Shown in pieces: positions 1 to 64,000 of a DNA stretch of 64,000 bases. This DNA comes from Hyposmocoma kahamanoa. Lineage: Eukaryota; Arthropoda; Insecta; Lepidoptera; Cosmopterigidae. The translations under genes were made by a program, and so were the position numbers. How positions within the stretch are numbered: position 1 is the first letter of the stretch; every line of letters starts with the position of its first letter. The DNA lies in contig NW_020654289.1 of assembly GCF_003589595.1 (NCBI RefSeq), forward strand, positions 4,045,762 through 4,109,761, given 5' to 3'. The notes beneath the pieces were generated by a model. That model had not been told where the DNA came from. It saw only the letters and a program-made list of their open reading frames with translations, and did not search any database.

Positions 1-110
1 TGATCGATTGATCGATTGATCGATTGATCGATTGATCGATTGATCGACTGACCGATTAATCGATTGATCGATTGATCGATTGATCGATTGATCGGTTGAT
101 CGATTGACAG
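1..110. repeat. 8-bp tandem repeat array
   Basis: This is a tandem array of the unit GATTGATC with a few substituted units near the middle and right side. It runs off the left edge, so its full length is unknown. Each unit contains the palindrome GATC/ATCGAT. No gene is associated with it. Bases 111-264 to the right are unremarkable AT-rich sequence. Confidence 0.95.
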
Positions 111-265
111 ACGGGAGTTCGTTCCATAACTGTGCAACCTTAACAGTAAAAGGAGTCTTTAAAATATGGATAATGGATTCTATAGACCAGAGGAATTTAT
201 TTTTTAATAATTTTACTCTATTTTTTTTTTATTGAACACCGTATAATAAGATCATTGACATTTTG

Positions 266-482
266 ACGACCTCTGTGGTCGAGTGGCTTGAACACCGGTT
301 TTCATGGTGCCTTCTCTGAGGTTCCGGATTCGATCCCCGGCCAGGTCAATATAGAAAAGCCTTTCTATAATGTTTCGGATCTGGGTGTATAAGGTACCGT
401 CGTTGTTTCAGATTTTCATAACACAAGTGCTTTAGTTAGCATTTTGGGATAGGAGCGACGTATTTGATGTTGTCTAATATTA
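266..482 (+). mobile_element. tRNA-derived SINE, copy 1
   Basis: A tRNA-like head carries an A-box-like TGGTCGAGTGG at 276-286 and a B-box-like GGTTCCGGATTCGATCCC at 320-337, the two internal promoter elements of RNA polymerase III genes. It is followed by a non-tRNA body ending in a TGATGTTGTCTAAT tail near 480. The same 3' body and tail recur at 34374-34456, which shows that this is an interspersed family and not a tRNA gene. A 45-bp spacing between the boxes fits a tRNA-derived SINE. The exact ends are estimated. Confidence 0.75.
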
Positions 483-555
483 TTATAAGATTTTTTTGTT
501 GAACACTGTAATGTTGATTATTTTAAACGCGATATTATTATTGATATATGAAACG

Positions 556-612
556 CGTCTGTTGCATCAATGTGGCGACGGCTCTTACCAACTGAGCTAT
601 GGATCAAGCCAG
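556..612 (-). repeat. tRNA-like fragment (A box only)
   Basis: On the minus strand this reads as the 5' half of a tRNA, with TAGCTCAGTTGGTAAGAGC, an excellent A box and D arm. I see no B box or T arm within the next 60 bases, so it cannot be a working tRNA. It is best read as the head of a decayed SINE or a tRNA pseudogene. The stretch 482-720 around it holds nothing else I recognise. Confidence 0.5.
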
Positions 613-719
613 CAGATCTTACAGATTTCTCCATAAGCTTGCTGCGTAACTACTTTTGTATTGGGTTTAAATGATTAAGATCCAAAATATTTATTATGCG
701 ACGCTGAAAAGTTGTTGTT

Positions 720-1344
720 TGACGCAAGTGTTTGCATTGAAACCTGAGCTAGCGAAGGAAGGTAAGATTGAACCACGAGCGAATCGAGTGGTTCGAAAAT
801 AGATTCCTGAGTGATGCGAGTGTTTCAAGCAATGATATTATACTTGTTTATGCTCACTGGTTTTAAGGCACAAGACGCAAAACAACTTTTCACCTCACTA
901 TAGTGAGGAAAATGGCAGATGAAAAAAAAATAGTTGAACTATAAAACATTTTTTTTTATTAAAAGAAAAACTTTATCTTCGCATGCGTTCTGAATTTACA
1001 CCTCATCAAGTTTTATTCTTGCTTGTAATTTTATTTTGTGTGATTAAGTGATTATTGAAATTGTTTTAGTTCTTCAACGAATTAAACTAATTAATAAACG
1101 CAATTAGTTATCACTGTCAATTTAATGTCAACAATAATAAGAATAAAATATACCAACGGATTTATATTACATCAATATGTAAAGTACTTCAAATCGCGTA
1201 GTTGAACGTGTCATTATTATTTTTTGGTCATCGAAAGAAAAAGTTAAGTGCACCACAGCCCATCGTCAAGTTTGAATTTCAAAAACCTTTTCCACGCTAT
1301 CGTGCAAAAACGCCGTGAAAGAAAGCCTTTCCGAGCTGGTGAGT
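720..1344 (+). mobile_element. Foldback-type element, single-arm copy
   Basis: This segment matches one arm and the inner spacer of the complete foldback element at 6728-7640. Shared landmarks are TTTTCACCTCACTATAGTGA near 889, ACACCTCATCAAGTTTTATT near 1000, TATACCAACGGATTTATATT near 1150, and a 3' part containing CGAAAGAAAAAGTT. The partner arm is missing here. No coding sequence is present, so it would be a nonautonomous element. The boundary with the LINE piece that follows at about 1345 is approximate. Confidence 0.65.
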
Positions 1345-1945
1345 TGACAAAATCTATGTGCCATAGGCAAGGCAGAAAGCGAGGAATGTTACTACTGTGG
1401 GGAAGAAGACACACCGCAGCATGCTCTGTTCGAATGCAAGGCGTTTAAGAACGAAAAGTCGATGGCGCAAGGAAATGAAGGGCTCTCTAAAGAGAATTTC
1501 GTGACTAAAAAGCAGGGAGTATAGGGAAAGATGCGAAGGATACCTAAAACTAGTTATGAGTAAATGAGACAACAAGGACAAGGATGGCGTCTGAGACACG
1601 CGCCTTCGTGATGTAATGCATTCGCGGTTCCATGAAGAAATGCTAGGTGAAAGAAGGAGATTTTAGCCCATATGACACAGGGTAATAACATCTTCTCAGT
1701 GGAGTCGGGCATTCTGTATGACATGGACCCTATAGTATGCATATGGAAACCCTCCTCCCACGGAAAATAAGACCTATACAAACTCAGAAAGGTCTATAAG
1801 TGGTTACATTTCATGTATAATAACAAGTTCCGTAGTGAGTGCTGGAGTCTGTACTAGGTTGGGGACCTGTGTTACAGATCACCAGGCTCACTCCCTCTAG
1901 GTGTTTAGAGAACGTAAGATGATATCGTCATAAGAAAAAAAAAAT
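1345..1945 (+). mobile_element. R1-like non-LTR retrotransposon 3' end (5'-truncated)
   Basis: In the frame through 1366-1521 the sequence encodes a short C-terminal zinc-knuckle segment, ECYYCGEEDTPQHALFEC, with the Cys-Cys-His-Cys spacing found at the C terminus of R1-type LINE polyproteins after the reverse transcriptase. The frame stops soon after, and only 3' UTR-like sequence follows, ending near an A-run at 1935-1945. The endonuclease and RT domains are absent, as expected for an incomplete target-primed insertion. Assignment to R1 rests on this motif alone. Confidence 0.7.
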
Positions 1946-2006
1946 TATATTAGTAAATAAAGCGTAGCATATAACAAGAAAACAATGTGTGTTCGTGTAT
2001 ACTCGC

Positions 2007-2008
2007 TG

Positions 2009-2059
<51 letters not shown>

Positions 2060-2086
2060 ATGTGTGTGTGTGTGTATGTGTGTGTC
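2007..2086. repeat. Compound (TC)n(TG)n microsatellite
   Basis: A run of TC dinucleotides with one interruption passes directly into a TG run with two TATG interruptions. It lies in noncoding AT-rich sequence (1946-2420) that shows no other recognisable feature. Confidence 0.95.
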
Positions 2087-2420
2087 AATCATTTATACGT
2101 TAATACATTTTAAAGTTAACCGAAACTAAACCTGTAACTTAAACAGTATTTGGGATCCAATTTATTTAAAGCGTGGTGAAGCTTTTTGATTCCGTTGCAC
2201 ACGTCAAACTTTAACCGCAGACCGGGAAATAATTGTTTAAATTTACTGTGTGACTAACGTGGTTCAGAATAGACACTGTATGTTTACCTAAACGTCATGT
2301 ACATAATATACATAAAGTAGATAATAATTCGTAGCCAAAAAATCAGAACAAAAATATATTACATACACAAGAAAAATTGTAAACAAAATGCAATAATCCG
2401 GGATTTCAGTTTTTTTTACA

Positions 2421-2710
2421 ATACTAAGTGACGGGGTAAACACGTGCGCCTGATGATTAGCGATACGTCTGTCCATAACAGTTGCAGTGTCACTCAGACC
2501 TTTCAGTCACAAAAGTCTGAGGGGCACTGCCACTGCGCCCGACACCCTGAGATATAAGTTGATAAGTTCCATGAACCTGTAATTTCACCAGCACCCATTC
2601 AAAACCGGAACGGAACAATGCTCACATTTCTGCTTGGCGCCAGAAATAGGTAAAGTAGCCGTACTTCCCTGGACGAACTCTTTCACAAGGAGCTTTAATG
2701 CTACTAAAAA
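2421..2710 (+). repeat. Repeat A, copy 1 (near full length)
   Basis: This is a near-complete copy of the commonest interspersed repeat here, about 290-300 bp. It begins near AAGTGACGGG and ends near CTTTCACAAGGAGC...CTACTAAAAA. Its centre holds an inverted repeat, GCAGTGTCACTCAGA facing TCTGAGGGGCACTGC, with a 17-base loop. There are no long terminal inverted repeats and no ORF, and I see no clear target duplication. It is a nonautonomous element of unknown class. The mobility of the family is inferred from 16 dispersed copies in both orientations. Confidence 0.8.
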
Positions 2711-3202
2711 GGTATTACCACCTTTATGTGCATTTCTTGACGTTCAGGTAAATATACTTTGCCTAGTCCGGTCTTTAGTGATTTAAATTAACTTTGTTGT
2801 TAAATTGTATTCACCTTTGTTAATATGCATACTTAGTAGGAATAGGGCTCAATATAATAATAATTTTCAGGCAATAATCCCATTTTAAATTATACAATCT
2901 GATAACAATAATGATAGTAAACTAGAATAAAATATGAGTAAAATAAAAATAAAAATAAAATTAAATAAAGTAATAAGATATGACTCGCACGCGTCTTCAT
3001 CTAATCCATTTCCCGAATGCGTGGCGGTGGATGGAACGCCAGTACTTAAAAATTGAGATATATCGGTGGAAATAGCTCTCAGTATGCGGTTATCAGAACA
3101 ACACAATCTGTCCCTGAAGGAAGCAATACGAGCCCTGACAACAGCAAAGAAGTCATGTCATCCCTCCTCGGCGAACATGTTCGGTGCACTACAGTACTAC
3201 TC
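2711..3202. other. AT-rich stretch without recognised feature
   Basis: No gene, RNA or terminal repeat is seen. Short open frames here are typical of chance in AT-rich DNA. Confidence 0.6.
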
Positions 3203-3320
3203 TTTTCAACAAAAAATGAATCATGAAAATTGGTTCACAAATACCGGAGTTATCGCGTAACATACATACAAAAAAAAACAGTCGAATTGAGAACCTCCTC
3301 CTTTTTTAAGTCGGTTAAAA
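3203..3320 (+). repeat. Repeat B, copy 1 (3' part)
   Basis: This is the 3' portion of repeat B, recognised by CGGAGTTATCGCGTAACATA followed by an A-run, GTCGAATTGAGAACCTCCTC and AAGTCGGTTAAAA. The family is dispersed and noncoding; full copies reach about 480 bp. It is 5'-truncated here, which would fit a retrotransposed element, but the class is uncertain. Confidence 0.75.
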
Positions 3321-3348
3321 CGTGTCAGTGTCAGTAGTACAACAAAAA

Positions 3349-3830
3349 CATAGAGTAGGTATATAACCAGAAAAAGAGATAAAATGTCATTTAATTTGTT
3401 TGAAAACTATTCTGCCATGTCATTACTGACAACTGCGCTCCAATCGACAATGGGTGTCGTCAATTGTTTCAATTCAAATCGACCAGTTAATTTGAGCTTT
3501 GCTACAATGGACGAAAATTGCAAAGTTACATATTTAATATTTAATTACCGATGAAATTTGATTCCGTTTGTTTTGTGATTAGATGTTTTGCTGTTTTTCC
3601 CCACACCACCGAATGGAACAGCGCGCCAATATTAGAGATATTATCTTTATTACAATAAATACACAATATTTTTGGAATATACGGAGACGTACACACAGGT
3701 CAGTTGTTGGCAGTGTCTATATTTCAGTGCAACCGAGAGTTGATATTTATAAGTGATGTATCACTGATGAGTTACCAGAAATGTAAGGCCATTATTTCGT
3801 CTCTATTTCTAGTTGTATAGGCACTCGATG
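3349..3830. mobile_element. MITE F, copy 1 (482 bp)
   Basis: The terminal inverted repeats are of the CATCGAGTATATAACC type, decayed at the left end. It is flanked by an 8-bp duplication with one mismatch (AACAAAAA at 3341-3348 and ATCAAAAA at 3831-3838). There is no coding capacity. An 8-bp duplication suggests mobilisation by a hAT-type transposase; P and Merlin families are alternatives. Internal sequence is shared with the copies at 32843 and 47806. Confidence 0.8.
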
Positions 3831-3881
3831 ATCAAAAACATGAGTGTTTATTTTTGATAAAATCATTACGTTTTATAAAAA

Positions 3882-3921
3882 TTTGTTGTTGTTGTTGTTG
3901 TTGTTGTTATGATGATGATGT
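3882..3921. repeat. (TTG)n/(ATG)n microsatellite
   Basis: About nine TTG units are followed by four GAT units, in noncoding sequence. Confidence 0.95.
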
Positions 3922-4289
3922 TAATAACATCGCACCTATTGTAAAATACAACACGCAACTGCATAAAAGTGATGCTTGATCATTTTAAAAACGCAATTTA
4001 CATGAAAAAACACATGCACATTTTGCATTCCGTCTCTTTTCCATAACGCACGCAATGCTTATTGAAATAGTATAACAATTAAAAGTCTATATTACATTAC
4101 TACCTTACATTTTTTCCGTACTAATGTACTAATACGGTTCATTTTGCTTGGGTCGAGCGCCAGGGTCTCTGGCTTTATTTCAGAATTTATTTAAAAAAAA
4201 AAAACAATATCAAAGCCATTTTAAAAATACATATCGTGTACTATATGTGTTCTGTTTAGTTCAATTCGAAAGGGTTGTAACCCTAACTA

Positions 4290-4440
4290 GCCGTGAACAG
4301 GTTCACGGCAATGAAACGGGAAACTTCCGGTCCACAAAATTTATTAAAGAAGTAAAGTTTAAAGAAAGGGCTGTAACAATAAAAAGGTAAATGTAAAAAA
4401 AAACAGGTACAACAGTAAAAAAACACTCTCTACACTTTAT
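4290..4440 (+). repeat. Low-copy repeat, copy 1 of 2
   Basis: A stretch containing GGTCCACAAAATTTATTAAA, then GGGCTGTAACAA and ACACTCTCTA, is matched in order by 14985-15100 (GGTCCACAAGATTTATT, GGCTGTAACAAATAAAA, ACACTCCCTATA). It is diverged, noncoding and of unknown origin. The surrounding 3922-4590 is otherwise featureless AT-rich sequence. Confidence 0.45.
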
Positions 4441-4589
4441 TATTAAGGCACTTACCCCTAAATGGGCCGAGTAACTGAATTACAGACATAGGTACACGAA
4501 GGCTGTAGACTGTTATAAATTATTGTACATGATTTAGCTTACAAAATGATTATAAACGTAGTGAAGAACCAGAATTAGCGATTATTCGC

Positions 4590-5210
4590 GATGGAATTTG
4601 AAACAATGAAAGTGAAGGAAGATGGAACAATTCAAATTTAAAATTTAAATACAAGTAAAATAAAAAAAAATAGAATACAAACGGAGAGAGGCGATACAAA
4701 AAGGGGAGATGACGGTGTAAGGAGGTCACACCATCACAAATTGATATAAAAAAAATCATTGGCATGTATGAAGTAGATACCAATTAAATACAGCTGAATA
4801 GAATTGTAATGTAGCCGGGAGAGTAGTAGTAGCCTCCGTAACCTCCGCAGCCTCCATATATCTTGCTTAGTAAGTTTAAAGTTCAAAATTCAAAAGGGTA
4901 AAGCAATAATGCTAATAAATCCATTGTTATAAATATTATTCCCGTTTTATTAATATTTGTGATTTTTAAAATGTTTATCGCATAAGAGATTTTTGGTAAC
5001 TGGTAAACGGTTCAAAACATTAACTAGAGGAAATGTTAGCTGCCGCGATCGGGCAGGGAGCGACGATGGAACGAAACAAAATCAGAAAGGCGAAAGAAAG
5101 GAATTAAAAAACAATATTATACAAAATTAAAAAATACAAATAGCCAGGAACCGGAGAAAAGGCGATAAAACGGCAGGACGACGATGTAAGGAGGTCGCAT
5201 CGTCACACAG
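4590..5210 (+). repeat. Pair of diverged direct repeats
   Basis: Two segments, about 4590-4750 and 5045-5210, align loosely: each has a GATGGAAC block, an AT-rich middle, then GGCGATA and GTGTAAGGAGGTC or GATGTAAGGAGGTC followed by CATCACA or CGTCACA. They are separated by about 300 bp that includes a short GTAGTAGTAG-type tract at 4824-4860. No coding potential is evident. They could be two old copies of one element or a local tandem duplication. Confidence 0.4.
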
Positions 5211-5481
5211 CGGTTTTCCTGTAAAATTTCGAGGTAAGTTTGTATTTTTTTTCTATCGTGAATATTTTTAGGAATCGTGTTTTCACACCGTGGACTCATC
5301 AGTGTAGATCCTCAAATTGACTATATACTTGTTCCAAAGCAATTGGTTCAACGCTGTTATGCGGAATCAACCAAAGCCATTTAAGGTTGTATAGAATATC
5401 AAGAGATCTTCAAAATGTGCTCTGTAGTCTAAATACAACACTTTTAACTCGTTGTCTATAAATTTTACAAAACGTAAGATA

Positions 5482-6089
5482 GCCGCTCACGCGATACATG
5501 CAGCCGTAGACGCATACCACACCTAGAGGTGCCGGTGATGATTTTATACCGATTTATCGGATATCGAAGTTATAATAGGTAAAAGACTAATATTAATTGC
5601 TATTTCGGTAACTACTCTAGCAAACCATAAAGTTTTTAATACCTAGGTCTGTCATTTAAAAGAAATAAACAACTTCAAAAATACGTCACGACAATCGTGT
5701 GTGTTATTGTTTGGACTGGTGATTTCGGTGTTTATTTATTGAAAACATACCGTAAGTAGCATTTTTTAAGTTTACCCTGAATATAAATGTTTATAAACTA
5801 TACTTTAACGAGTAATTTCATGGTAAACGTTAGAAACACTCAAACGGAATATTATCATATTTACCCAAGTACACCAAAAATTACATTAGTGCTTTTTAAA
5901 TGCAGGATTTGCGGTGTATTACTGCATTTTATTTGAGATGTTTTTGTTGGTAGTACGGAGGTATTTATTTAGCAATGCAGAATAATAATTTTTATTTATA
6001 AAAACTTGTATTTTAACTGAATTCTTTTCTAATTTGCGAAACCAAATAGACGCCATTTTGCGGAAGGAGGAGCGCATCGCGTGAGCGGT
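5482..6089. mobile_element. MITE C, copy 1 (608 bp)
   Basis: It is bounded by inverted repeats CCGCTCACGCGAT and ATCGCGTGAGCGG, with TA immediately outside each end (5480-5481 and 6090-6091). A nearly identical copy occurs at 28453-29062. There is no ORF. The TA duplication and short inverted repeats are the signature of a Tc1/mariner-superfamily MITE. The source of its transposase is not visible in the window. Confidence 0.85.
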
Positions 6090-6091
6090 TA

Positions 6092-6727
6092 AGTCACTAT
6101 TTCGCCGGAGATGCGATGTAGTCCTACAAGGCTGTTAGTATTTTATATAACCCTAGAGGATTGTGCCTGATAGGGTGAGGCAAATCCACAATTGTGACAA
6201 AATTATGTACTTTTGTATCTAGTATCTAGTATGTTGTGCCATATTTACGAGTAAAGTTTAAATTACGTTCATATATCCTTTATCGTTAAGACAAATCAAA
6301 TTTGTTCTTATACGCACACATCTAAAACTTTAAATTAAATGCGTTTTAATTTAACAATCTCACAATGTTCAAACTTTCGTACATTAATTAACATTATACT
6401 TATTAACAACTTTAATCCATTATGTAATTTCGAAAGCCTTCCATCGTTATTGTAAATTACACTCAAAGTAACATATTCAACCTCAACAGAAAACTTTTGA
6501 CTTAAATTTTAAGTACCCTTTTCGGTGACACAATAAAGGAGTTAACCAAATTACCTAGGCTAAACCAAATTCTTAATAAAAGCCTCGTACGCTTCAAATA
6601 AGCTTTACACCACGCCCGATCTTAAGTACTATCAGGAAAGTTGCAGCTTTAGCAGTACCAAAACAGATTGTCTGCAAGCGTAGCTAGCGCCTCTTATTTT
6701 ATTGATCAATTATTTGTAAAAATCTTT
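6092..6727. other. AT-rich stretch without recognised feature
   Basis: I see no coding sequence, RNA gene or repeat that recurs in the window. Confidence 0.5.
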
Positions 6728-7640
6728 TCCCCCCACTAGCTCGGAAAGGCTTTCTTTCTCGTTAGAAATCTGCAAAAGCGTTTTTTGCACGATAGCATAG
6801 GAAAGGTTTTTGAAATTCGAACTTGACGATGGACTGTAGTGCGCTCAACTTTTTCGTTCGATGAAAAACAAAACACGTTCAACTACGCGATTTATCGTAC
6901 ATTATTTACGTAATATAAATCGGTTACTATATTTTATTCTTATTATTGTTGACATAAAATTGACAACGATAACTAATTTTGTATATTAAATTATTTTAAT
7001 TCGTCGAGGAAGAACTACTTCAACTGTTTTTCTTTCATCTACCATTTTCCTCGGTATAGTGAGGTGAAAAATTGTGTGAATCTTAACATCTTTCGATTGC
7101 TTATGTTTCAATACAAGTACTCGTGTCAAACAACCACTTTGCAGCCTTGCGTATCAATAGTTATTTGATATGCATGGTTGTATTGAAACCTCAACAAGCG
7201 AAGGAAGCTAAGCTTGAACTATGAGCGTGTGGTTTAAATATGGATTCCTAAGACAAACAACTTTGCTGCCTAACGAAACACACAACTTTTCACCTCACTA
7301 CAGCGAGGAAAATGGTAGATGAAAGAAAAACAGTTGAACTATAAAACATCAGTTTTTTTAAATAGAAGAAAAAGTTTATCTTCGGATCCGTTCTGAATTT
7401 ACACCTCATCAATTTTTATTCTTGCTTCTACTTTAATTTTATGTGATTAAGTAATTTTTTAAATTATTTTATGTAATTTAATAAACACAATTAGTTATTA
7501 TTGTCAATTTAATGTCAACATTAATAAGAATAAAATATACCAACGGATTTATATTACATAAATAAGTAATACAAGACAAATCGCGTAGTTGAACGTTCGA
7601 AAGAAAAAGTTGGTGCATCATAGTCCATCGTCGAGTTCGA
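6728..7640. mobile_element. Foldback element with long inverted arms
   Basis: Two arms of about 340-355 bp (about 6735-7072 and 7284-7640) are inverted relative to each other around a 210-bp spacer. Matching landmarks are TTCAACTACGCGATTT near 6880 against AAATCGCGTAGTTGAA near 7580, and CCTCGGTATAGTGAGGTGAA near 7050 against TTCACCTCACTACAGCGAGG near 7290. The arms are diverged by several percent and by indels. There is no ORF. This is a foldback-like nonautonomous DNA element. The copy at 720-1344 carries the spacer and one arm only. Confidence 0.75.
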
Positions 7641-7783
7641 ATCTGACACTATTTTTATTTTCTTCCTGGGTGCATTACGTATGAAGTTACCGTAAGAGAA
7701 TAGGGCGTAAGTACCCACTCTTTTATGGTCAAGTTAAGTTAAATGGACGCATTTACAAAACAAATTGATGTCCCTATGATTTT

Positions 7784-7895
7784 TGCGATTTAAGACTCTA
7801 AGTGGCACTACCACTGACACCAGCTATTACGGATAGACGTGTTGCTTACCACCAGGCGCAGGCAGGTTCTTCCTGTCACTTGATATTATAAAAAA
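7784..7895 (-). repeat. Repeat A, copy 2 (5' part)
   Basis: On the minus strand this matches the first third of repeat A, from the GTGACAGG-like start through the head and one arm of the central hairpin (AGTGGCACTACCACTG on the + strand). The rest is missing or decayed. Confidence 0.65.
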
Positions 7896-8650
7896 AGTAT
7901 GTCTTGTTGTCTAATATTTAACAAGTTAATATTTGATATTACTGAGTTTCGAAAAAGAACCCTTTAGTGGCTAAGCGTCAACTGTTTTGATAGTACGTTG
8001 ACGTGTAAAACTTTTGCCAATTACTAAGTAAGACTGTCGGTAAACTCGATTCTGTGACTTCGCAGATCGAACTCTCATTCCTCAGGGTAATTAGGCGAAG
8101 CTAAAATTTTCTTTAGGGAAACTTTTTCGTGAACAGGTGCCTTCTATGTGCTCAAGTTTTTACTTTTACTTACTGATTTTGTTTGCAAGCAAGTATATTA
8201 TTAACATAATCCACAGTGTATAACAAAACGATAGATTTGATGAAAATGAAATTATGTTTTCGAATCTAAATAGCGTACATTTTGTTTTTCTTTCAAATAA
8301 ATTGCATTCGCGTACTGCATTCGTTTCGTATTCGTTCCGAGTCCGAGACTACACAAATCTAGGAAACTCGGACCTGCTTCGGATGTCGCTTGTGCACAAG
8401 TCCATTTCGAATCCAAGAAAATACGAATATCGCATGTGCATCTAGAGATAAAATGATCCCTGTGACATTTCGCATCATGATTTCTGGAATTCGAAGACTC
8501 CTCACTCCGTCCGAATTGATCGCAATCAAACAAGTAACACCCGACCAAATTGAAAGACGCAAGATGCGAATGAATCTTCATACCTGACATTGTGTTGTGA
8601 TTTCGTCGAGTACTACTTATTTGACAGTAATTGTTTCAGGATCGTATTCC
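7896..8650. other. Noncoding stretch with overlapping chance frames
   Basis: Several overlapping frames of 60-112 codons are open on both strands at 8252-8590, but none resembles a protein I know and they contradict each other. The segment is rich in CGAAT/ATTCG words, which can create stop-free frames on both strands. I treat it as noncoding. Confidence 0.5.
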
Positions 8651-8744
8651 AGAACTCTACTCAATGCTCAAGTCAGGACTTGAGTATGATTTTCAGTGCT
8701 CATTACAATAATCAAGTCCTGACTTGAGTATTGAGTAGAGTTCT
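8651..8744. repeat. Near-perfect 33-bp inverted repeat
   Basis: The arms 8651-8683 and 8712-8744 are complementary at 32 of 33 positions, around a 28-base spacer. Each arm also contains the smaller palindrome-like CTCAAGTC/GACTTGAG. A direct repeat, TTCCAGAACTC, occurs at both ends. The transcript of this region would form a long hairpin. It may be a very small terminal-inverted-repeat element, but no other copy is seen in the window. Confidence 0.8.
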
Positions 8745-8875
8745 TCCAGAACTCAGACCGATGTCGGATGAAGAGTGGAAGTGGACTCCTACATACAAAT
8801 CGAACGTAGTGCGCAAAAGCTCATTGTCAATGACAATGACAGACAATGTCAAGTATGAAGCTTGCGTGTTATCAT

Positions 8876-9103
8876 CATTGACTTACAAATAAATGGACGA
8901 CGGGTCTAATACAAAAACCACGAAAAAAATGTCCCAAGTCAACCTATTCGAAATTTAAATTGTTATGTCATCGCAGTATCGCGCTGTCAGTAGAACAAAT
9001 GAAGACTAAAGCGGAGTGTCGCGCTCTGTATACGATTTTAGCGCCTTACAAGTGCGGACACTTTTTAGCGCGGACCCGACGTCCATATAATTGTAAGTCA
9101 ATG
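8876..9103. mobile_element. MITE D, copy 1 (228 bp)
   Basis: It has terminal inverted repeats CATTGACTTACAA...TTGTAAGTCAATG (about 31 bp, imperfect inside) and a perfect 8-bp target duplication, GTTATCAT, at 8868-8875 and 9104-9111. There is no ORF. The 8-bp duplication and CA-starting ends fit a nonautonomous hAT-superfamily element. The copy at 41534-41761 is identical apart from one base, so both moved recently. Confidence 0.92.
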
Positions 9104-9115
9104 GTTATCATGATA

Positions 9116-9222
9116 ATAGTTGCAGTGCTGTTCAGAACTTCAGATCGCAAAGATTTAAGGATCACTGCTCCTGTGCCCGTCACCCTGGGACATAAGTTAA
9201 CAAGTCCCATATGCTGACAAAT
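9116..9222 (+). repeat. Repeat A, copy 3 (internal fragment)
   Basis: The segment from TAGTTGCAGTG through ACAAGTCCCATATG matches the middle of repeat A, including both hairpin arms in decayed form. It starts immediately right of MITE D. Confidence 0.65.
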
Positions 9223-9328
9223 ATCGTATTAATTCGTATCGTAATAAGAAATCGTATTTGTTCGACGTGCCAAAGACCTTATACGTGGGGCGCACTATAA
9301 GATTCCGGAATGAATAAGAAAAAAATAT

Positions 9329-9800
9329 CGAGTTCTTAGGTTTTCGCGATTGTTACACATAGGAAATGAAACTATTTTTCCGGATTTAAATCGCGTATAT
9401 TTGTTTTTTCAAACAAAACCAACGTTTCGGGCCCTTTACAGGTCCCATGGTCACGGTTGACTGAGGTGGTACAGTCTTCAACCAGTTATGTCTAATATTG
9501 ATGCAAACCACCCTATTTTTCCACTATAGTTACAATAGTTATTAATTAAATACCTTATTTTTAATTTTACAAAGAAAACATTCCAATTTAGGCTATATTA
9601 AGTTTTACAAATTATTTTATTGAATGAATTTTTATTAAGTTTAATTTATATTAATTATTAATAGAAATTAGAATAAACTAAAACATATTAATTAGTACTG
9701 CAGTCTTATGTCTGTTTGGCATTTTTCATTAGAGGAAATACTGGATTTGTTTGAAAAAACAAATATTCGCGATTTAAATCCGGAAAATAGTTTCATTTCG
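9329..9800. mobile_element. Palindromic Penelope-type element T1 inside mariner
   Basis: Two inverted arms contain AAATCGCGTATATTTGTTTT, with CGGATTT outside and CAAACAAAACCAACGTTTCGG inside on the left arm only. They surround a 300-bp AT-rich middle that includes GTTGACTGAGGTGGTACAG. The insertion is bounded by a 14-15-bp near-perfect duplication (TAAGAAAAAAATAT at 9315-9328 and TAAGAAAAAAAATAC at 9801-9815). The arms end at different points. Long irregular duplications and truncated arms suggest target-primed insertion, as for Penelope-like elements, and not cut-and-paste. Confidence 0.7.
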
Positions 9801-9859
9801 TAAGAAAAAAAATACTATAAACTGTCAAAAATTAATTTATTGTTTCTCAAAATATTCTC

Positions 9860-10843
9860 CGTTAGCGTTAATGCACTTTTTCATACGAATGAATCAATTT
9901 TGAAAACATTTATGCCACTCCTCCGTGACAATCTCTGAAACATATTTTTCATACGGTGATGAAAATTGTTGACCGCGTAACTGGAAATAAATAAAAGTTA
10001 CAAGCTGCCAGGTCGAGACTGTACGCGGGATGGTTCATAAGGTCAACGTTGTTCACCTTCAAAAATTCATTTATCTGTCTGGCCGTGTGAGAACTGGCAT
10101 AATCGTGGTGCAAGATGATACGGCGTTTACGGTTATTTTTACGGAGCTTGTCAATAACTTCCGGCAAACAAATGGTCGTGTACCAATCACTATTCACGGT
10201 ACAATAATTCTCCAAAGCAACAGTAGCCACATATCCAGTTTTATTAAAAAAAGAAGCAATCATCCGATCAGAGGCACTTTGCACGCGCAACACTTTGGTT
10301 GGTTTCGGCTCAACTCGAAAGACCCATACGCTCGATTGCTGCTTTGTTTTGGGATCGTAACTATAAATCCATGTTTCGTCACCTGTTACTATGTCCCACA
10401 CTAAATTTGACGCGCCTTCGTTGAATCTGGTATTGCACCAAGTGACGCGATCCATTTTTTGAGCCTCAGTCAAATTGTGTGGGACCCGCCGCGAGCACAG
10501 CCTTTTCACACCCAAATGTTTGTGAAGTATTGATTGTATTTGACTCATGCCTATGCCTAAAGATGCCCAAATCTCATGGTATGTCACTGTCTGTTTTGAT
10601 CATACGGCGCACAGCATCGATGTTTTTGTTGTTCACAGCAGTGGACGGGAGACGTTCACGAAATTCGTCACTGAGATTCACACGACCGCGTTTGAATTCT
10701 GCAAACCAGCTATAAATAGTCGTTTTGCATGGTGCTTCATCGCCAAAAGTAGTTTGAAGCCGAGCGAAGCTTCTCTGAGCTGTTAAATTACACTTAAAGT
10801 CGTAGAAAATCATATTACGAAAATTTTCACGAGTTAAATCCAT
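9860..10843 (-). pseudogene. mariner transposase pseudogene
   Basis: Mariner transposases cut and paste DNA with a D,D34D catalytic triad. Reading from an ATG at 10843, the N-terminal half carries the paired helix-turn-helix region (MDLTRENFRNMIF..., then TTIYSWFAEFKRGR). A frameshift near 10585 is followed by the catalytic half with TGDETWIY (first Asp). HHDYASSHTA is the second Asp, but the usual Asn after it is Tyr. CNFYLFP replaces the third catalytic Asp with Asn, exactly 34 residues on. Near 9990 the frame shifts again into RGQQFSSP, with an internal stop in the C-terminal WHKCFQN segment. The protein cannot be active. Confidence 0.92.
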
Positions 10844-11028
10844 GGTGATGAAGACAACCAATTTCTAAAATGACGCCACAATGTCAAAACAAGTGACAGT
10901 CAGATGAAACAAATTGTATTCTACAGCCTAAAAGTTCCATTTTCAAATTTTATAAATTTTTATATTTATTTTTTAAATTTTGTTTACGTCAGTAGCCAGT
11001 TCCGGAAACTTATAGTGCGCCCTATGTA

Positions 11029-11435
11029 AAATACAAACAATTCATTCGAAAATAATAAAAAAAACAATAGAAAAAATAGGAAAATGTAATAACAATAATA
11101 GAAAAAAATAAAAATTAAAACAAGTACGGAAATAAAAAAAAAGCATATCAAAAAGGTCCATGACACAGCATTTGAGGACTATGCTAATTACGTAGCCCTC
11201 GCTAATATTCTGCCATTGCCTGTCATAGAAATAGAAAAACCACAATTTAAAAAAAAAATGAAAATTAAATTCAAACATTGAACACAATCAGACAGCAAAT
11301 AAATTAAATTTCACACATACAACATTTACACATGAAAATCATAATCAACTTGAATAATAAGAACAATAATAGTAAATTGAAACTACACAATACCAAATAT
11401 ACACATACAGCTATTGCGCAAAGCCCATGTCCTGA
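11029..11435. other. AT-rich stretch without recognised feature
   Basis: A-rich on the + strand, with low-complexity frames of Phe, Ile and Lys only. I see no gene or repeat. Confidence 0.6.
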
Positions 11436-11530
11436 AATTGCCTCTCAAACTGCAACTGTTATGGACAGGCGTGTAGTTTACTATCAGACGCACGACTTGT
11501 TCGTGCCGTCACTTGATATTATACAATTAT
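11436..11530 (-). repeat. Repeat A, copy 4 (5' part)
   Basis: On the minus strand this covers the start of repeat A: GTGACGGCACGAACAAGTCG, the ACACGCCTGTCCATAACAGT head and one hairpin arm. The remainder is lost. Confidence 0.7.
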
Positions 11531-11621
11531 ACAAAAAAATAATAATATCATATGTTTTTTAATTATGTTTGTTAACAATTATAATCGACACTAACAAATG
11601 AATAACGTCAAAATATATAAT

Positions 11622-12103
11622 CTCAGTACAGAGTACTAAAAATACCGACCTCTAAAGTACGTGGAATACATATAATTACCAAGTTTTATTGAAATCGGTT
11701 ACCGGAAAGTGCGCAAACCCGGATTCATCCCCTAGTTCGCCATTATACGGAACTTGACACGGGAGATAATAAAAATCCGTTCTTACTACTCAAAGTATAT
11801 TGCGAGAGAAAAACGCCTTAAATTGGAGAATAGCTAAACCAACCATTAAAATAATTGCTCCTTAAGTAAAATTTAGGCGCTATTTATAAAAATGAATGTT
11901 CATGCGTGATCAGCCACTCTTAGAGGTGGATGGTTTTCTTCAAAATTAAAATGAAATGGGACCACTGTGGAGGTATCCCCTTTCCAACAAAAAAAGAATC
12001 AAGAAAATCGGTTCACAAATACCGGAGTTATCGCGTAACATACATACAAAAAAAAACAGTCGAATTGAGAACCTTCTCCTATTTTTGAAGTTGGTTAAAA
12101 ATC
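11622..12103 (+). repeat. Repeat B, copy 2 (full length, about 480 bp)
   Basis: It starts with TCTCAGTACAGAGTACTAAA and CCGACCTC, passes through AAGTGCGCAAACCCGGATTC, GATAATAAAAATC and TTAGAGGTGGATG, and ends with GTCGAATTGAGAACC and a GTTGGTTAAAA tail. It has no ORF. The tail is A-rich and other copies are 5'-truncated, so it may be a nonautonomous retroposon; its terminal words resemble RTE-type LINE tails, but I cannot prove that link. Confidence 0.8.
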
Positions 12104-12529
12104 CACGGATAATATTTAACACTAATGTTTTGTTAACAGCACCAATCACCAATCTGCAACCGTCCTTGTTCGCATTCATTTCCCAACGGTTGAAATCAAC
12201 AAACATGAATATAAATTTAAAACAAAGCCGACCCTATGCAAGTCATCTTTGGTTATCTGTTCGTTTTTTAAACCAGATAAATTGCCAGAGCAATGGTCTC
12301 GTGATATATGTATTTATTTAGCAGCGGCAGCCGCGGCGTACCTTTTTGCATCTACTTGTTTTATAATCTTTTTATCTTTTTTAATCTTTCTATTCAGTTT
12401 CCTAATTTAACTGTACATGTTTTTAACCGATAGCCGCAAAGCGGAATTTTGGTAGGTGACTTTAGAGTAGTTGTTAGTAGCGATATCTCTAGCCAGGGCT
12501 GGTAGCTGTAAAATTATCTAACTGGGTGA

Positions 12530-12785
12530 CGAAATACTTTCATAGATTTCTCATAAATGGTACTACGGCACCTAAAGAAATTTGGGAGGTTCGCTGGTCC
12601 GTTCGTGGCTTAGTTGGCATAGCGTCTGCCACGGTTTACGACGTCGGTTCGAATCCGACTGGATCGAAGAAATTTTTTCTAAGTGTTCGATCTTTGTATT
12701 ATTAATTATAACAAACTAGTGGAGTAATTTCACAAAAAAAATGTTGAATATCATGGTGGTAACATCCTGACATTCAACAAAATAT
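12530..12785 (+). mobile_element. SINE E, copy 1
   Basis: A tRNA-like core has an A box, TGGCTTAGTTGGCATAGCG (near 12609), and a B box, GGTTCGAATCC (near 12646). It is followed by CTAAGTGTTCGATCTTTGTA and TTATAACAAACTAGTGGAGT. Upstream is the segment GACGAAATACTTTCATAGAT, which in the 15.1-kb copy lies downstream of the tail of a neighbouring unit, so the family is arranged as tandem or dimeric units. Confidence 0.8.
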
Positions 12786-13574
12786 TTAAAAATATTTTTT
12801 TTCCATACTTTTTTAGAAATTTTCCCAAAAAAATTCCCTATCCGAAAGGAATTAAGCATAAAAAGTTATCGACTAATTTCCGTTGTGGAATCTTTAATCT
12901 TCTCTCTTGTGAAGTTACTATTTTACAGAAGTGCCCTTATTGCGCCAAGGGCCTTATGTGCCGTATATTGTTACAAGGTCTTCCCAAAACCAGACCACAT
13001 CGTACTTATATAAGTAACCAATACACTTTATTACATTTTTAAAAATATTTTATTAATAATGTCAATTTACCAAAGTTATAATTATTGTTTTAGTCATTCT
13101 ACTGATTTTAACTGCGTGATTGTCACATATGCCTCTAGAGGCCGCGAGTTGTTTCTTCCGGAACTTTGATCATATTTTACATTATTAAATAGCCATAATA
13201 TTAAAGTACCTATAGTTACTTAGTCATTTATTAAATACAGATAATGTATATATAAACACTGTAATTATAATTAGAAGTACTTGTACTGAAAGTCATTCCA
13301 TATTTTAATGTTGTGGTTACCAATTACTCCGTTAGATGTCGCTGATGCTGAAGAATAGTTTTTGATTGTTAAGGGTCGGTACAAACCAGTGGACGGGAAG
13401 GCGGCAAAGGGCATTAAACTTATCGATATACATATATTTTAAGGCGCTCTCTAACGGGGAACATTCTTCTATAATGTAAAATCCAAGATTCGATTTTGAG
13501 CATTACGCTACAATACTGCTTCACTGAACTGACGAGCATTCGCCTGTAGTCGAACCAGTTGCTTTTACAATGCC
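12786..13574. other. Noncoding stretch
   Basis: AT-rich sequence without a recognisable gene. I see no terminal repeats or family members in it. Confidence 0.5.
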
Positions 13575-14036
13575 AGAGTCATTATATATAGCCTGTCTTC
13601 CCCCACTGCTAGGTATAGCCTTCAAGTTTTTGTGCCACTCCCCACAGTCTCGTGCTAATCTCATCTGGATGAGAACCTGGGTTTGTCCCGTATTTCCTGC
13701 GATGTGTGCCGCCCATCTCGTCCCTGGATGCCTTACGTTCCTGTACGCAGTCCTTCAGTCCTTCAGTCCTCAGTCCTTGGACGCCACTCAGTTATCGCCT
13801 TACCCCATCTGTCATCTTGTCTCCGTATCAGGTGCCCCGCCCAGCTCCAATTCAGCTTCGTGATGCGGCTCCCCACGTCCTTTACCATTGTTCGACTTCG
13901 AATCTGGACATTACGAACACGAACTATAAGCTTGACTCCGACAATGGCACGCTCCATGGCTCTATGTGCTACTCTCATCCTACACACAGCCTTCTGCGTG
14001 AGCATGGAAGCTCACGCATTAACTTGTTTTAATCTT
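13575..14036 (-). mobile_element. RTE-type LINE 3' coding remnant
   Basis: The minus strand encodes the region downstream of the RT domain of RTE/BovB-type LINEs: HRAMERAIVGVKLIVRVRN, then an IRSRTMVKDVGSRITKLNW-type segment, WAGHLIRRQDDRWGKA and TEWRPRTED. The frame breaks at 13763, where a local CAGTCCTT(CAGTCCTT)n duplication replaces the usual Arg/Gly-rich linker. A decayed continuation with RLARDCGEWHKNLKAI-like sequence lies in another frame. The 5' part is truncated at about 14036. Confidence 0.82.
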
Positions 14037-14039
14037 TAG

Positions 14040-14662
14040 TAGGACGAGGATCCCGTAACACCCTGATTTCCCTATATTTATCAATAAATTCCTTTATCTC
14101 AGATGACTTTTACATTTACCCACGAAAGCAAAAAACGATATACAGGTGCGTTCACACCAACAGCCGTCTAGGTCACTAAAGGTACAATTCCGATATTGGC
14201 GATCACGGCGGCCGCATTCCTGGTCGCCTGTCGCTTGGCAACCAGTAGGTTACGGATACACGCGACCGCGACCGACCGCCAGTCTTCCTGCAGCTTTTAA
14301 TACGATCAATTGTATTCTGGTGTTTAATACAATTATGTCGGTATTTCCTTCCATGTTTTATTATCTCTATATCGCTCGAATCATATAGGGTGTGTTTTTA
14401 GAAAGTAAATCTACTAAGAGTTCGTCGTCATCAAACGGGACGTTGCCCTACAGGAGCAGTGACGTCGCGAGTCGCGCTACCGCGGTCTTTGCTAGCCACT
14501 CTCGGTCTTACGATCGCTTGCATTAGTCAGCGCTCAATATAAATTCATACTAAACAGGGGCTGCCGGTCGCAGACGCCGGTCGCAGTCGCCAGTCGCAGT
14601 CGCCGGTTGCGATTGCCAACATCGGAATACTACCTTAAGTCTTCGCCACAACGCGTTCATTA
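14040..14662. other. GC-richer noncoding segment with 13-bp repeats
   Basis: Between the RTE remnant and the next repeat is a segment much richer in GC and CpG than its surroundings (14155-14295 and 14440-14640). Four 13-bp units of the form GCCGGTCGCAGTC lie at 14563-14614. No protein is recognised in it. It could be an unrecognised element or a regulatory region. Confidence 0.5.
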
Positions 14663-14862
14663 CAAATGGTGCGCATTGATGTTACAAATTGTATCAAGGG
14701 TGCTGTCTCTCACTTCTGTAATGTTACAAATTGTATCATTACAGGTTGCGTACACAATGCTCAGTTCTCCACACACACTGATGTAATGCTCGAATTTGCA
14801 CTGTTACATTACAGGCGAATGCTGCCGGTGAGCGAACGCCCTTACGCTATTTCAATCGAAAT

Positions 14863-14949
14863 GAGGTATAAATTGCAATGTTCTTGAGACCCACCTCGGA
14901 GCATTGTAGCGCATACCTCTGCGTCTCAGAGTATTGAAATTTATACCTC
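14863..14949. repeat. Short inverted repeat
   Basis: GAGGTATAAATTGCAAT at 14863-14879 faces ATTGAAATTTATACCTC at 14933-14949, with a second partial pairing (TTGAGA/TCTCAG) inside. It could be the ends of a tiny MITE or a hairpin. No second copy is seen. Confidence 0.55.
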
Positions 14950-14984
14950 CTAGCGTAGTCTAATCGGAATAAAAATGCAGAAGG

Positions 14985-15100
14985 CTCGGTCCACAAGATT
15001 TATTGTAAGGGATGCTAAAACAGGAAAACAAAGGCTGTAACAAATAAAATTACATAAAGTGAAAGTACAATTATTTATTATAAAACACTCCCTATATAAT
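14985..15100 (+). repeat. Low-copy repeat, copy 2 of 2
   Basis: This matches 4290-4440 in order and spacing (GGTCCACAA, GGCTGTAACAA, ACACTC). It is noncoding and of unknown origin. Confidence 0.45.
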
Positions 15101-15104
15101 TATT

Positions 15105-15560
15105 AATACAAAGATCGTACACTTAGAAAATATTCCCTCGATCCGGACCGATTCGAACCGACGGCTTCCAGCAAACCATGCCAGATGCTATGCCAATTAA
15201 GCAACGGAACGCACCAGCGGACTTCACGAATTTTTCTACATGCTTGCTTGACGGATCTTTGCATCTGGTTTTTAACGACTTTTTAGCCGCAGCGCCATCT
15301 ATGAGACATCTATGAAAGTATTTCGTCACCATGATATTCAATTATTATTTGTAAAATTACTCCACTAGTTTGTTATAATTATTAATACAAATAGAAAAAA
15401 ATCCTTCTATCCGGCCGGTTTCGAACCGATGTCTTCCAGCAAACCGTGACAGACGCTATGCCATCTAAGCAATGGAACAAACCAGACGACGACGTCGGTG
15501 CGAATCCGGCCGGATCGAAGGAATTTTTTCAAAGTGTTCAATCTTTGTATTAATACGAAT
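15105..15560 (-). mobile_element. SINE E, copy 2 (tandem units)
   Basis: Two units in minus orientation lie in tandem (about 15105-15360 and 15361-15480), each with a recognisable B box (TTCGAACCGA on the + strand) and A box. They are followed by a partial unit in plus orientation (GCGAATCCGGCCGGATCGAA and the TTTGTATTAATA tail) at about 15487-15560. The tandem order, tail of one unit joined to the body of the next, shows that SINE E moves or amplifies as multimers. Confidence 0.75.
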
Positions 15561-15795
15561 AATAAAATAAATTAAGAGAAAATAATATCCTAAACAACAC
15601 CAAGGTGGCGACAGCAAGTGAACATAAAATCAATCGAGCCGAGCCTGCCCGAAATAACTACTTTTGTAATCGTGAAATAAAGGTGGCAACAAATTTGAGG
15701 TTGGTCCCGGGCGACAGAAATTTACCTACGCCACTGGGAAAAGAGAATTCGAGAACGATACAAAATTTCAAAAATAAGTTTTTTTTTATATGTAA

Positions 15796-15827
15796 AGTGA
15801 CGGAACGAACTAGTCGTGCACCCGATG
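15796..15827 (+). repeat. Repeat A, copy 5, left piece
   Basis: AGTGACGGAACGAACTAGTC and the following bases are the start of repeat A, cut at CGATG by the Transib-like element. The rest resumes at 20041. Confidence 0.85.
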
Positions 15828-15873
15828 CACAGTGTGTTACTTTACTTTAGTTGCGGACATCCTCGTATTATGT

Positions 15874-17079
15874 TCGATTTCAATAGATTGAATCCTAATA
15901 AATTATTCTAAGAAACAGCCTTTTCGATATTTACCTTTGTTATGGAGATATAATTGTTTTTTCAAACGGTCGCTGAATTCAAGAAAAATGTTTTTGCCTA
16001 TGTGTTCCCCAAAATATGTGAAACTTCCCTTTGTAAAAAATACTTATTAAACTTTATTAAATGTAAAAATCGTAAATTCTTAAGCGCATAAAAAAGCGAC
16101 AAAAAAAATATTTTGTTAATTTTATAAATATATTTATATAAAATTAACCGTACTAAATTAGCATTTTTATTAACTTCTACTACATTAATGAATATATCGA
16201 ATAAAGAAAAAGTAAACTTTTATCTCGGAAGATCTCGGATATACCGCGTTTCTAAGGTTTTTTTTTATTTCTATGGAAATAGGGTTGTCACAAAATGTAT
16301 AAATTCGTACCCGACTACGTTAATCAATGGAGGGTTATGTGTTAAAATAACAAGAACAACAACAATAATAATATATTTATTTTGAATATGAATAGACTTT
16401 TACGTGGTAGTAGATACAAAAATGTGAACTTATTTTAGTGTTAGTAAATATAGAATTTTATTCATACATGTGAGCTTTGATAGCCCGCAATAATTGAAAT
16501 TCCTTTATTAGATTCAGATAACATAGTCCATATGGTACATTAATTGAATTTTTACGTTTTTAAGTTACGTTGGTTAAATTTTAAATCAAGTGAAATAAAT
16601 GAAACTGACGTAAATATGTCAAAAATAATTTAAATCCATGTACATAGTATTGGCATATTTTGTTATAATATTCACGTATGTGCATTACGTTGTGTGAATA
16701 AAGATAAATTATCCTGGCAAATGCTGAAAGCTCATTCATTTTACTCATTATCGGAATGCAGAATGATTTCGTCTGTCAGTTTCGTATCGTGATATCAGCA
16801 GCTTCAATATTAATGTCTTCTGATGGTAACGAACATTTTCCGTATCCACTCTTAGAAGGCGAAGAACTTTATCAGGTATAGGTAGAGATTTTTTATGTTT
16901 GTGACATGTACTAAGTGTCAAAGAGGATAAATAAGGGTCAGACGATTCCAGTGTACGGTGAAATAAGTCTGTGATGATCGTTTTCCGATCCTAATTTCGT
17001 GTATGGTGCTCTCAATAATAACGTCAAAACTTGTTCTTTGATTCACCGGCTTGTTCCGATAACATACCTTTTGGTAATT
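15874..17079. other. Interior of the Transib-like element, no ORF recognised
   Basis: AT-rich sequence between the left inverted repeat and the internal duplication. Frames of 65-110 codons exist (for example the minus-strand frame 16918-17250) but have no similarity I recognise to RAG1-like or other transposases. Confidence 0.5.
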
Positions 17080-17937
17080 TGCTACAATGAATATAAAATA
17101 TTGCACTTTGCAGACAGGATACATATTCAGTGACAACCCTAACTCAAAATTTAAAAATTCAATATTTCTGATCACTTGTGTTTGTTGCATCTGGATTTTT
17201 TTACGGTAGTACTTATTACTATAATTAACAAATCCGCGTTGAAAAAACATACTAACTACAGAGTCTTCAGAAAAAATGGATTAACCTACAGAAAAATAAA
17301 ATATTGTGGTCTAGGATAGCATGATTTTTTTCTGGACTTATTGGTGCTTTCAGTATATTATAACATGAATTATTTTATGAAAAATCATTTACAAGAAAGA
17401 AGATAATCTGATTTTATGGTCTCTGTGGATTTTTCTCGACTTTTTACATTCCCCTAAAACTATGATAGATATAGCCAGGAGAGTTTAATTACGAGCTTTG
17501 TTTGAGTATTATCTTTCTAAAAGACACATAAAACGAGGATGTCCGCAACTAAGGCAAAATAATACACTGCCTGGGACAAGCAGGTAATATCTATTTCGCT
17601 CGCAGCTTTAGATTATTTTACAGTTATCTATCTATCTAACGGTGCATTGGCTAGGGCTGAAAATTGTTAAAAGCTCTATAACGTTTATTTTCCTTCAATT
17701 TTATACTTGACTTCGTAAGTTCGTCAAAACCCGGTACCCGATACAAAAGCGCATTCCATGTTAGCAAGGTACCGAGTTGTAAGTACAATATGTATCCAAT
17801 TTTCTGACCTTTGATCAAGGAGCATATACGGTTCATCCCAGAATTAGGCGAACATTCTGGTTTCACGCTCAAATTGAGGGTAAAAAATATTTAGTATTAA
17901 ATACTTGCTAAGTTTTGTTCAAATTTAACTATATTGC

Positions 17938-18226
17938 CATTGACTTACAATTATATGGACGTCGGGTCCGCGCTAAAAAGTGTCCGAACTTATAGGGCGT
18001 TAACTAAAATCATATACAGAGCGTCATTCACGCTTTAGTCTTCGTTTGTTCGACTGACAGCGAAGCAAGTAAAATTAGACAGTACTGCGATGACATTACA
18101 ATTTAAATTCAACGTTTTAGCTTTTTCATATTCCTTTACATGTCACTACGTTTAAATAGGTTGACTTGGGACATTTTTTCGTGGTTTTTGTATTAGGCCC
18201 GTCGTCCATTTATTTGTAAGTCAATG
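17938..18226. mobile_element. MITE D, copy 2 (289 bp, long form)
   Basis: It has CATTGACTTACAA ends and GACGTCGGGTCCGCGC inside, in the opposite orientation to copy 1. The flanking 8-mers TATATTGC and GATATTGT match at six positions. It contains about 60 bp, including a TTTTAGCTTTTTCATATTCC segment, that the 228-bp form lacks, so it is closer to a parental form. It lies inside the Transib-like element. Confidence 0.88.
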
Positions 18227-18690
18227 GATATTGTTATAAAATGCTTCTATTTACCTAATTTTCTTATTCAAACTCATTTAAAAACACCACAAATATTTGG
18301 AAGTTATATTCTATTGTTTTAAATCAGATCAGATCTACAAGTTTTTGGCCAATGTCCGAAAAATGGCCTCTGTAATATATTGTGCCACTTTAGAATCGTA
18401 GGGTAGGGTCCCGCTGTATCACCAGTCCTCTCGAAGAAAATAAAATTAAGAAGTGAGTAAAGTAAGATATGAATATATAATATTGCGCTTTGCAGGCAGG
18501 ATAAATATTCAGTGACAACCCTAACACAAAATTTAAAAATTCAATATTTCTGAGCTCCTCTGTTAGTCGCATCTGGTTTTTATGTGGTAGTACTTATTAC
18601 TGTAATTAACATCCGCGTTGAAAAAAAATGCTAATATGTAGAAATTGTATAGAAAAAAAAAACGAAATCATAGAAAAAAATAATTGTGTT

Positions 18691-19848
18691 ATAAAAGTAA
18701 CGGGACTTACTCGCGTAGTATTTTAGTCGGACCGGGGTCTGTTGTCGGGAACAGTCCAGCACACAGAACTCACCACGTGGTTACCACTAACATCTGCAGC
18801 TGCATACCGAGCGCCATGAAGACACGGCTTCCAAGTAGGTGGCAAGCTCCAGCCTCCATATCGATTAAAATTTGGTCGTCTACTTATTTCAATAGCCTCT
18901 CGGATTTTGCGGGGCACAAAATACTTCTCCCGCGCTAAAACCTTAGCTTTATCAAACCTAATGTAGTGACCAGCACCGGAGCTCAGAAAGTGGTCTGCCA
19001 CCGCAGATCCATTGACATCTTGGTTCTTCATGGGTCGGATATGCTCAGCTAGCCTAGTAGCCACGTTCCGTCTCGTTTCGCCGACGTAACACTTGCCGCA
19101 GTCACAGGGAACCATATAGACACCGGAGACCCCCAGAGGGTCTCTGTCCTTTGGAGAGCGAAGCAATTGTCGCAGCTGTGTGAGAGGACGAAATATTGTC
19201 TTGATGCTGTACCTTCGGCGTAACAAGTTTCCAATCACATCCGTCACCCCCCTGACATAAGGTAAGAACCGCTCTCTCTACCGATGCCGGTCGAGGCCTC
19301 GTTGATGCATTTGCCATACGCCAACTCTGTTTCCACTTGTAACCGTTACCAGCCAACACATCCTTCACATGATTTAGCTCACCATCTATGTAATCCGGGT
19401 CGCAAAGTTTCAAAGCTCTATTAATGAGCGTCCGCGGAACTGAGGCTAAATGTGCCGGGTGGTGATGTGAATCCACTCTCAGGTATCTATCCGTGTGCGT
19501 TGGTTTCCGATACACCGCATGAGACAACCGACCGTTATGTTCACGTCTCACCAACACATCCAAGAGAGGAAGAACCTCGTTCTGCTCACATTCCACGTTG
19601 AAGGTGATCTTCGGGTGAACGCTGTTTAAGTGTGCCAATAGCGACTCTACTCCCTCTTTAGGCATAATGGCAAATACGTCATCTACATAGCGCCACCAGT
19701 ATCTCGGTTCGAATGGAATGTTCACCAGCGCAGTATCCTCAAACTATTCTATAAATATGTTGGTGGTTCGGTGGTGGCTCACCAGAGCTATCGGTGATCC
19801 TATTGCTACGCCGCCGATTTGTAAAAAGGAATCACCCCTCCACTTAAA
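18691..19848 (-). mobile_element. Penelope-like element, copy 1 (5'-truncated)
   Basis: This minus-strand Penelope-like retroelement carries the C-terminal half of the reverse transcriptase and the GIY-YIG endonuclease. Its 3' end is the ATAAAAGTAACGGGACTTAC terminus also found in copy 2. Its 5' end is cut within the RT near 19848. It is inserted in the second copy of the internal duplication of the Transib-like element, so it is younger than that element. Relative to copy 2 it lacks about 110 bp just inside the 3' terminus. Confidence 0.9.
18723..19845 (-). pseudogene. Penelope RT/GIY-YIG polyprotein pseudogene
   Basis: Reading on the minus strand, an RT segment GVAIGSPIALV near 19800 is followed by an in-frame stop, then RYWWRYVDDVFAI with the YVDD catalytic motif, and LPLLDVLVRREHNGRLSHA and YRKPTHTDRYL of the Penelope RT thumb. 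A frameshift near 19250 leads into the GIY-YIG domain: GVYMVPCDCGKCYVGETRR, then a RLAEHIR helix. The endonuclease frame (18723-19247) is open for 174 codons. The stop, frameshift and missing N-terminal RT mean it is not functional as written. Confidence 0.92.
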
Positions 19849-20040
19849 ATATATTAAAGAAAAATCATTTACAGGAAAGGGAATAATCTGATTTTATGGA
19901 TCTTTCTCGATTTTCTAAGTTTCTCTAAAACTATAATAGATGCAGCCTGGAGAGTTTTTAGGAACTTTGTTTGAATATTATTTTTCTAAAAAACACGTAA
20001 AATGAGGATGTCCGCAACTAAGGTAAAATAACACACTGTG

Positions 20041-20285
20041 CGATGGTGCGCTACACGCCTGTCCATTAAAACTTGCAGTGCCACTCAAAGCTTTAAAACG
20101 CAAAGATCTGAGGAGCACTGCCACGGAGCCCGTCACCCTGAGACGTAAGTTGACAAGTCTCAAGATCGGAACACAGTATTGCTAACTTTACCGCTTGGCG
20201 GCAGAAATAGGTAACGTGGCAATACTTCCCTGGACGAACTCTTTCACAAGGAGCTCTACTAAAAAGGATCTCTACCTCTTTTCTG
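20041..20285 (+). repeat. Repeat A, copy 5, right piece
   Basis: It continues the copy interrupted at 15827, beginning with the second CGATG and TGCGCTACACGCCTGTCC, with both hairpin arms, and ending with the CTTTCACAAGGAGCTCTACT terminus. A short palindrome, CTCTTTTCTGGT...ACCAGAAAAGAG, lies just right of it at 20277-20308. Confidence 0.85.
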
Positions 20286-20775
20286 GTGACCAGGTACCAG
20301 AAAAGAGAATGACGAGAAAGAAAGTCAGCACTGTCATAACCTTATTTCAATTGTAATAGCATAAAATAGACATTGATAAACATTGTCATTTAATTAGAGA
20401 TTTCGTCCTAAGATTGTGTGCGAGAAACGAAGTTGTCTCTCGTATTATTGCGTGTGATTGGAGAAATAAAACGGATTGTAAATACCACTGTGTGTTTTCC
20501 ACCTCATTTCCCCTGAGTTGTAACATGATGTAAACTAATTCCACCCTTGTACAACATGTTCCTATCAATACGCATTTCCGCTTATTACCTGATGCGTTCA
20601 TGCATAAAACAGGGAACCCAAAAACTAATAAGAGTTAGCTGGCACCTTGACGGAGACGCGTGATATTATGATAAATAACACGACCCTTGTCAGCGGACGA
20701 GACTTGCGAACTCGAAACTAGGAACTATGAATTTGTGAACGTGATCCTGGATGTGACTTTTTTTTGGTCCTTGGT
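20286..20775. other. Noncoding stretch
   Basis: Apart from the small palindrome at its left edge I see no gene, repeat or RNA. Confidence 0.5.
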
Positions 20776-21004
20776 GGAAAACGTCACGCCTGTACATAAC
20801 AGTTGCAATGCCACTCAGAGCTTTAAATCGCAAAGATCTGAGGGGCACTCCCACTGCGCTCGTCACCTTGAGACAGAAGTTGGCAAGTCCCATATATCTG
20901 TGGTGAAATTATACCAGCAACCTTACCCATTCAAAACTGGACCGCAGTCATGCTGACATTGCTTGGCAGCAGAAATAAGTTGGTGGTAGCTCTACTGTTA
21001 CTAA
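20776..21004 (+). repeat. Repeat A, copy 6
   Basis: It lacks the first 40 bases but keeps the CACGCCTG head, the central hairpin (ATGCCACTCAGA against TCTGAGGGGCA) and the distal GCTTGGCAGCAGAAATAAG part, with an internal deletion near the end. Confidence 0.8.
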
Positions 21005-21714
21005 AATTACATTATTTTAGGATTACACGTTGTATTTTTTGTATATGTGTGTTTTTATTAAGTTTCAGTATGAATTCGATCGAAATTTCTTTTGCGTTGT
21101 TTCCGTAACGCAAATAAAAGCAAATATTTTTCTTGAACACTATCCGACGGCGATATGGTGCTATCTTTAAAATTTAAGTAAAAAATTATAAATGTTTTTG
21201 AATGTCACTTCACCTTCACTGTCACGCCTTCGCGCCGCTGTCCCGCCGTGAACCACGTGTTGTACAGACCCTAATGGAATACAGCTTTGCGCCCGCACCC
21301 GCCTGCGTTTGCCCCGTACCCGTCCCGCTCCACCCGCCACCCGGTTTCAATGTGACAGGGTGCATAAGAACTTGAACATTACAAAAATTTCCGGCCCCGA
21401 AACACTCCGACAGTAATCGCTAGTGACAGTGTAAATTACTTGTACACAAAATGTTACTTCTTCTGTGGCCGCTAGGGGCGCTGTACAATTTGCCACACAG
21501 CATGTGAAGTATTTACCCGAGATCGCAAGCGACAACTGTCATTGTAAATTCATGGCAGCAGCACTTTTTCCCAGAAGACTTTGCTAGATATCAGCACATG
21601 TCGCTAACTGTATTGTATACATGTCGTATTACGGGTTTACTTTGTATTCAATAGGTAATAAGTGTACAAATATGTTAATAAGTCGAATGTAACCGTCATG
21701 TTCAATAAAATTAA
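21005..21714. other. Single-copy-looking segment with GC-rich core
   Basis: Bases 21215-21360 are strongly GC- and CpG-rich (CGCCCGCACCCGCCTGCG and similar) in an otherwise AT-rich window, followed by sequence with no repeat match. This composition is seen at insect promoters and first exons, but no ORF or splice signal convinces me. It could also be part of an unknown element. Confidence 0.4.
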
Positions 21715-22105
21715 TAGTTTTCGCGATTGTTACACATAGGAAATTAAACAATTTTTTCGTATATTTGTTTTTTCAAACAAACCAACGTTTCGGGCTCTTT
21801 ACAGGTCCCATGGTCACGGTTGACTGAGGTGGTACAGTCATCAACCAGTTATGTCTAATATTAATGCAAACCACCGTATTTTTTCACTATAGTTACAAAA
21901 TTTAATAATTAAATACTTTATTTTTAATTTTACATAGAAATATTCCAATTTACGCTACATTACGTTTCACAAATTATTTCTTTGAATGATTTTTTATTAA
22001 GTTAAATTTATTATAAATTAATAATGGAAATTAGAATAAATTAATACGTACTTATTAGTAATGCAGCGTTTTTGGGATTTTTCATCAGAGGAAATACTGG
22101 ATTCT
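21715..22105. mobile_element. Palindromic Penelope-type element T2 (one arm decayed)
   Basis: The left arm and middle match T1 closely (TTTTCGCGATTGTTACACAT, ACGTTTCGGGCTCTTTACAG, TGACTGAGGTGGTACAGTC). The right arm is lost after GAGGAAATACTGGATT. It is noncoding. Confidence 0.7.
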
Positions 22106-22326
22106 AAACTGGTGGTACGGAGAAACCATCTTCCCTGTTGAAATTAGGATGTTTTTTAATTTCAATGGCCTCTCGCAGCATCCTGGGTAGATAACGGACT
22201 TCTTTTGGAAGCGCCTGGGGTTTATCAATCTTCATTGAATGTGTAGGTTTATCCTTAGTTTTATCAGGTTAGGTTTATTAGGTTTATATAAATATCGCAG
22301 ACTTTTCGAGACACCCTGTGTACTTT

Positions 22327-22585
22327 TGAACCTACTTCAAAAGAGAAGGAGGTTCTCAATTCGACTCCATTTGTTTTTGTGTTTGTATTACACCATTACT
22401 CCGACATCGGTAAACCAACCGATTTCGATGATTATTTTTCTGTTAGAAAGGAGATACCTCAGCACTGATTCTATTCAAATTTGAAGAAAATATTCCCCCT
22501 TTAAGAGTAGCAAATTTCCGGCAACCGATTTCAGTAAAACTTGTCAAATAAGTAGACGTAATTCTACGAACTTTTGAGGTTGTTA
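22327..22585 (-). repeat. Repeat B, copy 3 (internally deleted)
   Basis: On the minus strand it has the AACCTCAAAAGTTCG start and the GTCGAATTGAGAACCTCCTT end but lacks about half of the middle. Confidence 0.7.
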
Positions 22586-23429
22586 TTTTAAGTTATCATT
22601 ATTTCTTAATTAATTAATGCACTTATCATATTAGTTACAAAATCTGTTAAAAAAAGTTGTTGCTCATTTTTAAACATTTTACTTTTTTCGTCCGCCATTT
22701 TGTCTGTGCAAAGCGAAACGTAGTAAACATAAAGTCACTAATTTTGAAAAAATAATAAAAACGAATACTTCACGATAGTGGCCAGTATTAGTTTTGAATT
22801 ATAAATAGACAAAACAGATTACTTTTTAGCTACCACTTAACTATTGATTCATCTAGTTGAATAAATAATGTGTAAACATGCACATTTCATAAATTCACAT
22901 GACGTAGTCAAAATACAAACATTTAGTTTTAACTCTACGACGCGTCATATCCATCTGGGAAACTATCGTCAACGAAGATTAAAGCCTGAATAATATATAA
23001 CCGCGTCACATCATTGGATATGTAGAGCATAAAAGTATTTACAGCTTGTTTTTTTTTCAGTCTGCTTTTGTGAAACGTAAGAATATAGTGACACGAGATA
23101 TAATTCAACTGCATTATGCGGTCGGGTAGCAATTTATGTGCAGTACTGCACTAGCTAGTAGCACAATAATGATATACGATAGCTGCACTGGTATTCGACA
23201 GTTGTGTAGAAATTGCAGTTCAATCGGCACTACTCCTGACAGATTGCACAATGATTGCAACAGTTGTAATGCTATTGCCGTTCAATTTTCACTACTTTCC
23301 GTTGGCTAGACTAACAGGGAAATCGTGATACATTCGTGACTAAATTTACACTACACATGCCAACAGTACGTCAGCTGTCAGCAGTTGTGATGCAGTGGCA
23401 CTATCCGCCTCTGACTGCATTTTAATATT
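22586..23429. other. Noncoding stretch
   Basis: The left part contains the phrase CATTTTGTCTGTGCAAAGCGA near 22695, which is found inverted near 34860-34880 (CGTTTTGCATAGACAAAATG), so at least one small old repeat is present. No coding sequence is seen. Confidence 0.4.
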
Positions 23430-23727
23430 TTTAGTAGCAACAGAGCTTCTTGTGAAAGAGTTCGTCTGCCCCCTACCTATTTTTGCAGCCAAGGAATAAT
23501 GTTGGCGTTACTGCGTTCCAGTTTTGAAGGGTAAGGGTGCTGGTGAAATTACAGGCACATGAGACTTATCAACTTATGTCTCTGAGTGACAGTCGCAATG
23601 GCAGTGTCCCTAAGATCTTTGCGCTTTAGCTCTAAGCTTTGAGTGACACTGCAACGTTATGGACAGGCGTGTCGCTTAACACCAGGCGCACGACTTGTTC
23701 ATTCAGTCACTTGATATTATAAAAAAA
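23430..23727 (-). repeat. Repeat A, copy 7 (full length)
   Basis: A full-length minus-strand copy, from AAGTGACTGAATGAACAAGT at its start (right side) to CTTTCACAAGAAGCTCTGTT at its end (left side). The hairpin is diverged (CAGTGTCACTCAAAG). Confidence 0.85.
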
Positions 23728-24213
23728 TATATATTTTGCAGTCGGAATGCAGCAGAAAGGACTGTGCACTAATATATTATTAGTTATAAAAAAAATCACA
23801 AAAGAATACGTAAATTTTAATTACGACAGTGTGGTAAAAAATGTGAAACCAATAATATTATAAATTTATATAAAAAGGTTTGTAATGGCCTTTCGTCCAC
23901 GATAACTTCCAGGTTAATATTTCCATAAACCGGCGGTATCTAAATTTACATACCATAATTACACTAAGAGATAATCCTGATTTTATTCAAATAAGACAAT
24001 AGATTTCCCATAATCGCTACTAAACAGTGAACGGTATCTATCCTTTCCAAAAAATTAAACAAAACAATGGAACAATTTTTAGCTTTTAATTTTCTTTTTA
24101 ATTTCAGGACGTTTGAACTTTTTAATTCTCAAATTTAATCTTGACAATTATAAATTATGACAGGACGAACAAGTCGTGTGCTTGGTGGTAAATTTTACGT
24201 CTATACATAACAG
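23728..24213. other. AT-rich stretch without recognised feature
   Basis: No gene or recurrent repeat seen. Confidence 0.5.
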
Positions 24214-24477
24214 TTGAAGTTCTACGCTACAGTTTTCAAGGGTAAGTTGCTGGTGAAATTACAGGCACATGAGACTTCTTTAAATGCCTTTCCACTATTG
24301 GAGGTTGGCCGTCAAGACTGATAGATCGAGAGACTTACCAACTTATGTCTCAGGGTGCGAGCGCAGTGGCAGTGCCCATCAGATCTTTGTGATTTAAAAC
24401 TCTGTGTGGAACTGCAACTGTTATGGACAGGCGTGTCGCTTACTATTAGTCGCACGACTTGTTTGTTCCATCACATA
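24214..24477 (-). repeat. Repeat A, copy 8 with small internal insertion
   Basis: A minus-strand copy in which about 57 bp of unrelated sequence (about 24273-24330, containing TGGAGGTTGGCCGTCAAGAC) splits the segment between the CATGAGACTT and the AACTTATGTCTCAGG parts. The bases GAGACTT occur on both sides of the insert, which looks like a short target duplication. Confidence 0.75.
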
Positions 24478-24566
24478 AAAAAAACAAAAAAAATGTGAGG
24501 TGGCAGGGACGAACACTTTCCAAAGAAATTCTACTGCTACTAAATCCAGAATATTAGACAAAACAT

Positions 24567-25048
24567 TCATAATAATCTCAGTATAGAGTACTAAAAAACC
24601 GACCTCAAAAGTACGTGGAATTACGTCTATTTGCTAAGTTTTATTGAAATATTCCCTAGCTCGTCACTGTACGGGACTTGACACAGGAGATAATAAAAAT
24701 CGGTTCTCACTACTCGAAGAATATTGAGAGAGAAAAACGCCTTGAATTGGAGAATACCAAAACCAACTAATAAAATAATTGCTCCTTAAGTAAAATTTAG
24801 GCGTTATTTATAAAAATGAATGATTATACGTGATCAGCCACCCTTAGAGGTGGATGATTTTCATCAAAATAGAATGAGATCACTATGGAGGTACTCTCTT
24901 TCCAACAAAAAAAGAATCATGAAAATCGGTTCATAAATACCGGAGTTATCGCGTAACATACATACAAAAAAAACAAAACGTATGGTTTTCGAATCTTATG
25001 GAGTCGAATTGAGAACCGCCTCCTTTTTTTGAAGTCGGTTAAAAAATA
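24567..25048 (+). repeat. Repeat B, copy 4 (full length)
   Basis: It runs from TCTCAGTATAGAGTACTAAA to GAAGTCGGTTAAAAA. Internal landmarks are AACTTGACACAGG or ACGGGACTTGACACAGGAGA, GCTCCTTAAGTAAAATTTAG, and an insert of TATGGTTTTCGAATCTTATG near the 3' A-run. Confidence 0.8.
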
Positions 25049-25556
25049 CGAACAATTACCTATACGTACCCAACTTTTCAATGTCATCCAATCAAAAACG
25101 TTCCTTGTTCCATTAACATATAATACGACGCAAGTTAAAGCAGTACCTCAGATTTATCTTAATTTGATCCCTCCCCAATGCAATTAACGTATCTCCCAGA
25201 AGACTAGACGATATTAAAGGACTACATCGTAAAGGTAGCTAGTGCCAAACTCACGACTGCATTGCGGGAAGCATGCCCCTACATTTTGAATTATGTATAT
25301 AGCACAAGAATATCCTATTTGTGGGCCGGGAGTTGGGCTTACGATTTTCTTTTGTTTATTTATTCATGGAAAACGACAAATGGGTGAACATCCTGTTCGC
25401 TTACAACGGCTACGACACTATTTATGCGTTGTTTAACCAGTTTTTATGTGGTGATAGGTGAATTTGTAACAATACAAATCGCGCTCTCGTTAATAAAGCG
25501 ACTAGAGTACAAAAGTAATTTTTGTAGATTAACAAAATAGACTAGAGATAGAGAAA
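25049..25556. other. Noncoding stretch
   Basis: No gene or family member recognised. Confidence 0.5.
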
Positions 25557-25815
25557 AAACCCACCTCAAAAGCTAGTGGAATTACATCTACTTGCCAAGT
25601 TTTATTGAAACCGGTTATCGGAGTACGCGAAACCGGAGTGATCCCGTTTGCCACTCTTAAAAGTGGAATATTTTCTTAAAATTTAAATAAGACCACTTCT
25701 GAGGTGTCGTTCCGACGAAAAAATCATCACAATCGGTTCACAAAGTTATCGCGTAACATACAAACAAACATAAAGTCGAATAAAGAACCTCCTCCTTTTT
25801 TAGAGGTCGATTAAA
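25557..25815 (+). repeat. Repeat B, copy 5 (internally deleted)
   Basis: It keeps the CCCACCTCAAAAGCTAGTGG start and the GAACCTCCTCCTTTTT end but lacks the central about 200 bp. Confidence 0.7.
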
Positions 25816-25878
25816 ACGGACGAGGCACCAGCACGTGCCGTTTACCTGATTTTGATATGACATAATTCTGTGATATAT

Positions 25879-26124
25879 ACAAACCACGAAAAAAATGTCC
25901 CAAGTCAACCTATTTAAACGTGACATGTAAAGGAATATGAAAAAGCTAAAACGTTGAATTTAAATTGTAATGTTATCGCAGTACTGTCTAATTTTACTTG
26001 CTTCGCTGTCAGTCGAACAAACGAAGACTAAAGCGTGAATGACGCTCTGTATACGATTTTAACGACCTATAAGTTCGGACACTTTTTAGCGCGGACCCGA
26101 CGTCCATATAATTGTAAGTCAATG
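25879..26124. mobile_element. MITE D, copy 3 (left end deleted)
   Basis: It matches the long form of MITE D but lacks the outer 35 bp of the left inverted repeat; the right end TTGTAAGTCAATG is intact. GTGATATA left and ATGATATA right may be the remains of the 8-bp duplication. Confidence 0.8.
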
Positions 26125-26186
26125 ATGATATATAATATAACTAGCACCGTGCCGGTCTGCCAAGTTCGATTCTTTTTTTGAATTAC

Positions 26187-26440
26187 AAAGTGATGAGATG
26201 AAAATGTCGTGCGCCTGGTGGTAAGCCACACGCCTGTCCATAATGGCTGCTGTGCCCTTCAGAGCTTTAAATCGTAAAGATCTTAGGAGCAGTGCCACTG
26301 CGCCCGTCACCCTGAGACATAAGTGGTCAAGTCCCTTGTCCCTGTAATTTCACCAAAACACCCTTATCCTTCCAAACCGGAACACAGTATAATAGGTCAG
26401 GTGGTAACTTTTTCACAAAGAGCTTTACTGTTACTAAACT
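26187..26440 (+). repeat. Repeat A, copy 9
   Basis: A plus-strand copy with the start somewhat decayed (AGTGATGAGATGAAAATGTC), both hairpin arms recognisable and the distal third shortened. Confidence 0.8.
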
Positions 26441-26446
26441 AATTTG

Positions 26447-26535
26447 TATGGCCTATAGTCATTTCTCTCGTGAGTTTGGGTGTAATGTATGGGTCCAGGA
26501 CACCCGCGACGCAGGGTTTCCCTAATACCATGCTA
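26447..26535 (+). mobile_element. SINE S, copy 1 (body only)
   Basis: The body of the SINE seen complete at 61262-61499: TTGTATGGCCTA, ATTTCTCTCGTGAGTTTGGG, and CGACGCAGGGTTTCCCTA. The tRNA-like head is missing. Confidence 0.6.
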
Positions 26536-26555
26536 TGTAAAAAAATATGCAGATA

Positions 26556-27135
26556 CAACCACACTCGAGTGCTTGGCAAAAACTGCTGCCAGAAAACTAG
26601 GCATACTTTACAAGGTCAGGCGGTACTTCACATCTGAACAGCTTTTAAATCTGTATAAAGCACAAGTTTGATCGTGTACGGAGAACTCCTGCCACATTTG
26701 GGATGGCTCTGCCCATTACCAGTTAGCTGCATTGGACTCGGTGGAGCGAAATGCAAAGAGACTTATTAATAACAATTCTCTTGTGGAGTCAAAGCTACAA
26801 AATCTTGACCGTCGCAGAAAAGTAGCCTGCTTGTTGGTTTTCTATCGGACACATTTCGGGGAGTGTGCGCAGGAACTTATCAATGTAGTTCCACCCTCAC
26901 CGTTCCTCCTTTGGTCGACTAGAAGGACTCCATTTTTATGTCGTTGATATTCCACCTATTCGCACTAAGCGCATTGCTTCCTCCTTTCTGATGCGTAATG
27001 CAAAGGAATGGAATGCGCTACCAGCATTTCCCGAAAAGTATATTTGGGGCTATTCACGGCTAGAGTGAATAGGCATTTTTTAGGCAAACGCATCCAATCG
27101 TCATTCACATCGTCGCTTAACATCAGGTGAAATGA
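26556..27135 (+). mobile_element. CR1/jockey-type LINE, C-terminal coding remnant
   Basis: The frame encodes LAKTAARKLGILYKVRRYF, LYKAQV, a stop where such elements usually have Arg, then CHIWDGSAHYQLAALDSVER, AKRLINNN, RRKVACLLVFYRTHFGECAQ and PPSPF. This is the segment after the RT domain shared by many lepidopteran LINEs. After 26947 the frame shifts and continues as IPPIRTKRIASSFLM and KEWNALPAF, ending near LTSGEM. It is 5'-truncated and inactive. Confidence 0.85.
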
Positions 27136-27212
27136 TGGCCAAGCGTGTCTATTATATATTTAAAAAATAATCCAGATCAGAACCAATTTAGAAAAGTTCA
27201 TTTCCCAAATTG

Positions 27213-27290
27213 GCACTACCGGGTATCGAATCTGGGACCGTCTCGCTCACCGTCCACAGTGCAAACAGTTAGGTCGGGTCCTCAAATATG
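27213..27290 (-). mobile_element. tRNA-like SINE head
   Basis: On the minus strand, TCCCAGATTCGATACCC is a good B box and ACCTAACTGTTTGCACTG could be the decayed A-box side. It probably belongs to a SINE whose body I cannot delimit. Confidence 0.45.
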
Positions 27291-27536
27291 TTACTTTCAT
27301 TATTTTATTTATTTTGTCAATATTCCAATAATGCTACTTTTCCAATTGTGTCAATTTATTAATGAGGGTGCAAAATTTATAGGCCCAAGTGCTCGCCAAG
27401 ACACTTAAGATTTAAAACCAACTCCTTGACAACAAGAACGGTCCAAAGTACAAAGTGTCGAGCTTTATGTGCTCTTGACTATACATACATACAATGTATC
27501 TAAATTGTATGTATGTATAGTCAATATGTATGGATA

Positions 27537-27700
27537 TGGGACTTGTCAACTTAAGTCTCAGAGTGTCGGACGCAATGGCAGTACCCGCAGATCTTTATGA
27601 TTTAAAGCTCTGAGTGGCACTGCAACTGTTATGGACAGGCGTGTAGGTTACAGTCAGGGCAAGACTACTTGTTCGTACCGTCACTTGATATTATATAAAC
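27537..27700 (-). repeat. Repeat A, copy 10 (5' half)
   Basis: A minus-strand copy from GTGACGGTACGAACAAGTAG to the ACTTAAGTTGACAAGTCCCA region; the distal half is absent. Left of it, ACATACATACAATGTATC and ATTGTATGTATGTATAGTC form a palindrome at about 27480-27522. Confidence 0.75.
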
Positions 27701-27739
27701 AAGTTTTTTTTTAGTTTTTTGAATGTCATGATGTTAGAC

Positions 27740-27872
27740 CACCATGATATGCAATTACTTTTGTGAAATTACTCCACTAGTTTGTTATAATTATTAATAC
27801 AAAGATCGAACACTCAGAAAAAAATCTTTACGAAAACCAGTGTCTTTCAGCTAACAGTGCCAGATGCTATGC
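27740..27872 (-). mobile_element. SINE E, copy 3 (partial)
   Basis: It has the tail (ATTACTCCACTAGTTTGTTA on the + strand), the GATCGAACACTCAGAAAAAA body and a decayed tRNA-like core cut at GATGCTATGCTATT. Confidence 0.7.
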
Positions 27873-27892
27873 TATTATTATTAATTACTTAT

Positions 27893-27995
27893 CGATTTCT
27901 TAGCTTTTCCAACGTTTTGGGCTTGTACAGTTTGTTTGAAAAAATAAATATACCCGATGTAGATCCGAATACACAGTTTCATTTTCAATTTATTA
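27893..27995. mobile_element. Relic arm of a Penelope-type palindrome
   Basis: GTTTGTTTGAAAAAATAAAT and CAGTTTCATTTTC match the right arm of T1/T4 at reduced identity. The other arm is missing. Confidence 0.5.
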
Positions 27996-28452
27996 ACTAC
28001 TTCCAATAATTTACAAATTACATCTATGTATGTAAATGTCTTCGTAACGTCATCACCAGAGCTTCTCACAGTACCAAAATCTATCTATCAGGCTATCACC
28101 AGCCCACTGACATTTGTCCATACATAACACAGGAATGTGATGTGTAATGCAACGTATGTGAACACTGTGGCTCCTAGCAACAGTACGTCGTTGCGGGGAG
28201 GCTCCAGACGTGTACGTAAATGTCACACAATATTTCAAAACGTGGTAGATACTAACAAAGTTCAGAGATGGTGTATACGATGATGATGACTACAAAGTTA
28301 TGATGGGATACTCGTGGCCAAGCTCGGTAAACTAAGGCCTATTTGCCCAGCGGCTTATTGACACGCCGCGCCGCCTGCTGCCCCGTCAGTCGCCATCGGG
28401 CGCTTATCGACGTCGGATATGTGTTAAATTTGTTTTGCCAGTTATTTTATTA
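27996..28452. other. Noncoding stretch with GC-rich right part
   Basis: Bases about 28340-28425 are GC- and CpG-rich (ACACGCCGCGCCGCCTGCTG) next to a MITE C insertion. No ORF is convincing. It could be a regulatory region, but nothing proves it. Confidence 0.4.
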
Positions 28453-29062
28453 ACCGCTCACGCGATACATGCGGCCGTAGACGCACACCACACCTAGAGG
28501 TGCCGGTGATGATTTTATACCGATTTATCGAATATCGAAGTTATAACAGGTAAAAGAACTAATATTAATTGCTATTTCGGTAACTACTCTAGCTAACCAT
28601 AAAGTTTTTAATGCCTGGGTCTGTCATTTAAAAAAAATAAACAACTTCAAAAGTACGTCACGACAATCGTGTGTGTTATTGTTTGGGCTGGTGACTTCGG
28701 TGTTTATTTATTGAAAACATAAGTAAGTAGCGTTTTTTAAGTTTACCCTGAATATAAATGTTTATAAACTATTAAAGGAGTAATTTCATGGTAAACGTTA
28801 GAACCACTCAAACGGAATATTATCATATTTATCCAAGTACCTACACCAAAAATTTCATTAGTGCTTTTTAAGTGCAGAATTTGCGGTGTATTACTGCATT
28901 TTATTTGAGATGTTTTTGTTGGTAGTACGGAGGGTATTTATTTAGTAATGCAGAATAATAATTTTTATTTATAAAAACTTGTATTTAAACTGAATGCTTT
29001 TCTAATTTGCGAAACCAAATAGCCGCCATTTTGCGGTAGGCGGAGCGCATCGCGTGAGCGGG
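28453..29062. mobile_element. MITE C, copy 2 (610 bp)
   Basis: Same orientation and nearly the same sequence as copy 1, with CCGCTCACGCGAT/ATCGCGTGAGCGG ends and TA on both sides (28451-28452 and 29063-29064). Differences are a few substitutions and small indels. It lies in a locally GC-richer stretch. Confidence 0.88.
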
Positions 29063-29064
29063 TA

Positions 29065-29580
29065 TTATTAAAACATAAGGTTGCCTTAAACTCGAAAATA
29101 TCCAGTCGGTTCCCGGCCTATCTCCAGTACAGTGCAACGCGCGGCGAAAGTTTATTTAGTAAATGTAGAGAAATGAGTGTTGTTGCCTCGTGGTAAGCCC
29201 GTCTGTCCCAAGAGCGGCTCTTTGTTCGTCCAATGAATAGGCCATCCTTTTCCTTGTGTATTTTTGTCTTTATTTAAAATTTTTAGGTTGAAAATTTTAG
29301 GGAGTAGCAAAATTTTTGTTTAATTTTCATTATTAAATTAATTTCTGCGTTTGTTCTTGTTTATTAACAGTTAGTTATTCATGTTTGAATGTTACGTATT
29401 TATTCACAAAAAGACAAGGGAATGTTAAGTTGTTTACTTTTAAAAGTTATTTCACATTACTTTAGAATGGATTCCGAGAAACACAAGCCAATTATGTATC
29501 TTTAGTTATTGAGGACAAATTTTTAAAAAAAGAAAAAAAAGAAAAATTTTATAGGTACTTTTGCTGTTGTGAAATCATTT
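29065..29580. other. Noncoding stretch
   Basis: It begins with unique-looking, moderately GC-rich sequence and becomes AT-rich. No gene seen. Confidence 0.45.
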
Positions 29581-29977
29581 TTAACCGACTTCAAAAAAAG
29601 GAGGAGGTTCTCAATTCGACTGTATGTTTTTTTTTGTATGTATGTTACGCGATAACTCCGGTATTAGTGCACCGATTTTCATGATCTTTTTTGTTGGAAA
29701 GAGGGTACCTCCTCCTCCTTATAGTGGTCCCATTTAATTTTGAAGAAAATCATCCACCTCTAAAAGTGGTTTTTCTCTCTCAATATACTTTGAGTAGTGA
29801 GAACCGATTTTTATTATTCACTGTGTCAAGTCTCGTATAGTGGCAAACTAGGGGATGAATTCGGGTTTGCGCACTTTCCGGTACCTAACCAATTTAAAAA
29901 AAAACTTGACAAATAGATGTAATTCCATGTACTTTTGAGGTCGGTTTTTTCAGTACTCTGTACTGAGATTATAAATC
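29581..29977 (-). repeat. Repeat B, copy 6
   Basis: On the minus strand it runs from TAATCTCAGTACAGAGTACT to GAAGTCGGTTAAAA and lacks about 80 bp in the middle. On the + strand it begins AACCGACTTCAAAAAAAGGA, a word common at insect repeat ends. Confidence 0.8.
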
Positions 29978-30142
29978 TCGTTTTTCTTTCGATAGCTTTT
30001 GGCTGTACAAGTTCTGAAAACTCCACAATTTTCAAATTGTGGAATTTTTCCGAAAAAATTTCCACAATTTGAAAATTACAAAACAGTACATTTAGCACAA
30101 CCCAAACGACGCTAATGTATAATATTAGAAAAAGTTGTATCA

Positions 30143-30236
30143 GCTGCCACGCCGAGATCCCGGGTTCAATTTGTATGGCCTACATTTATTTATCTCATGA
30201 GTTTAGATGTAATTTGTTGTTGTCTATGTTTCCCTA
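30143..30236 (+). mobile_element. SINE S, copy 2 (partial)
   Basis: A remnant of the B box (CCCGGGTTCAATTTGTATGG) is joined to the SINE S body (CCTACATTTATTTATCTCAT, TTGTTGTTGTCTATG). Confidence 0.65.
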
Positions 30237-30397
30237 ACGTGGGGCTTAAAAAAAGTATTAAAATCAATAAGGTGTATATTTGTAACCACAATTATATTTT
30301 TATTACAATTTATTCTATTGAAATTGTTAATTAGACATGGAATAGATGCAGAAAAAGGAATAGAAATAGCGTTCCGGTTATTACAGGCTAAAATTAC

Positions 30398-30535
30398 AGT
30401 CGCCTTGTGTCTCAGGGTGATGGTGACAGTTGTGTCAAAAACTGTGCCGTACCCATCAGATCTTTGCGATTTAAAGCTCTGTGGGACACTGCAACTGACA
30501 TGAATAGGCGTGTCGCTTATCACCAGGCGAAACAA
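30398..30535 (-). repeat. Repeat A, copy 11 (5' half)
   Basis: A minus-strand fragment with the central hairpin region (GATCTTTGCGATTTAAAGCT on the + strand) and the head. The first about 25 bases are replaced by an ACCGACCTC word of repeat B type. Confidence 0.7.
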
Positions 30536-30751
30536 AACCGACCTCAAAAATTTACTTATCCACTGTCGCCATGTTCGTTACCGTGGTCTCCTCAAAATAT
30601 GACTGAAACCCTTATGGAAGTCCTCAAAAAGACTCATCATTTGCCCAAACACAAAGTGCTGTACAGTGTTGAGGAGTTCCTCTCATCTGACTGCCATTTC
30701 CATCGTCAGATCAGCTCTAGGCCACCATATAATTGCGTGTTTGTTGCTGAA
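30536..30751 (+). other. Open frame of unknown origin
   Basis: About 70 codons remain open from repeat A into this segment, ending ...HRQISSRPPYNCVFVAEIQ. I do not recognise the product and the upstream half of the frame is repeat A, so it is unlikely to be a gene. It may be interior sequence of a longer repeat B relative, since it sits between an ACCGACCTCAAAAA word and a repeat B 3' end. Confidence 0.3.
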
Positions 30752-30962
30752 ATTCAATAAATCGGTTTCATCCTCTAATTTACCACCTTTATGGGTGTAA
30801 TATTTTCATTCTAATTTGAATGGGACCTCTTTTAAGAAACGCATTTTCACTAAAAAAGAAATTGTCGAAACCAGCTTACGAATGTCAGAGTAATGGGTAA
30901 TATCCACAAAAAAACACAATCAGTATCGATTCTCACCTTCTTTTTTTGAACTCAGTTAATAT
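30752..30962 (+). repeat. Repeat B, copy 7 (diverged 3' part)
   Basis: ATCGGTTTCATCCTC, TTACCACCTTTATGGGTG and CTTCTTTTTTTGAACTCAGT follow the order of repeat B at low identity. Confidence 0.5.
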
Positions 30963-31577
30963 TAATAATTGTACTTTTAAAGTTACAACAGTTCTAATAA
31001 TTAAAATCCTTTACGTTAAGTGCAGCCTTTCAAATAAACTTTACCTTACCTTAACCGGTGACAAAAAAAATCACGGTTACTGGAACAAAGAAAGACTGTC
31101 TAATAAAAAAAGAACAAAAACCGCTCTGAGGTGAACTTCCGCCCGCATTTACACGGATAAATATACACTAATTATAATTATACATCTTCCTAATATGTAT
31201 ACACCATGAACACTATCCATTGTTTATCTATAAAATGTACAATGAATTCTGTACTTACCATCCTTGAAAATACGCTAAGCCAGAAATTCATGGCATGAGA
31301 AAACTGGACATTTTGGATGGTCGTAATTTTTTTGGTAATTAGCTATTTACGAAATTTAGCACTAAAGTGAAACAAAATCTTTACACCAAAGGTTATTATT
31401 ATACATACAGCTATAGCGTACTTGGATGAGAATAATCCGTGCTTATGAGTTATGACCCATTTAGTTCTAGTTACATTGATTTATCATATTCGTAATAAAT
31501 ATTATAAATAATAAATCAAAATGAAAAATTTTTAAAAATATTTTGACATTCATCCATAAGGGCTAGTAACAGCACAC
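30963..31577. other. AT-rich stretch without recognised feature
   Basis: No gene or recurrent repeat seen. Confidence 0.5.
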
Positions 31578-31822
31578 GCTCAACTCACACTACCGCAGAG
31601 TCGAAGCGTCGCATCGCGTCCTGTTTTTCAACTACAACGCTTGAAAAACAGTCGTCGAAAAAGCAAGTAGACGCGCGTCTACGCGCGAAGCTGCTCGACT
31701 GCAACCAAGCGTCGACGTGCGTCGTGACTCCATATTTGTATAACATAAATTTTAACCATAATAATGGGAAAATAGAGATAAATATGCTATAGGCTTCGAC
31801 TCTGCGCCAGTGTAAGTTGAGC
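31578..31822. mobile_element. Putative MITE with about 30-bp inverted ends
   Basis: The left end GCTCAACTCACACT...CGCAGAGTCGAAGC faces GCTTCGACTCTGCG...AGTGTAAGTTGAGC at the right. Inside is a CpG-rich part with GACGCGCGTCTACGCGCG. No target duplication is clear. It is noncoding; the superfamily is unknown. Confidence 0.65.
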
Positions 31823-32842
31823 CTTATAATATGGTAAGTATCATAAATATTTTTTTTTGTATACATTATATTACGCATTCGGATCCAATACTCTTGAAAA
31901 AACCCTGAATCCCTGACGGTAATGACACTTAGGAGGCTACTAATTCTGCGCATCAGGGAAGCCGTTCCTTTTGCGCATAAAATATATAAATATGTGTAGT
32001 CTGTCTTTTTTGAAGACGGAGTAAAATGCCTGAAAAACTGAATGAGTGAAAAATTTTGCCCGCTTGCGAACAGCTAGTGATTGCAGTCGATAAATATTCT
32101 ATCGACTAAATATTGGTCACCCATTAAGAATAAATAGCAGAACTTTCGTTTCAATCATCGCCGAACCATTATTCATACAATTACTGAGCACTAATTCATT
32201 TAAATTGTATTTTTTTGTAAGTTCATACAAAATACACTGTATTTAGAACTATGTTTATGAAAAATACAAAGAGGAGACATATTTTAAAAATTTTCATTTA
32301 AATTCAATACAGATAATCAAATCTAGCTAAAAATGTATATGAATAAAAATTGATCTTGATACTAATCGGCCAACTGTCAAAATAAAAATAAAAATTCATT
32401 AGAACGTTACTTTCACAATTCTGTAATTTTTGACAAAATTTTATCGTCTTTCAGAATCTATCGTTAAAACTATCGACAACAACATACATAACTATTTAAA
32501 ATTTTATGAAGACTGGCAACCCTACAAATGTCAATTTACTCCATCTTAAAAAAAAGACAAACTATATTAACACTAATTTATAAGCACTTTTCCTATTATT
32601 ATTATTACCAACAAATTATGAAAGACGTCCGAAATAAACGAATTTTATTTTAATTTTAATTTTATAATAGATTCGAAGTCATCAAGCGTTACCGAACATT
32701 CTCGGATAAATGTATACAAATCTTTATTTACAGGAGAACTATACATAACAACACTAGAGTTTCTTGCTATTTCATCTCAGGGGAATCTGCTTCACGACAG
32801 AGTTTAATCAATTTAATAAGACCTATAATTATTATCGAGTTC
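31823..32842. other. AT-rich kilobase without recognised feature
   Basis: I see no ORF with known similarity, no RNA and no element ends. Confidence 0.5.
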
Positions 32843-33471
32843 CATCGAGTATATAACCAGAAATAGAGACGAAATAAGGGCCATTCATCCCAGGTAACTC
32901 ATCAAGCAAATGGTTCTTATATCACTTTTAAATATCAACTCTCGTTTGCACTGAAATCAACAATTAGAATGCTGACCTATGTGTACGTTTCCGTATATTC
33001 CAAAAAAACTGTATTTATTATAATAAAGATGATATCTCAAACAATGGGGACTGTTCCATTCGGTGGTGTGAGAAAAACAGCAAAACATCTAATTACAAAA
33101 CAAACGGAATCACATTTCAGCGATAATTAAATATGTATTTTTTCAATTTTTACCATTATAGCAAAACTCAAGTTAAACTGGTCGATTTCAAGTTGTTTAA
33201 CTTATTTATTATATATATATATATTTATTATATTAACTAAAAATATTAAATATGTAATTTTGCAATTTAGGTCCATTATAGCAAAGCTCAAGTTAACTGG
33301 TCGATTTGAAGTGAAATAGTTGACGACACCCATTGACGCCACCCGTCAATTTTTTTCGAATTAGGGCTGGCCAATCGGAGCGCAGTTGTCATCGTAATGA
33401 TTTGGCAGAATAGTTTTCAAACAAATCAAAATTACTTTTCGCCTGTATTTCTGGTTACTGTATACTCGATG
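32843..33471. mobile_element. MITE F, copy 2
   Basis: Inverted ends ATCGAGTATATAACCAGAAA and the reverse at 33440-33471, with the inverted subterminal CCAATCGGAGCGCAGTTGTC. The right end word TATACTCGATG is duplicated in tandem (to 33482). An internal direct repeat (CATTATAGCAAAACTCAAGT and CATTATAGCAAAGCTCAAGT) flanks an (AT)n run at 33208-33228. The 8-bp duplication is not clear here. Confidence 0.8.
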
Positions 33472-33750
33472 TATACTCGATGTTATATTGTATTGTGACA
33501 TTATAATATACTATTATAATAATAATTACCTGACCACACAAAATACGGAGTCCTCTATAAATCAATATTGTTTTAACCCTTAATTAGTCGTGCTAAATAA
33601 ATTGTGCAGTTATTCGCGTGGGGTGTGCAACACCCCAAATTAGACTCGAGAAATAAATAAAATGCAAAATACACGCAAAATCAGACTTTTATATATGACA
33701 ATAGTTGAACACATTTATTTCCAAGGTTATAAATTTCTTTCTATCTAATA

Positions 33751-34373
33751 CATAGCGAACTATAAGTTTCCGGAACTGGCCACTTACATAAACAATATTT
33801 AAAAAGTAGTTACAACATTTAGAATTGGAACTCTTTGGCTGTAGAATACAGTTTGTTTCATCTGACTGTCACTTGTTTTTACATTGTGGCGTCATTTTAG
33901 AAATTGGTTGTCTACATCACCATGGATTTAACTCGTGAAAATTTTCGTAGTATGATTTTCGACGACTTTAATTGTAACAAAACAGCTCAGCGGAGCTTCG
34001 CTCGGCTTCAAACTGCTTTGGGCGATAAAGCACCATGCAAAACGACTATTTATAGCTGGTTTGCAGAATTCAAACGCGGTCGTGTGAATCTCAGTGACGA
34101 ATTTCGTGAACGTCGCCCGTCCACTGCTGTAAAGAACAAAAACATCGATGCTGTGCGCCGTATGATCAAAACAGATAGGCATATGCCATACTATGAGATT
34201 CTTTAGGCATAGGCATGAGTCAAATACAATCAATACTACACAAACATTTCGGTGTGAAAAAGCTGTACTCTCGGTGGATCCTAACCAATTTGACTGAGGG
34301 TCAAAAAACGGATCGAGTCACTTGATGCAATGCCATGCTTACCAGACTCAACGAAAGGACGTCAAATTTGATT
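33751..34373 (+). mobile_element. mariner element, copy 2 (5' half only)
   Basis: The 5' terminal sequence CATAG...ACTATAAGTTTCCGGAACTG follows TA at 33749-33750 and matches the 5' end of mariner copy 1. It carries the N-terminal transposase and is cut at about 34373, where a SINE tail begins. Confidence 0.88.
33922..34373 (+). pseudogene. mariner transposase N-terminal pseudogene
   Basis: From the ATG at 33922 the frame encodes the helix-turn-helix DNA-binding part (MDLTRENFRSMIFDDFN, KTTIYSWFAEFKRGRVNLSD, VRRMIKTDRHM) and stops at 34206. After a frameshift it continues as GIGMSQIQSILHKHFGVKK and an in-frame stop at RVT*CN, then ends. No catalytic residue is present. Confidence 0.9.
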
Positions 34374-34456
34374 ATTTCTGATTTTCATAACACAAGTACT
34401 TTAGCTTTTATTTACTTTGTGATCGGAGCAACGTATGTATGTGATGTTGTCTAATA
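34374..34456 (+). mobile_element. SINE copy 2, 3' tail
   Basis: TTTCATAACACAAGTACTTT, a variable segment, and GTGATGTTGTCTAAT match the 3' body and tail of the SINE at 266-482. It starts exactly where the mariner sequence stops, so the junction is an insertion or a fusion point. Confidence 0.7.
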
Positions 34457-34943
34457 AAGAAAAATGTTATGGTTGGTGTCGACTTTGCACATTATTTCCA
34501 TCGTAAAACTGACATTAAACCAATGATAGCTCGAGCAGTATTATTTGTGTAAAAATCTCGTGAATACTGTTAGTTGAGGAGACGATTTGACAAAACACAC
34601 GGGAAGATGAAGTATAGAGACGACGTCAAAGGAATGGCACTTTCTTGAGATCGCTTACAGATGGCAAAAGTTCGCGATTACCGGCTAGCTGCGAGAGTTT
34701 TGCATAGTATTTTTAAGGATATAACACAGAGGCAGTTCAGTTCAGAGGGCGGCTGAAAAGTAATCTCAGACTATTTTTAATTCAAAACGAATACTGGCCA
34801 CTAAATTAAGTCGATTTTTATTTTTATTTTCAAAATTAGTGACTTTTTTGTTTATTACGTTTCGTTTTGCATAGACAAAATGCGGACGAAAAAAGTAAAA
34901 CGTTTAAAATGAGCAACACCCTTTTTTAATAGACTAATGTCTA
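34457..34943. other. Noncoding stretch
   Basis: No gene seen. It contains TTTTGCATAGACAAAATGCG, inverted relative to sequence near 22700. Confidence 0.4.
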
Positions 34944-35127
34944 GTTAGCCACTCTTAGGGGTGGATTATTTTCTTAAAATTTTATTGCAATCAATACTGA
35001 GGTACCCTCTTTCCAACAAAAAAAATCATCAAAATTGGTTTAAAAATGCCCGGGTCATTGCGTATCATACATACAAAAGAAAGTAGAGTCGAATTGAGAA
35101 CCTCTTCCTTTTTTAAATCGGTTAAAA
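34944..35127 (+). repeat. Repeat B, copy 8 (3' part)
   Basis: It starts at CTCTTAGGGGTGGATTATTT and ends at TTTTAAATCGGTTAAAAC. It is 5'-truncated. Confidence 0.75.
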
Positions 35128-36118
35128 CAACGTTGTTGGTTGTCTTTTCATGCTTAGGGATTACATTTTAACCGTCCCTCTTATTTCTCTATCTTACATG
35201 TGGAATTTATTTGTCAGACCGAGACAATGACTCTCGTCAACGAAGGGTGAAGAAAAAAATCATGATGATACCTGCATTTTAAAGAGTTACAGAACCTTTG
35301 GTATTGGCAAATTCCTGCTCGCATTGTGCCAGCACCTTGGCGTAATATGGCCTAAGTCTTCTTTTTAAAAGAAGATATACAAAAGGTTGATTATGGTGAT
35401 CGTAAAAAGGGTACAAAAACTTTCCAAAATCGACGTTAAAGCATCATTCATTAATCTCAGAGCTTTTAATAAAACATCAAAAGCATAAAATGAGTCCATC
35501 ATCAAAGCACTCGATAAGATTCAGAAAAAGGAACGCCAATTGGAGATTTGAAAAATGCTAAAACTTTCCCGTTCATGTTCAAAGGCCGGGTTTTATGTTC
35601 GCATTACCGTCAAAGTTTTTCGTCCTTTGATCGAGGTAGAAACGTCTGGATGAACGAGTGGTTTTAATTTAACTTTTCGTCAATTATTTATGATATCTGC
35701 CCAGAAAACACTCATATACAACTTTTTATGTAAGGACAGGCACCCACTAGTGCGACGGCACCTCAAGGAATGCATAGTAGTTAAGGTTTATTACTACCTT
35801 AACGCGGCATAATTACCATCTGTGTGCGCTTGCATATAGGAATGCCGGAGGATCCCTTGCCCATAACTTTCCGTCGATGTGCGCCGATCTTTATTGTTTA
35901 GGTTTCGCTTTCTTTAAGAAATCATAATATAGGAGGTTATATTAGTGACGACTATAATGTAGTCCATTTGTTCACTGATATTTATATCGTGCAGTACATT
36001 AATCGTGGAATATTTTTTATGCACCCAATATTACCTACGTAATAATGTGATTTAATATACATAAGTATAGAGCTCAGTCTTCGTACAATAAGAAGTTGTG
36101 TACTATACATGCATATTG
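35128..36118. other. Noncoding kilobase without recognised feature
   Basis: AT-rich sequence with no ORF I recognise and no family member. Confidence 0.5.
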
Positions 36119-36420
36119 AGTGGCAGCAGAGCTCTTTTTGAAAGTGTTCGTCCAAGGAAGTACTGCCACCTTACTTATTTCTGTCGCCAAGCAGTAATGT
36201 CAGCATTATTGTGCTTCGGTTTTGAAAGGTAAGGGTGTTGGTAAAATTACAAGCATATGGGACTTGTCAACTTATGTCTCAGGGTGACGGGCGCAGTGGT
36301 AGAGCCCTTCAGATCTTTGCAATTTAAAGCCCTGAGTGGCACTGTAACTGTTATGGACAGTGGTGTAGCTTACCATCAGACGCACGACTTGTTCGTCCCG
36401 TCACTTGATGTTATAAAAAA
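36119..36420 (-). repeat. Repeat A, copy 12 (full length)
   Basis: A well-preserved minus-strand copy, from AAGTGACGGGACGAACAAGT (right) to CTTTCAAAAAGAGCTCTGCT (left), with both hairpin arms (AGTGCCACTCAGG and GGGCTCTACCACT) somewhat diverged. Confidence 0.88.
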
Positions 36421-36627
36421 TATCAGTTCTCTACGAGGTACCTTTTTTTTTGCTATTGGACACTATGTTGTATTCTTCTATTAGTGGACTGTAGGTAGAT
36501 CTGGTCTTGATGTAAACACAGTATCACTTAGAGAAACTTTAATATTCCGCAATTACAAATACATAAATTATCTTTCCGAGAGCAACCCGCGATCACACAC
36601 TGACTGACAGAAACCATAGATAATCGA

Positions 36628-37105
36628 AATAATCTCAGTACAGAGTACTAAAAAAAAACCGACCTCAAAAGTACGTGGTATTACGTATAATTAGCAAGTT
36701 TTATTGAAATCGGTTACCGGAAAGTGCGCAAATCCGGATCCATCCCCTAGTTCGCCATTATACGGAACTTGACACGGGAGATAATAAAAATCGGTTCTCA
36801 CGTTCTCACTACCCAAAGTATATTGAGAGAGAGAAACGGCTTGAATTGGAGAATAGCAAACTCCATCATTAAAATAATTGCTCCTTATAATAAAATTTAG
36901 GCGCTACTTATAAAAATGAATCTTCATGCATGAACAGCCACCCTTAGAGGTGAATAATTTTGTTCAAAATTAAATGGGACCACCGTGGAGGTACCTTCTT
37001 TCCAACAAAAAAGAATCCTGAAAATCGGTTCACAAATACCGGAGTTATCTCGTAACATACAAAAAATTGATAACCGCCTCCTTTTTTGAACTCAGTTAAA
37101 AATAC
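36628..37105 (+). repeat. Repeat B, copy 9 (full length)
   Basis: It runs from TAATCTCAGTACAGAGTACT to GAACTCAGTTAAAAA, with a small duplication GTTCTCACGTTCTCAC in the middle. Near the 3' end about 25 bp are deleted. Confidence 0.8.
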
Positions 37106-37275
37106 GTTTGTTTAGCCAAACGTACAACATCGTTACAAAATTTCGCTTCCATTCCTTTCCACCGCAATATAAATTGAGCCTATAAGTATCGCCAGACAAG
37201 TCGCCGGATGTCGTGAGTGTTGTGTGTCGGTCTAGTGACAATCCTAGTGCACATGTAAATAATGAAAACCACGCG

Positions 37276-37500
37276 CAGGTAGTGGCAATGCAACTATCCA
37301 TAATAGTTGCAGAGTCACTTAGAACTTTCGCAAAGATCTTAGGGCACTGCCACTGGGTCCATCACCCTGAGATGTAAGTTGCCAAGTCCCATGTGCCTGT
37401 AATTCCACCAGCACCTTACCATTCTAAACTGGAATGCAGTAATCCTCACATTACTACTTGGCCGCAGAAATAGGTGACTGCTACTAAACGTAACTAAGGT
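37276..37500 (+). repeat. Repeat A, copy 13
   Basis: Plus-strand copy with a decayed head (GCAATGCAACTATCCATAAT), a hairpin shortened in the loop, and the distal segment ending ACTGCTACTAAAC. Confidence 0.78.
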
Positions 37501-38150
37501 TATTAATACCGTGTATTGCATTTTTTAACTATCTACGTGTATTACTTTAATAGACAAATTATAAGTAAGATTTCTGGATTCATAGCCCCTGTAATACACA
37601 TGCATAATATAAGTACAAAGTTTAACATTACGAATATACTGTGCCACTTTACAACACAAGTAATTTGCAAAGGGGACATGTGAACCCACAGACCCGTCCA
37701 AACAAGTTAAATTAATTGCCCTCATAACAACCAACGCCATCTACTATTTCTCCCGCTACTGCACGCAGAGTTGTGTATTAACCAACACGCAGGCGTAACA
37801 CGCATCGATCCGAAGCGGGCCTGTAAATAATACAGTTCACGACAAAAAAAATAATTTGCGAACGCTTTACATGCATTATTACGCATCGCTGCAAAAGAAT
37901 GGAAAACATTTAAGATACTTTAAAGAGTGCTGAATAAATGAATGAATGAATGAATGGAGTATTCTAATATTCTTGTAATATGTTTTCATTTTAATATTTT
38001 TTTTTATAAATTCAAACTATATTTCAGCAGTAGAACGTAATGACAATTGTGGTCTAAATTTAAAATTGAATATAAAGTATCCGCACGTTTCAAAAAATAA
38101 AAGAAAACTATAATTAAAATACTAAAATAATACTTTTACGACATTCTGGC
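37501..38150. other. 5' flank of the receptor exon, with (AATG)n
   Basis: Mostly AT-rich noncoding sequence. A short AATG run lies at 37931-37956. I see no exon. Confidence 0.5.
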
Positions 38151-38156
38151 AGTAAA

Positions 38157-38433
38157 AGTATATATGAATGGTTCGAGCGAATAGATGCGTTCGGAGTCTG
38201 CGCAATGGCGCCATATTTGCAGCGTTTTCCAGCCAGTAGGGGCGCTTCGATCGCTCAAGCGTCTCGGGCGTAGCTGTCAAAATTCGCAAAATTATTTTGT
38301 TTCAATTCCGATTCTATTTTCGTAATTTGAAAACAATTAAAGTTTTCATTTTAATCCGTTAAAACCGCTTTAATGGGTTATTCGCGTAAATACAGCCGAG
38401 CGTTGTGAAGTGACAATACAGTGCCAAAACAAG
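38157..38433 (+). promoter_or_regulatory. Possible promoter and 5' UTR of the receptor gene
   Basis: Upstream of the receptor ATG is a TATA-like GTATATATGAA at about 38158, then a GC-richer stretch at 38190-38280 (GCGCAATGGCGCCATATTTG), then AT-rich leader. The base composition shift and position suggest promoter and 5' UTR. No transcription start can be fixed from sequence alone, and a further upstream noncoding exon is possible. Confidence 0.35.
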
Positions 38434-38616
38434 ATGTCTCGGACAATATTTCTCGTGTGCCTCTCTTTGTTCGGTGTGTGCGTCGGGAATCCTGATGCAA
38501 AGAGGCTGTACGATGATTTGCTCAGTAATTACAATAGACTAATAAGACCTGTTGATAAAAATAATAACACAGTTCTGGTGAAACTTGGCCTTAGACTTTC
38601 GCAGCTGATTGACTTG
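38434..38616 (+). CDS. nAChRalpha3: Nicotinic acetylcholine receptor alpha subunit, first coding exon (partial gene)
   Basis: This exon encodes 61 residues. A hydrophobic signal peptide, [18 protein letters not shown], is followed by [19 protein letters not shown] and [15 protein letters not shown], the hallmark N terminus of insect nicotinic receptor alpha subunits. These form pentameric acetylcholine-gated cation channels at neuronal synapses and are the target of neonicotinoids. I chose the ATG at 38434 because it directly precedes the signal peptide. The exon ends at TTG|GTAAGT (donor at 38617) in phase 0. In the family the next residues are usually NLK/DQ; that exon is not found in the rest of the window. 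The words [16 protein letters not shown] point to the alpha3 type from memory, but alpha1-type subunits are close, so the subtype is less certain than the family. Confidence 0.88.
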
Positions 38617-38798
38617 GTAAGTACGCTTTATCACGTGCCCATTTTCATATGTTGTAAATATTAGATCTAAAAGAAAAGTGTTTGCGACATGGTAAAAAAA
38701 TAACACTTTTTATTGTCAGTCTTGTTATACGAAAGTACATATTTTTTTATTTAATGTGAATAATGTTGTCCTATTTTTGTTTTTTTTTTTTGTTTTAG

Positions 38799-39440
38799 GC
38801 CCACATTGGGCGTCATTTAAGTTATACAGTCCAATAATAACTTTATGATAACGCACCCAAAAGCAAATTTATGGATAACTAATATCCCATTTCAACAGTG
38901 TAATCGTCCGAAAGTTTGCTTAAAACAAATAAAATTTTATCATAACCAAATTATGCATAACTACGCAGCATCCATGCGCAACAAGTACGCTACAGGGTAT
39001 CAGTTACTACAAAATTTTACTTAATACAAAGGATACTATGAACCCTAAATTCAGAAATGTCTTAACTAAAATGTGTAAAAATCAATAACAAACATAAAAA
39101 GAAGATTTATGCGTTCCAAAATGGCGCTAGTTGTAGCAGGACCAATCAGGACCATCTAGATTACAGACTTGCGCCGGTGTATGTGAAGGGCTGTATTTCA
39201 AACCTGTGCACTAGTGCATTCGATTTAAGGTTGAATATTTTATACTTACTAGCGCAGGATACAATCAATACATCCCTTTTTGTGCACCTGCGTTGGAAGT
39301 GCAGAAAGCCATTTCGTTTGCCAATCTCTACGCGCTAGGAGTGATTCTTTGCTTTCTGCCTGATAAATTATTAAATTATGCTAATTTGTGCCTTGTGAAG
39401 ACGCCATTACTTTTTATGGGTAAGTATGTATAAAATAATA
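38799..39440 (-). mobile_element. LTR-like repeat 1 with primer-site-like motif
   Basis: On the minus strand a putative LTR (about 38816-39440) is followed by TGACGCCCAATGTGGGC (38799-38815), which resembles the tRNA primer-binding site TGGCGCCCAACGTGGGG of many insect LTR retrotransposons. The interior shares, with repeat 2, AAAATGGCGCT, ACCAATCAGG, AGACTTGCGCCG, TTAAGGTTGAATATTT and CCTTTTTGTGCA. There is no coding region. This is an old solo-LTR-like remnant; the call rests on the motif plus the repeat. Confidence 0.45.
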
Positions 39441-39613
39441 AGGAAATTATCGCAGCGACGGATTGCTGCAGCTATCGCTATGTATTTTGCAGCTATTTGT
39501 CTTTTATAGCATTATATTGTAACAATGCGACCACAAACGCGTCTGAAATTAATAAAGGGTTGTCATTACGGGTAAACTCTTCAATGGAGTTGCCTTAAAA
39601 ATATGCCAAATGA

Positions 39614-40150
39614 CCCCATACTGGGCGCCAAATACAATCTAAATTAACATATTTATTACACGCTAAGATTTTGATTGAAATAGGACTAAAAACTTTTCGT
39701 CGCATAAAAAATACGCGATGAATTTTAAATTTACATGTATACGGTTCCGTAGTGTCTAAACGCAACAAGTATACTTAGTTCTTGCGAATTAATATATCCT
39801 ATATATCTTTTAAGTATAATGTTTTTTCTATGAGCATTTTAGATTAAAAATGTCATAAAACTGAGGACAGGACCTAATCAATATTGTTAACAAGATCATG
39901 ATTAACGCGTTGCAAAATGGCGCTGGGTAGACCAATCAGGCTGTCTAGATTATAGACTTGCGCCGCTGAATTTGAAGGGTTGTATTTTTAAACATGTGCA
40001 CTAACGTATACAACTTAAGGTTGAATATTTGAAACCTTTCTACACATACTCGGTACAGTCAATAACACGTTCCTTTTTGTGCATCTGCTTCGAAGGTGCA
40101 TGCATGCAGACAGCTATTTTGATTGCCAGCGGAGAGATTTAAATAGCAGT
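39614..40150 (-). mobile_element. LTR-like repeat 2 with primer-site-like motif
   Basis: It repeats the layout of copy 1: TGGCGCCCAGTATGGGG on the minus strand (39614-39630) abuts a diverged copy of the same about 520-bp sequence. A third short match lies at about 43812-43870 (AAAATGGCGTTCACC and GATTATAGACTTGCACC). Confidence 0.45.
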
Positions 40151-40287
40151 AGATCTCCTCATGAGAGAGTTTATTTAATTTTTATTTTATATATTTATAA
40201 ACATAACAGAATTTACATACTATATAATTGTACAAGGTCACAAAAACCAATTTTGGATGACCGTACACTCGTCTTCTAGTACTTTTT

Positions 40288-40580
40288 TTATAATATCAAG
40301 TGACGGGACGAACAAGTCGTTGGCCTGCTGGTAAGCTACACGCCTGTCCTAACAGTTGCAGTGCCATTCAGAGCTTTAAATTGGACAGATCTGAGGGGGA
40401 CTGCCACTGCGCCCGTCACTCTGAGACATAAGTTGAGAAGTCCCATGTGCCCGTAATTTCACAAGCAGCCTTACCTTTCAAATCCGGAACGCAGCAGAAA
40501 TAGGTAAGGTTGCCACCTTACCTACTTCTGCTTCCCTGGTCCTTCCCTGGACGAACTCATTTACAAGGAGCAGTACTAAA
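40288..40580 (+). repeat. Repeat A, copy 14 (full length)
   Basis: From TATAATATCAAGTGACGGGA to TTTACAAGGAGCAGTACTAA. It has a short internal inverted duplication near 40497-40535 (GTAAGGTTGCCACCTTACC). Confidence 0.88.
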
Positions 40581-40743
40581 ATACATATTACATTTAACAT
40601 TAAGTTATAGTTATGAAGTAATCGAAAGAATCTGCTCAGCAAACACAGTTAATGAATTTAGTTGTAGGATATGATACCATGATGCCATTAAATTCTACCT
40701 GCCCTAACCAATCGGTACGCCACGAGATTTTCTGCCCAAGTAA

Positions 40744-40938
40744 TTGCTGCGTTCCGGATTTGAAGGATAAGAGTGCTCATCACATTACAGGCACATGGGA
40801 CTTGTCAACTTAAGTCGGTGACAGGCGCAGTGGCATTGCCTCGCAGATCTTTGCGTGGCACTGCAACTGTTATGGACAAGCGTCTCGTTTACCACCAGAC
40901 TCACGACGTGTTCATCTCGTCATTTGGTATCATAAAAA
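40744..40938 (-). repeat. Repeat A, copy 15
   Basis: Minus-strand copy, 160 bp from copy 14 and in opposite orientation, with short deletions at the hairpin (only GTGGCACTGC and GCAGTGGCATTGCC remain). Confidence 0.8.
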
Positions 40939-41082
40939 ACTTGTCTATAATTAACAGTGATCGAAAAATGCAGTATATTTATCTACACTTTAATTAATAA
41001 ACATATAGTGAATAATACCTTCTACAGCGATCCCAAACTTATTTTATTTATTGTGTTAATAAAAACTCTTTTAAACAATTTA

Positions 41083-41144
41083 CTCTATTACATTGTTGTG
41101 TGTGTTGGTGCAAGACAATAAACGTTTTATCTATCTATCTATCA
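41083..41144 (+). repeat. LINE-type 3' tail with (TCTA)n
   Basis: ATTACATTGTTGTGTGTGTT, then GCAAGACAATAAACGTTTTA runs into TCTA units. A comparable tail occurs at 55388-55461 (GTGATTGAGACAATAAACGA followed by TTA units). Such short-unit tails are typical of CR1/jockey-type LINEs. The coding part is absent here. Confidence 0.5.
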
Positions 41145-41287
41145 TGGCTATATTTAGAGGAATGCTACAAAAAGTTAAATTATGATAACAACGTTCACAT
41201 GAACCACAGGTGGTGCATACCAAGGCCTCTACCATGAGACTACAGTGACACTTGTCGCTAGCGACCGCGTAACTTACAACATGTGGA

Positions 41288-42080
41288 GCCTGATTCAGAA
41301 CTTTTCGATATTTAAACCGAATCGTTCAATTGGTTATTGTTCTCGAATCGGAGGGCGCTTACCGAGCTATCCAGAACATTCGAGTTAAATGTTCGATTCG
41401 GATACGATATCATTATCCAACAGCGTTTACGGAGTTAATCGGTGAAATAGATTATAAGAAAAATTAAAATCCTTTTATATACATTTTTAAGACTTTAAAA
41501 GCGTAAAATATAGGAAAGCATTTGTCTTGCATTCATTGACTTACAAATAAATGGACGACGGGTCTAATACAAAAACCACGAAAAAAATGTCCCAAGTCAA
41601 CCTATTCGAAATTTAAATTGTAATGTCATCGCAGTATCGCGCTGTCAGTAGAACAAATGAAGACTAAAGCGGAGTGTCGCGCTCTGTATACGATTTTAGC
41701 GCCTTACAAGTGCGGACACTTTTTAGCGCGGACCCGACGTCCATATAATTGTAAGTCAATGCTTGCATTGAAATAAATTAATAAAGTTGAACAAAATCCA
41801 GACTTTATTTAAAATAATAAAAGATTTCCATATTTAATTCTTGCTTTGTAAACAATAGGACGTTCGGTAGCTTACATTCGATATCTCTGTTCTGAATAAT
41901 GTTTTAGCCTTTGCCAGTCGAAAAGTTCGAGTAAACGTACGGGTGTGACGTCATTTCGGTTCGGTTTCGAATACGACATTGGACGTTCGATTGGGGTGTT
42001 ATGAATAAAAATGAAAAGAAATCGCATGATATCAAATTGAATCGGTCGACAACTGAGTTATCGTAAGGTTCTGAATCGAC
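41288..42080. mobile_element. Putative TIR element split by MITE D copy 4
   Basis: GATTCAGAAC near 41290 faces GTTCTGAATC near 42069, and both halves are rich in TTCGA/TCGAA words (TCGAATCGGAGG, GTTCGATTCGG, TTCGGTTTCGAATACG). Removing MITE D leaves about 560 bp. No ORF is seen and the target duplication is unclear. Confidence 0.4.
41534..41761. mobile_element. MITE D, copy 4 (228 bp, very young)
   Basis: Perfect 8-bp duplication CTTGCATT (41526-41533 and 41762-41769). Sequence is identical to copy 1 except one base (GTAATG for GTTATG). The near identity of two unlinked noncoding copies means recent transposition from one source. Confidence 0.93.
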
Positions 42081-42245
42081 CCCATACGTCGTATTTATTG
42101 CACATCAGGAAAACTCGGAATGCACGAATTTATCCGAACGTTGTTGTCGCGTCTATATGTTATCGTGTTATTCCCTGATATATTTATGACAACGAAATAA
42201 GAAACTTTATTAACGTTGTCAATGACTTTGACGTTTGATATTGAC

Positions 42246-42838
42246 CATCGAGTATATAACAAGAAATAGAGACGAAATGTCATTTAATTTGTTTGAAAAC
42301 AATTCTGCCATATCATTAGTGTGACAACTGCGCTCCGATTGGCTAGCCCGAGTTCGAAACAATTGACGGGTGTCGTCAATGAGTGTTTATGTTTTAGTTT
42401 CAGTTTATGTGCTTCAGCACAACTACAATCAGCGTTAAGGTATGGACGAACAGTATTTATGTACTGAAGATCTTTAGCACGTGACATGGATCCATTTAGC
42501 ATATTTAAAAAAATACATTATATGAAGTTAAGCAGCATGGTTCTTTTTAGCTATTAAAATGTTACTTATTTAGGGTTGGCACCCTGAGAGACTTTTATTT
42601 TTCCGTTTTGGCTTGGTATGTTGCCAGGATCTTTTGTGAGCAGGAAAGGACACGTCTGGTGTTCTACCTAAATACATAACTCAATTTCACTCGAGGTGTG
42701 GGTTGGTTCTTGTTTACATGACTATGTCCAATTAGGGCTGGCCAATCGGAGCGCAGTTGTCACAGTAATGATATGGTAGAATAGTTTTCAAACAAATTAA
42801 ATAACATTTCGTCTCTGTTTCTGGTTATATACTCGATG
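42246..42838. mobile_element. MITE F, copy 3 (593 bp)
   Basis: Inverted arms of about 110 bp (CATCGAGTATATAAC..., GCGCTCCGATTGGCTAGCCC and its reverse near 42735-42760) surround an interior unlike that of the other copies. The flanking 8-mers ATATTGAC and GTCGTGAC match at five positions. Confidence 0.85.
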
Positions 42839-42959
42839 GTCGTGACTTAGTGTATGATTGTCCTAACCGTTGACCTTAGATGAAAATCTGAATTTTATAC
42901 GTCACGTTCAAGGTCTAGCTAGCAGAATACGTGAACTTATCTGTTTATTCAAACACTTA

Positions 42960-43700
42960 AGACATGTGGCTGAACCAAGAATATTAGGAATGGTACATTT
43001 CGCCTTGTGCCAATCATAACTGAGCTACTGCGTTACGGCGTGGGGAGGTTCGTTTAAGACTCACTTGCTTACAGTCGAACGCGCTCAAACAGCAGTTTTA
43101 AAAGTATCTACTTTCAAGCCTTTTCGTTTTCCAACCAGGGATCTGTATGAATACTGTGAGATACTTACCCTACGCCAACTTTTTGTCCTCCAAACAGTAC
43201 AGCTACACCCCAATATTCCTCCTAACGTATCTCACATATAGACGTGTTAACGTAATTCCTTGTACAGTTAGTAAAACTTCTTGCAGTCAAAAATTCTTTA
43301 AATTTTTAGGACAGTTCTTATGTAACAAAACTAATAATCTATTAGCCATTGATCAAAAAAACAAATACGAGTGTAAAGTGACGATTTCTAAGTGGCTCGT
43401 GAAACTTTCATATGAAGAAACAGAAAATCTTCTATGTCCAGTCAAATAAAGTAGTGTCTTTCTAAACTCACACAATAACAAGTCGAACGTTGAACTTTCT
43501 TCTATGTGTATAGGTAATAACTTGTCCGTATAAAATAACTTGGATTGTATCTCTGTGACACTGGAAGGTTGTTTTTTAAGTGCTAGCTTTCGTATGTTCT
43601 GATATTGGCTGTACCTTTTATTATGCACTTTTTATACTTTGTAACGTTTAAGTTCTACGAATAAATTTACTATTACTATTACCATTATTATTACTTTTTT
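42960..43700 (+). mobile_element. CR1/jockey-type LINE, C-terminal remnant 2
   Basis: From about 43010 the frame reads YCVTAWGGSFKTHLLTVERA, QTAVLKVSTFKPFRFPTRDL and LTLRQLFVLQTVQLHP, then shifts to the frame 43225-43446 with RRVNVIPCTVSKTS, FFKFLGQFLCNKTNN and WLVKLSYEETENLL before the stop. The 3' UTR ends in a short (ATT/ACT)n tail at 43662-43697. This is the region after RT in CR1-like LINEs; upstream RT and endonuclease are missing. Confidence 0.82.
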
Positions 43701-44243
43701 AGACTCTATCAACAAACAAGAGAAAGACATAGCTTTCTGTGGAAGCAAATCATTGATAACAAACTTAACAAGATCGAGACAATAAGAGACAACAAGTTCG
43801 AGATTGCTTCGGTACAAAATGGCGTTCACCAGGCAAGATCAATCAAAACGATCTCGATTATAGACTTGCACCCTTATTTTGAGACTGAATTGGTGGTGAT
43901 CCGTGAAATTGTATTCCCGGTTACATTTCTTACCCTTGGTATAATAAAACCGTAAGTGATCACATGACAAAAGTGCTTATATCACATAACGTCATAAAAA
44001 TAATGCAAACTACGTGAAACAAATGTACATGTGAAGTTATCATTTTGCGGATATGGTCTTATTACACCATGGATGTGATTTATACTATTTAATGTACATT
44101 AAACAGAATTAGGAAGTAACCACGCTTATGGACATGGAACAGCAGCTTTATATCCATGTAATAAGAGTGAAAAGAATGACGTGGATCTCGCGTCAACGGT
44201 CCGCCTTTCGTGCTCTCATTGCATGGATATAAAACTAGGTCTA

Positions 44244-44454
44244 CCACGAAATACGAAATACGAAGCAACGATCATCATTTTAGCTTCGTATCGCGCCAGA
44301 GGCTAGCATGAAATACGTACGAAGATCTTGATTTGACATAAGCCCTACTCCGAAACGTTAAATGACAGCTTTCGTACCATATATTGTAAAACTAACACAT
44401 GTAGTACGTCTGAGCTTCGTTGCGGGCGCAGTCACGTAGTGTCGTATTTCGTGG
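44244..44454. mobile_element. Small MITE with TA duplication (211 bp)
   Basis: CCACGAAATACGA at the left faces TCGTATTTCGTGG at the right, with TA on both sides (44242-44243 and 44455-44456). It also contains ATACGAAG/CTTCGTAT pairs. It is noncoding and fits a Tc1/mariner-type MITE. No other copy is in the window. Confidence 0.72.
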
Positions 44455-44456
44455 TA

Positions 44457-45470
44457 CACATCTTTTTTAAGCCGATTCTGTGCGTTAAGAAGTGTAACTC
44501 CTTTAAAGCCTATTGTTTATTAATATCATAACTTTTGTTACGAAGCATAAATGCTTTTGGCACAGTTTAAATTAGCCAACAATTTCTAAGTATACTGTGC
44601 TTAGAAATTGTCGGTAGTTCATACACCTGTGTTCTCAAATTGGATCATGCTGTAATAGAACATCGTGGCTCCGCCATGTAAGCATAGTACAATAAAACAA
44701 GTAGGGTAACTCTATACAAACATAGCAGCGCGGCTTGTATGTGTATATTACATTACATAATCATTCGCATAATCTCGTACGTCTCATCCTTTATAGAATT
44801 AATACGTTCACTCAGTGTTAAATACTGCATTCGATGAAGGTTATTTCAATATAGCATGAGAATATTGTGATGAATAAATACCTTATTTTTTTCTAATTAC
44901 GTGTTGCAGCCTATGAGTACAACTAATGATAATAATGTGACAACCCTACACTCCGAGTGACATTTAGGCATTAAAGCGCTGAACAGGCGGGTGTTGCACG
45001 ACTTATCGAATTATACTATGATGTAAGCCATTAAACTTTAACGAAATTATATGATATTTTAGGATACATGAAGATTGAACTAGATGACGTTTGTTGAGAC
45101 AAGAGAATAATGACTTATATGATATCTTGTATTGTGATGGAGCCAGTGACTTAGTGTCGCGAATTCTGGCGCCAACACACTCCAAGAATACCATTATGTG
45201 AGTCACTACATCAGAATATCGCTCGTGGTCACCAGCAAGACGGAAGAACAAGACCGTTGATGAAGATAAACAAAAATATTGAAAATAATGAGAATGTTAA
45301 CTTACTACTCGCATAATATTATGATACCTTTAACCGTGCCTACAACCTAGCACCTTTTGTTTTGGCGCCTATAATATATAAATAGTGATAATATACAGGA
45401 TACAAAAAAATAATATTATGGAACCTTTATAAAGTACAAAAATAAAAATATACACTTATGCATTGCTAGC
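44457..45470 (+). repeat. Block G1, copy I
   Basis: The first of several copies of a noncoding block that recurs from 44.5 to 60.1 kb. Landmarks are TACGAAGCATAAATG, GATACATGAAGATTGAAC, GATGGAGCCAGTGACTTAG, CAACACACTCCAAGAAT and TTGTTTTGGCGCCT. This copy has the uninterrupted site corresponding to the insertion point of element T3 in copy II. Its origin is unknown. Confidence 0.65.
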
Positions 45471-45770
45471 GTAGTTTAGAATTTTCTGCAAACGATCTGA
45501 ATGTTAACAGGATGCTTTGTGTTTTTCTAGAAATTACCACGTTTAATTGGAATCGTATCACCTTATTGTAGTTTAATCTTTAACAGACAAGCACACCAAT
45601 TACCTAGTCTCAAAGTAGAAAATTCCCTGTACTAAGTAACGAAGTTAACTAGTCCCGAACCCGAAAAAAGTTCCCTAATAAGTCCTATCGGCAATCCAAG
45701 CCGTTACCTCCACATCTGTTTCCAACAGTGCTCCCACCCGCTGAACCACCGAGATAACCAAAATCATTTT
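45471..45770 (-). mobile_element. tRNA-like SINE or tail within block G, copy I
   Basis: On the minus strand the right end reads GGTTATCTCGGTGGTTCAGC, which resembles a tRNA 5' half, followed by a body with AACTAGTTAACTTCGTTACTT (here split by indels) and TAATTGGTGTGCTTGTCTG. A matching segment lies at 49691-49985 beside block G copy II. It may be a SINE that was amplified with the block. Confidence 0.45.
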
Positions 45771-45949
45771 AATTTTCTATTATGGCAACATCTTTATTTT
45801 ATTTGTCGAATGACGTTAAACAAAGAAAATAATGTACAACGACGCTTACATAATTTGTAAAAAAATCTACGTTAAACAACTCACGTTCTTAATGATAAAA
45901 TAACCGTAATTCAAGTATAATTTTTACAAAACTGGCACAATATAGGAAA

Positions 45950-46505
45950 TGAAGTAGTAGTTTATGTGACTGTTACATAATGAAATGCATTAAAACACGA
46001 GTGTGGGTTTATAAAACGAGCTGACAGTCGAGTCACACGAGTGTTTTAAAGCCTAATTATGTACTGTTATGTACTGCTTTGTCTTAACACATATTACACG
46101 CTCTATAAGATGTGTTCAGGAACCGCATGTTACGACCGGCGAAATGGCCTCAAATAAAAACTTTTCTCACGCATGTCACACAACCGTGGTTTTTATTTAA
46201 TTCATAGACAAACTAGAGTCGGCCCCAACTATCAATTGTTTGCTATTGCCATTTCATTTCGTATAAAACTTCATCTCAACTGATATTACAATTATTGAGG
46301 TCGAATCAAATTGTTTTGTTTTTCAGAGATGTTCGAAATTTGAGTGTCATAATAAAATCGAATTCGATGTTATTATGAAGCAATAATAACATTTTCACAG
46401 ATAAGAAATTTGTTCTAACAAAACAATTTATCTTTATGCTGGTCGTAATTTGCGGTTTTTGAACACATCGTAGAGGGTTTATGATATGTGTGTAGATAAT
46501 TACTA
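45950..46505 (+). repeat. Block G2, copy I
   Basis: It starts with facing arms CATAATGAAATGCATTAAAA and TTTTAAAGCCTAATTATG, then GATGTGTTCAGGAACCGCAT, GCGAAATGG, AATAAAACTTCATCTC and ATCGAATTCGATGTTATTAT. Copies lie at 52000 and 55905. Noncoding. Confidence 0.65.
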
Positions 46506-46590
46506 TTTCAGATCCACATTGTTGGTTTCTTTATTCAAACCGGGACGTTTCATGCCCTTTACAGGTCCCATGGTCACAGTGTAATTAAAT
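46506..46590. mobile_element. Relic arm of a Penelope-type palindrome
   Basis: ATTCAAACCGGGACGTTTCA, then CCCTTTACAGGTCCCATGGT matches the inner arm of T1-T4. The other parts are gone. Confidence 0.55.
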
Positions 46591-47454
46591 AACTAATGTG
46601 GCATCAGACTGAAATGGCATTTAGCTTGTGCCAAATAAAACTAATTCTACACATATATGTATACAGTTTACACCATAGTTCCCTCGGGGTAAGCAGAGAC
46701 CACAGTCAAAAACTCTAAATTCTATTTGACATGAATGTTCTTCTTAATCTTCTCTTTACGATCATTATTTGGCTTAAACTAGAAAATGTGTAGTTGGACT
46801 TAGTACAGGCTTGTGTTACATCCTTGGTACATATTATAATAATGCGACTTCTGCAAAATGACAATTTTTCAGGAGATAGGTTTAAAGATTCTAATTAAAA
46901 ATGGTAATTTGTCGATAGATTTTTTTAAGCTTAAATAAGAGAGTTATAAAATGTCACATAATGCATAATTTGCTTCGTGTCATTAATTTGTTAATAGTTT
47001 TACGACTTTAATGTGATAGAAACACTTTTGATAAGGTTAAATGTTATTATATTATTGTAGTGTCATCGAATTTATATATTTAACCGATTTTCAAGTCGAT
47101 CGGACATGTGTAAGTAAAATAAATAGTCATTATATATCTGAGATGCCTACATTTAGTATAAAAAGAACCCGCATGTGATCACACGACAAAAGCGCTTTTG
47201 TTGTCAAAATCTGATGTGGGGAACCCATGAAAATCGAAGGAACTTCTCAAATTTTACAGGCATGTCCGTGTATTAATTAAGATTAAGATTAAAATGTTTA
47301 ATTTTACCATGATTATTTTATATAATTTAGATTTTTTTTTTGTTTATTACTGTTTATTTTAATATTTTATCTTCATTACATTGTTTTCATTATAATTGTA
47401 TTAGATTAAGTAATATTGAAATAAATTTATCTTATCTTATCTTATCTTATCTTA
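46591..47454. other. AT-rich stretch with old repeat words
   Basis: Mostly featureless. Around 47205-47265, TGATGTGGGGAACCCATGAA and AATCGAAGGAACTTCTC resemble the phrase AATCTGACGAGAGGACCCCA near 48700, so a fragment of repeat H is likely. A (CTTAT)n run lies at 47427-47455. Confidence 0.45.
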
Positions 47455-47455
47455 T

Positions 47456-47572
47456 TCACCAATTTCTTCATCAACTGCGAACCGATTTTGAAAATTCCTC
47501 TTTTGTTTGAAAGGATGTACTCTCGAGGTGGTCCATGATGCTGGTCTGGGCTTCGTTTCGGCTACCACAAAT
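47456..47572 (+). repeat. Repeat H fragment (RTE-tail-like), copy 1
   Basis: GCGAACCGATTTTGAAAATT, TTTGAAAGGATGTACTCTCG, TGGTCC and GGGCTTCGTTTCGGC are shared with 60298-60490. Noncoding and of the same general style as repeat B. Confidence 0.55.
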
Positions 47573-48560
47573 TACTAATGTAACAAACCTACTTTATGTA
47601 TTAGACGGCCTTAAGCCAGATTGTTCATTTTAAGTTCCCTAAGAAACCGCTAGATGGCATTGACCCATTTGGCGTTATTTCTGAATCGCGGTGTTCAGAT
47701 TTTCCCTCGAATGGTGACTACTCGAACACAATTTTGTTAATGTGAAGAGAAATCCGAGAATACCGAGAGCTTGGTAAGGCTAACAGGAGTTGAGTCCCTT
47801 CCTGGCATCGAGTATATAACCAGAAATAGAGACGAAATGTCATTTAATTTGTTTGAAAACAATTCTGCCTATATATCATTAGTGTGACAACTGCGCTCCG
47901 ATTGGCTAGCCCGAGTTCGAAACAATTGACGGGTGTCGTCAATGGGTGTCGTTAACTGTTTCACTTCAAATCAACCAGTTAACTTGAGCTTTGCTATATT
48001 AAACGAAAATGGTAAAATTACACATTGAATATTTAATTACCGATGAAATGTGATTCCGTTTGTTTTGAAATTAAATGTTCTGTGTTTTACCCACACCACC
48101 GAATTGAACAGCACGGCATTGTTAGAGATATTATCTTTATTACAATAAATACAGAATATTTATTGGAATATACGGAGACGTACACACAGGTCAGTAGTTG
48201 GCCTGTCTGTATTTCAGTGCAAACGAGAGGCCCTTATTTCATCTCTATGTCTGGTTATATACTCGATGCTTCTTGGGAACTGCTACCCAGACCTTCTGAT
48301 ACCACGTACGCTCATATAGGGTGAAATATTATTGCCCATCATATTGGGTGAATAAACCTCATCTCGCGGAACGGTTTCCACGAATGAGTTCTTTCTTGGG
48401 AACAACTACCCGGATCTTCCGCATATAGGGTGAAATTATATTGGCGACATACAACGTGAAAAATAAATCTTCTGAACAACAATTTGGAGTTTCACTTGGC
48501 TGGATCTGGGTAACCTCATCCCACGGTAAAGAGAGGACCTCCCTCCTTTTCACTAATTAT
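47573..48560 (+). repeat. Block J, copy 1, interrupted by MITE F
   Basis: 47573-47805 plus 48269-48560 match 61925-62395 in inverted orientation (TAGACGGCCTTAAGCCAGAT, CGCTAGATGGCATTGACCCA, CTCATATAGGGTGAAA, CTCATCTCGCGGAACGG). Copy 2 lacks the MITE, so the site is an empty-site control. Block J itself is unidentified and noncoding. Confidence 0.75.
47806..48268. mobile_element. MITE F, copy 4 (463 bp)
   Basis: Ends CATCGAGTATATAACC and GGTTATATACTCGATG with 8-bp duplications CTTCCTGG (47798-47805) and CTTCTTGG (48269-48276). The uninterrupted site CCCTTCTTGGG is present in block J copy 2 near 62167, which confirms both ends. Confidence 0.9.
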
Positions 48561-48780
48561 TTTCCACAAATAAAAGTCGACCTTTCACTTGACACAATAC
48601 GTGTAATCAACAAATCACCATTACCATGACAACCAGAAAAGAAAATATAAAATGTACAAAGGAATGTACGTAACAGTCCCATCGTCATCGAGAAATCAGA
48701 ATCTGACGAGAGGACCCCATGGAAATCGAAAAAAGCCGATAAGGAAACTTTTGAGGTCGATATTTTTTTTTTCAATGACA
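48561..48780 (+). repeat. Repeat H, second part, copy 1
   Basis: ATACGTGTAATCAACAAATC, ATGACAACCAGAAAAGAAAA, AAATGTACAAAGGA and AAACTTTTGAGGTCGATATT are matched at 60490-60680. Noncoding. Confidence 0.55.
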
Positions 48781-48934
48781 AAGTTACAATTATATCACAT
48801 AATCATAAAAATAATGCGAACTACGTCAAACAAATTCATATGTGAAGTTGTCATTTTGCATATAAGGCCTTATTACACTTAGGGTGTGATTCATGTATTT
48901 AATGTATATTTAAAACTTAGTTAATATTATAATG

Positions 48935-49102
48935 CTTAGGAAATGAAACTATTTTTCCGGATTTAAATCGTGTATATTTGTTTTTTTATACAAACCGACG
49001 TTTCGGACCCTTTACAGGTCCCATGGTCAACCGTGACCGTTTAAATCCGGAAAAATAGTTTCATTTCCTATGTGTAACAATCGCGAAAATCTAAGAACTC
49101 GA
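48935..49102. mobile_element. Palindromic Penelope-type element T3 (short)
   Basis: Both arms are present with almost no middle: GGAAATGAAACTATTTTTCC at the left and GGAAAAATAGTTTCATTTCC at the right. The duplication is TATTATAATG (48925-48934 and 49103-49112), and the corresponding empty site is in block G copy I near 44520. The right arm extends further than the left. Confidence 0.78.
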
Positions 49103-49112
49103 TATTATAATG

Positions 49113-49690
49113 TTTGTTACGATGCATAAATGATTACGAGAATACTGTTGTATAATTTTGATGTACCTTATATTTTTCTAATTATGTTTTGAGCTAATGG
49201 GTACAAGTAATGATAATAATGTTACAGCTCTACGCTTCGAATGATGTTGTCCTACTTGTCTAATTATACTATGACGTAAGCCATTAAACGATATACGTTA
49301 CATTTTAAGATACATGAAGATTGAACAACTAGATGACCCTTGATCTTCAAGATAAGATGATGACTTATATGATATCTTGAAATGTGATGGAGCCAGTGAC
49401 CTAGCGTCGCGAATTCTGGCCCCAACACACTCCAAGAATACTTCATGTAAGTCACTACAACAGGACATCGGCACCACCGGCATGTATGCAACTAAATTGT
49501 AACGACGTGTATTTGAAGATACGTAAAGATGGAAGAACGAGATGAAGATGAAAAAGCAAATTGCTAATAATGGGAATGATGACTTACCTTTAACCGTGCA
49601 GGCGCCTGTGAACTTGCGTATTTAGTTTTGGCGCCTGTACTATATTAATAGTAATATTATACTATTAAGTACCTTTATAAAGTACAAAAT
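49113..49690 (+). repeat. Block G1, copy II
   Basis: It matches copy I in order: GTTACGATGCATAAATG, GATACATGAAGATTGAACAA, GATGGAGCCAGTGACCTAGC, CAACACACTCCAAGAATAC and TTAGTTTTGGCGCCTG. It lacks the CTCGTGGTCACC part. Confidence 0.7.
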
Positions 49691-49985
49691 TACCAATATC
49701 ATATTATGCATCGCGTAGTCCGCAATTTTCTACTCACTGAATGCATTCAGGACTCTTCCTGTTTTTTTAGAAGTTAACACGTTATTGTACTTAAACTTAA
49801 ACAGACAAGCACATCAATAACCTAGTCTCAAAATAAGGAATTTCCTATACTAAGTAACGAAATTAACTAGTCCCGAATCCAAAAAATAATCCCGAATAAG
49901 TACTGCCGGGAATGGAACCCGACACCATTTCATCTATTGTCAACAGTGCACCTACTTTATCATGATAACTAATGCGGTTATCACA
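49691..49985 (-). mobile_element. tRNA-like SINE or tail within block G, copy II
   Basis: It matches 45471-45770 (CAGACAAGCACATCAATAAC, CTAAGTAACGAAATTAACTA, AACAGTGCACC). On the minus strand GTGTCGGGTTCCATTCCCGG is a good B-box and T-arm sequence, which supports a tRNA-derived SINE. Its tRNA-like end is broken by the Penelope insertion. Confidence 0.5.
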
Positions 49986-50050
49986 CATTATAATATAAAA
50001 GTAACGGGACTTACTCGCGTAGCATTTTAGTCGGAAGCGGTCCAACTAGT

Positions 50051-50078
50051 TTCGACCATAATCGATGGTCTTCTTCAG
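50051..50078 (-). ncRNA. Hammerhead-like motif in Penelope left arm
   Basis: On the minus strand the arm reads CTGAAGA, then a 6-bp stem GACCAT/ATGGTC with a CGATT loop, then GAAAC. CTGANGA and GAAA separated by a stem form the core of hammerhead ribozymes, which are reported in Penelope-like elements. A possible stem III (TAGTTGG/CCGACTA) follows. One extra A precedes stem II and the expected cleavage triplet is not evident, so activity is doubtful. The other arm (51096-51124) has AAAA instead of GAAA. Confidence 0.4.
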
Positions 50079-51075
50079 GGGTTGAGTGCAACGTTGGCGA
50101 CCGCGTTACGTCTAGCACTGCGCGCTGCGGCTCTCTGCGAGCGCGCCGATGACGCAGTCCGCAGTGGGGAACTCGGGGTGCTGATACGTTGCGTCAGCGC
50201 GTCCTGGAACTCTTCTTCGCTACTGCTATCCATAGGATTGTTGTTGGGAACAGTCCAGCACAGAGAGCTCACCACATCGTTACTACTAACATCTGCAGCT
50301 GCATACCGAGCGCCATGAAAACACGGCTTCCAGGTCGGTGGCGAGATCCAGCCTCCGTCTCTATTAAAATTTGGTCGCCTACTTATTTCAATAGCCTCTC
50401 GGATTTTGCGGGCACAAAATACTTGTCCCTCGCTAAAACCTTAGCTTTATCAAACCGAATGTAGCACCGGAGCTCAGAAAGTGGTCCGCCACCGCAGATC
50501 CATTGACATCTTGGTTCTTCATGGATCGGATATGCTCAGCTAGCCTAGTAGCCACGTTCCGTCTCGTTTCGCCGACATAACACTTGCCGCAGTCACAGAG
50601 AACCATATAGACACCGGGGACCCCCAGAGGGTCTCTGTCCTTTGGAGAGCGCCGCAATTGTCGCAGCTGTGTGAGAGAACGAAATATTATCTTGATGCTG
50701 TACTTTCGGCGTAACAAGTTTCCAATCACATTCGTCACCCCCCTGACATAAGGTAAGTACGCTACTGCTCTATCTGCCGATGCCGGTCGAGGCCTCGTTG
50801 ATGCATTTGCCACACGCCAACTCAGTTTCCACTTGTAACCGTTACCAACCAACACATCCTTCACATGATTTAGCTCAGCATCTATGTAATCCGGGTCGCA
50901 AAGTTTCAAAATGTGCCGGGTGGTGATGTGAACCCGCTCTCAGGTATCTATCCGTGTGCGTTGGTTTCCTATACACCGCATGAGACAACCGACCGTTATG
51001 TTCACGTCTCACCAACACATCCAAGAAAGGAAGAACCCCGTTCTGCTCACATTCCAAGGTGAAGGTGATTTTCGG
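50078..51075 (-). pseudogene. Penelope RT thumb and GIY-YIG pseudogene, copy 2
   Basis: Minus-strand pieces: LPFLDVLVRREHNGRLSHAV and YRKPTHTDRYLRA (frame 50875-51057), a deletion relative to copy 1, then LCDPDYIDAELNHVKDVLVG and the endonuclease GVYMVLCDCGKCYVGETRR with NVATRLAEHIR (50433-50909). A frameshift near 50460 separates the C-terminal part, which ends with an Arg/Ala-rich tail at 50078 (stop in AACCCCTGA). YVDD and earlier RT motifs are missing. Confidence 0.9.
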
Positions 51076-51227
51076 GTGAAAGTTGCATTCAACCCCTGAA
51101 GAAGACCATCGATTATGGTCAAAACTAGTCGGACCGCTTTCGACTAAAATACTACGCGAGTAAGTCCCGTTACTTTTATATTATAAAGTGCTCCTACTAC
51201 TGATCCACCGAGATAGTAGTCCCCTTA

Positions 51228-51502
51228 CACGGTACCTCTATCTCGCGTGCGCGATTATCTGTTTGAAGTTTTTTAAACTAACCTTCTTTCGCGCGCGTCT
51301 GCTCGTGTTCGTATTTGTTACAATAGAAAGGGCGTCCGTGCAAAGGATAATCGCGCAGTTAGACCGCGTGAAAAATAAACGAAATTATTGCGTGTTGGTT
51401 ACTCGCGGAACAGTACGCGCGGTCGTTCCCTTTTCCATCAAACACGCGCGCTCAATCGCGCAGTATTGCTGTACCACGCGCTATAGAGTGTCTGTGTAAA
51501 GC
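51228..51502. mobile_element. Putative CpG-rich MITE
   Basis: CTTACACGG and CTCTATCTCGCGTG near the left face CACGCGCTATAGAG and GTGTAAAG near the right. The interior is rich in GCGCG and CGATTAT words, giving a chance open frame at 51188-51499. The ends are imperfect and the duplication is not clear. It is possibly related to PIF/Harbinger elements, which have similar subterminal words (see 63715). Confidence 0.45.
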
Positions 51503-51555
51503 CAGCTGTTCAAAATATTTAACGTTCTTTTATTGCAATAAAGAAAATAAAATAT

Positions 51556-51927
51556 AGGAAATGAAACTTTTTTCCGGTTTATATCGCGTATATTTGTTTT
51601 TTCAAACATACCGACGTTTCGGGCCCTTTACAGGTCCCATGATCACGGTTGACTGAGGTGGTACAGTCTTCAACCAGTTATGTCTAATATTGATGCAAAC
51701 CACCCTATTTTTTCACTATAGTTACAATAGTTATTAATTAAATACCTTATTTTTATTTAAAATTAGAATAAACTAAAACATATTAATTAGTACTGCAGTC
51801 TTATGTCTGTTTGGGATATTTCGATTTCGGAAACGTCGGTTTGTTTGAAAAAACAAATATACGCGATTTAAATCCGGAAAAATAGTTTCATTTCCTATGT
51901 GTAACAATCGCGAAAACCTAAGAACTC
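51556..51927. mobile_element. Palindromic Penelope-type element T4
   Basis: Both arms plus a shortened middle: GGAAATGAAACTTTTTTCCG left, GGAAAAATAGTTTCATTTCC right, and GGCCCTTTACAGGTCCCATG and TGACTGAGGTGGTACAGTC inside. A 13-bp duplication with one mismatch, GAAAATAAAATAT (51543-51555) and GAAAATAAGATAT (51928-51940), flanks it. The right arm extends about 30 bp further than the left. Confidence 0.8.
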
Positions 51928-51984
51928 GAAAATAAGATATTCAAAGAAAAAAATTGGAAATTTTCTACCTTGTACAATTCACAC

Positions 51985-52560
51985 CCTTGATATATGAAAT
52001 AACCTTAATTCAAGTATAGTAGTTTATATGAGTGTTACACAATGAAAGGCATTAAAATACGGCTCGCCTGTCGGCTCGTTTCATAAAAACATCACACGGG
52101 TGTTTTAATACATAATTATGAACAGTTAAATACACTGCTTTATCTGCATTGCACTATATAATAATATATGCATTATATAATATGTGTGTAACATATTATA
52201 ATCTCTCTGTGATGTGTTCAGAAACCGCATGTTACGACTGGCGAAATGGCGGCATATGAAAACTGTTCGCAAGCATGTTACACAACCGTAGTTTTTATTT
52301 TTAATTCATAGACCAACTACAATCGGCCGCAACTATCATATCGTTCGATATCAAGTAACGTGTGTAATTATCAAAATTGTTTTCTATTGACATTTCAATT
52401 CGAATAAAACTTCATCTCGACTGATATTAGAATTGAGGTCGAATCAAATTGTTTTGTTTTACAGAGGTGTTCGAAATTTGAATGTAATAATAAAATCGAA
52501 TTTTATGTTATTATTAAGCAATAATAACATTTTCGTTCGTTTCGTTCAAAATTATGTATT
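51985..52560 (+). repeat. Block G2, copy II
   Basis: It matches 45950-46505, with GATGTGTTCAGAAACCGCAT, ATAAAACTTCATCTCGACTG and GAGGTCGAATCAAATTGTTT, and carries extra TCAAGTAACGTGTGTAATTA. Confidence 0.68.
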
Positions 52561-52649
52561 TTTTCAAACTCAATAACTTAATAATTATTATTATTTGTTT
52601 ATTGCATTCGAAGTTACATCAATTATCATCTATTATCTACATGATTACT

Positions 52650-53140
52650 ATCGTCTACTTTAGCTGTCAAGTTTGGCCTCTTATTTGGTGACGACAGTAA
52701 AAGTTTGGTAATGACAATAAAATGTTACAACCAAACTCTTCGAGTGACGTGTAGACATTAAAGCGCTATAAAGGCGGATATTGCACTACTTGCCTAATTG
52801 TACTATGATGTAAGCCATTAAATTTAAACGACATATTACAATACGATATTTTAGGATACATGAAGATTGAACAACTAAATGACAAGATAATGATGACTTA
52901 TATAATATCTTGAAATGTGATGGAGCCAGTGACTTAGCGTCGCGAATTCTGGCCCCAACACACTCCAAGAACACTTTATGTAAGTCACTTACAACAGGAC
53001 ATCGGAGCCACCAGCATGTATGCGACTAAATTGTAACGTCGTGTATAATATTGAAGGCACGTGAACATGGAAGAATGAAATGAACGTTGATGAAGATAAA
53101 AAAGAATATATTGCAAATAATGTATAATAGGATGATGACT
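52650..53140 (+). repeat. Block G1, copy III
   Basis: Contains ACATGAAGATTGAACAACTA, GATGGAGCCAGTGACTTAGC, CAACACACTCCAAGAACAC and GGACATCGGAGCCACCAGCA. It ends where a mariner fragment begins at TA 53141-53142. Confidence 0.68.
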
Positions 53141-53142
53141 TA

Positions 53143-53450
53143 CACGTGGGGCACTCAGAAAGATTTGCGACTCTAAAAAAAATGTTTTATAGATATTTTC
53201 TTTTTATTAAATCTTTTCAAAGAACTCTCTAACACTGTCTTTGCAAAGTTTCATGCATAAGAACCAATTTTCGACACAATTCCAGTCCGCCTTCTACACT
53301 TCTTTTACGGCGTCTTTGAACACTGCTGGCGCATCTTCCGGCGATGAAAACTTCATCCCTTTGAGTTGATTTTTTATTTTTTATTTTAGGAAATAGAAAG
53401 AAGTTACACGGTGCCAAATCAGGGCTGTAAAGAGTGACTCAAAAGTTTAA
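53143..53450 (-). mobile_element. mariner element, copy 3 (3' fragment, distinct lineage)
   Basis: Starts after TA with CACGTGGGGCACTCAGAAAG. On the minus strand it encodes the third catalytic motif region YSPDLAPCNFFLFPKIKN (Asp replaced by Asn, as CNFF), then after a frameshift a tail recognisable as WNCVENWFLCMKLCKD-like. Only the last quarter of the transposase remains. It is not the same subfamily as copies 1 and 2. Confidence 0.82.
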
Positions 53451-53659
53451 CCGGTATACCGGCCAGGAAGTTCTTCGTTTTGAGCGCCTAATGCGCGGGC
53501 GCGTTTCACGGTGAAGCAGTAGCTCGCGGAGATCTGTGTTCGGTCACTTGTCACTCACAGCAGTGAACACTTCTAGCAAATATTTGGCAGTATATCATTC
53601 GGAATTAATGGTACTTATGCTAATTTCGTGAAAGAATTGATATCCGATACCCCTTAAAA

Positions 53660-53960
53660 AAAACTAGCTGTCAAAAGACAAGAAAATCATGACTTATATG
53701 ATATCTTGAATCGTGATGGAGCCAGTGACCTAGCGTCGTGAATTCTGGCTCCAACACACTCCAAGAATCATTATGTAAGTTATTACAACAGGACTACATG
53801 GTCACCAGCGTGTATGCGACTAAACTTCAACGACGTGTAAATATTTTTGAGGATACATGAAGATGGAAGAACAAATAATGGGAATGACTTATATGAAACC
53901 ATGCTGGCGCCTGTAACCTAGCCTCTTTAGTTTTGGCGCCTGGATAATCATGGGGTATCG
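53660..53960 (+). repeat. Block G1, copy IV
   Basis: Contains CTTGAATCGTGATGGAGCCA, CTCCAACACACTCCAAGAAT, GTGTATGCGACTAAACTTCA and TTTAGTTTTGGCGCCTG. The segment 53451-53659 between it and the mariner piece holds nothing recognised. Confidence 0.65.
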
Positions 53961-54179
53961 TTTAAGTCTATTCAACAGGACAACGAAGCTAACATCGTGC
54001 AAGCGAATTAACTTAGATTGAATTCATATAAATTGGTAAGTGATTAGTTTTTAATTTTCCATATTCTTATTATTTTTGTACAAAACCCAACCAAATTAAA
54101 TTTTTAGTAATATATCAATGAAGCAGTGGCGGTTTTTAGCAATATCATTGATTCTGATATCAATAGAAACACATCCCCG

Positions 54180-54478
54180 GTAGCGGTGAGCCGTACCAAA
54201 TATAATTTAAAGCCATGGATTACCTCAGGCTCATCAAAGGCCAAAAGAACAGAGACCCGACAGACAAAATAGCTCAACTAGTATACAAAAGATACCGCAA
54301 CTATTTGAACGGCCTCCTTTTCAGATTAAACACGAGTTACGAAAATCAGCTTTTAAAATCCAAGAAGAAAAAACAATGGAATGCCTTTTTCCATTGCTTT
54401 TTCTTCTTAAGGCAAAGCCTCGATTACTATCAGCACCGATGTCGCGAAAACTCACACATTCTTAATTTGAAAGACTAA
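54180..54478 (+). mobile_element. CR1/jockey-type LINE fragment (endonuclease-RT linker)
   Basis: A frame with KYNLKPWIT shifts into LIKGQKNRDPTDKIAQLVYK and RYRNYLNGLLFRLNTSYENQ. This resembles the linker between the endonuclease and RT domains in CR1/jockey LINEs (KPWIT...RD...YKRYRN). It ends in lysine-rich sequence and a stop at 54478. Domains on either side are missing. Confidence 0.6.
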
Positions 54479-55039
54479 TCTTGATAATTGATAAAATCTA
54501 GATATTGATTGGTCGTAGTTTCAAATAAAAAAAATAACAAATTCTGGATTGTAAATATAATTTAAATTTTGCCCTGTTGGCATATCGTAGAAAGTTTAAT
54601 ACCATCAATACCTATTAATACAAGTTACGACGTTTTCATATTATATTGAAATTTCAAACAATGTGCTTCCATCTAGCGGTTCATTGCTGAACGACGACTA
54701 ATTGGAGTTATTCATTTAGTTCTCTCTTGTTTAAACAAGAAGCGACCATATTGCAGGGGTATAAACTTTAGCTTCGTTTCTTGTAACAAAAAGAAATATT
54801 TAGATATACAGAAAATTTAAAAAAAAGACTTTCCGATGATATGAAATACCACCACGGGTGATGTTTTTGGTGCGGCCATCATTTTTGCACTCCAAAACAG
54901 CACATTAAGGCATTTTTCTATGATTTTAAAGAAATTGCACGAAAGAATCACACAACCATACCATACAAAGCGAAAATGGCGGAATGAGCTCAGATAGGTG
55001 TTTTGATATCTACAGTTTGCATGCGTCCGACGCTAATTA
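54479..55039. other. Noncoding stretch
   Basis: Includes the small palindrome TTGTTTAAACAA near 54727. No gene or family member is seen. Confidence 0.45.
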
Positions 55040-55380
55040 ACCACTTCTACTGTATAATTATTAATACAAAGATCGAACACACAGAAAAAACACTCAGAAA
55101 AAATTCCTTCGATCCGGTCGGATACGAACCGACGTCTTCTTGCATACCGTGTCAGACGCTTTACCAACTAAGCCACGGAACGAACCAACGGACCTCACGA
55201 ATTTTTCTATGTGCTTGCGTCGTGTCTTTGTAGGTACTTGGTCTTTCAACGACTTTTTAGATCCGACCGGATCGAAGGATTTTTTTTTCTGAGTGTTTTT
55301 TCTGAGTGTTCGATCTTTGTATTAATAATTATATCAAACTAGTGGAGTAATTTCACAAAAAATAATTGAATATCAATTCA
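55040..55380 (-). mobile_element. SINE E, copy 4 (inverted pair)
   Basis: A minus-strand unit with B box (on the minus strand TCGGTTCGTATCCGACC) and A box (GTGGCTTAGTTGGTAAAGCG) ends near 55250. It is followed directly by a plus-strand piece with GATCCGACCGGATCGAAGGA and the TTCGATCTTTGTATTAATAA tail. The same head-to-head layout occurs at 15105-15560. Confidence 0.78.
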
Positions 55381-55904
55381 ATAAAAATTTAATTCACTTC
55401 TACTGTATTTATTGTTCTGTGATTGAGACAATAAACGATTTATTATTATTATTATTATTATCTAAATATTACGTGAATCTGTACTAAGTACAGATTTAAT
55501 AAATACGTAATATTCCGAGTAAACACAAAAATCCAAAGGAATATATCTAAAAATTATTAATATTCGGTTGATAACGATCGAGAAGACTTCCATTTACTTC
55601 TAGCCACCTTTTCTGCCTTATACTTCATTAAGCACTTCTCATAGTAGAGGATCATTTTGTGTGCATGTTGCCCGACCTTAATAATTTATGTGGGCATGCA
55701 GATACTAGGTATGTGCTGAATTTTTTTTATTAATAAATTGAATATTATGTAAATTTGCCGCAGTAACGTATGCAAATTGCCTCGCCGCACAATATGTTCT
55801 ATGTAATAACGTAATACACCATTGTTTAAAAATATACGAATTGCTGGAAGTACACTTCTGTATATTTTAAAATGCTCAATATTCGCTAATGGACTACTGT
55901 TAAA
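55381..55904. other. LINE tail and AT-rich sequence
   Basis: It starts with a LINE-type 3' tail (AGACAATAAACGATTTATTA, then TTA units to 55461). The rest is AT-rich with no gene seen. Confidence 0.5.
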
Positions 55905-56462
55905 TAATAGTAGGTCAAGTAATTGTTACATAATGAAAGGCATCAAAATACAAGTGTGGGTTAAAAACATCACACGGGTGTTTTAATGCCTATTTATGTA
56001 CAGTTACATACACTGCTTTATCTACACACATATTATAATCTCTCTGTGATGTGTTCAGGAACCGTATGTTACGACTGGCGAAATGGCGGAAAATAAAAAC
56101 TTTTCTCACGCGTGTCACACAACCGTAGTTTTTATTTCATAGACAAACTAGAATCGGCCCCAACTATCATATCGTTCAATATCAAGTAACGTGTGAAATT
56201 GTCAAAATTGTTTGCTATTAATATTTCATTTCGAATAAAACTTCATCTCGACTGATATTAGAATTGAGGTCAAATCAAATTGTTTTGTTTTTCAGAGATG
56301 TTCGAAATTTGAATAAATAATAACATCGAATTCGATGTTATTATGAAACAATAATAACATTTTCACAGGTAAGAAATTTGTTCTAGCAAAACAGTTGACC
56401 TTTATGCTGGTCGTAATTTGCGGTTTTTGAACACACTATAGAGAGTTTATGATATGTGTGTA
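55905..56462 (+). repeat. Block G2, copy III
   Basis: It matches copies I and II (TGTTACATAATGAAAGGCAT, GATGTGTTCAGGAACCGTAT, ATCGAATTCGATGTTATTAT) and ends GATATGTGTGTAGAT, as does copy I. Confidence 0.68.
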
Positions 56463-57030
56463 GATTGCTGCTGAGCATTTGCGAGGCGTATGTAAAAACT
56501 CATGGCCTTAGGTACAATGTAAATAAAAGCGAGTTTTTAATTTTAAAGGCGACTGTGAATACCCCAGAGAAGTCTCGTAGGGTTTCGCATTTTAGGTACC
56601 TCGGGCATTGGGTGACGGAGAGTCTGTCTGACGACATTGACATTGACAGGGACCGCAGGACGTTGGCAGTAAGGTGCAACATGTTGGCCCGCAGGTTTGC
56701 ACGTTGTATTAGAACCTTAAAGCTCACGCTTTTTAAAGCACTTTGCTAATCTTTTTACACGTGCATCTTGTGGGTCAAATATACACAGAAAGCGTATCGC
56801 GCCCTGTGCGTCCAGTACAATGACGCTCTCAGAATGCTGTTGGGGTTGCCGCGCTACTATAGCGCTTAGGGAATGTTTATCGAGGCGCGAGTGGACTGTT
56901 TTAGTGCCACTTTGCGGAACCAGGTAGCGTACCTAATGCACAGAAAGCGGGGCAGCGCCAATGGCCTTCTTCGTACAGTGGTCGATAGGAACGATGGGCC
57001 AATATTATATCAATGGGTACACGTCAATGT
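56456..57030 (+). mobile_element. CR1-type LINE reverse transcriptase C-terminal remnant
   Basis: The frame reads HGLRYNVNKSEFLILKA, SHFRYLGHWVTESLSDDIDI, RDRRTLAVRCNMLARRFARC and LKLTLFKALC, then a stop. It continues as SFYTCILWVKYTQKAYRALC, VQYNDALRMLLGLPRYYSA, stop, GMFIEARVDCF. FRYLGHWVT matches the post-catalytic RT motif. The element is interrupted by the polyT start of the next LINE at 57039. Confidence 0.85.
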
Positions 57031-57038
57031 CTAAAGGA

Positions 57039-57866
57039 TTTTTTTTTTTTTTTTTTTTATACAAAAGGCATACAAAAATACATAATACAATTTCTCGCCA
57101 AACTGCGAAAGCAGTTTGTTGGCAAGGATACACTCACAATCTCGAGACTATAGCATACCTACTTACTACGTTTAACAAAATCAATGTACTTACTTAAGCT
57201 AAATTTAAATGGCTACTAAAAGAGAAGATTTTAACTTTTTCTTTAAAATGAATTTAGATAATATATCACGGTCTCTCAAAAAACCAAATTTATTAAATAA
57301 AATGGGCAAGAAATACCTAATTTTGTTCTTTTACCATAGTAATTATTTACTTTTGGACATACATATTTACTTTCACGGACTCTCCTGGTATTATATTTAT
57401 TCATTACTTTAATTTTAAATTCGGTTTTATAATAATTTTCAATAGCGGCTAAATATTGAACTTTGGCTTTTACATGAAGTATTTTACAGTGAGAGAACAG
57501 TTTGTCATAGTCTCCTTTACAGTTATTTTTGGTTTTACGACTTACTAAATATTTTAAAAATCTTACTTGCAGGGTTTTCACGTCGCTGAGGTATGAATCG
57601 AAGGTTCGGCCATAGCAACTCAAACCGTAGCTTAGCAAGGAGTCAACTAATGCGTAATACACTATACGCAAACTACGTTTATTTAACAGGGATTTTATGT
57701 GATAAAATTTGTTCAAAAGTGTTCTAAGCTTCGAACATACCTCACCGACGTGTATTTTCCAGTTAAATCTATTGTCAATATGCAGACCCAAGTACTTAAA
57801 CGTGTCAATAAATTGCAACCTAGCACAGCTACAGGTAAATACGATTCTCCCCCCGGCATCCGGCAT
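57039..57866 (-). mobile_element. LINE with polyA tail (minus strand), RT C-terminal part
   Basis: A T20 run at 57039-57058 is the polyA tail of a minus-strand LINE. An open frame of 196 codons (57276-57866) encodes IDTFKYLGLHIDNRFNWKIH, KLRTLLNKFYHIKSLLNKRS and RIVYYALVDSLLSYGLSCYG, then a downstream segment ending near 57276. This is the RT thumb and C terminus of a CR1/jockey-type element. The intact tail and long open frame make it the freshest LINE insertion here. It lies inside the preceding LINE remnant. Confidence 0.85.
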
Positions 57867-58400
57867 TTATGTTAACATAGTTTGTAAGTATTTTGTTGCT
57901 AACACTATATGGATATTTTGTCCAAAATAAAGATTTTAATTTTGAATACACTGGTTTACAATATTCGGAAGAAAAAATGGCCATCGCTGTTCAAAGACAA
58001 AGACAAAAAAATATCAGGATTGTCACATCAATTATTAAAATATTTCCTATCCATTTTACTTTATCAAATATTATATTCTGCATTGAATAACTACAATTGG
58101 CTGATTATACCAGTCCCTTTTACTTTTTGCAACACTTTTCTGCTTAGTAATTAAGTAAATTTTTAAGATTTTAGCCTTATTATTTCTTTTTTATTGTACT
58201 GATTTTATTTGTACTACTCCGTCAAAAGAAAATCTTCAAATATTTTATTAATAGAAACGTCCATACATATTTTATGTATCATAACTTATAATAATGTCCG
58301 TTTCTTCATCAAATTGTCAATAAGCCTGTCTTTTCCCAACTCTGGGGTTATTTGTTTACATATCTATTAAACTCCCTCCACATGACCTCTTCTGCTCTAT
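57867..58400. other. AT-rich stretch without recognised feature
   Basis: Chance frames only. Sequence just right of 57866 may be decayed upstream RT of the minus-strand LINE, but I cannot align it. Confidence 0.4.
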
Positions 58401-58985
58401 GTGTGTCTTTGCTCACCATGGTCAATGTTGCTCAGTCACTGCCTTACTGTTTGGAGTGGTGCAACAAAAACAACTATGATTAAATTGGAAAGAGCGCAGA
58501 GGTCAGTCCTTAAAGTAATGTTTAAAAAACAGTACCGTTACCCAACTTCACTCTTATACGCCGACACATCAGTGCTCTCAGTAAGACAGCTTTACGTACT
58601 ACAAGTAATCTTGGTGAAGTATATGTTTTTAAAATATGATCCTACTATCTTTCGGAAGCGCAGAAATAACTATTTTTGCCCACACAGGCAACATAGGACC
58701 ACTTTGGCTGGAAGATACTTCCGCGTACTAAGCTCGCGCTTATATAACACCTCGAACAGTGCAATCAATATCTACTCTCGTTCCCGTTATGAGGTCAAGA
58801 AAAGGGTAACAAATGGGCTAAAAAGTCTTGACTATACCAAAGAGTCACTGTTAAAATGATCTCTCAAACTATGAACTTATTACAAATATCAAATCAATTT
58901 ATTTCAATTCAATATACTTCAATTAAATTAAATTCTATTCTATTTTCATATACATAAATAATGAATTCACCTTCATCTTCTTCAT
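58401..58985 (+). mobile_element. CR1/jockey-type LINE, C-terminal remnant 3
   Basis: The frame 58401-58856 encodes LSHCLTVWSGATKTTMIKLE, RAQRSVLKVMFKKQYRYPTS and VLSVRQLYVLQVILVKYMFL, then RRNNYFCPHR and a terminal basic part. It is homologous to the remnant at 42960-43700 but better preserved, with one open frame to the natural stop. RT and endonuclease are missing. Confidence 0.85.
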
Positions 58986-59204
58986 ATACTGTTAAGATGC
59001 CTCCGGTTGTCCTTGTCAGCAGTGCTGGCGCCTGTGACCTAAGTATCTTTAGCTTTGTCGCCTGTAAGGTCAAGGGATTTTATATAAGTAAGTACAACAG
59101 AAAATGATAAACAACATCATGCGTGCAACTATACTTTAATGACATGGTATTTGAGGATACACGGGGATTGAACAACAAAGACGACCGAGTATGGCAATAA
59201 ATGG
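58986..59204 (+). repeat. Block G1, copy V (partial)
   Basis: AGTGCTGGCGCCTGTGACCT, AGGTCAAGGGATTTTATA and GGATACACGGGGATTGAACA match the distal part of block G1. Confidence 0.55.
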
Positions 59205-59955
59205 AGTCAAAGTCAAAGTCACAATAAAATTTTTACACTTAAAACGTCATTTTTTTTTAACTATTGCATGTTCACTACGCACACCTCTCTGAGAAGAACG
59301 AGCAAGAAACTCTAGGGATTGTTCTTTTCAATAAAACTTAAATGCTATGGAAAATACACTTTGAATCATAATTGTGTGGAATCTAGACTCTTGTTGTCTT
59401 TCCATACTTCTTTATCTAAAACATAGTCTTAAATTTTGTAATATGACTTTTCAACTAAAATACTTTTAATGTAACTTTTAAACTTAGGAAATGATAATCT
59501 TAATATATGCTCGGGAATCTTATTGTAAAAACGTATACAGTTCCCCATAAGAGAGTCGTTTACCTTAGTTAAACGAAATCGTGGTACCATGAGTTTGGAC
59601 TTAATTCTAAGGTTTACTTTATGGATATCTTCTTTCTTAATGAAATTATGTATATTTTAACGGGCATACAAAATATTTGAGTAAATGTATTGCGATGCCG
59701 CAGTCATGATACCAGTCTCCTTAAACTTTTCTCTGAGAGAAACCCGAGAACTTAAACGGTATACAGAACGTCGCAGAGTCGCTCGTTTTTGCAACACTAA
59801 TATGATTTGTATATCTACCGCTTTACCCCACATGAGAATCCCGTAGGACATTATACTATGGAAGTAACTAAAGTAAACTAGTCTAGCAGTAGCAACATCG
59901 GTAAGCTCACGTATTCTACAGACTGCGTATGCAGCAGAGCTTAATCTGCTAGCTA
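59205..59955 (-). mobile_element. Non-LTR retrotransposon C-terminal remnant (second type)
   Basis: On the minus strand: SKRLSSAAYAVCRIRELTDV, ATARLVYFSYFHSIMSYGIL with MWGKAVDIQIILVLQKRA, EKFKETGIMTAASQYIYSNI, stop, then LRIKSKLMVPRFRLTKVNDS, LMGNCIRFYNKIPEHILRLS and FKSYIKSILVEKSYYKI. SYGILMWG and LQK are RT C-terminal landmarks. Two in-frame stops break it. A T run near 59250 may mark the tail. Confidence 0.8.
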
Positions 59956-60200
59956 AGGAAGTTGTTGGAAGGAGTTGAGTATATGATACCTTTTATCGCG
60001 CAGGCACCTGTGACCTGGCATTTTAGCTTTGGCCCCTGTTCGGTTGTAGGTTCTTATGAAAGTCAATACAAAACGACATCGTGGCGATTAATAATTATGC
60101 GACGACTAAATATCGTCGGCCTTTTGTTGAAAGTCGAAAACGCCATTACAAAAACAGTTTTTAAGAAGAGCATAGTTTAGGTCTTAACGACTGTTTTAAA
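59956..60200 (+). repeat. Block G1, copy VI (partial)
   Basis: GATACCTTTTATCGCGCAGG, CACCTGTGACCTGGC and TTAGCTTTGGCCCCTG match the distal part of block G1. The rest is decayed. Confidence 0.5.
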
Positions 60201-60297
60201 ATATTTACAACCTGTTTTGAAATTCAATGTTGGTTTTAATTAAGTTTAAGTTATTTTAGCGAATTTAGCAAATTTTCTCCGCGTGTTCTTATTTTAT

Positions 60298-60680
60298 TAA
60301 CCGACTTCAAAAAAGGGAGCATGTTATACTCGTACTTTTCGCTGTATGTCTATTTTATGTATGTTTTCCGATTTCCCCGTCAATTGTAGACCTATTTTGA
60401 AAATTCATTTTTGTTTGAAAGAGTGCACTCTCGTGGTGGTCCCTGTTACCAACGATGCTGTTCCGGGTTCGTTTCGGCCATCACAAATAAAAAAAATATT
60501 TTCCTTAAATAAAAAACGACTTTTCATTGGACAATATATGTAATCAACAATTCACCGTCATCATGACGACCAGAAAATAAAAAATGTAAAATGTACAAAG
60601 GAGTCCGTAATAGTCCCAGAAGAAGTCAAAATCTGATAAGCAAACTTTTGATATCTGTTTTTTTTTAATGAAAAGTTACA
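60298..60680 (+). repeat. Repeat H, copy 2 (both parts)
   Basis: It begins AACCGACTTCAAAAAAGGGA and continues with TTTGTTTGAAAGAGTGCACT, TGTAATCAACAATTCACCGT and AAAATGTACAAAGGAGTCCG. It links the two parts seen at 47456 and 48561, which there are separated by block J. Confidence 0.6.
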
Positions 60681-60910
60681 ATTAATCGTATTAATTTACG
60701 CCGCGCGGACTGAGAGATGCAAGGGGCGACCGCTAGCGTTGAAGCACCTCCCCTTAATACCGGGTACAGTTGAGACAGATTGTTCAGTGGCGAAGTCTCG
60801 ATTATGCACTTACCTAAACTCACATACCTGGCATGATCATCCATTTTCTGCACAAGTTATGAGTTAGCAGGATGCACCTGCGCTCTACGTCGCTTTGTTA
60901 ATTAAAACGT

Positions 60911-60945
60911 GAAAATAGCGAAGGAGTACCTGCTTCGCTATTTTC
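60911..60945. repeat. Perfect 13-bp hairpin
   Basis: GAAAATAGCGAAG (60911-60923) is followed by a 9-base loop and CTTCGCTATTTTC (60933-60945). It has no U-run typical of bacterial terminators, and its role is unknown. Confidence 0.8.
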
Positions 60946-61261
60946 TCGTCATCCTCTCGACAAACTTTGTGAATTTTACTTCGACAATATTATTTTTAAC
61001 ATTTTCGTGTGATATTTATTAACATTTTGCATATGCCACAAGTTACACCTGCAAAGAATTTAAAGGTTCTACTATCGATGTTAGTCGATAACTTTTTATG
61101 CTTAAATTTAATAATGAAATTTCACTCTCGGGGGTAGAATTTTGAAATGTCGTAAGGGACATTTTCCCGTACGACAAAATATCCCGTACATTAAAATTTC
61201 ACTTACAACATTTTGAAATTCGACATATCAACAAAGTGAGTACTTTCTATCGACGGTGGAA
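60946..61261. other. AT-rich stretch with short repeated words
   Basis: Contains repeated ATTTTGAAAT/GTCGTAAGG words that resume right of the SINE at 61500-61560, so the SINE has inserted into an unidentified repeat. No gene. Confidence 0.4.
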
Positions 61262-61499
61262 ATTTATATAATAATAATAATAACGCACACACTCAACATA
61301 ACCCCGCACTAGGGAAACCCTGTGTCGTGGGTGCCATGGACACACACATAGACAACCACAAATTACACCCAAACTCACGAGAGAAATAAATGTAGGTCAT
61401 ACAAATATTTCGCCCGGCCCGCGAATCGAACCTGGGACCTCTGCGTGGCAGTCCGGCATGCTAACCGTTCGGCCACGGAGGCAGTTAATTTGAAATGTC
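61262..61499 (-). mobile_element. SINE S, copy 3 (full length)
   Basis: On the minus strand it begins GCCTCCGTGGCCGAACGGTT (A box TGGCCGAACGG) with the B box AGGTTCGATTCGCG. The body carries TTGTATGACCTACATTTATT, TTTGGGTGTAATTTGTGGTT and ACAGGGTTTCCCTAGTG, and the tail is (TTA)n. This is a textbook tRNA-derived SINE. Confidence 0.9.
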
Positions 61500-61756
61500 T
61501 GAAGTTACATTATGTCATAAAGAACATTTTGTCGTAAGGGAAAAAGAGAAATCAATTAAATTTCCACTATTGATATACGTAATTTGTTTCATACACTTCG
61601 TATTCTTTTGATAACACATGTGATAAAAAGCCTTTTTGGTATCCAAGGATCACATGTCTTTATCATACCAAGGGTATATGATATTAAAGTTTAGTAAAGG
61701 AAATTGGATAAATATCATAAAGGAAAAACTTCAACGAGACGAATTGAGAGCTCTTT

Positions 61757-61911
61757 AGAATAATAATAATAACACAGCACACACTCAACATCTCTAGAGA
61801 AACCCTAAAATAAATGTAGCCAAACAAATATTTCTCCCGGCCCGGGAATCGAACCTGGGACCTCTGAGTGGCAGTCCGGCATGGTAACCGTACGGCCGGG
61901 GAGGCAGTTAA
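61757..61911 (-). mobile_element. SINE S, copy 4 (internally deleted)
   Basis: The head is intact (A and B boxes; GGTTCGATTCCCGGGCCGGG on the minus strand). The middle of the body is deleted between TACATTTATTTTAGGG and the tail. Confidence 0.88.
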
Positions 61912-61924
61912 ATATAGAAGTGTA

Positions 61925-62395
61925 AAGGAGGGAGGTTCTTTCGTCCGTTGGATGAGGTTACCAAAACTAGCTAAGTGAAACTCCAAGTGGTTCAGAAAAT
62001 TTTTATTTTTCACCTTGTATGTCGCCAATACAATTTTACCCTATATGCGGAAGGTCCGGGCAGTTGTTCCCAAGAAGGGACTCACTCCTGGAAACCGTTC
62101 CGCGAGATGAGGTTTTTTCACCCTATATGAGCGTACGAAATATCAGAAGATCCTGGTAGCAGTTCCCAAGAAGGGACTCAACTCCTGGTGCCTTACTGAG
62201 CTCTCTGTATTCTCAGATTCCTCTTCACATTAACACAATTGTGTTCAAGTAGTCACCATTCGAGAGAAAATCTTAACACCGCGATTCAGAAATAATACCA
62301 AATGGGTCAATGCCATCTAGCGGATTCTTAGAGAACTAAAAGTGAACAATCTGGCTTAAGGCCGTCTATTACATCAAGTAGGTTTGTTACAGAAG
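61925..62395 (-). repeat. Block J, copy 2 (uninterrupted)
   Basis: An inverted copy of 47573-48560 without the MITE F insertion. It contains the internal near-duplication CAAGAAGGGACTCA at about 62071 and 62168, also present in copy 1, so the unit itself has an old tandem repeat. Confidence 0.75.
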
Positions 62396-62412
62396 GTATT
62401 TTTTTATATTTA

Positions 62413-62690
62413 TAATATCAAGTGACGGGTTGAGCAAGTCGTGCGCCTGATGATATAGTTATAACGACACGCCTGTTCATAACATAAGATCTGAGAGGCA
62501 CTACCACTGCGTCCGTCAATCTGAGACATAAGTCAACAAGTCCCATGTGCCTGTAATTTCACCAGCACCCTTAACCTTTAAAACCAGAACGCAATAAAGC
62601 TCATATTACTGCTTGGCGGCAGAAATGAGGAAGGTGGCAATGCTACCCTGGACGAACTCTTTCACAAGTTGTAAGTAAGTAGTTCGAAAC
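62413..62690 (+). repeat. Repeat A, copy 16
   Basis: From TATAATATCAAGTGACGGGT to GGACGAACTCTTTCACAAGT, with the left arm of the hairpin deleted (ATAACATAAGATCTGAGAGG). Confidence 0.85.
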
Positions 62691-62964
62691 GTTGTCTATT
62701 ACCTGTGTAAGTAATAAAGTATTTAGAACTATTTTCATTATATAAATATTTCACAATAAGCAGCCAGGTAATGCCCGATAAAATTCTTCATTACGGTTTG
62801 TTTACATTTAATTAACTACCTAAAGAAAAATGGCGGGCTTCTGAAGTTACAACTACAGTCTTTTCAGTTCAGTCTTCAAAGGTTAGTTTTTATTTTAAGT
62901 ATATTATGAAGGAAGTACGAAGAACAAATTATGAATTCAAAGTTTTTGTTTAAAGGGACAATAA

Positions 62965-63048
62965 TGGATTTAAGTGAAAGTGAAGACATAAATATTGACT
63001 CCCGACGCTTAAAAGACTATTTAGAAATCCCAAACTACGTTATTTAAG
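62965..63048 (+). other. Short open frame of unknown status
   Basis: An ATG in good context (ACAATAATGG) opens 27 codons, MDLSESEDINIDSRRLKDYL and so on, then stops. It is acidic and not recognised. It lies about 300 bp from a divergent candidate exon and could be part of a divergent gene pair or of an element. Evidence is weak. Confidence 0.2.
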
Positions 63049-63219
63049 AGAATGTGAAAACATAGGTAATGTATTAAAACCACAGTGGAAAACATTTATT
63101 GAGGGTCCCGATAATTAAACGAAGACATGGCTCAAAGGAGTTGTACCCAAGCCAAAACTCTTAATAAAAAAATAACTGCCTAAATTTTTATAATATAAAT
63201 TGCACTTTGCGGGACTTAC

Positions 63220-63348
63220 AAATGCCGGTAGTATTTTTTTCATTTTACTAACCATCGAATAAGAACCACTCACACGCGAATGTTTTTTTTTCACAACAAT
63301 TTGTTGCTTACTCGGGCCCGTACCGGCTCCCCCGGATGTCGACTCCAT
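63220..63348 (-). other. Candidate minus-strand coding exon
   Basis: From an ATG at 63348 on the minus strand, 43 codons run to a consensus donor, TTT|GTAAGT, in phase 0: MESTSGGAGTGPSKQQIVVK, then KKHSRVSGSYSMVSKMKKIL and PAF. The codons for the Gly-rich start are GC-rich (GGGGGAGCCGGTACGGGC), unlike nearby noncoding DNA. I do not recognise the protein. It could be a first exon of a nested gene or part of a transposon. Confidence 0.3.
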
Positions 63349-63527
63349 CTGATTTATAGTCAGGGGCCTGTGCCCGTCTATTTTCATGAAATAGTTGTAG
63401 CTTGAAAATGGCAGTTTCAATTTATTCTGTATATTACACAGCTCGTACAATGCTATACAAACTGTACTGGATATTTGAACGCTATGTTAGTAACACAAGG
63501 TACAATTTTCAATGATAGATTTTTTTC

Positions 63528-63580
63528 ATAGCCCCGCCCTAAAGAAATCCCTGTGACGCAGGTTCCATGGACACATATAA
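63528..63580 (-). mobile_element. SINE S, copy 5 (fragment)
   Basis: AGCCCCGCCCTAAAGAAATC and CTGTGACGCAGGTTCCATGG match the distal body of SINE S in minus orientation. Confidence 0.5.
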
Positions 63581-63714
63581 AAATAAAATAAAATGAATAC
63601 TTTTTAAATAATACTTTTAAAAAAAATAAGAAACTTCAACAATCTAATTATCGTATGTGATAGTCGCCTATAAAGCGTAGGCTTCCCCTGGATCTCTCCA
63701 TTCTTCTCTTTCTC

Positions 63715-64000
63715 TCGCTTAGAGGCCCATTTAGATGGAGAGAGTTTCTCGTCTCGAAGACACGATTATCGAAAGAATATAAAAAACTTTCCTCGTCTAA
63801 ACATGCGCGGTTATCGCCCTTCCACGTGAGTGATAATCGCCTCGCCTTTGAATATTGAACGTCTCCATGTAGACAGAACTTGAAAGCAAAAATTGTATTT
63901 CGAGTTTTTGTGCCAGCCAGTCGCTACCATGAGTACAGTGCGCGAGGGTGTTTCGATTATCACTGCTTTTCTAAAACAAGAATTAATGAAACGAAAACAA
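63715..64000 (+). mobile_element. Possible PIF/Harbinger-like element, left end (cut by window)
   Basis: AGAGGCCCATTTAGATGGAG is followed by several CGATTATCG, GATAATCGC and CGTCTAAACATG words, an arrangement I associate with ends of PIF/Harbinger elements. An ATG-initiated frame starts 200 bp inside. The right end and transposase lie outside the window, so this is tentative. Confidence 0.4.
63929..64000 (+). CDS. Start of an ORF running off the window
   Basis: An ATG in good context (GCTACCATGA) opens 24 codons with no stop before the edge: MSTVREGVSIITAFLKQELM, then KRKQ. It is too short to identify. Its position inside a Harbinger-like terminus suggests the transposase gene (HARBI1-like nuclease) or its partner protein, but a host gene is possible. 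Confidence 0.4.
   Translation, partial: MSTVREGVSIITAFLKQELMKRKQ

What the first reader, a model, noticed from the sequence alone, without database searches (positions are those of the whole stretch)
15828..20040. 4.2-kb element with RSS-heptamer ends (CACAGTG) and 5-bp CGATG duplication
Both termini carry the exact heptamer CACAGTG within about 46-bp inverted repeats, and the target duplication is 5 bp and CNNNG-like. These are diagnostic features of Transib, the superfamily related to RAG1 of V(D)J recombination. The two flanks rejoin into a single repeat A copy, so the borders are fixed by an independent reconstruction. The interior has no transposase I recognise, so it may be a large nonautonomous or unusual member.
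Basis: partly seen in the sequence, partly recalled or inferred. Interest (0 to 1): 0.75.

Follow-up and report, generated by a model that had tools for sequence, protein, structure and literature searches.

The report
Dead Transib transposon with RSS-like ends

Summary
The element spans 15828-20040; both ends start CACAGTG, the inverted repeats match at 89% over 47 bp, CGATG is duplicated, and the rejoined flanks align without a gap to other repeat-A copies. I fetched 20 other copies from the same 728-Mb genome; 16 showed both ends. With the window copy, 10 of 17 have an exact 5-bp duplication at the fixed border, none at 4, 6, 7 or 8 bp, against 3 of 272 between different copies. Six of those 10 are CNNNG (3.5% in the window, p=4e-7).

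Transib is supported beyond the ends: 10 of 17 copies, the window's included (16844-17089, minus strand), hold a decayed C-terminal transposase piece matching Hztransib (PDB 6pqn) and a genomic Transib. All 8 copies spanning the place share one stop, so the founder was probably dead.

The plain unit is about 2.8 kb; a nested 291-bp MITE and a Penelope-like piece add the rest. In 12 of 17 copies the right end is doubled, and 0 of 11 inner ends read CACTGTG. The genome holds at least 142 Transib transposase matches, but the matching helper was not identified.

The parts
15823..15827 (.). left copy of target duplication CGATG
   Evidence: junction alignment
15828..15873 (+). left terminal inverted repeat, starts CACAGTG
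   Evidence: the left 72 bases match 39 other places in the genome at 81-94%
16844..17089 (-). decayed C-terminal piece of a Transib transposase, with in-frame stops
   Evidence: tblastn E 7e-9 (47.4 bits) with the L051 Transib protein, 1.6e-7 (43.1 bits) with Hztransib 6pqn; frame; best score in 165 kb outside elements 24.3 bits
17087..17569 (.). inner right-end block with degenerate right TIR (CACTGCC instead of CACTGTG)
   Evidence: inner and outer right ends separate in a tree
17570..17936 (.). first part of the segment between the two right ends, present in other copies of the family
   Evidence: L034, L035, L042, L043 and others match up to relative 2108-2109
17937..18227 (.). nested 291-bp TIR element (MITE-like) with ATATTG at 17931-17936 and 18228-18233
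   Evidence: no match in 15 of the 16 other elements; L043 carries a 95% match at another place; other copies in window at 25875-26132, 41531-41761, 8876-9104; flanks
18228..18468 (.). second part of the segment between the two right ends
18469..18688 (.). outer right-end block, part 1
   Evidence: 18469-18634 is 88% to 17087-17255
18689..19846 (-). nested Penelope-like retroelement fragment (reverse-transcriptase-like and GIY-YIG-like frames; label by eye and recall)
   Evidence: no match in the 16 other elements; second copy at 50239-51080, 89%; Pfam negative for both frames, PDB negative for the one frame sent
19847..20040 (.). outer right-end block, part 2, with right terminal inverted repeat 19995-20040 ending CACTGTG
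20041..20045 (.). right copy of target duplication CGATG

Best explanation
It is a nonautonomous, internally deleted Transib transposon. Shown: CAC-starting inverted ends, 5-bp CNNNG-biased duplications, tens of copies in the genome, and in 10 of 17 copies a dead remnant of the Transib transposase C-terminus. Inferred: it moved by cut-and-paste, with a Transib transposase made elsewhere in the genome binding the roughly 46-bp ends, cutting at the CAC, and inserting with a 5-bp stagger. The founder of the family had lost most of the gene and carried two right ends in a row. The inner one lacks the terminal CAC, so the outer one served as the working end and the DNA between them travelled along. 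The window copy inserted into a SINE-like repeat and was hit by a MITE and a Penelope-like element.
For: Empty-site alignment. Genomic matches (40 places, one the window's own and at least one the right end of another match's element, L031; 66 candidates, 40 scored). TSDs exact 5 bp in 10 of 17, control 3 of 272; CNNNG 6 of 10, p=3.7e-7. Transposase remnant in 10 of 17 copies, best E 5e-10 to Hztransib, weakest in L031 (4e-4) and L038 (2e-4), against nothing above 24.3 bits in 165 kb of surrounding DNA. A bona fide Transib in the same genome (L051: phmmer 5e-74 to 6pqn; ends CACTATGG, near-duplicate CGGCG/CAGCG). RAG1 family PF12940 over cut-off in 9 places, 0 of 14 control genomes. At least 142 matches to the L051 protein, many with open frames of 650-703 aa. 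Inner and outer right ends split cleanly in a tree, edge support 0.993. None of the 11 inner ends seen reads CACTGTG.
Against: No copy seen encodes a recognisable working transposase, and no autonomous element with these ends was found: the remnant search of the genome did not complete. PF12940 does not hit the remnant. Seven of 17 copies show no remnant, and 7 of 17 lack an exact duplication (L036, L042 and L044 differ by one base; L045 has it with one extra base; L038, L043 and L046 fit poorly). Four of the 20 fetched copies gave no right end (L033, L047, L049, L050). I chose the right ends by eye with the flanks in view, which favours matching duplications; the control only partly guards against this. 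Neither of the two Transib genes whose surroundings I read shows this TIR (L051 whole; L052 one side only).
Confidence: 0.94

Rival explanations
1. The ends belong to another cut-and-paste superfamily (a hAT with short duplications, Chapaev/CACTA) and the Transib fragment was captured later as cargo.
For: No autonomous element with these ends was seen. Seven of 17 copies lack the remnant.
Against: 5-bp duplications with CNNNG bias are those reported for Transib (PMC1852546, PMC4735498; passages) and do not fit the 8-bp hAT or 2-4-bp CACTA lengths tabulated in PMC9033116 (passages). The remnant's 3' end faces the left TIR at about 1 kb, as the 3' end of an element's own gene would (inference).
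Confidence: 0.04
2. A RAG-like (RAG1L-RAG2L) transposon derivative rather than Transib.
For: RAG-like transposons also have CAC ends and 5-bp duplications (PMC7204232, passages).
Against: The remnant matches the insect Transib protein. The protostome RAG-like consensus CACTWMCAAACKTYKBB (PMC7204232) differs from CACAGTGTGTTATTTT. No RAG2 was sought.
Confidence: 0.01
3. Chance inverted repeat and chance 5-bp match.
For: A lone 5-bp match has odds near 1 in 1000.
Against: Empty-site alignment, only hit in the window scan, and the same structure in other genomic copies.
Confidence: 0.005

Closest known systems
Hztransib (Helicoverpa zea; PMC1852546 passages; PDB 6pqn)
   Same: 5-bp duplication (GCTCG there), inverted ends, and C-terminal transposase sequence alignable at 40-43% over 54-70 residues in seven copies
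   Different: Hztransib is 3518 bp and encodes a transposase; this family is gene-dead, has a doubled right end in 12 of 17 copies and, as recalled, different terminal bases
Transib of the same genome, L051 (C1004:267200-271600)
   Same: Transib transposase, CAC ends, 5-bp near-duplicate CGGCG/CAGCG
   Different: ends CACTATGGAAA, unlike CACAGTGTGTTATTTT
Transib MITEs of Helicoverpa (table of PMC9033116, passages: two families in H. armigera, one in H. zea)
   Same: 5-bp duplications; MITEs, hence without a working gene
   Different: those are 75-564 bp; this unit is about 2.8 kb with a coding remnant and a double right end
V(D)J recombination signal (RSS) / RAG
   Same: heptamer CACAGTG
   Different: no match of 5 or more of 9 bases to the recalled nonamer ACAAAAACC within the first 54 bp of the TIR string tested; no antigen-receptor context was looked for

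Membership tests
Transib superfamily | 5-bp target site duplications | tested here: met
   10 of 17 exact, 0 of 17 at 4, 6, 7 or 8 bp, 1 of 17 at 3 and 2 of 17 at 2 bp; empty site
Transib superfamily | C/G-rich CNNNG-like target (CGNCG in PMC4735498) | tested here: met
   6 of 10 exact duplications CNNNG, 3.5% in the window
Transib superfamily | terminal inverted repeats starting CAC | tested here: met
   left end CACAGTG in 11 of 17, right end in 10 of 17
Transib superfamily | sequence kinship to the RAG1-like Transib transposase | tested here: met
   dead C-terminal remnant in 10 of 17 copies by tblastn (control); the profile PF12940 itself does not hit it
Transib superfamily | intact transposase gene (autonomous element) | tested here: not met
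   no open Transib frame of 90 aa or more was recognised in the 16 other elements (by eye); shared stop. This bars 'autonomous Transib', not membership as a nonautonomous element
Transib superfamily | autonomous partner with the same ends | tested here: inconclusive
   genome search for the remnant did not complete; two other Transib genes looked at do not show these ends
hAT | 8-bp duplication | tested here: not met
   0 of 17
RSS (V(D)J signal) | heptamer plus nonamer at 12 or 23 bp | tested here: not met
   heptamer only; TTAGTTGCG and CATCCTCGT at those places (nonamer recalled)
RAG-like transposon | RAG2-like gene | not tested
   no search for RAG2 was made

The most novel reading that the evidence does not exclude
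A Transib macro-transposon: two tandem right ends fused into one mobile unit that spread only after the inner end lost its CAC, so that nature ran the heptamer-mutant experiment and the intervening DNA (about 0.6 kb in the window copy without its MITE) became lasting cargo, mobilised in trans in a genome where Transib is still young and plentiful.
Probability: 0.35. Interest if true: 0.4.

Novelty: new member of a known kind. Interest (0 to 1): 0.3.

Why it matters
It is a clean, independently bordered example of a nonautonomous Transib family whose commonest terminal heptamer equals that of the V(D)J signal, without the nonamer. Inner right ends that lack CAC beside outer ones that keep it give a natural check of the rule that CAC is needed for cutting. 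The host genome carries at least 142 Transib matches; 26 of them have no stop and near-identical scores (255.5-258.2 bits), 15 of these with an open frame of exactly 657 aa, which would suit a study of active insect-type Transib.

Tried and rejected
Early idea that the window element was a private composite of two copies: rejected, since 12 of 17 copies have the double right end and the doubling predates their spread. Idea that the interior carries an intact gene: the longest frames inside the element belong to the Penelope-like piece, and the other frames tried reached no Pfam cut-off (best chance-level E 0.02) and no PDB match below E 0.4. The transposase remnant was missed by those searches and emerged only by tblastn with the genomic Transib. 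Long copies L037 (5795 bp) and L038 (4093 bp) looked promising for a transposase, but their large frames look like a LINE reverse transcriptase and a mariner-type transposase (labels by eye, no family search). Viral contigs: no exact match to an 18-base TIR core. L052, beside one of the abundant 657-aa frames, showed no matching TIR in 1.2 kb; a possible CACCGTG end followed by CAGTG is unverified, as only one side was read. Kapitonov and Jurka 2005 is not held. An earlier count said more than 25 copies have the 657-aa frame; on recount it is 15 of 26.

Full report
Observation. The element lies at 15828-20040 with CGATG on both sides. Its ends form an inverted repeat of 47 bp at 89%, each starting CACAGTG. 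It sits in a SINE-like repeat with many copies in the window. Rejoining the flanks with a single CGATG gives a sequence that runs without a gap through the junction in at least 5 of 11 other copies aligned, so the 5-bp duplication is fixed by an independent yardstick. In a scan for CAC-starting 11-bp inverted repeats with a 5-bp duplication, nothing else in the window qualified.

Copies in the genome. The window is C1063:4045762-4109761 of an unnamed 728-Mb assembly. The left 72 bases match 40 places (66 candidates, 40 scored): the window itself and 39 others at 81-94%, of which one (C516:5097749-5097794) is the right end of the element in L031. Sixteen showed a right end; L033, L047, L049 and L050 did not. 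With the window copy, 17 pairs of ends were compared. The flanks match over exactly 5 bp in 10 of 17, over 2 bp in 2, over 3 bp in 1, and over 4, 6, 7 or 8 bp in none. Left and right flanks of different copies match over 5 bp in 3 of 272. The exact duplications are CGATG, CGGCG, CTACA, CGTCG, AAGTG (twice), CATCG, CAGCG, CGCGG and CAAGT; six of 10 are CNNNG against 3.5% of window positions. Of the other seven, three are one base off (TAATG/AAATG, AGACG/GGACG, CGACA/CGACG) and one has AGTCG with an extra base; L038, L043 and L046 (CACCG/CACAT) fit poorly. I picked the right ends with the flanks in view, which is a weakness.

Anatomy. L035 (2842 bp, AAGTG on both sides) shows the plain structure. 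The window element follows it at relative 1-2109, 2400-2850 and 4020-4213. What it has in addition is a 291-bp inverted-repeat element with its own ATATTG duplication (17937-18227) and a Penelope-like piece (18689-19846) that has an 89% relative at 50239-51080. I recognise the latter by eye from YVDD and GIY-YIG-like motifs; Pfam gave nothing for its two frames and PDB nothing for the one frame sent. The 16 other elements vary from 875 to 5795 bp; at least L037 and L038 are long because of nested elements (by eye).

Double right end. Twelve of 17 copies have a second right-end block inside; L036, L039, L041, L045 and L048 showed none. Twelve inner and 15 outer blocks (outer blocks of L034 and L038 left out) split cleanly in a tree, edge support 0.993, with 90.7% identity among inner, 91.3% among outer and 85.6% between them. 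The doubling is therefore older than the spread of these copies. Of the 11 inner ends seen (window copy and ten) none reads CACTGTG; nine read CACTGCC or CACTGCTG. Outer ends read CACTGTG in 10 of 17. Since CAC is described as functionally critical (PMC7204232, passages), the simplest reading, which is inference, is that the inner end is uncuttable and the outer end took over.

The transposase. RAG1 family PF12940 hits 9 places in the genome over its cut-off and 0 of 14 control genomes. One of them, L051, encodes a 283-aa frame with phmmer E 5e-74 to 6pqn, which I take to be the Hztransib transposase (entry named only as a DNA-mediated transposase; identity recalled), between ends CACTATGG with CGGCG/CAGCG outside. 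tblastn of this protein and of the printed 6pqn stretch against the 17 elements finds the same remnant on the minus strand in 10 of 17: win, L031, L032, L034, L035, L037, L038, L039, L042 and L043 (weak in L031 and L038). In the window it is 16844-17089 (E 7e-9 and 1.6e-7). The same search of 165 kb of surrounding DNA gave 24.3 bits at best. In all 8 copies whose match spans the place, the frame has a stop after NKF (DKF in L034, with a gap in L039) where 6pqn reads on. The family was thus probably dead at its founding and moved by a transposase in trans. This turns a resemblance of ends into a test of membership.

Helpers. The L051 protein has 142 matches in the genome (137 of 837 candidates scored), in several lineages. 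In one, 26 matches have no stop and 255.5-258.2 bits, and 15 of these have an open frame of exactly 657 aa. So transposase supply is no obstacle. Which lineage recognises the CACAGTGTGTTATTTT ends is unknown: the decisive remnant search did not complete in 11 attempts, and neither of the two genes I looked at (L051; one side of L052) shows these ends.

Comparison with print. Papers were seen as passages only. Hztransib has 5-bp duplications and 3518 bp (PMC1852546). CGNCG is named as the Transib target (PMC4735498). Some Transib heptamers are stated to equal the RSS heptamer (PMC6941560). Short Transib MITEs are tabulated for Helicoverpa (PMC9033116). The finding is therefore a new family within a known kind, as far as these papers go; whether this family is in a repeat library was not tested. 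The double right end is the only unusual trait; I made no literature search for it and claim no priority.

Noticed in passing
genome G000, e.g. C528:320383-321168, C140:9074320-9075105: 26 Transib-type matches without stops and with near-identical scores, 15 with a 657-aa open frame, suggesting a young, possibly active Transib lineage.
   Followed up: partly
L052 (C528:321050-322250), about base 485: A possible 3' end CACCGTG followed by CAGTG after the transposase C-terminus; the other side was not read.
   Followed up: partly
window 17937-18227; also 25875-26132, 41531-41761, 8876-9104: A short inverted-repeat element (CCATTGACTTACAA...) with ATATTG on both sides in the copy at 17937; several copies in the window.
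   Followed up: partly
window 18689-19846 and 50239-51080: Two Penelope-like fragments, 89% alike, with reverse-transcriptase-like and GIY-YIG-like frames (label by eye).
   Followed up: partly
window 9949-10587 (-) and L038 element, minus strand: Mariner-like transposase frames (label by eye).
   Followed up: no
window 20042-20260 and other places listed: SINE-like repeat A, the target of the insertion; many copies in both orientations.
   Followed up: partly
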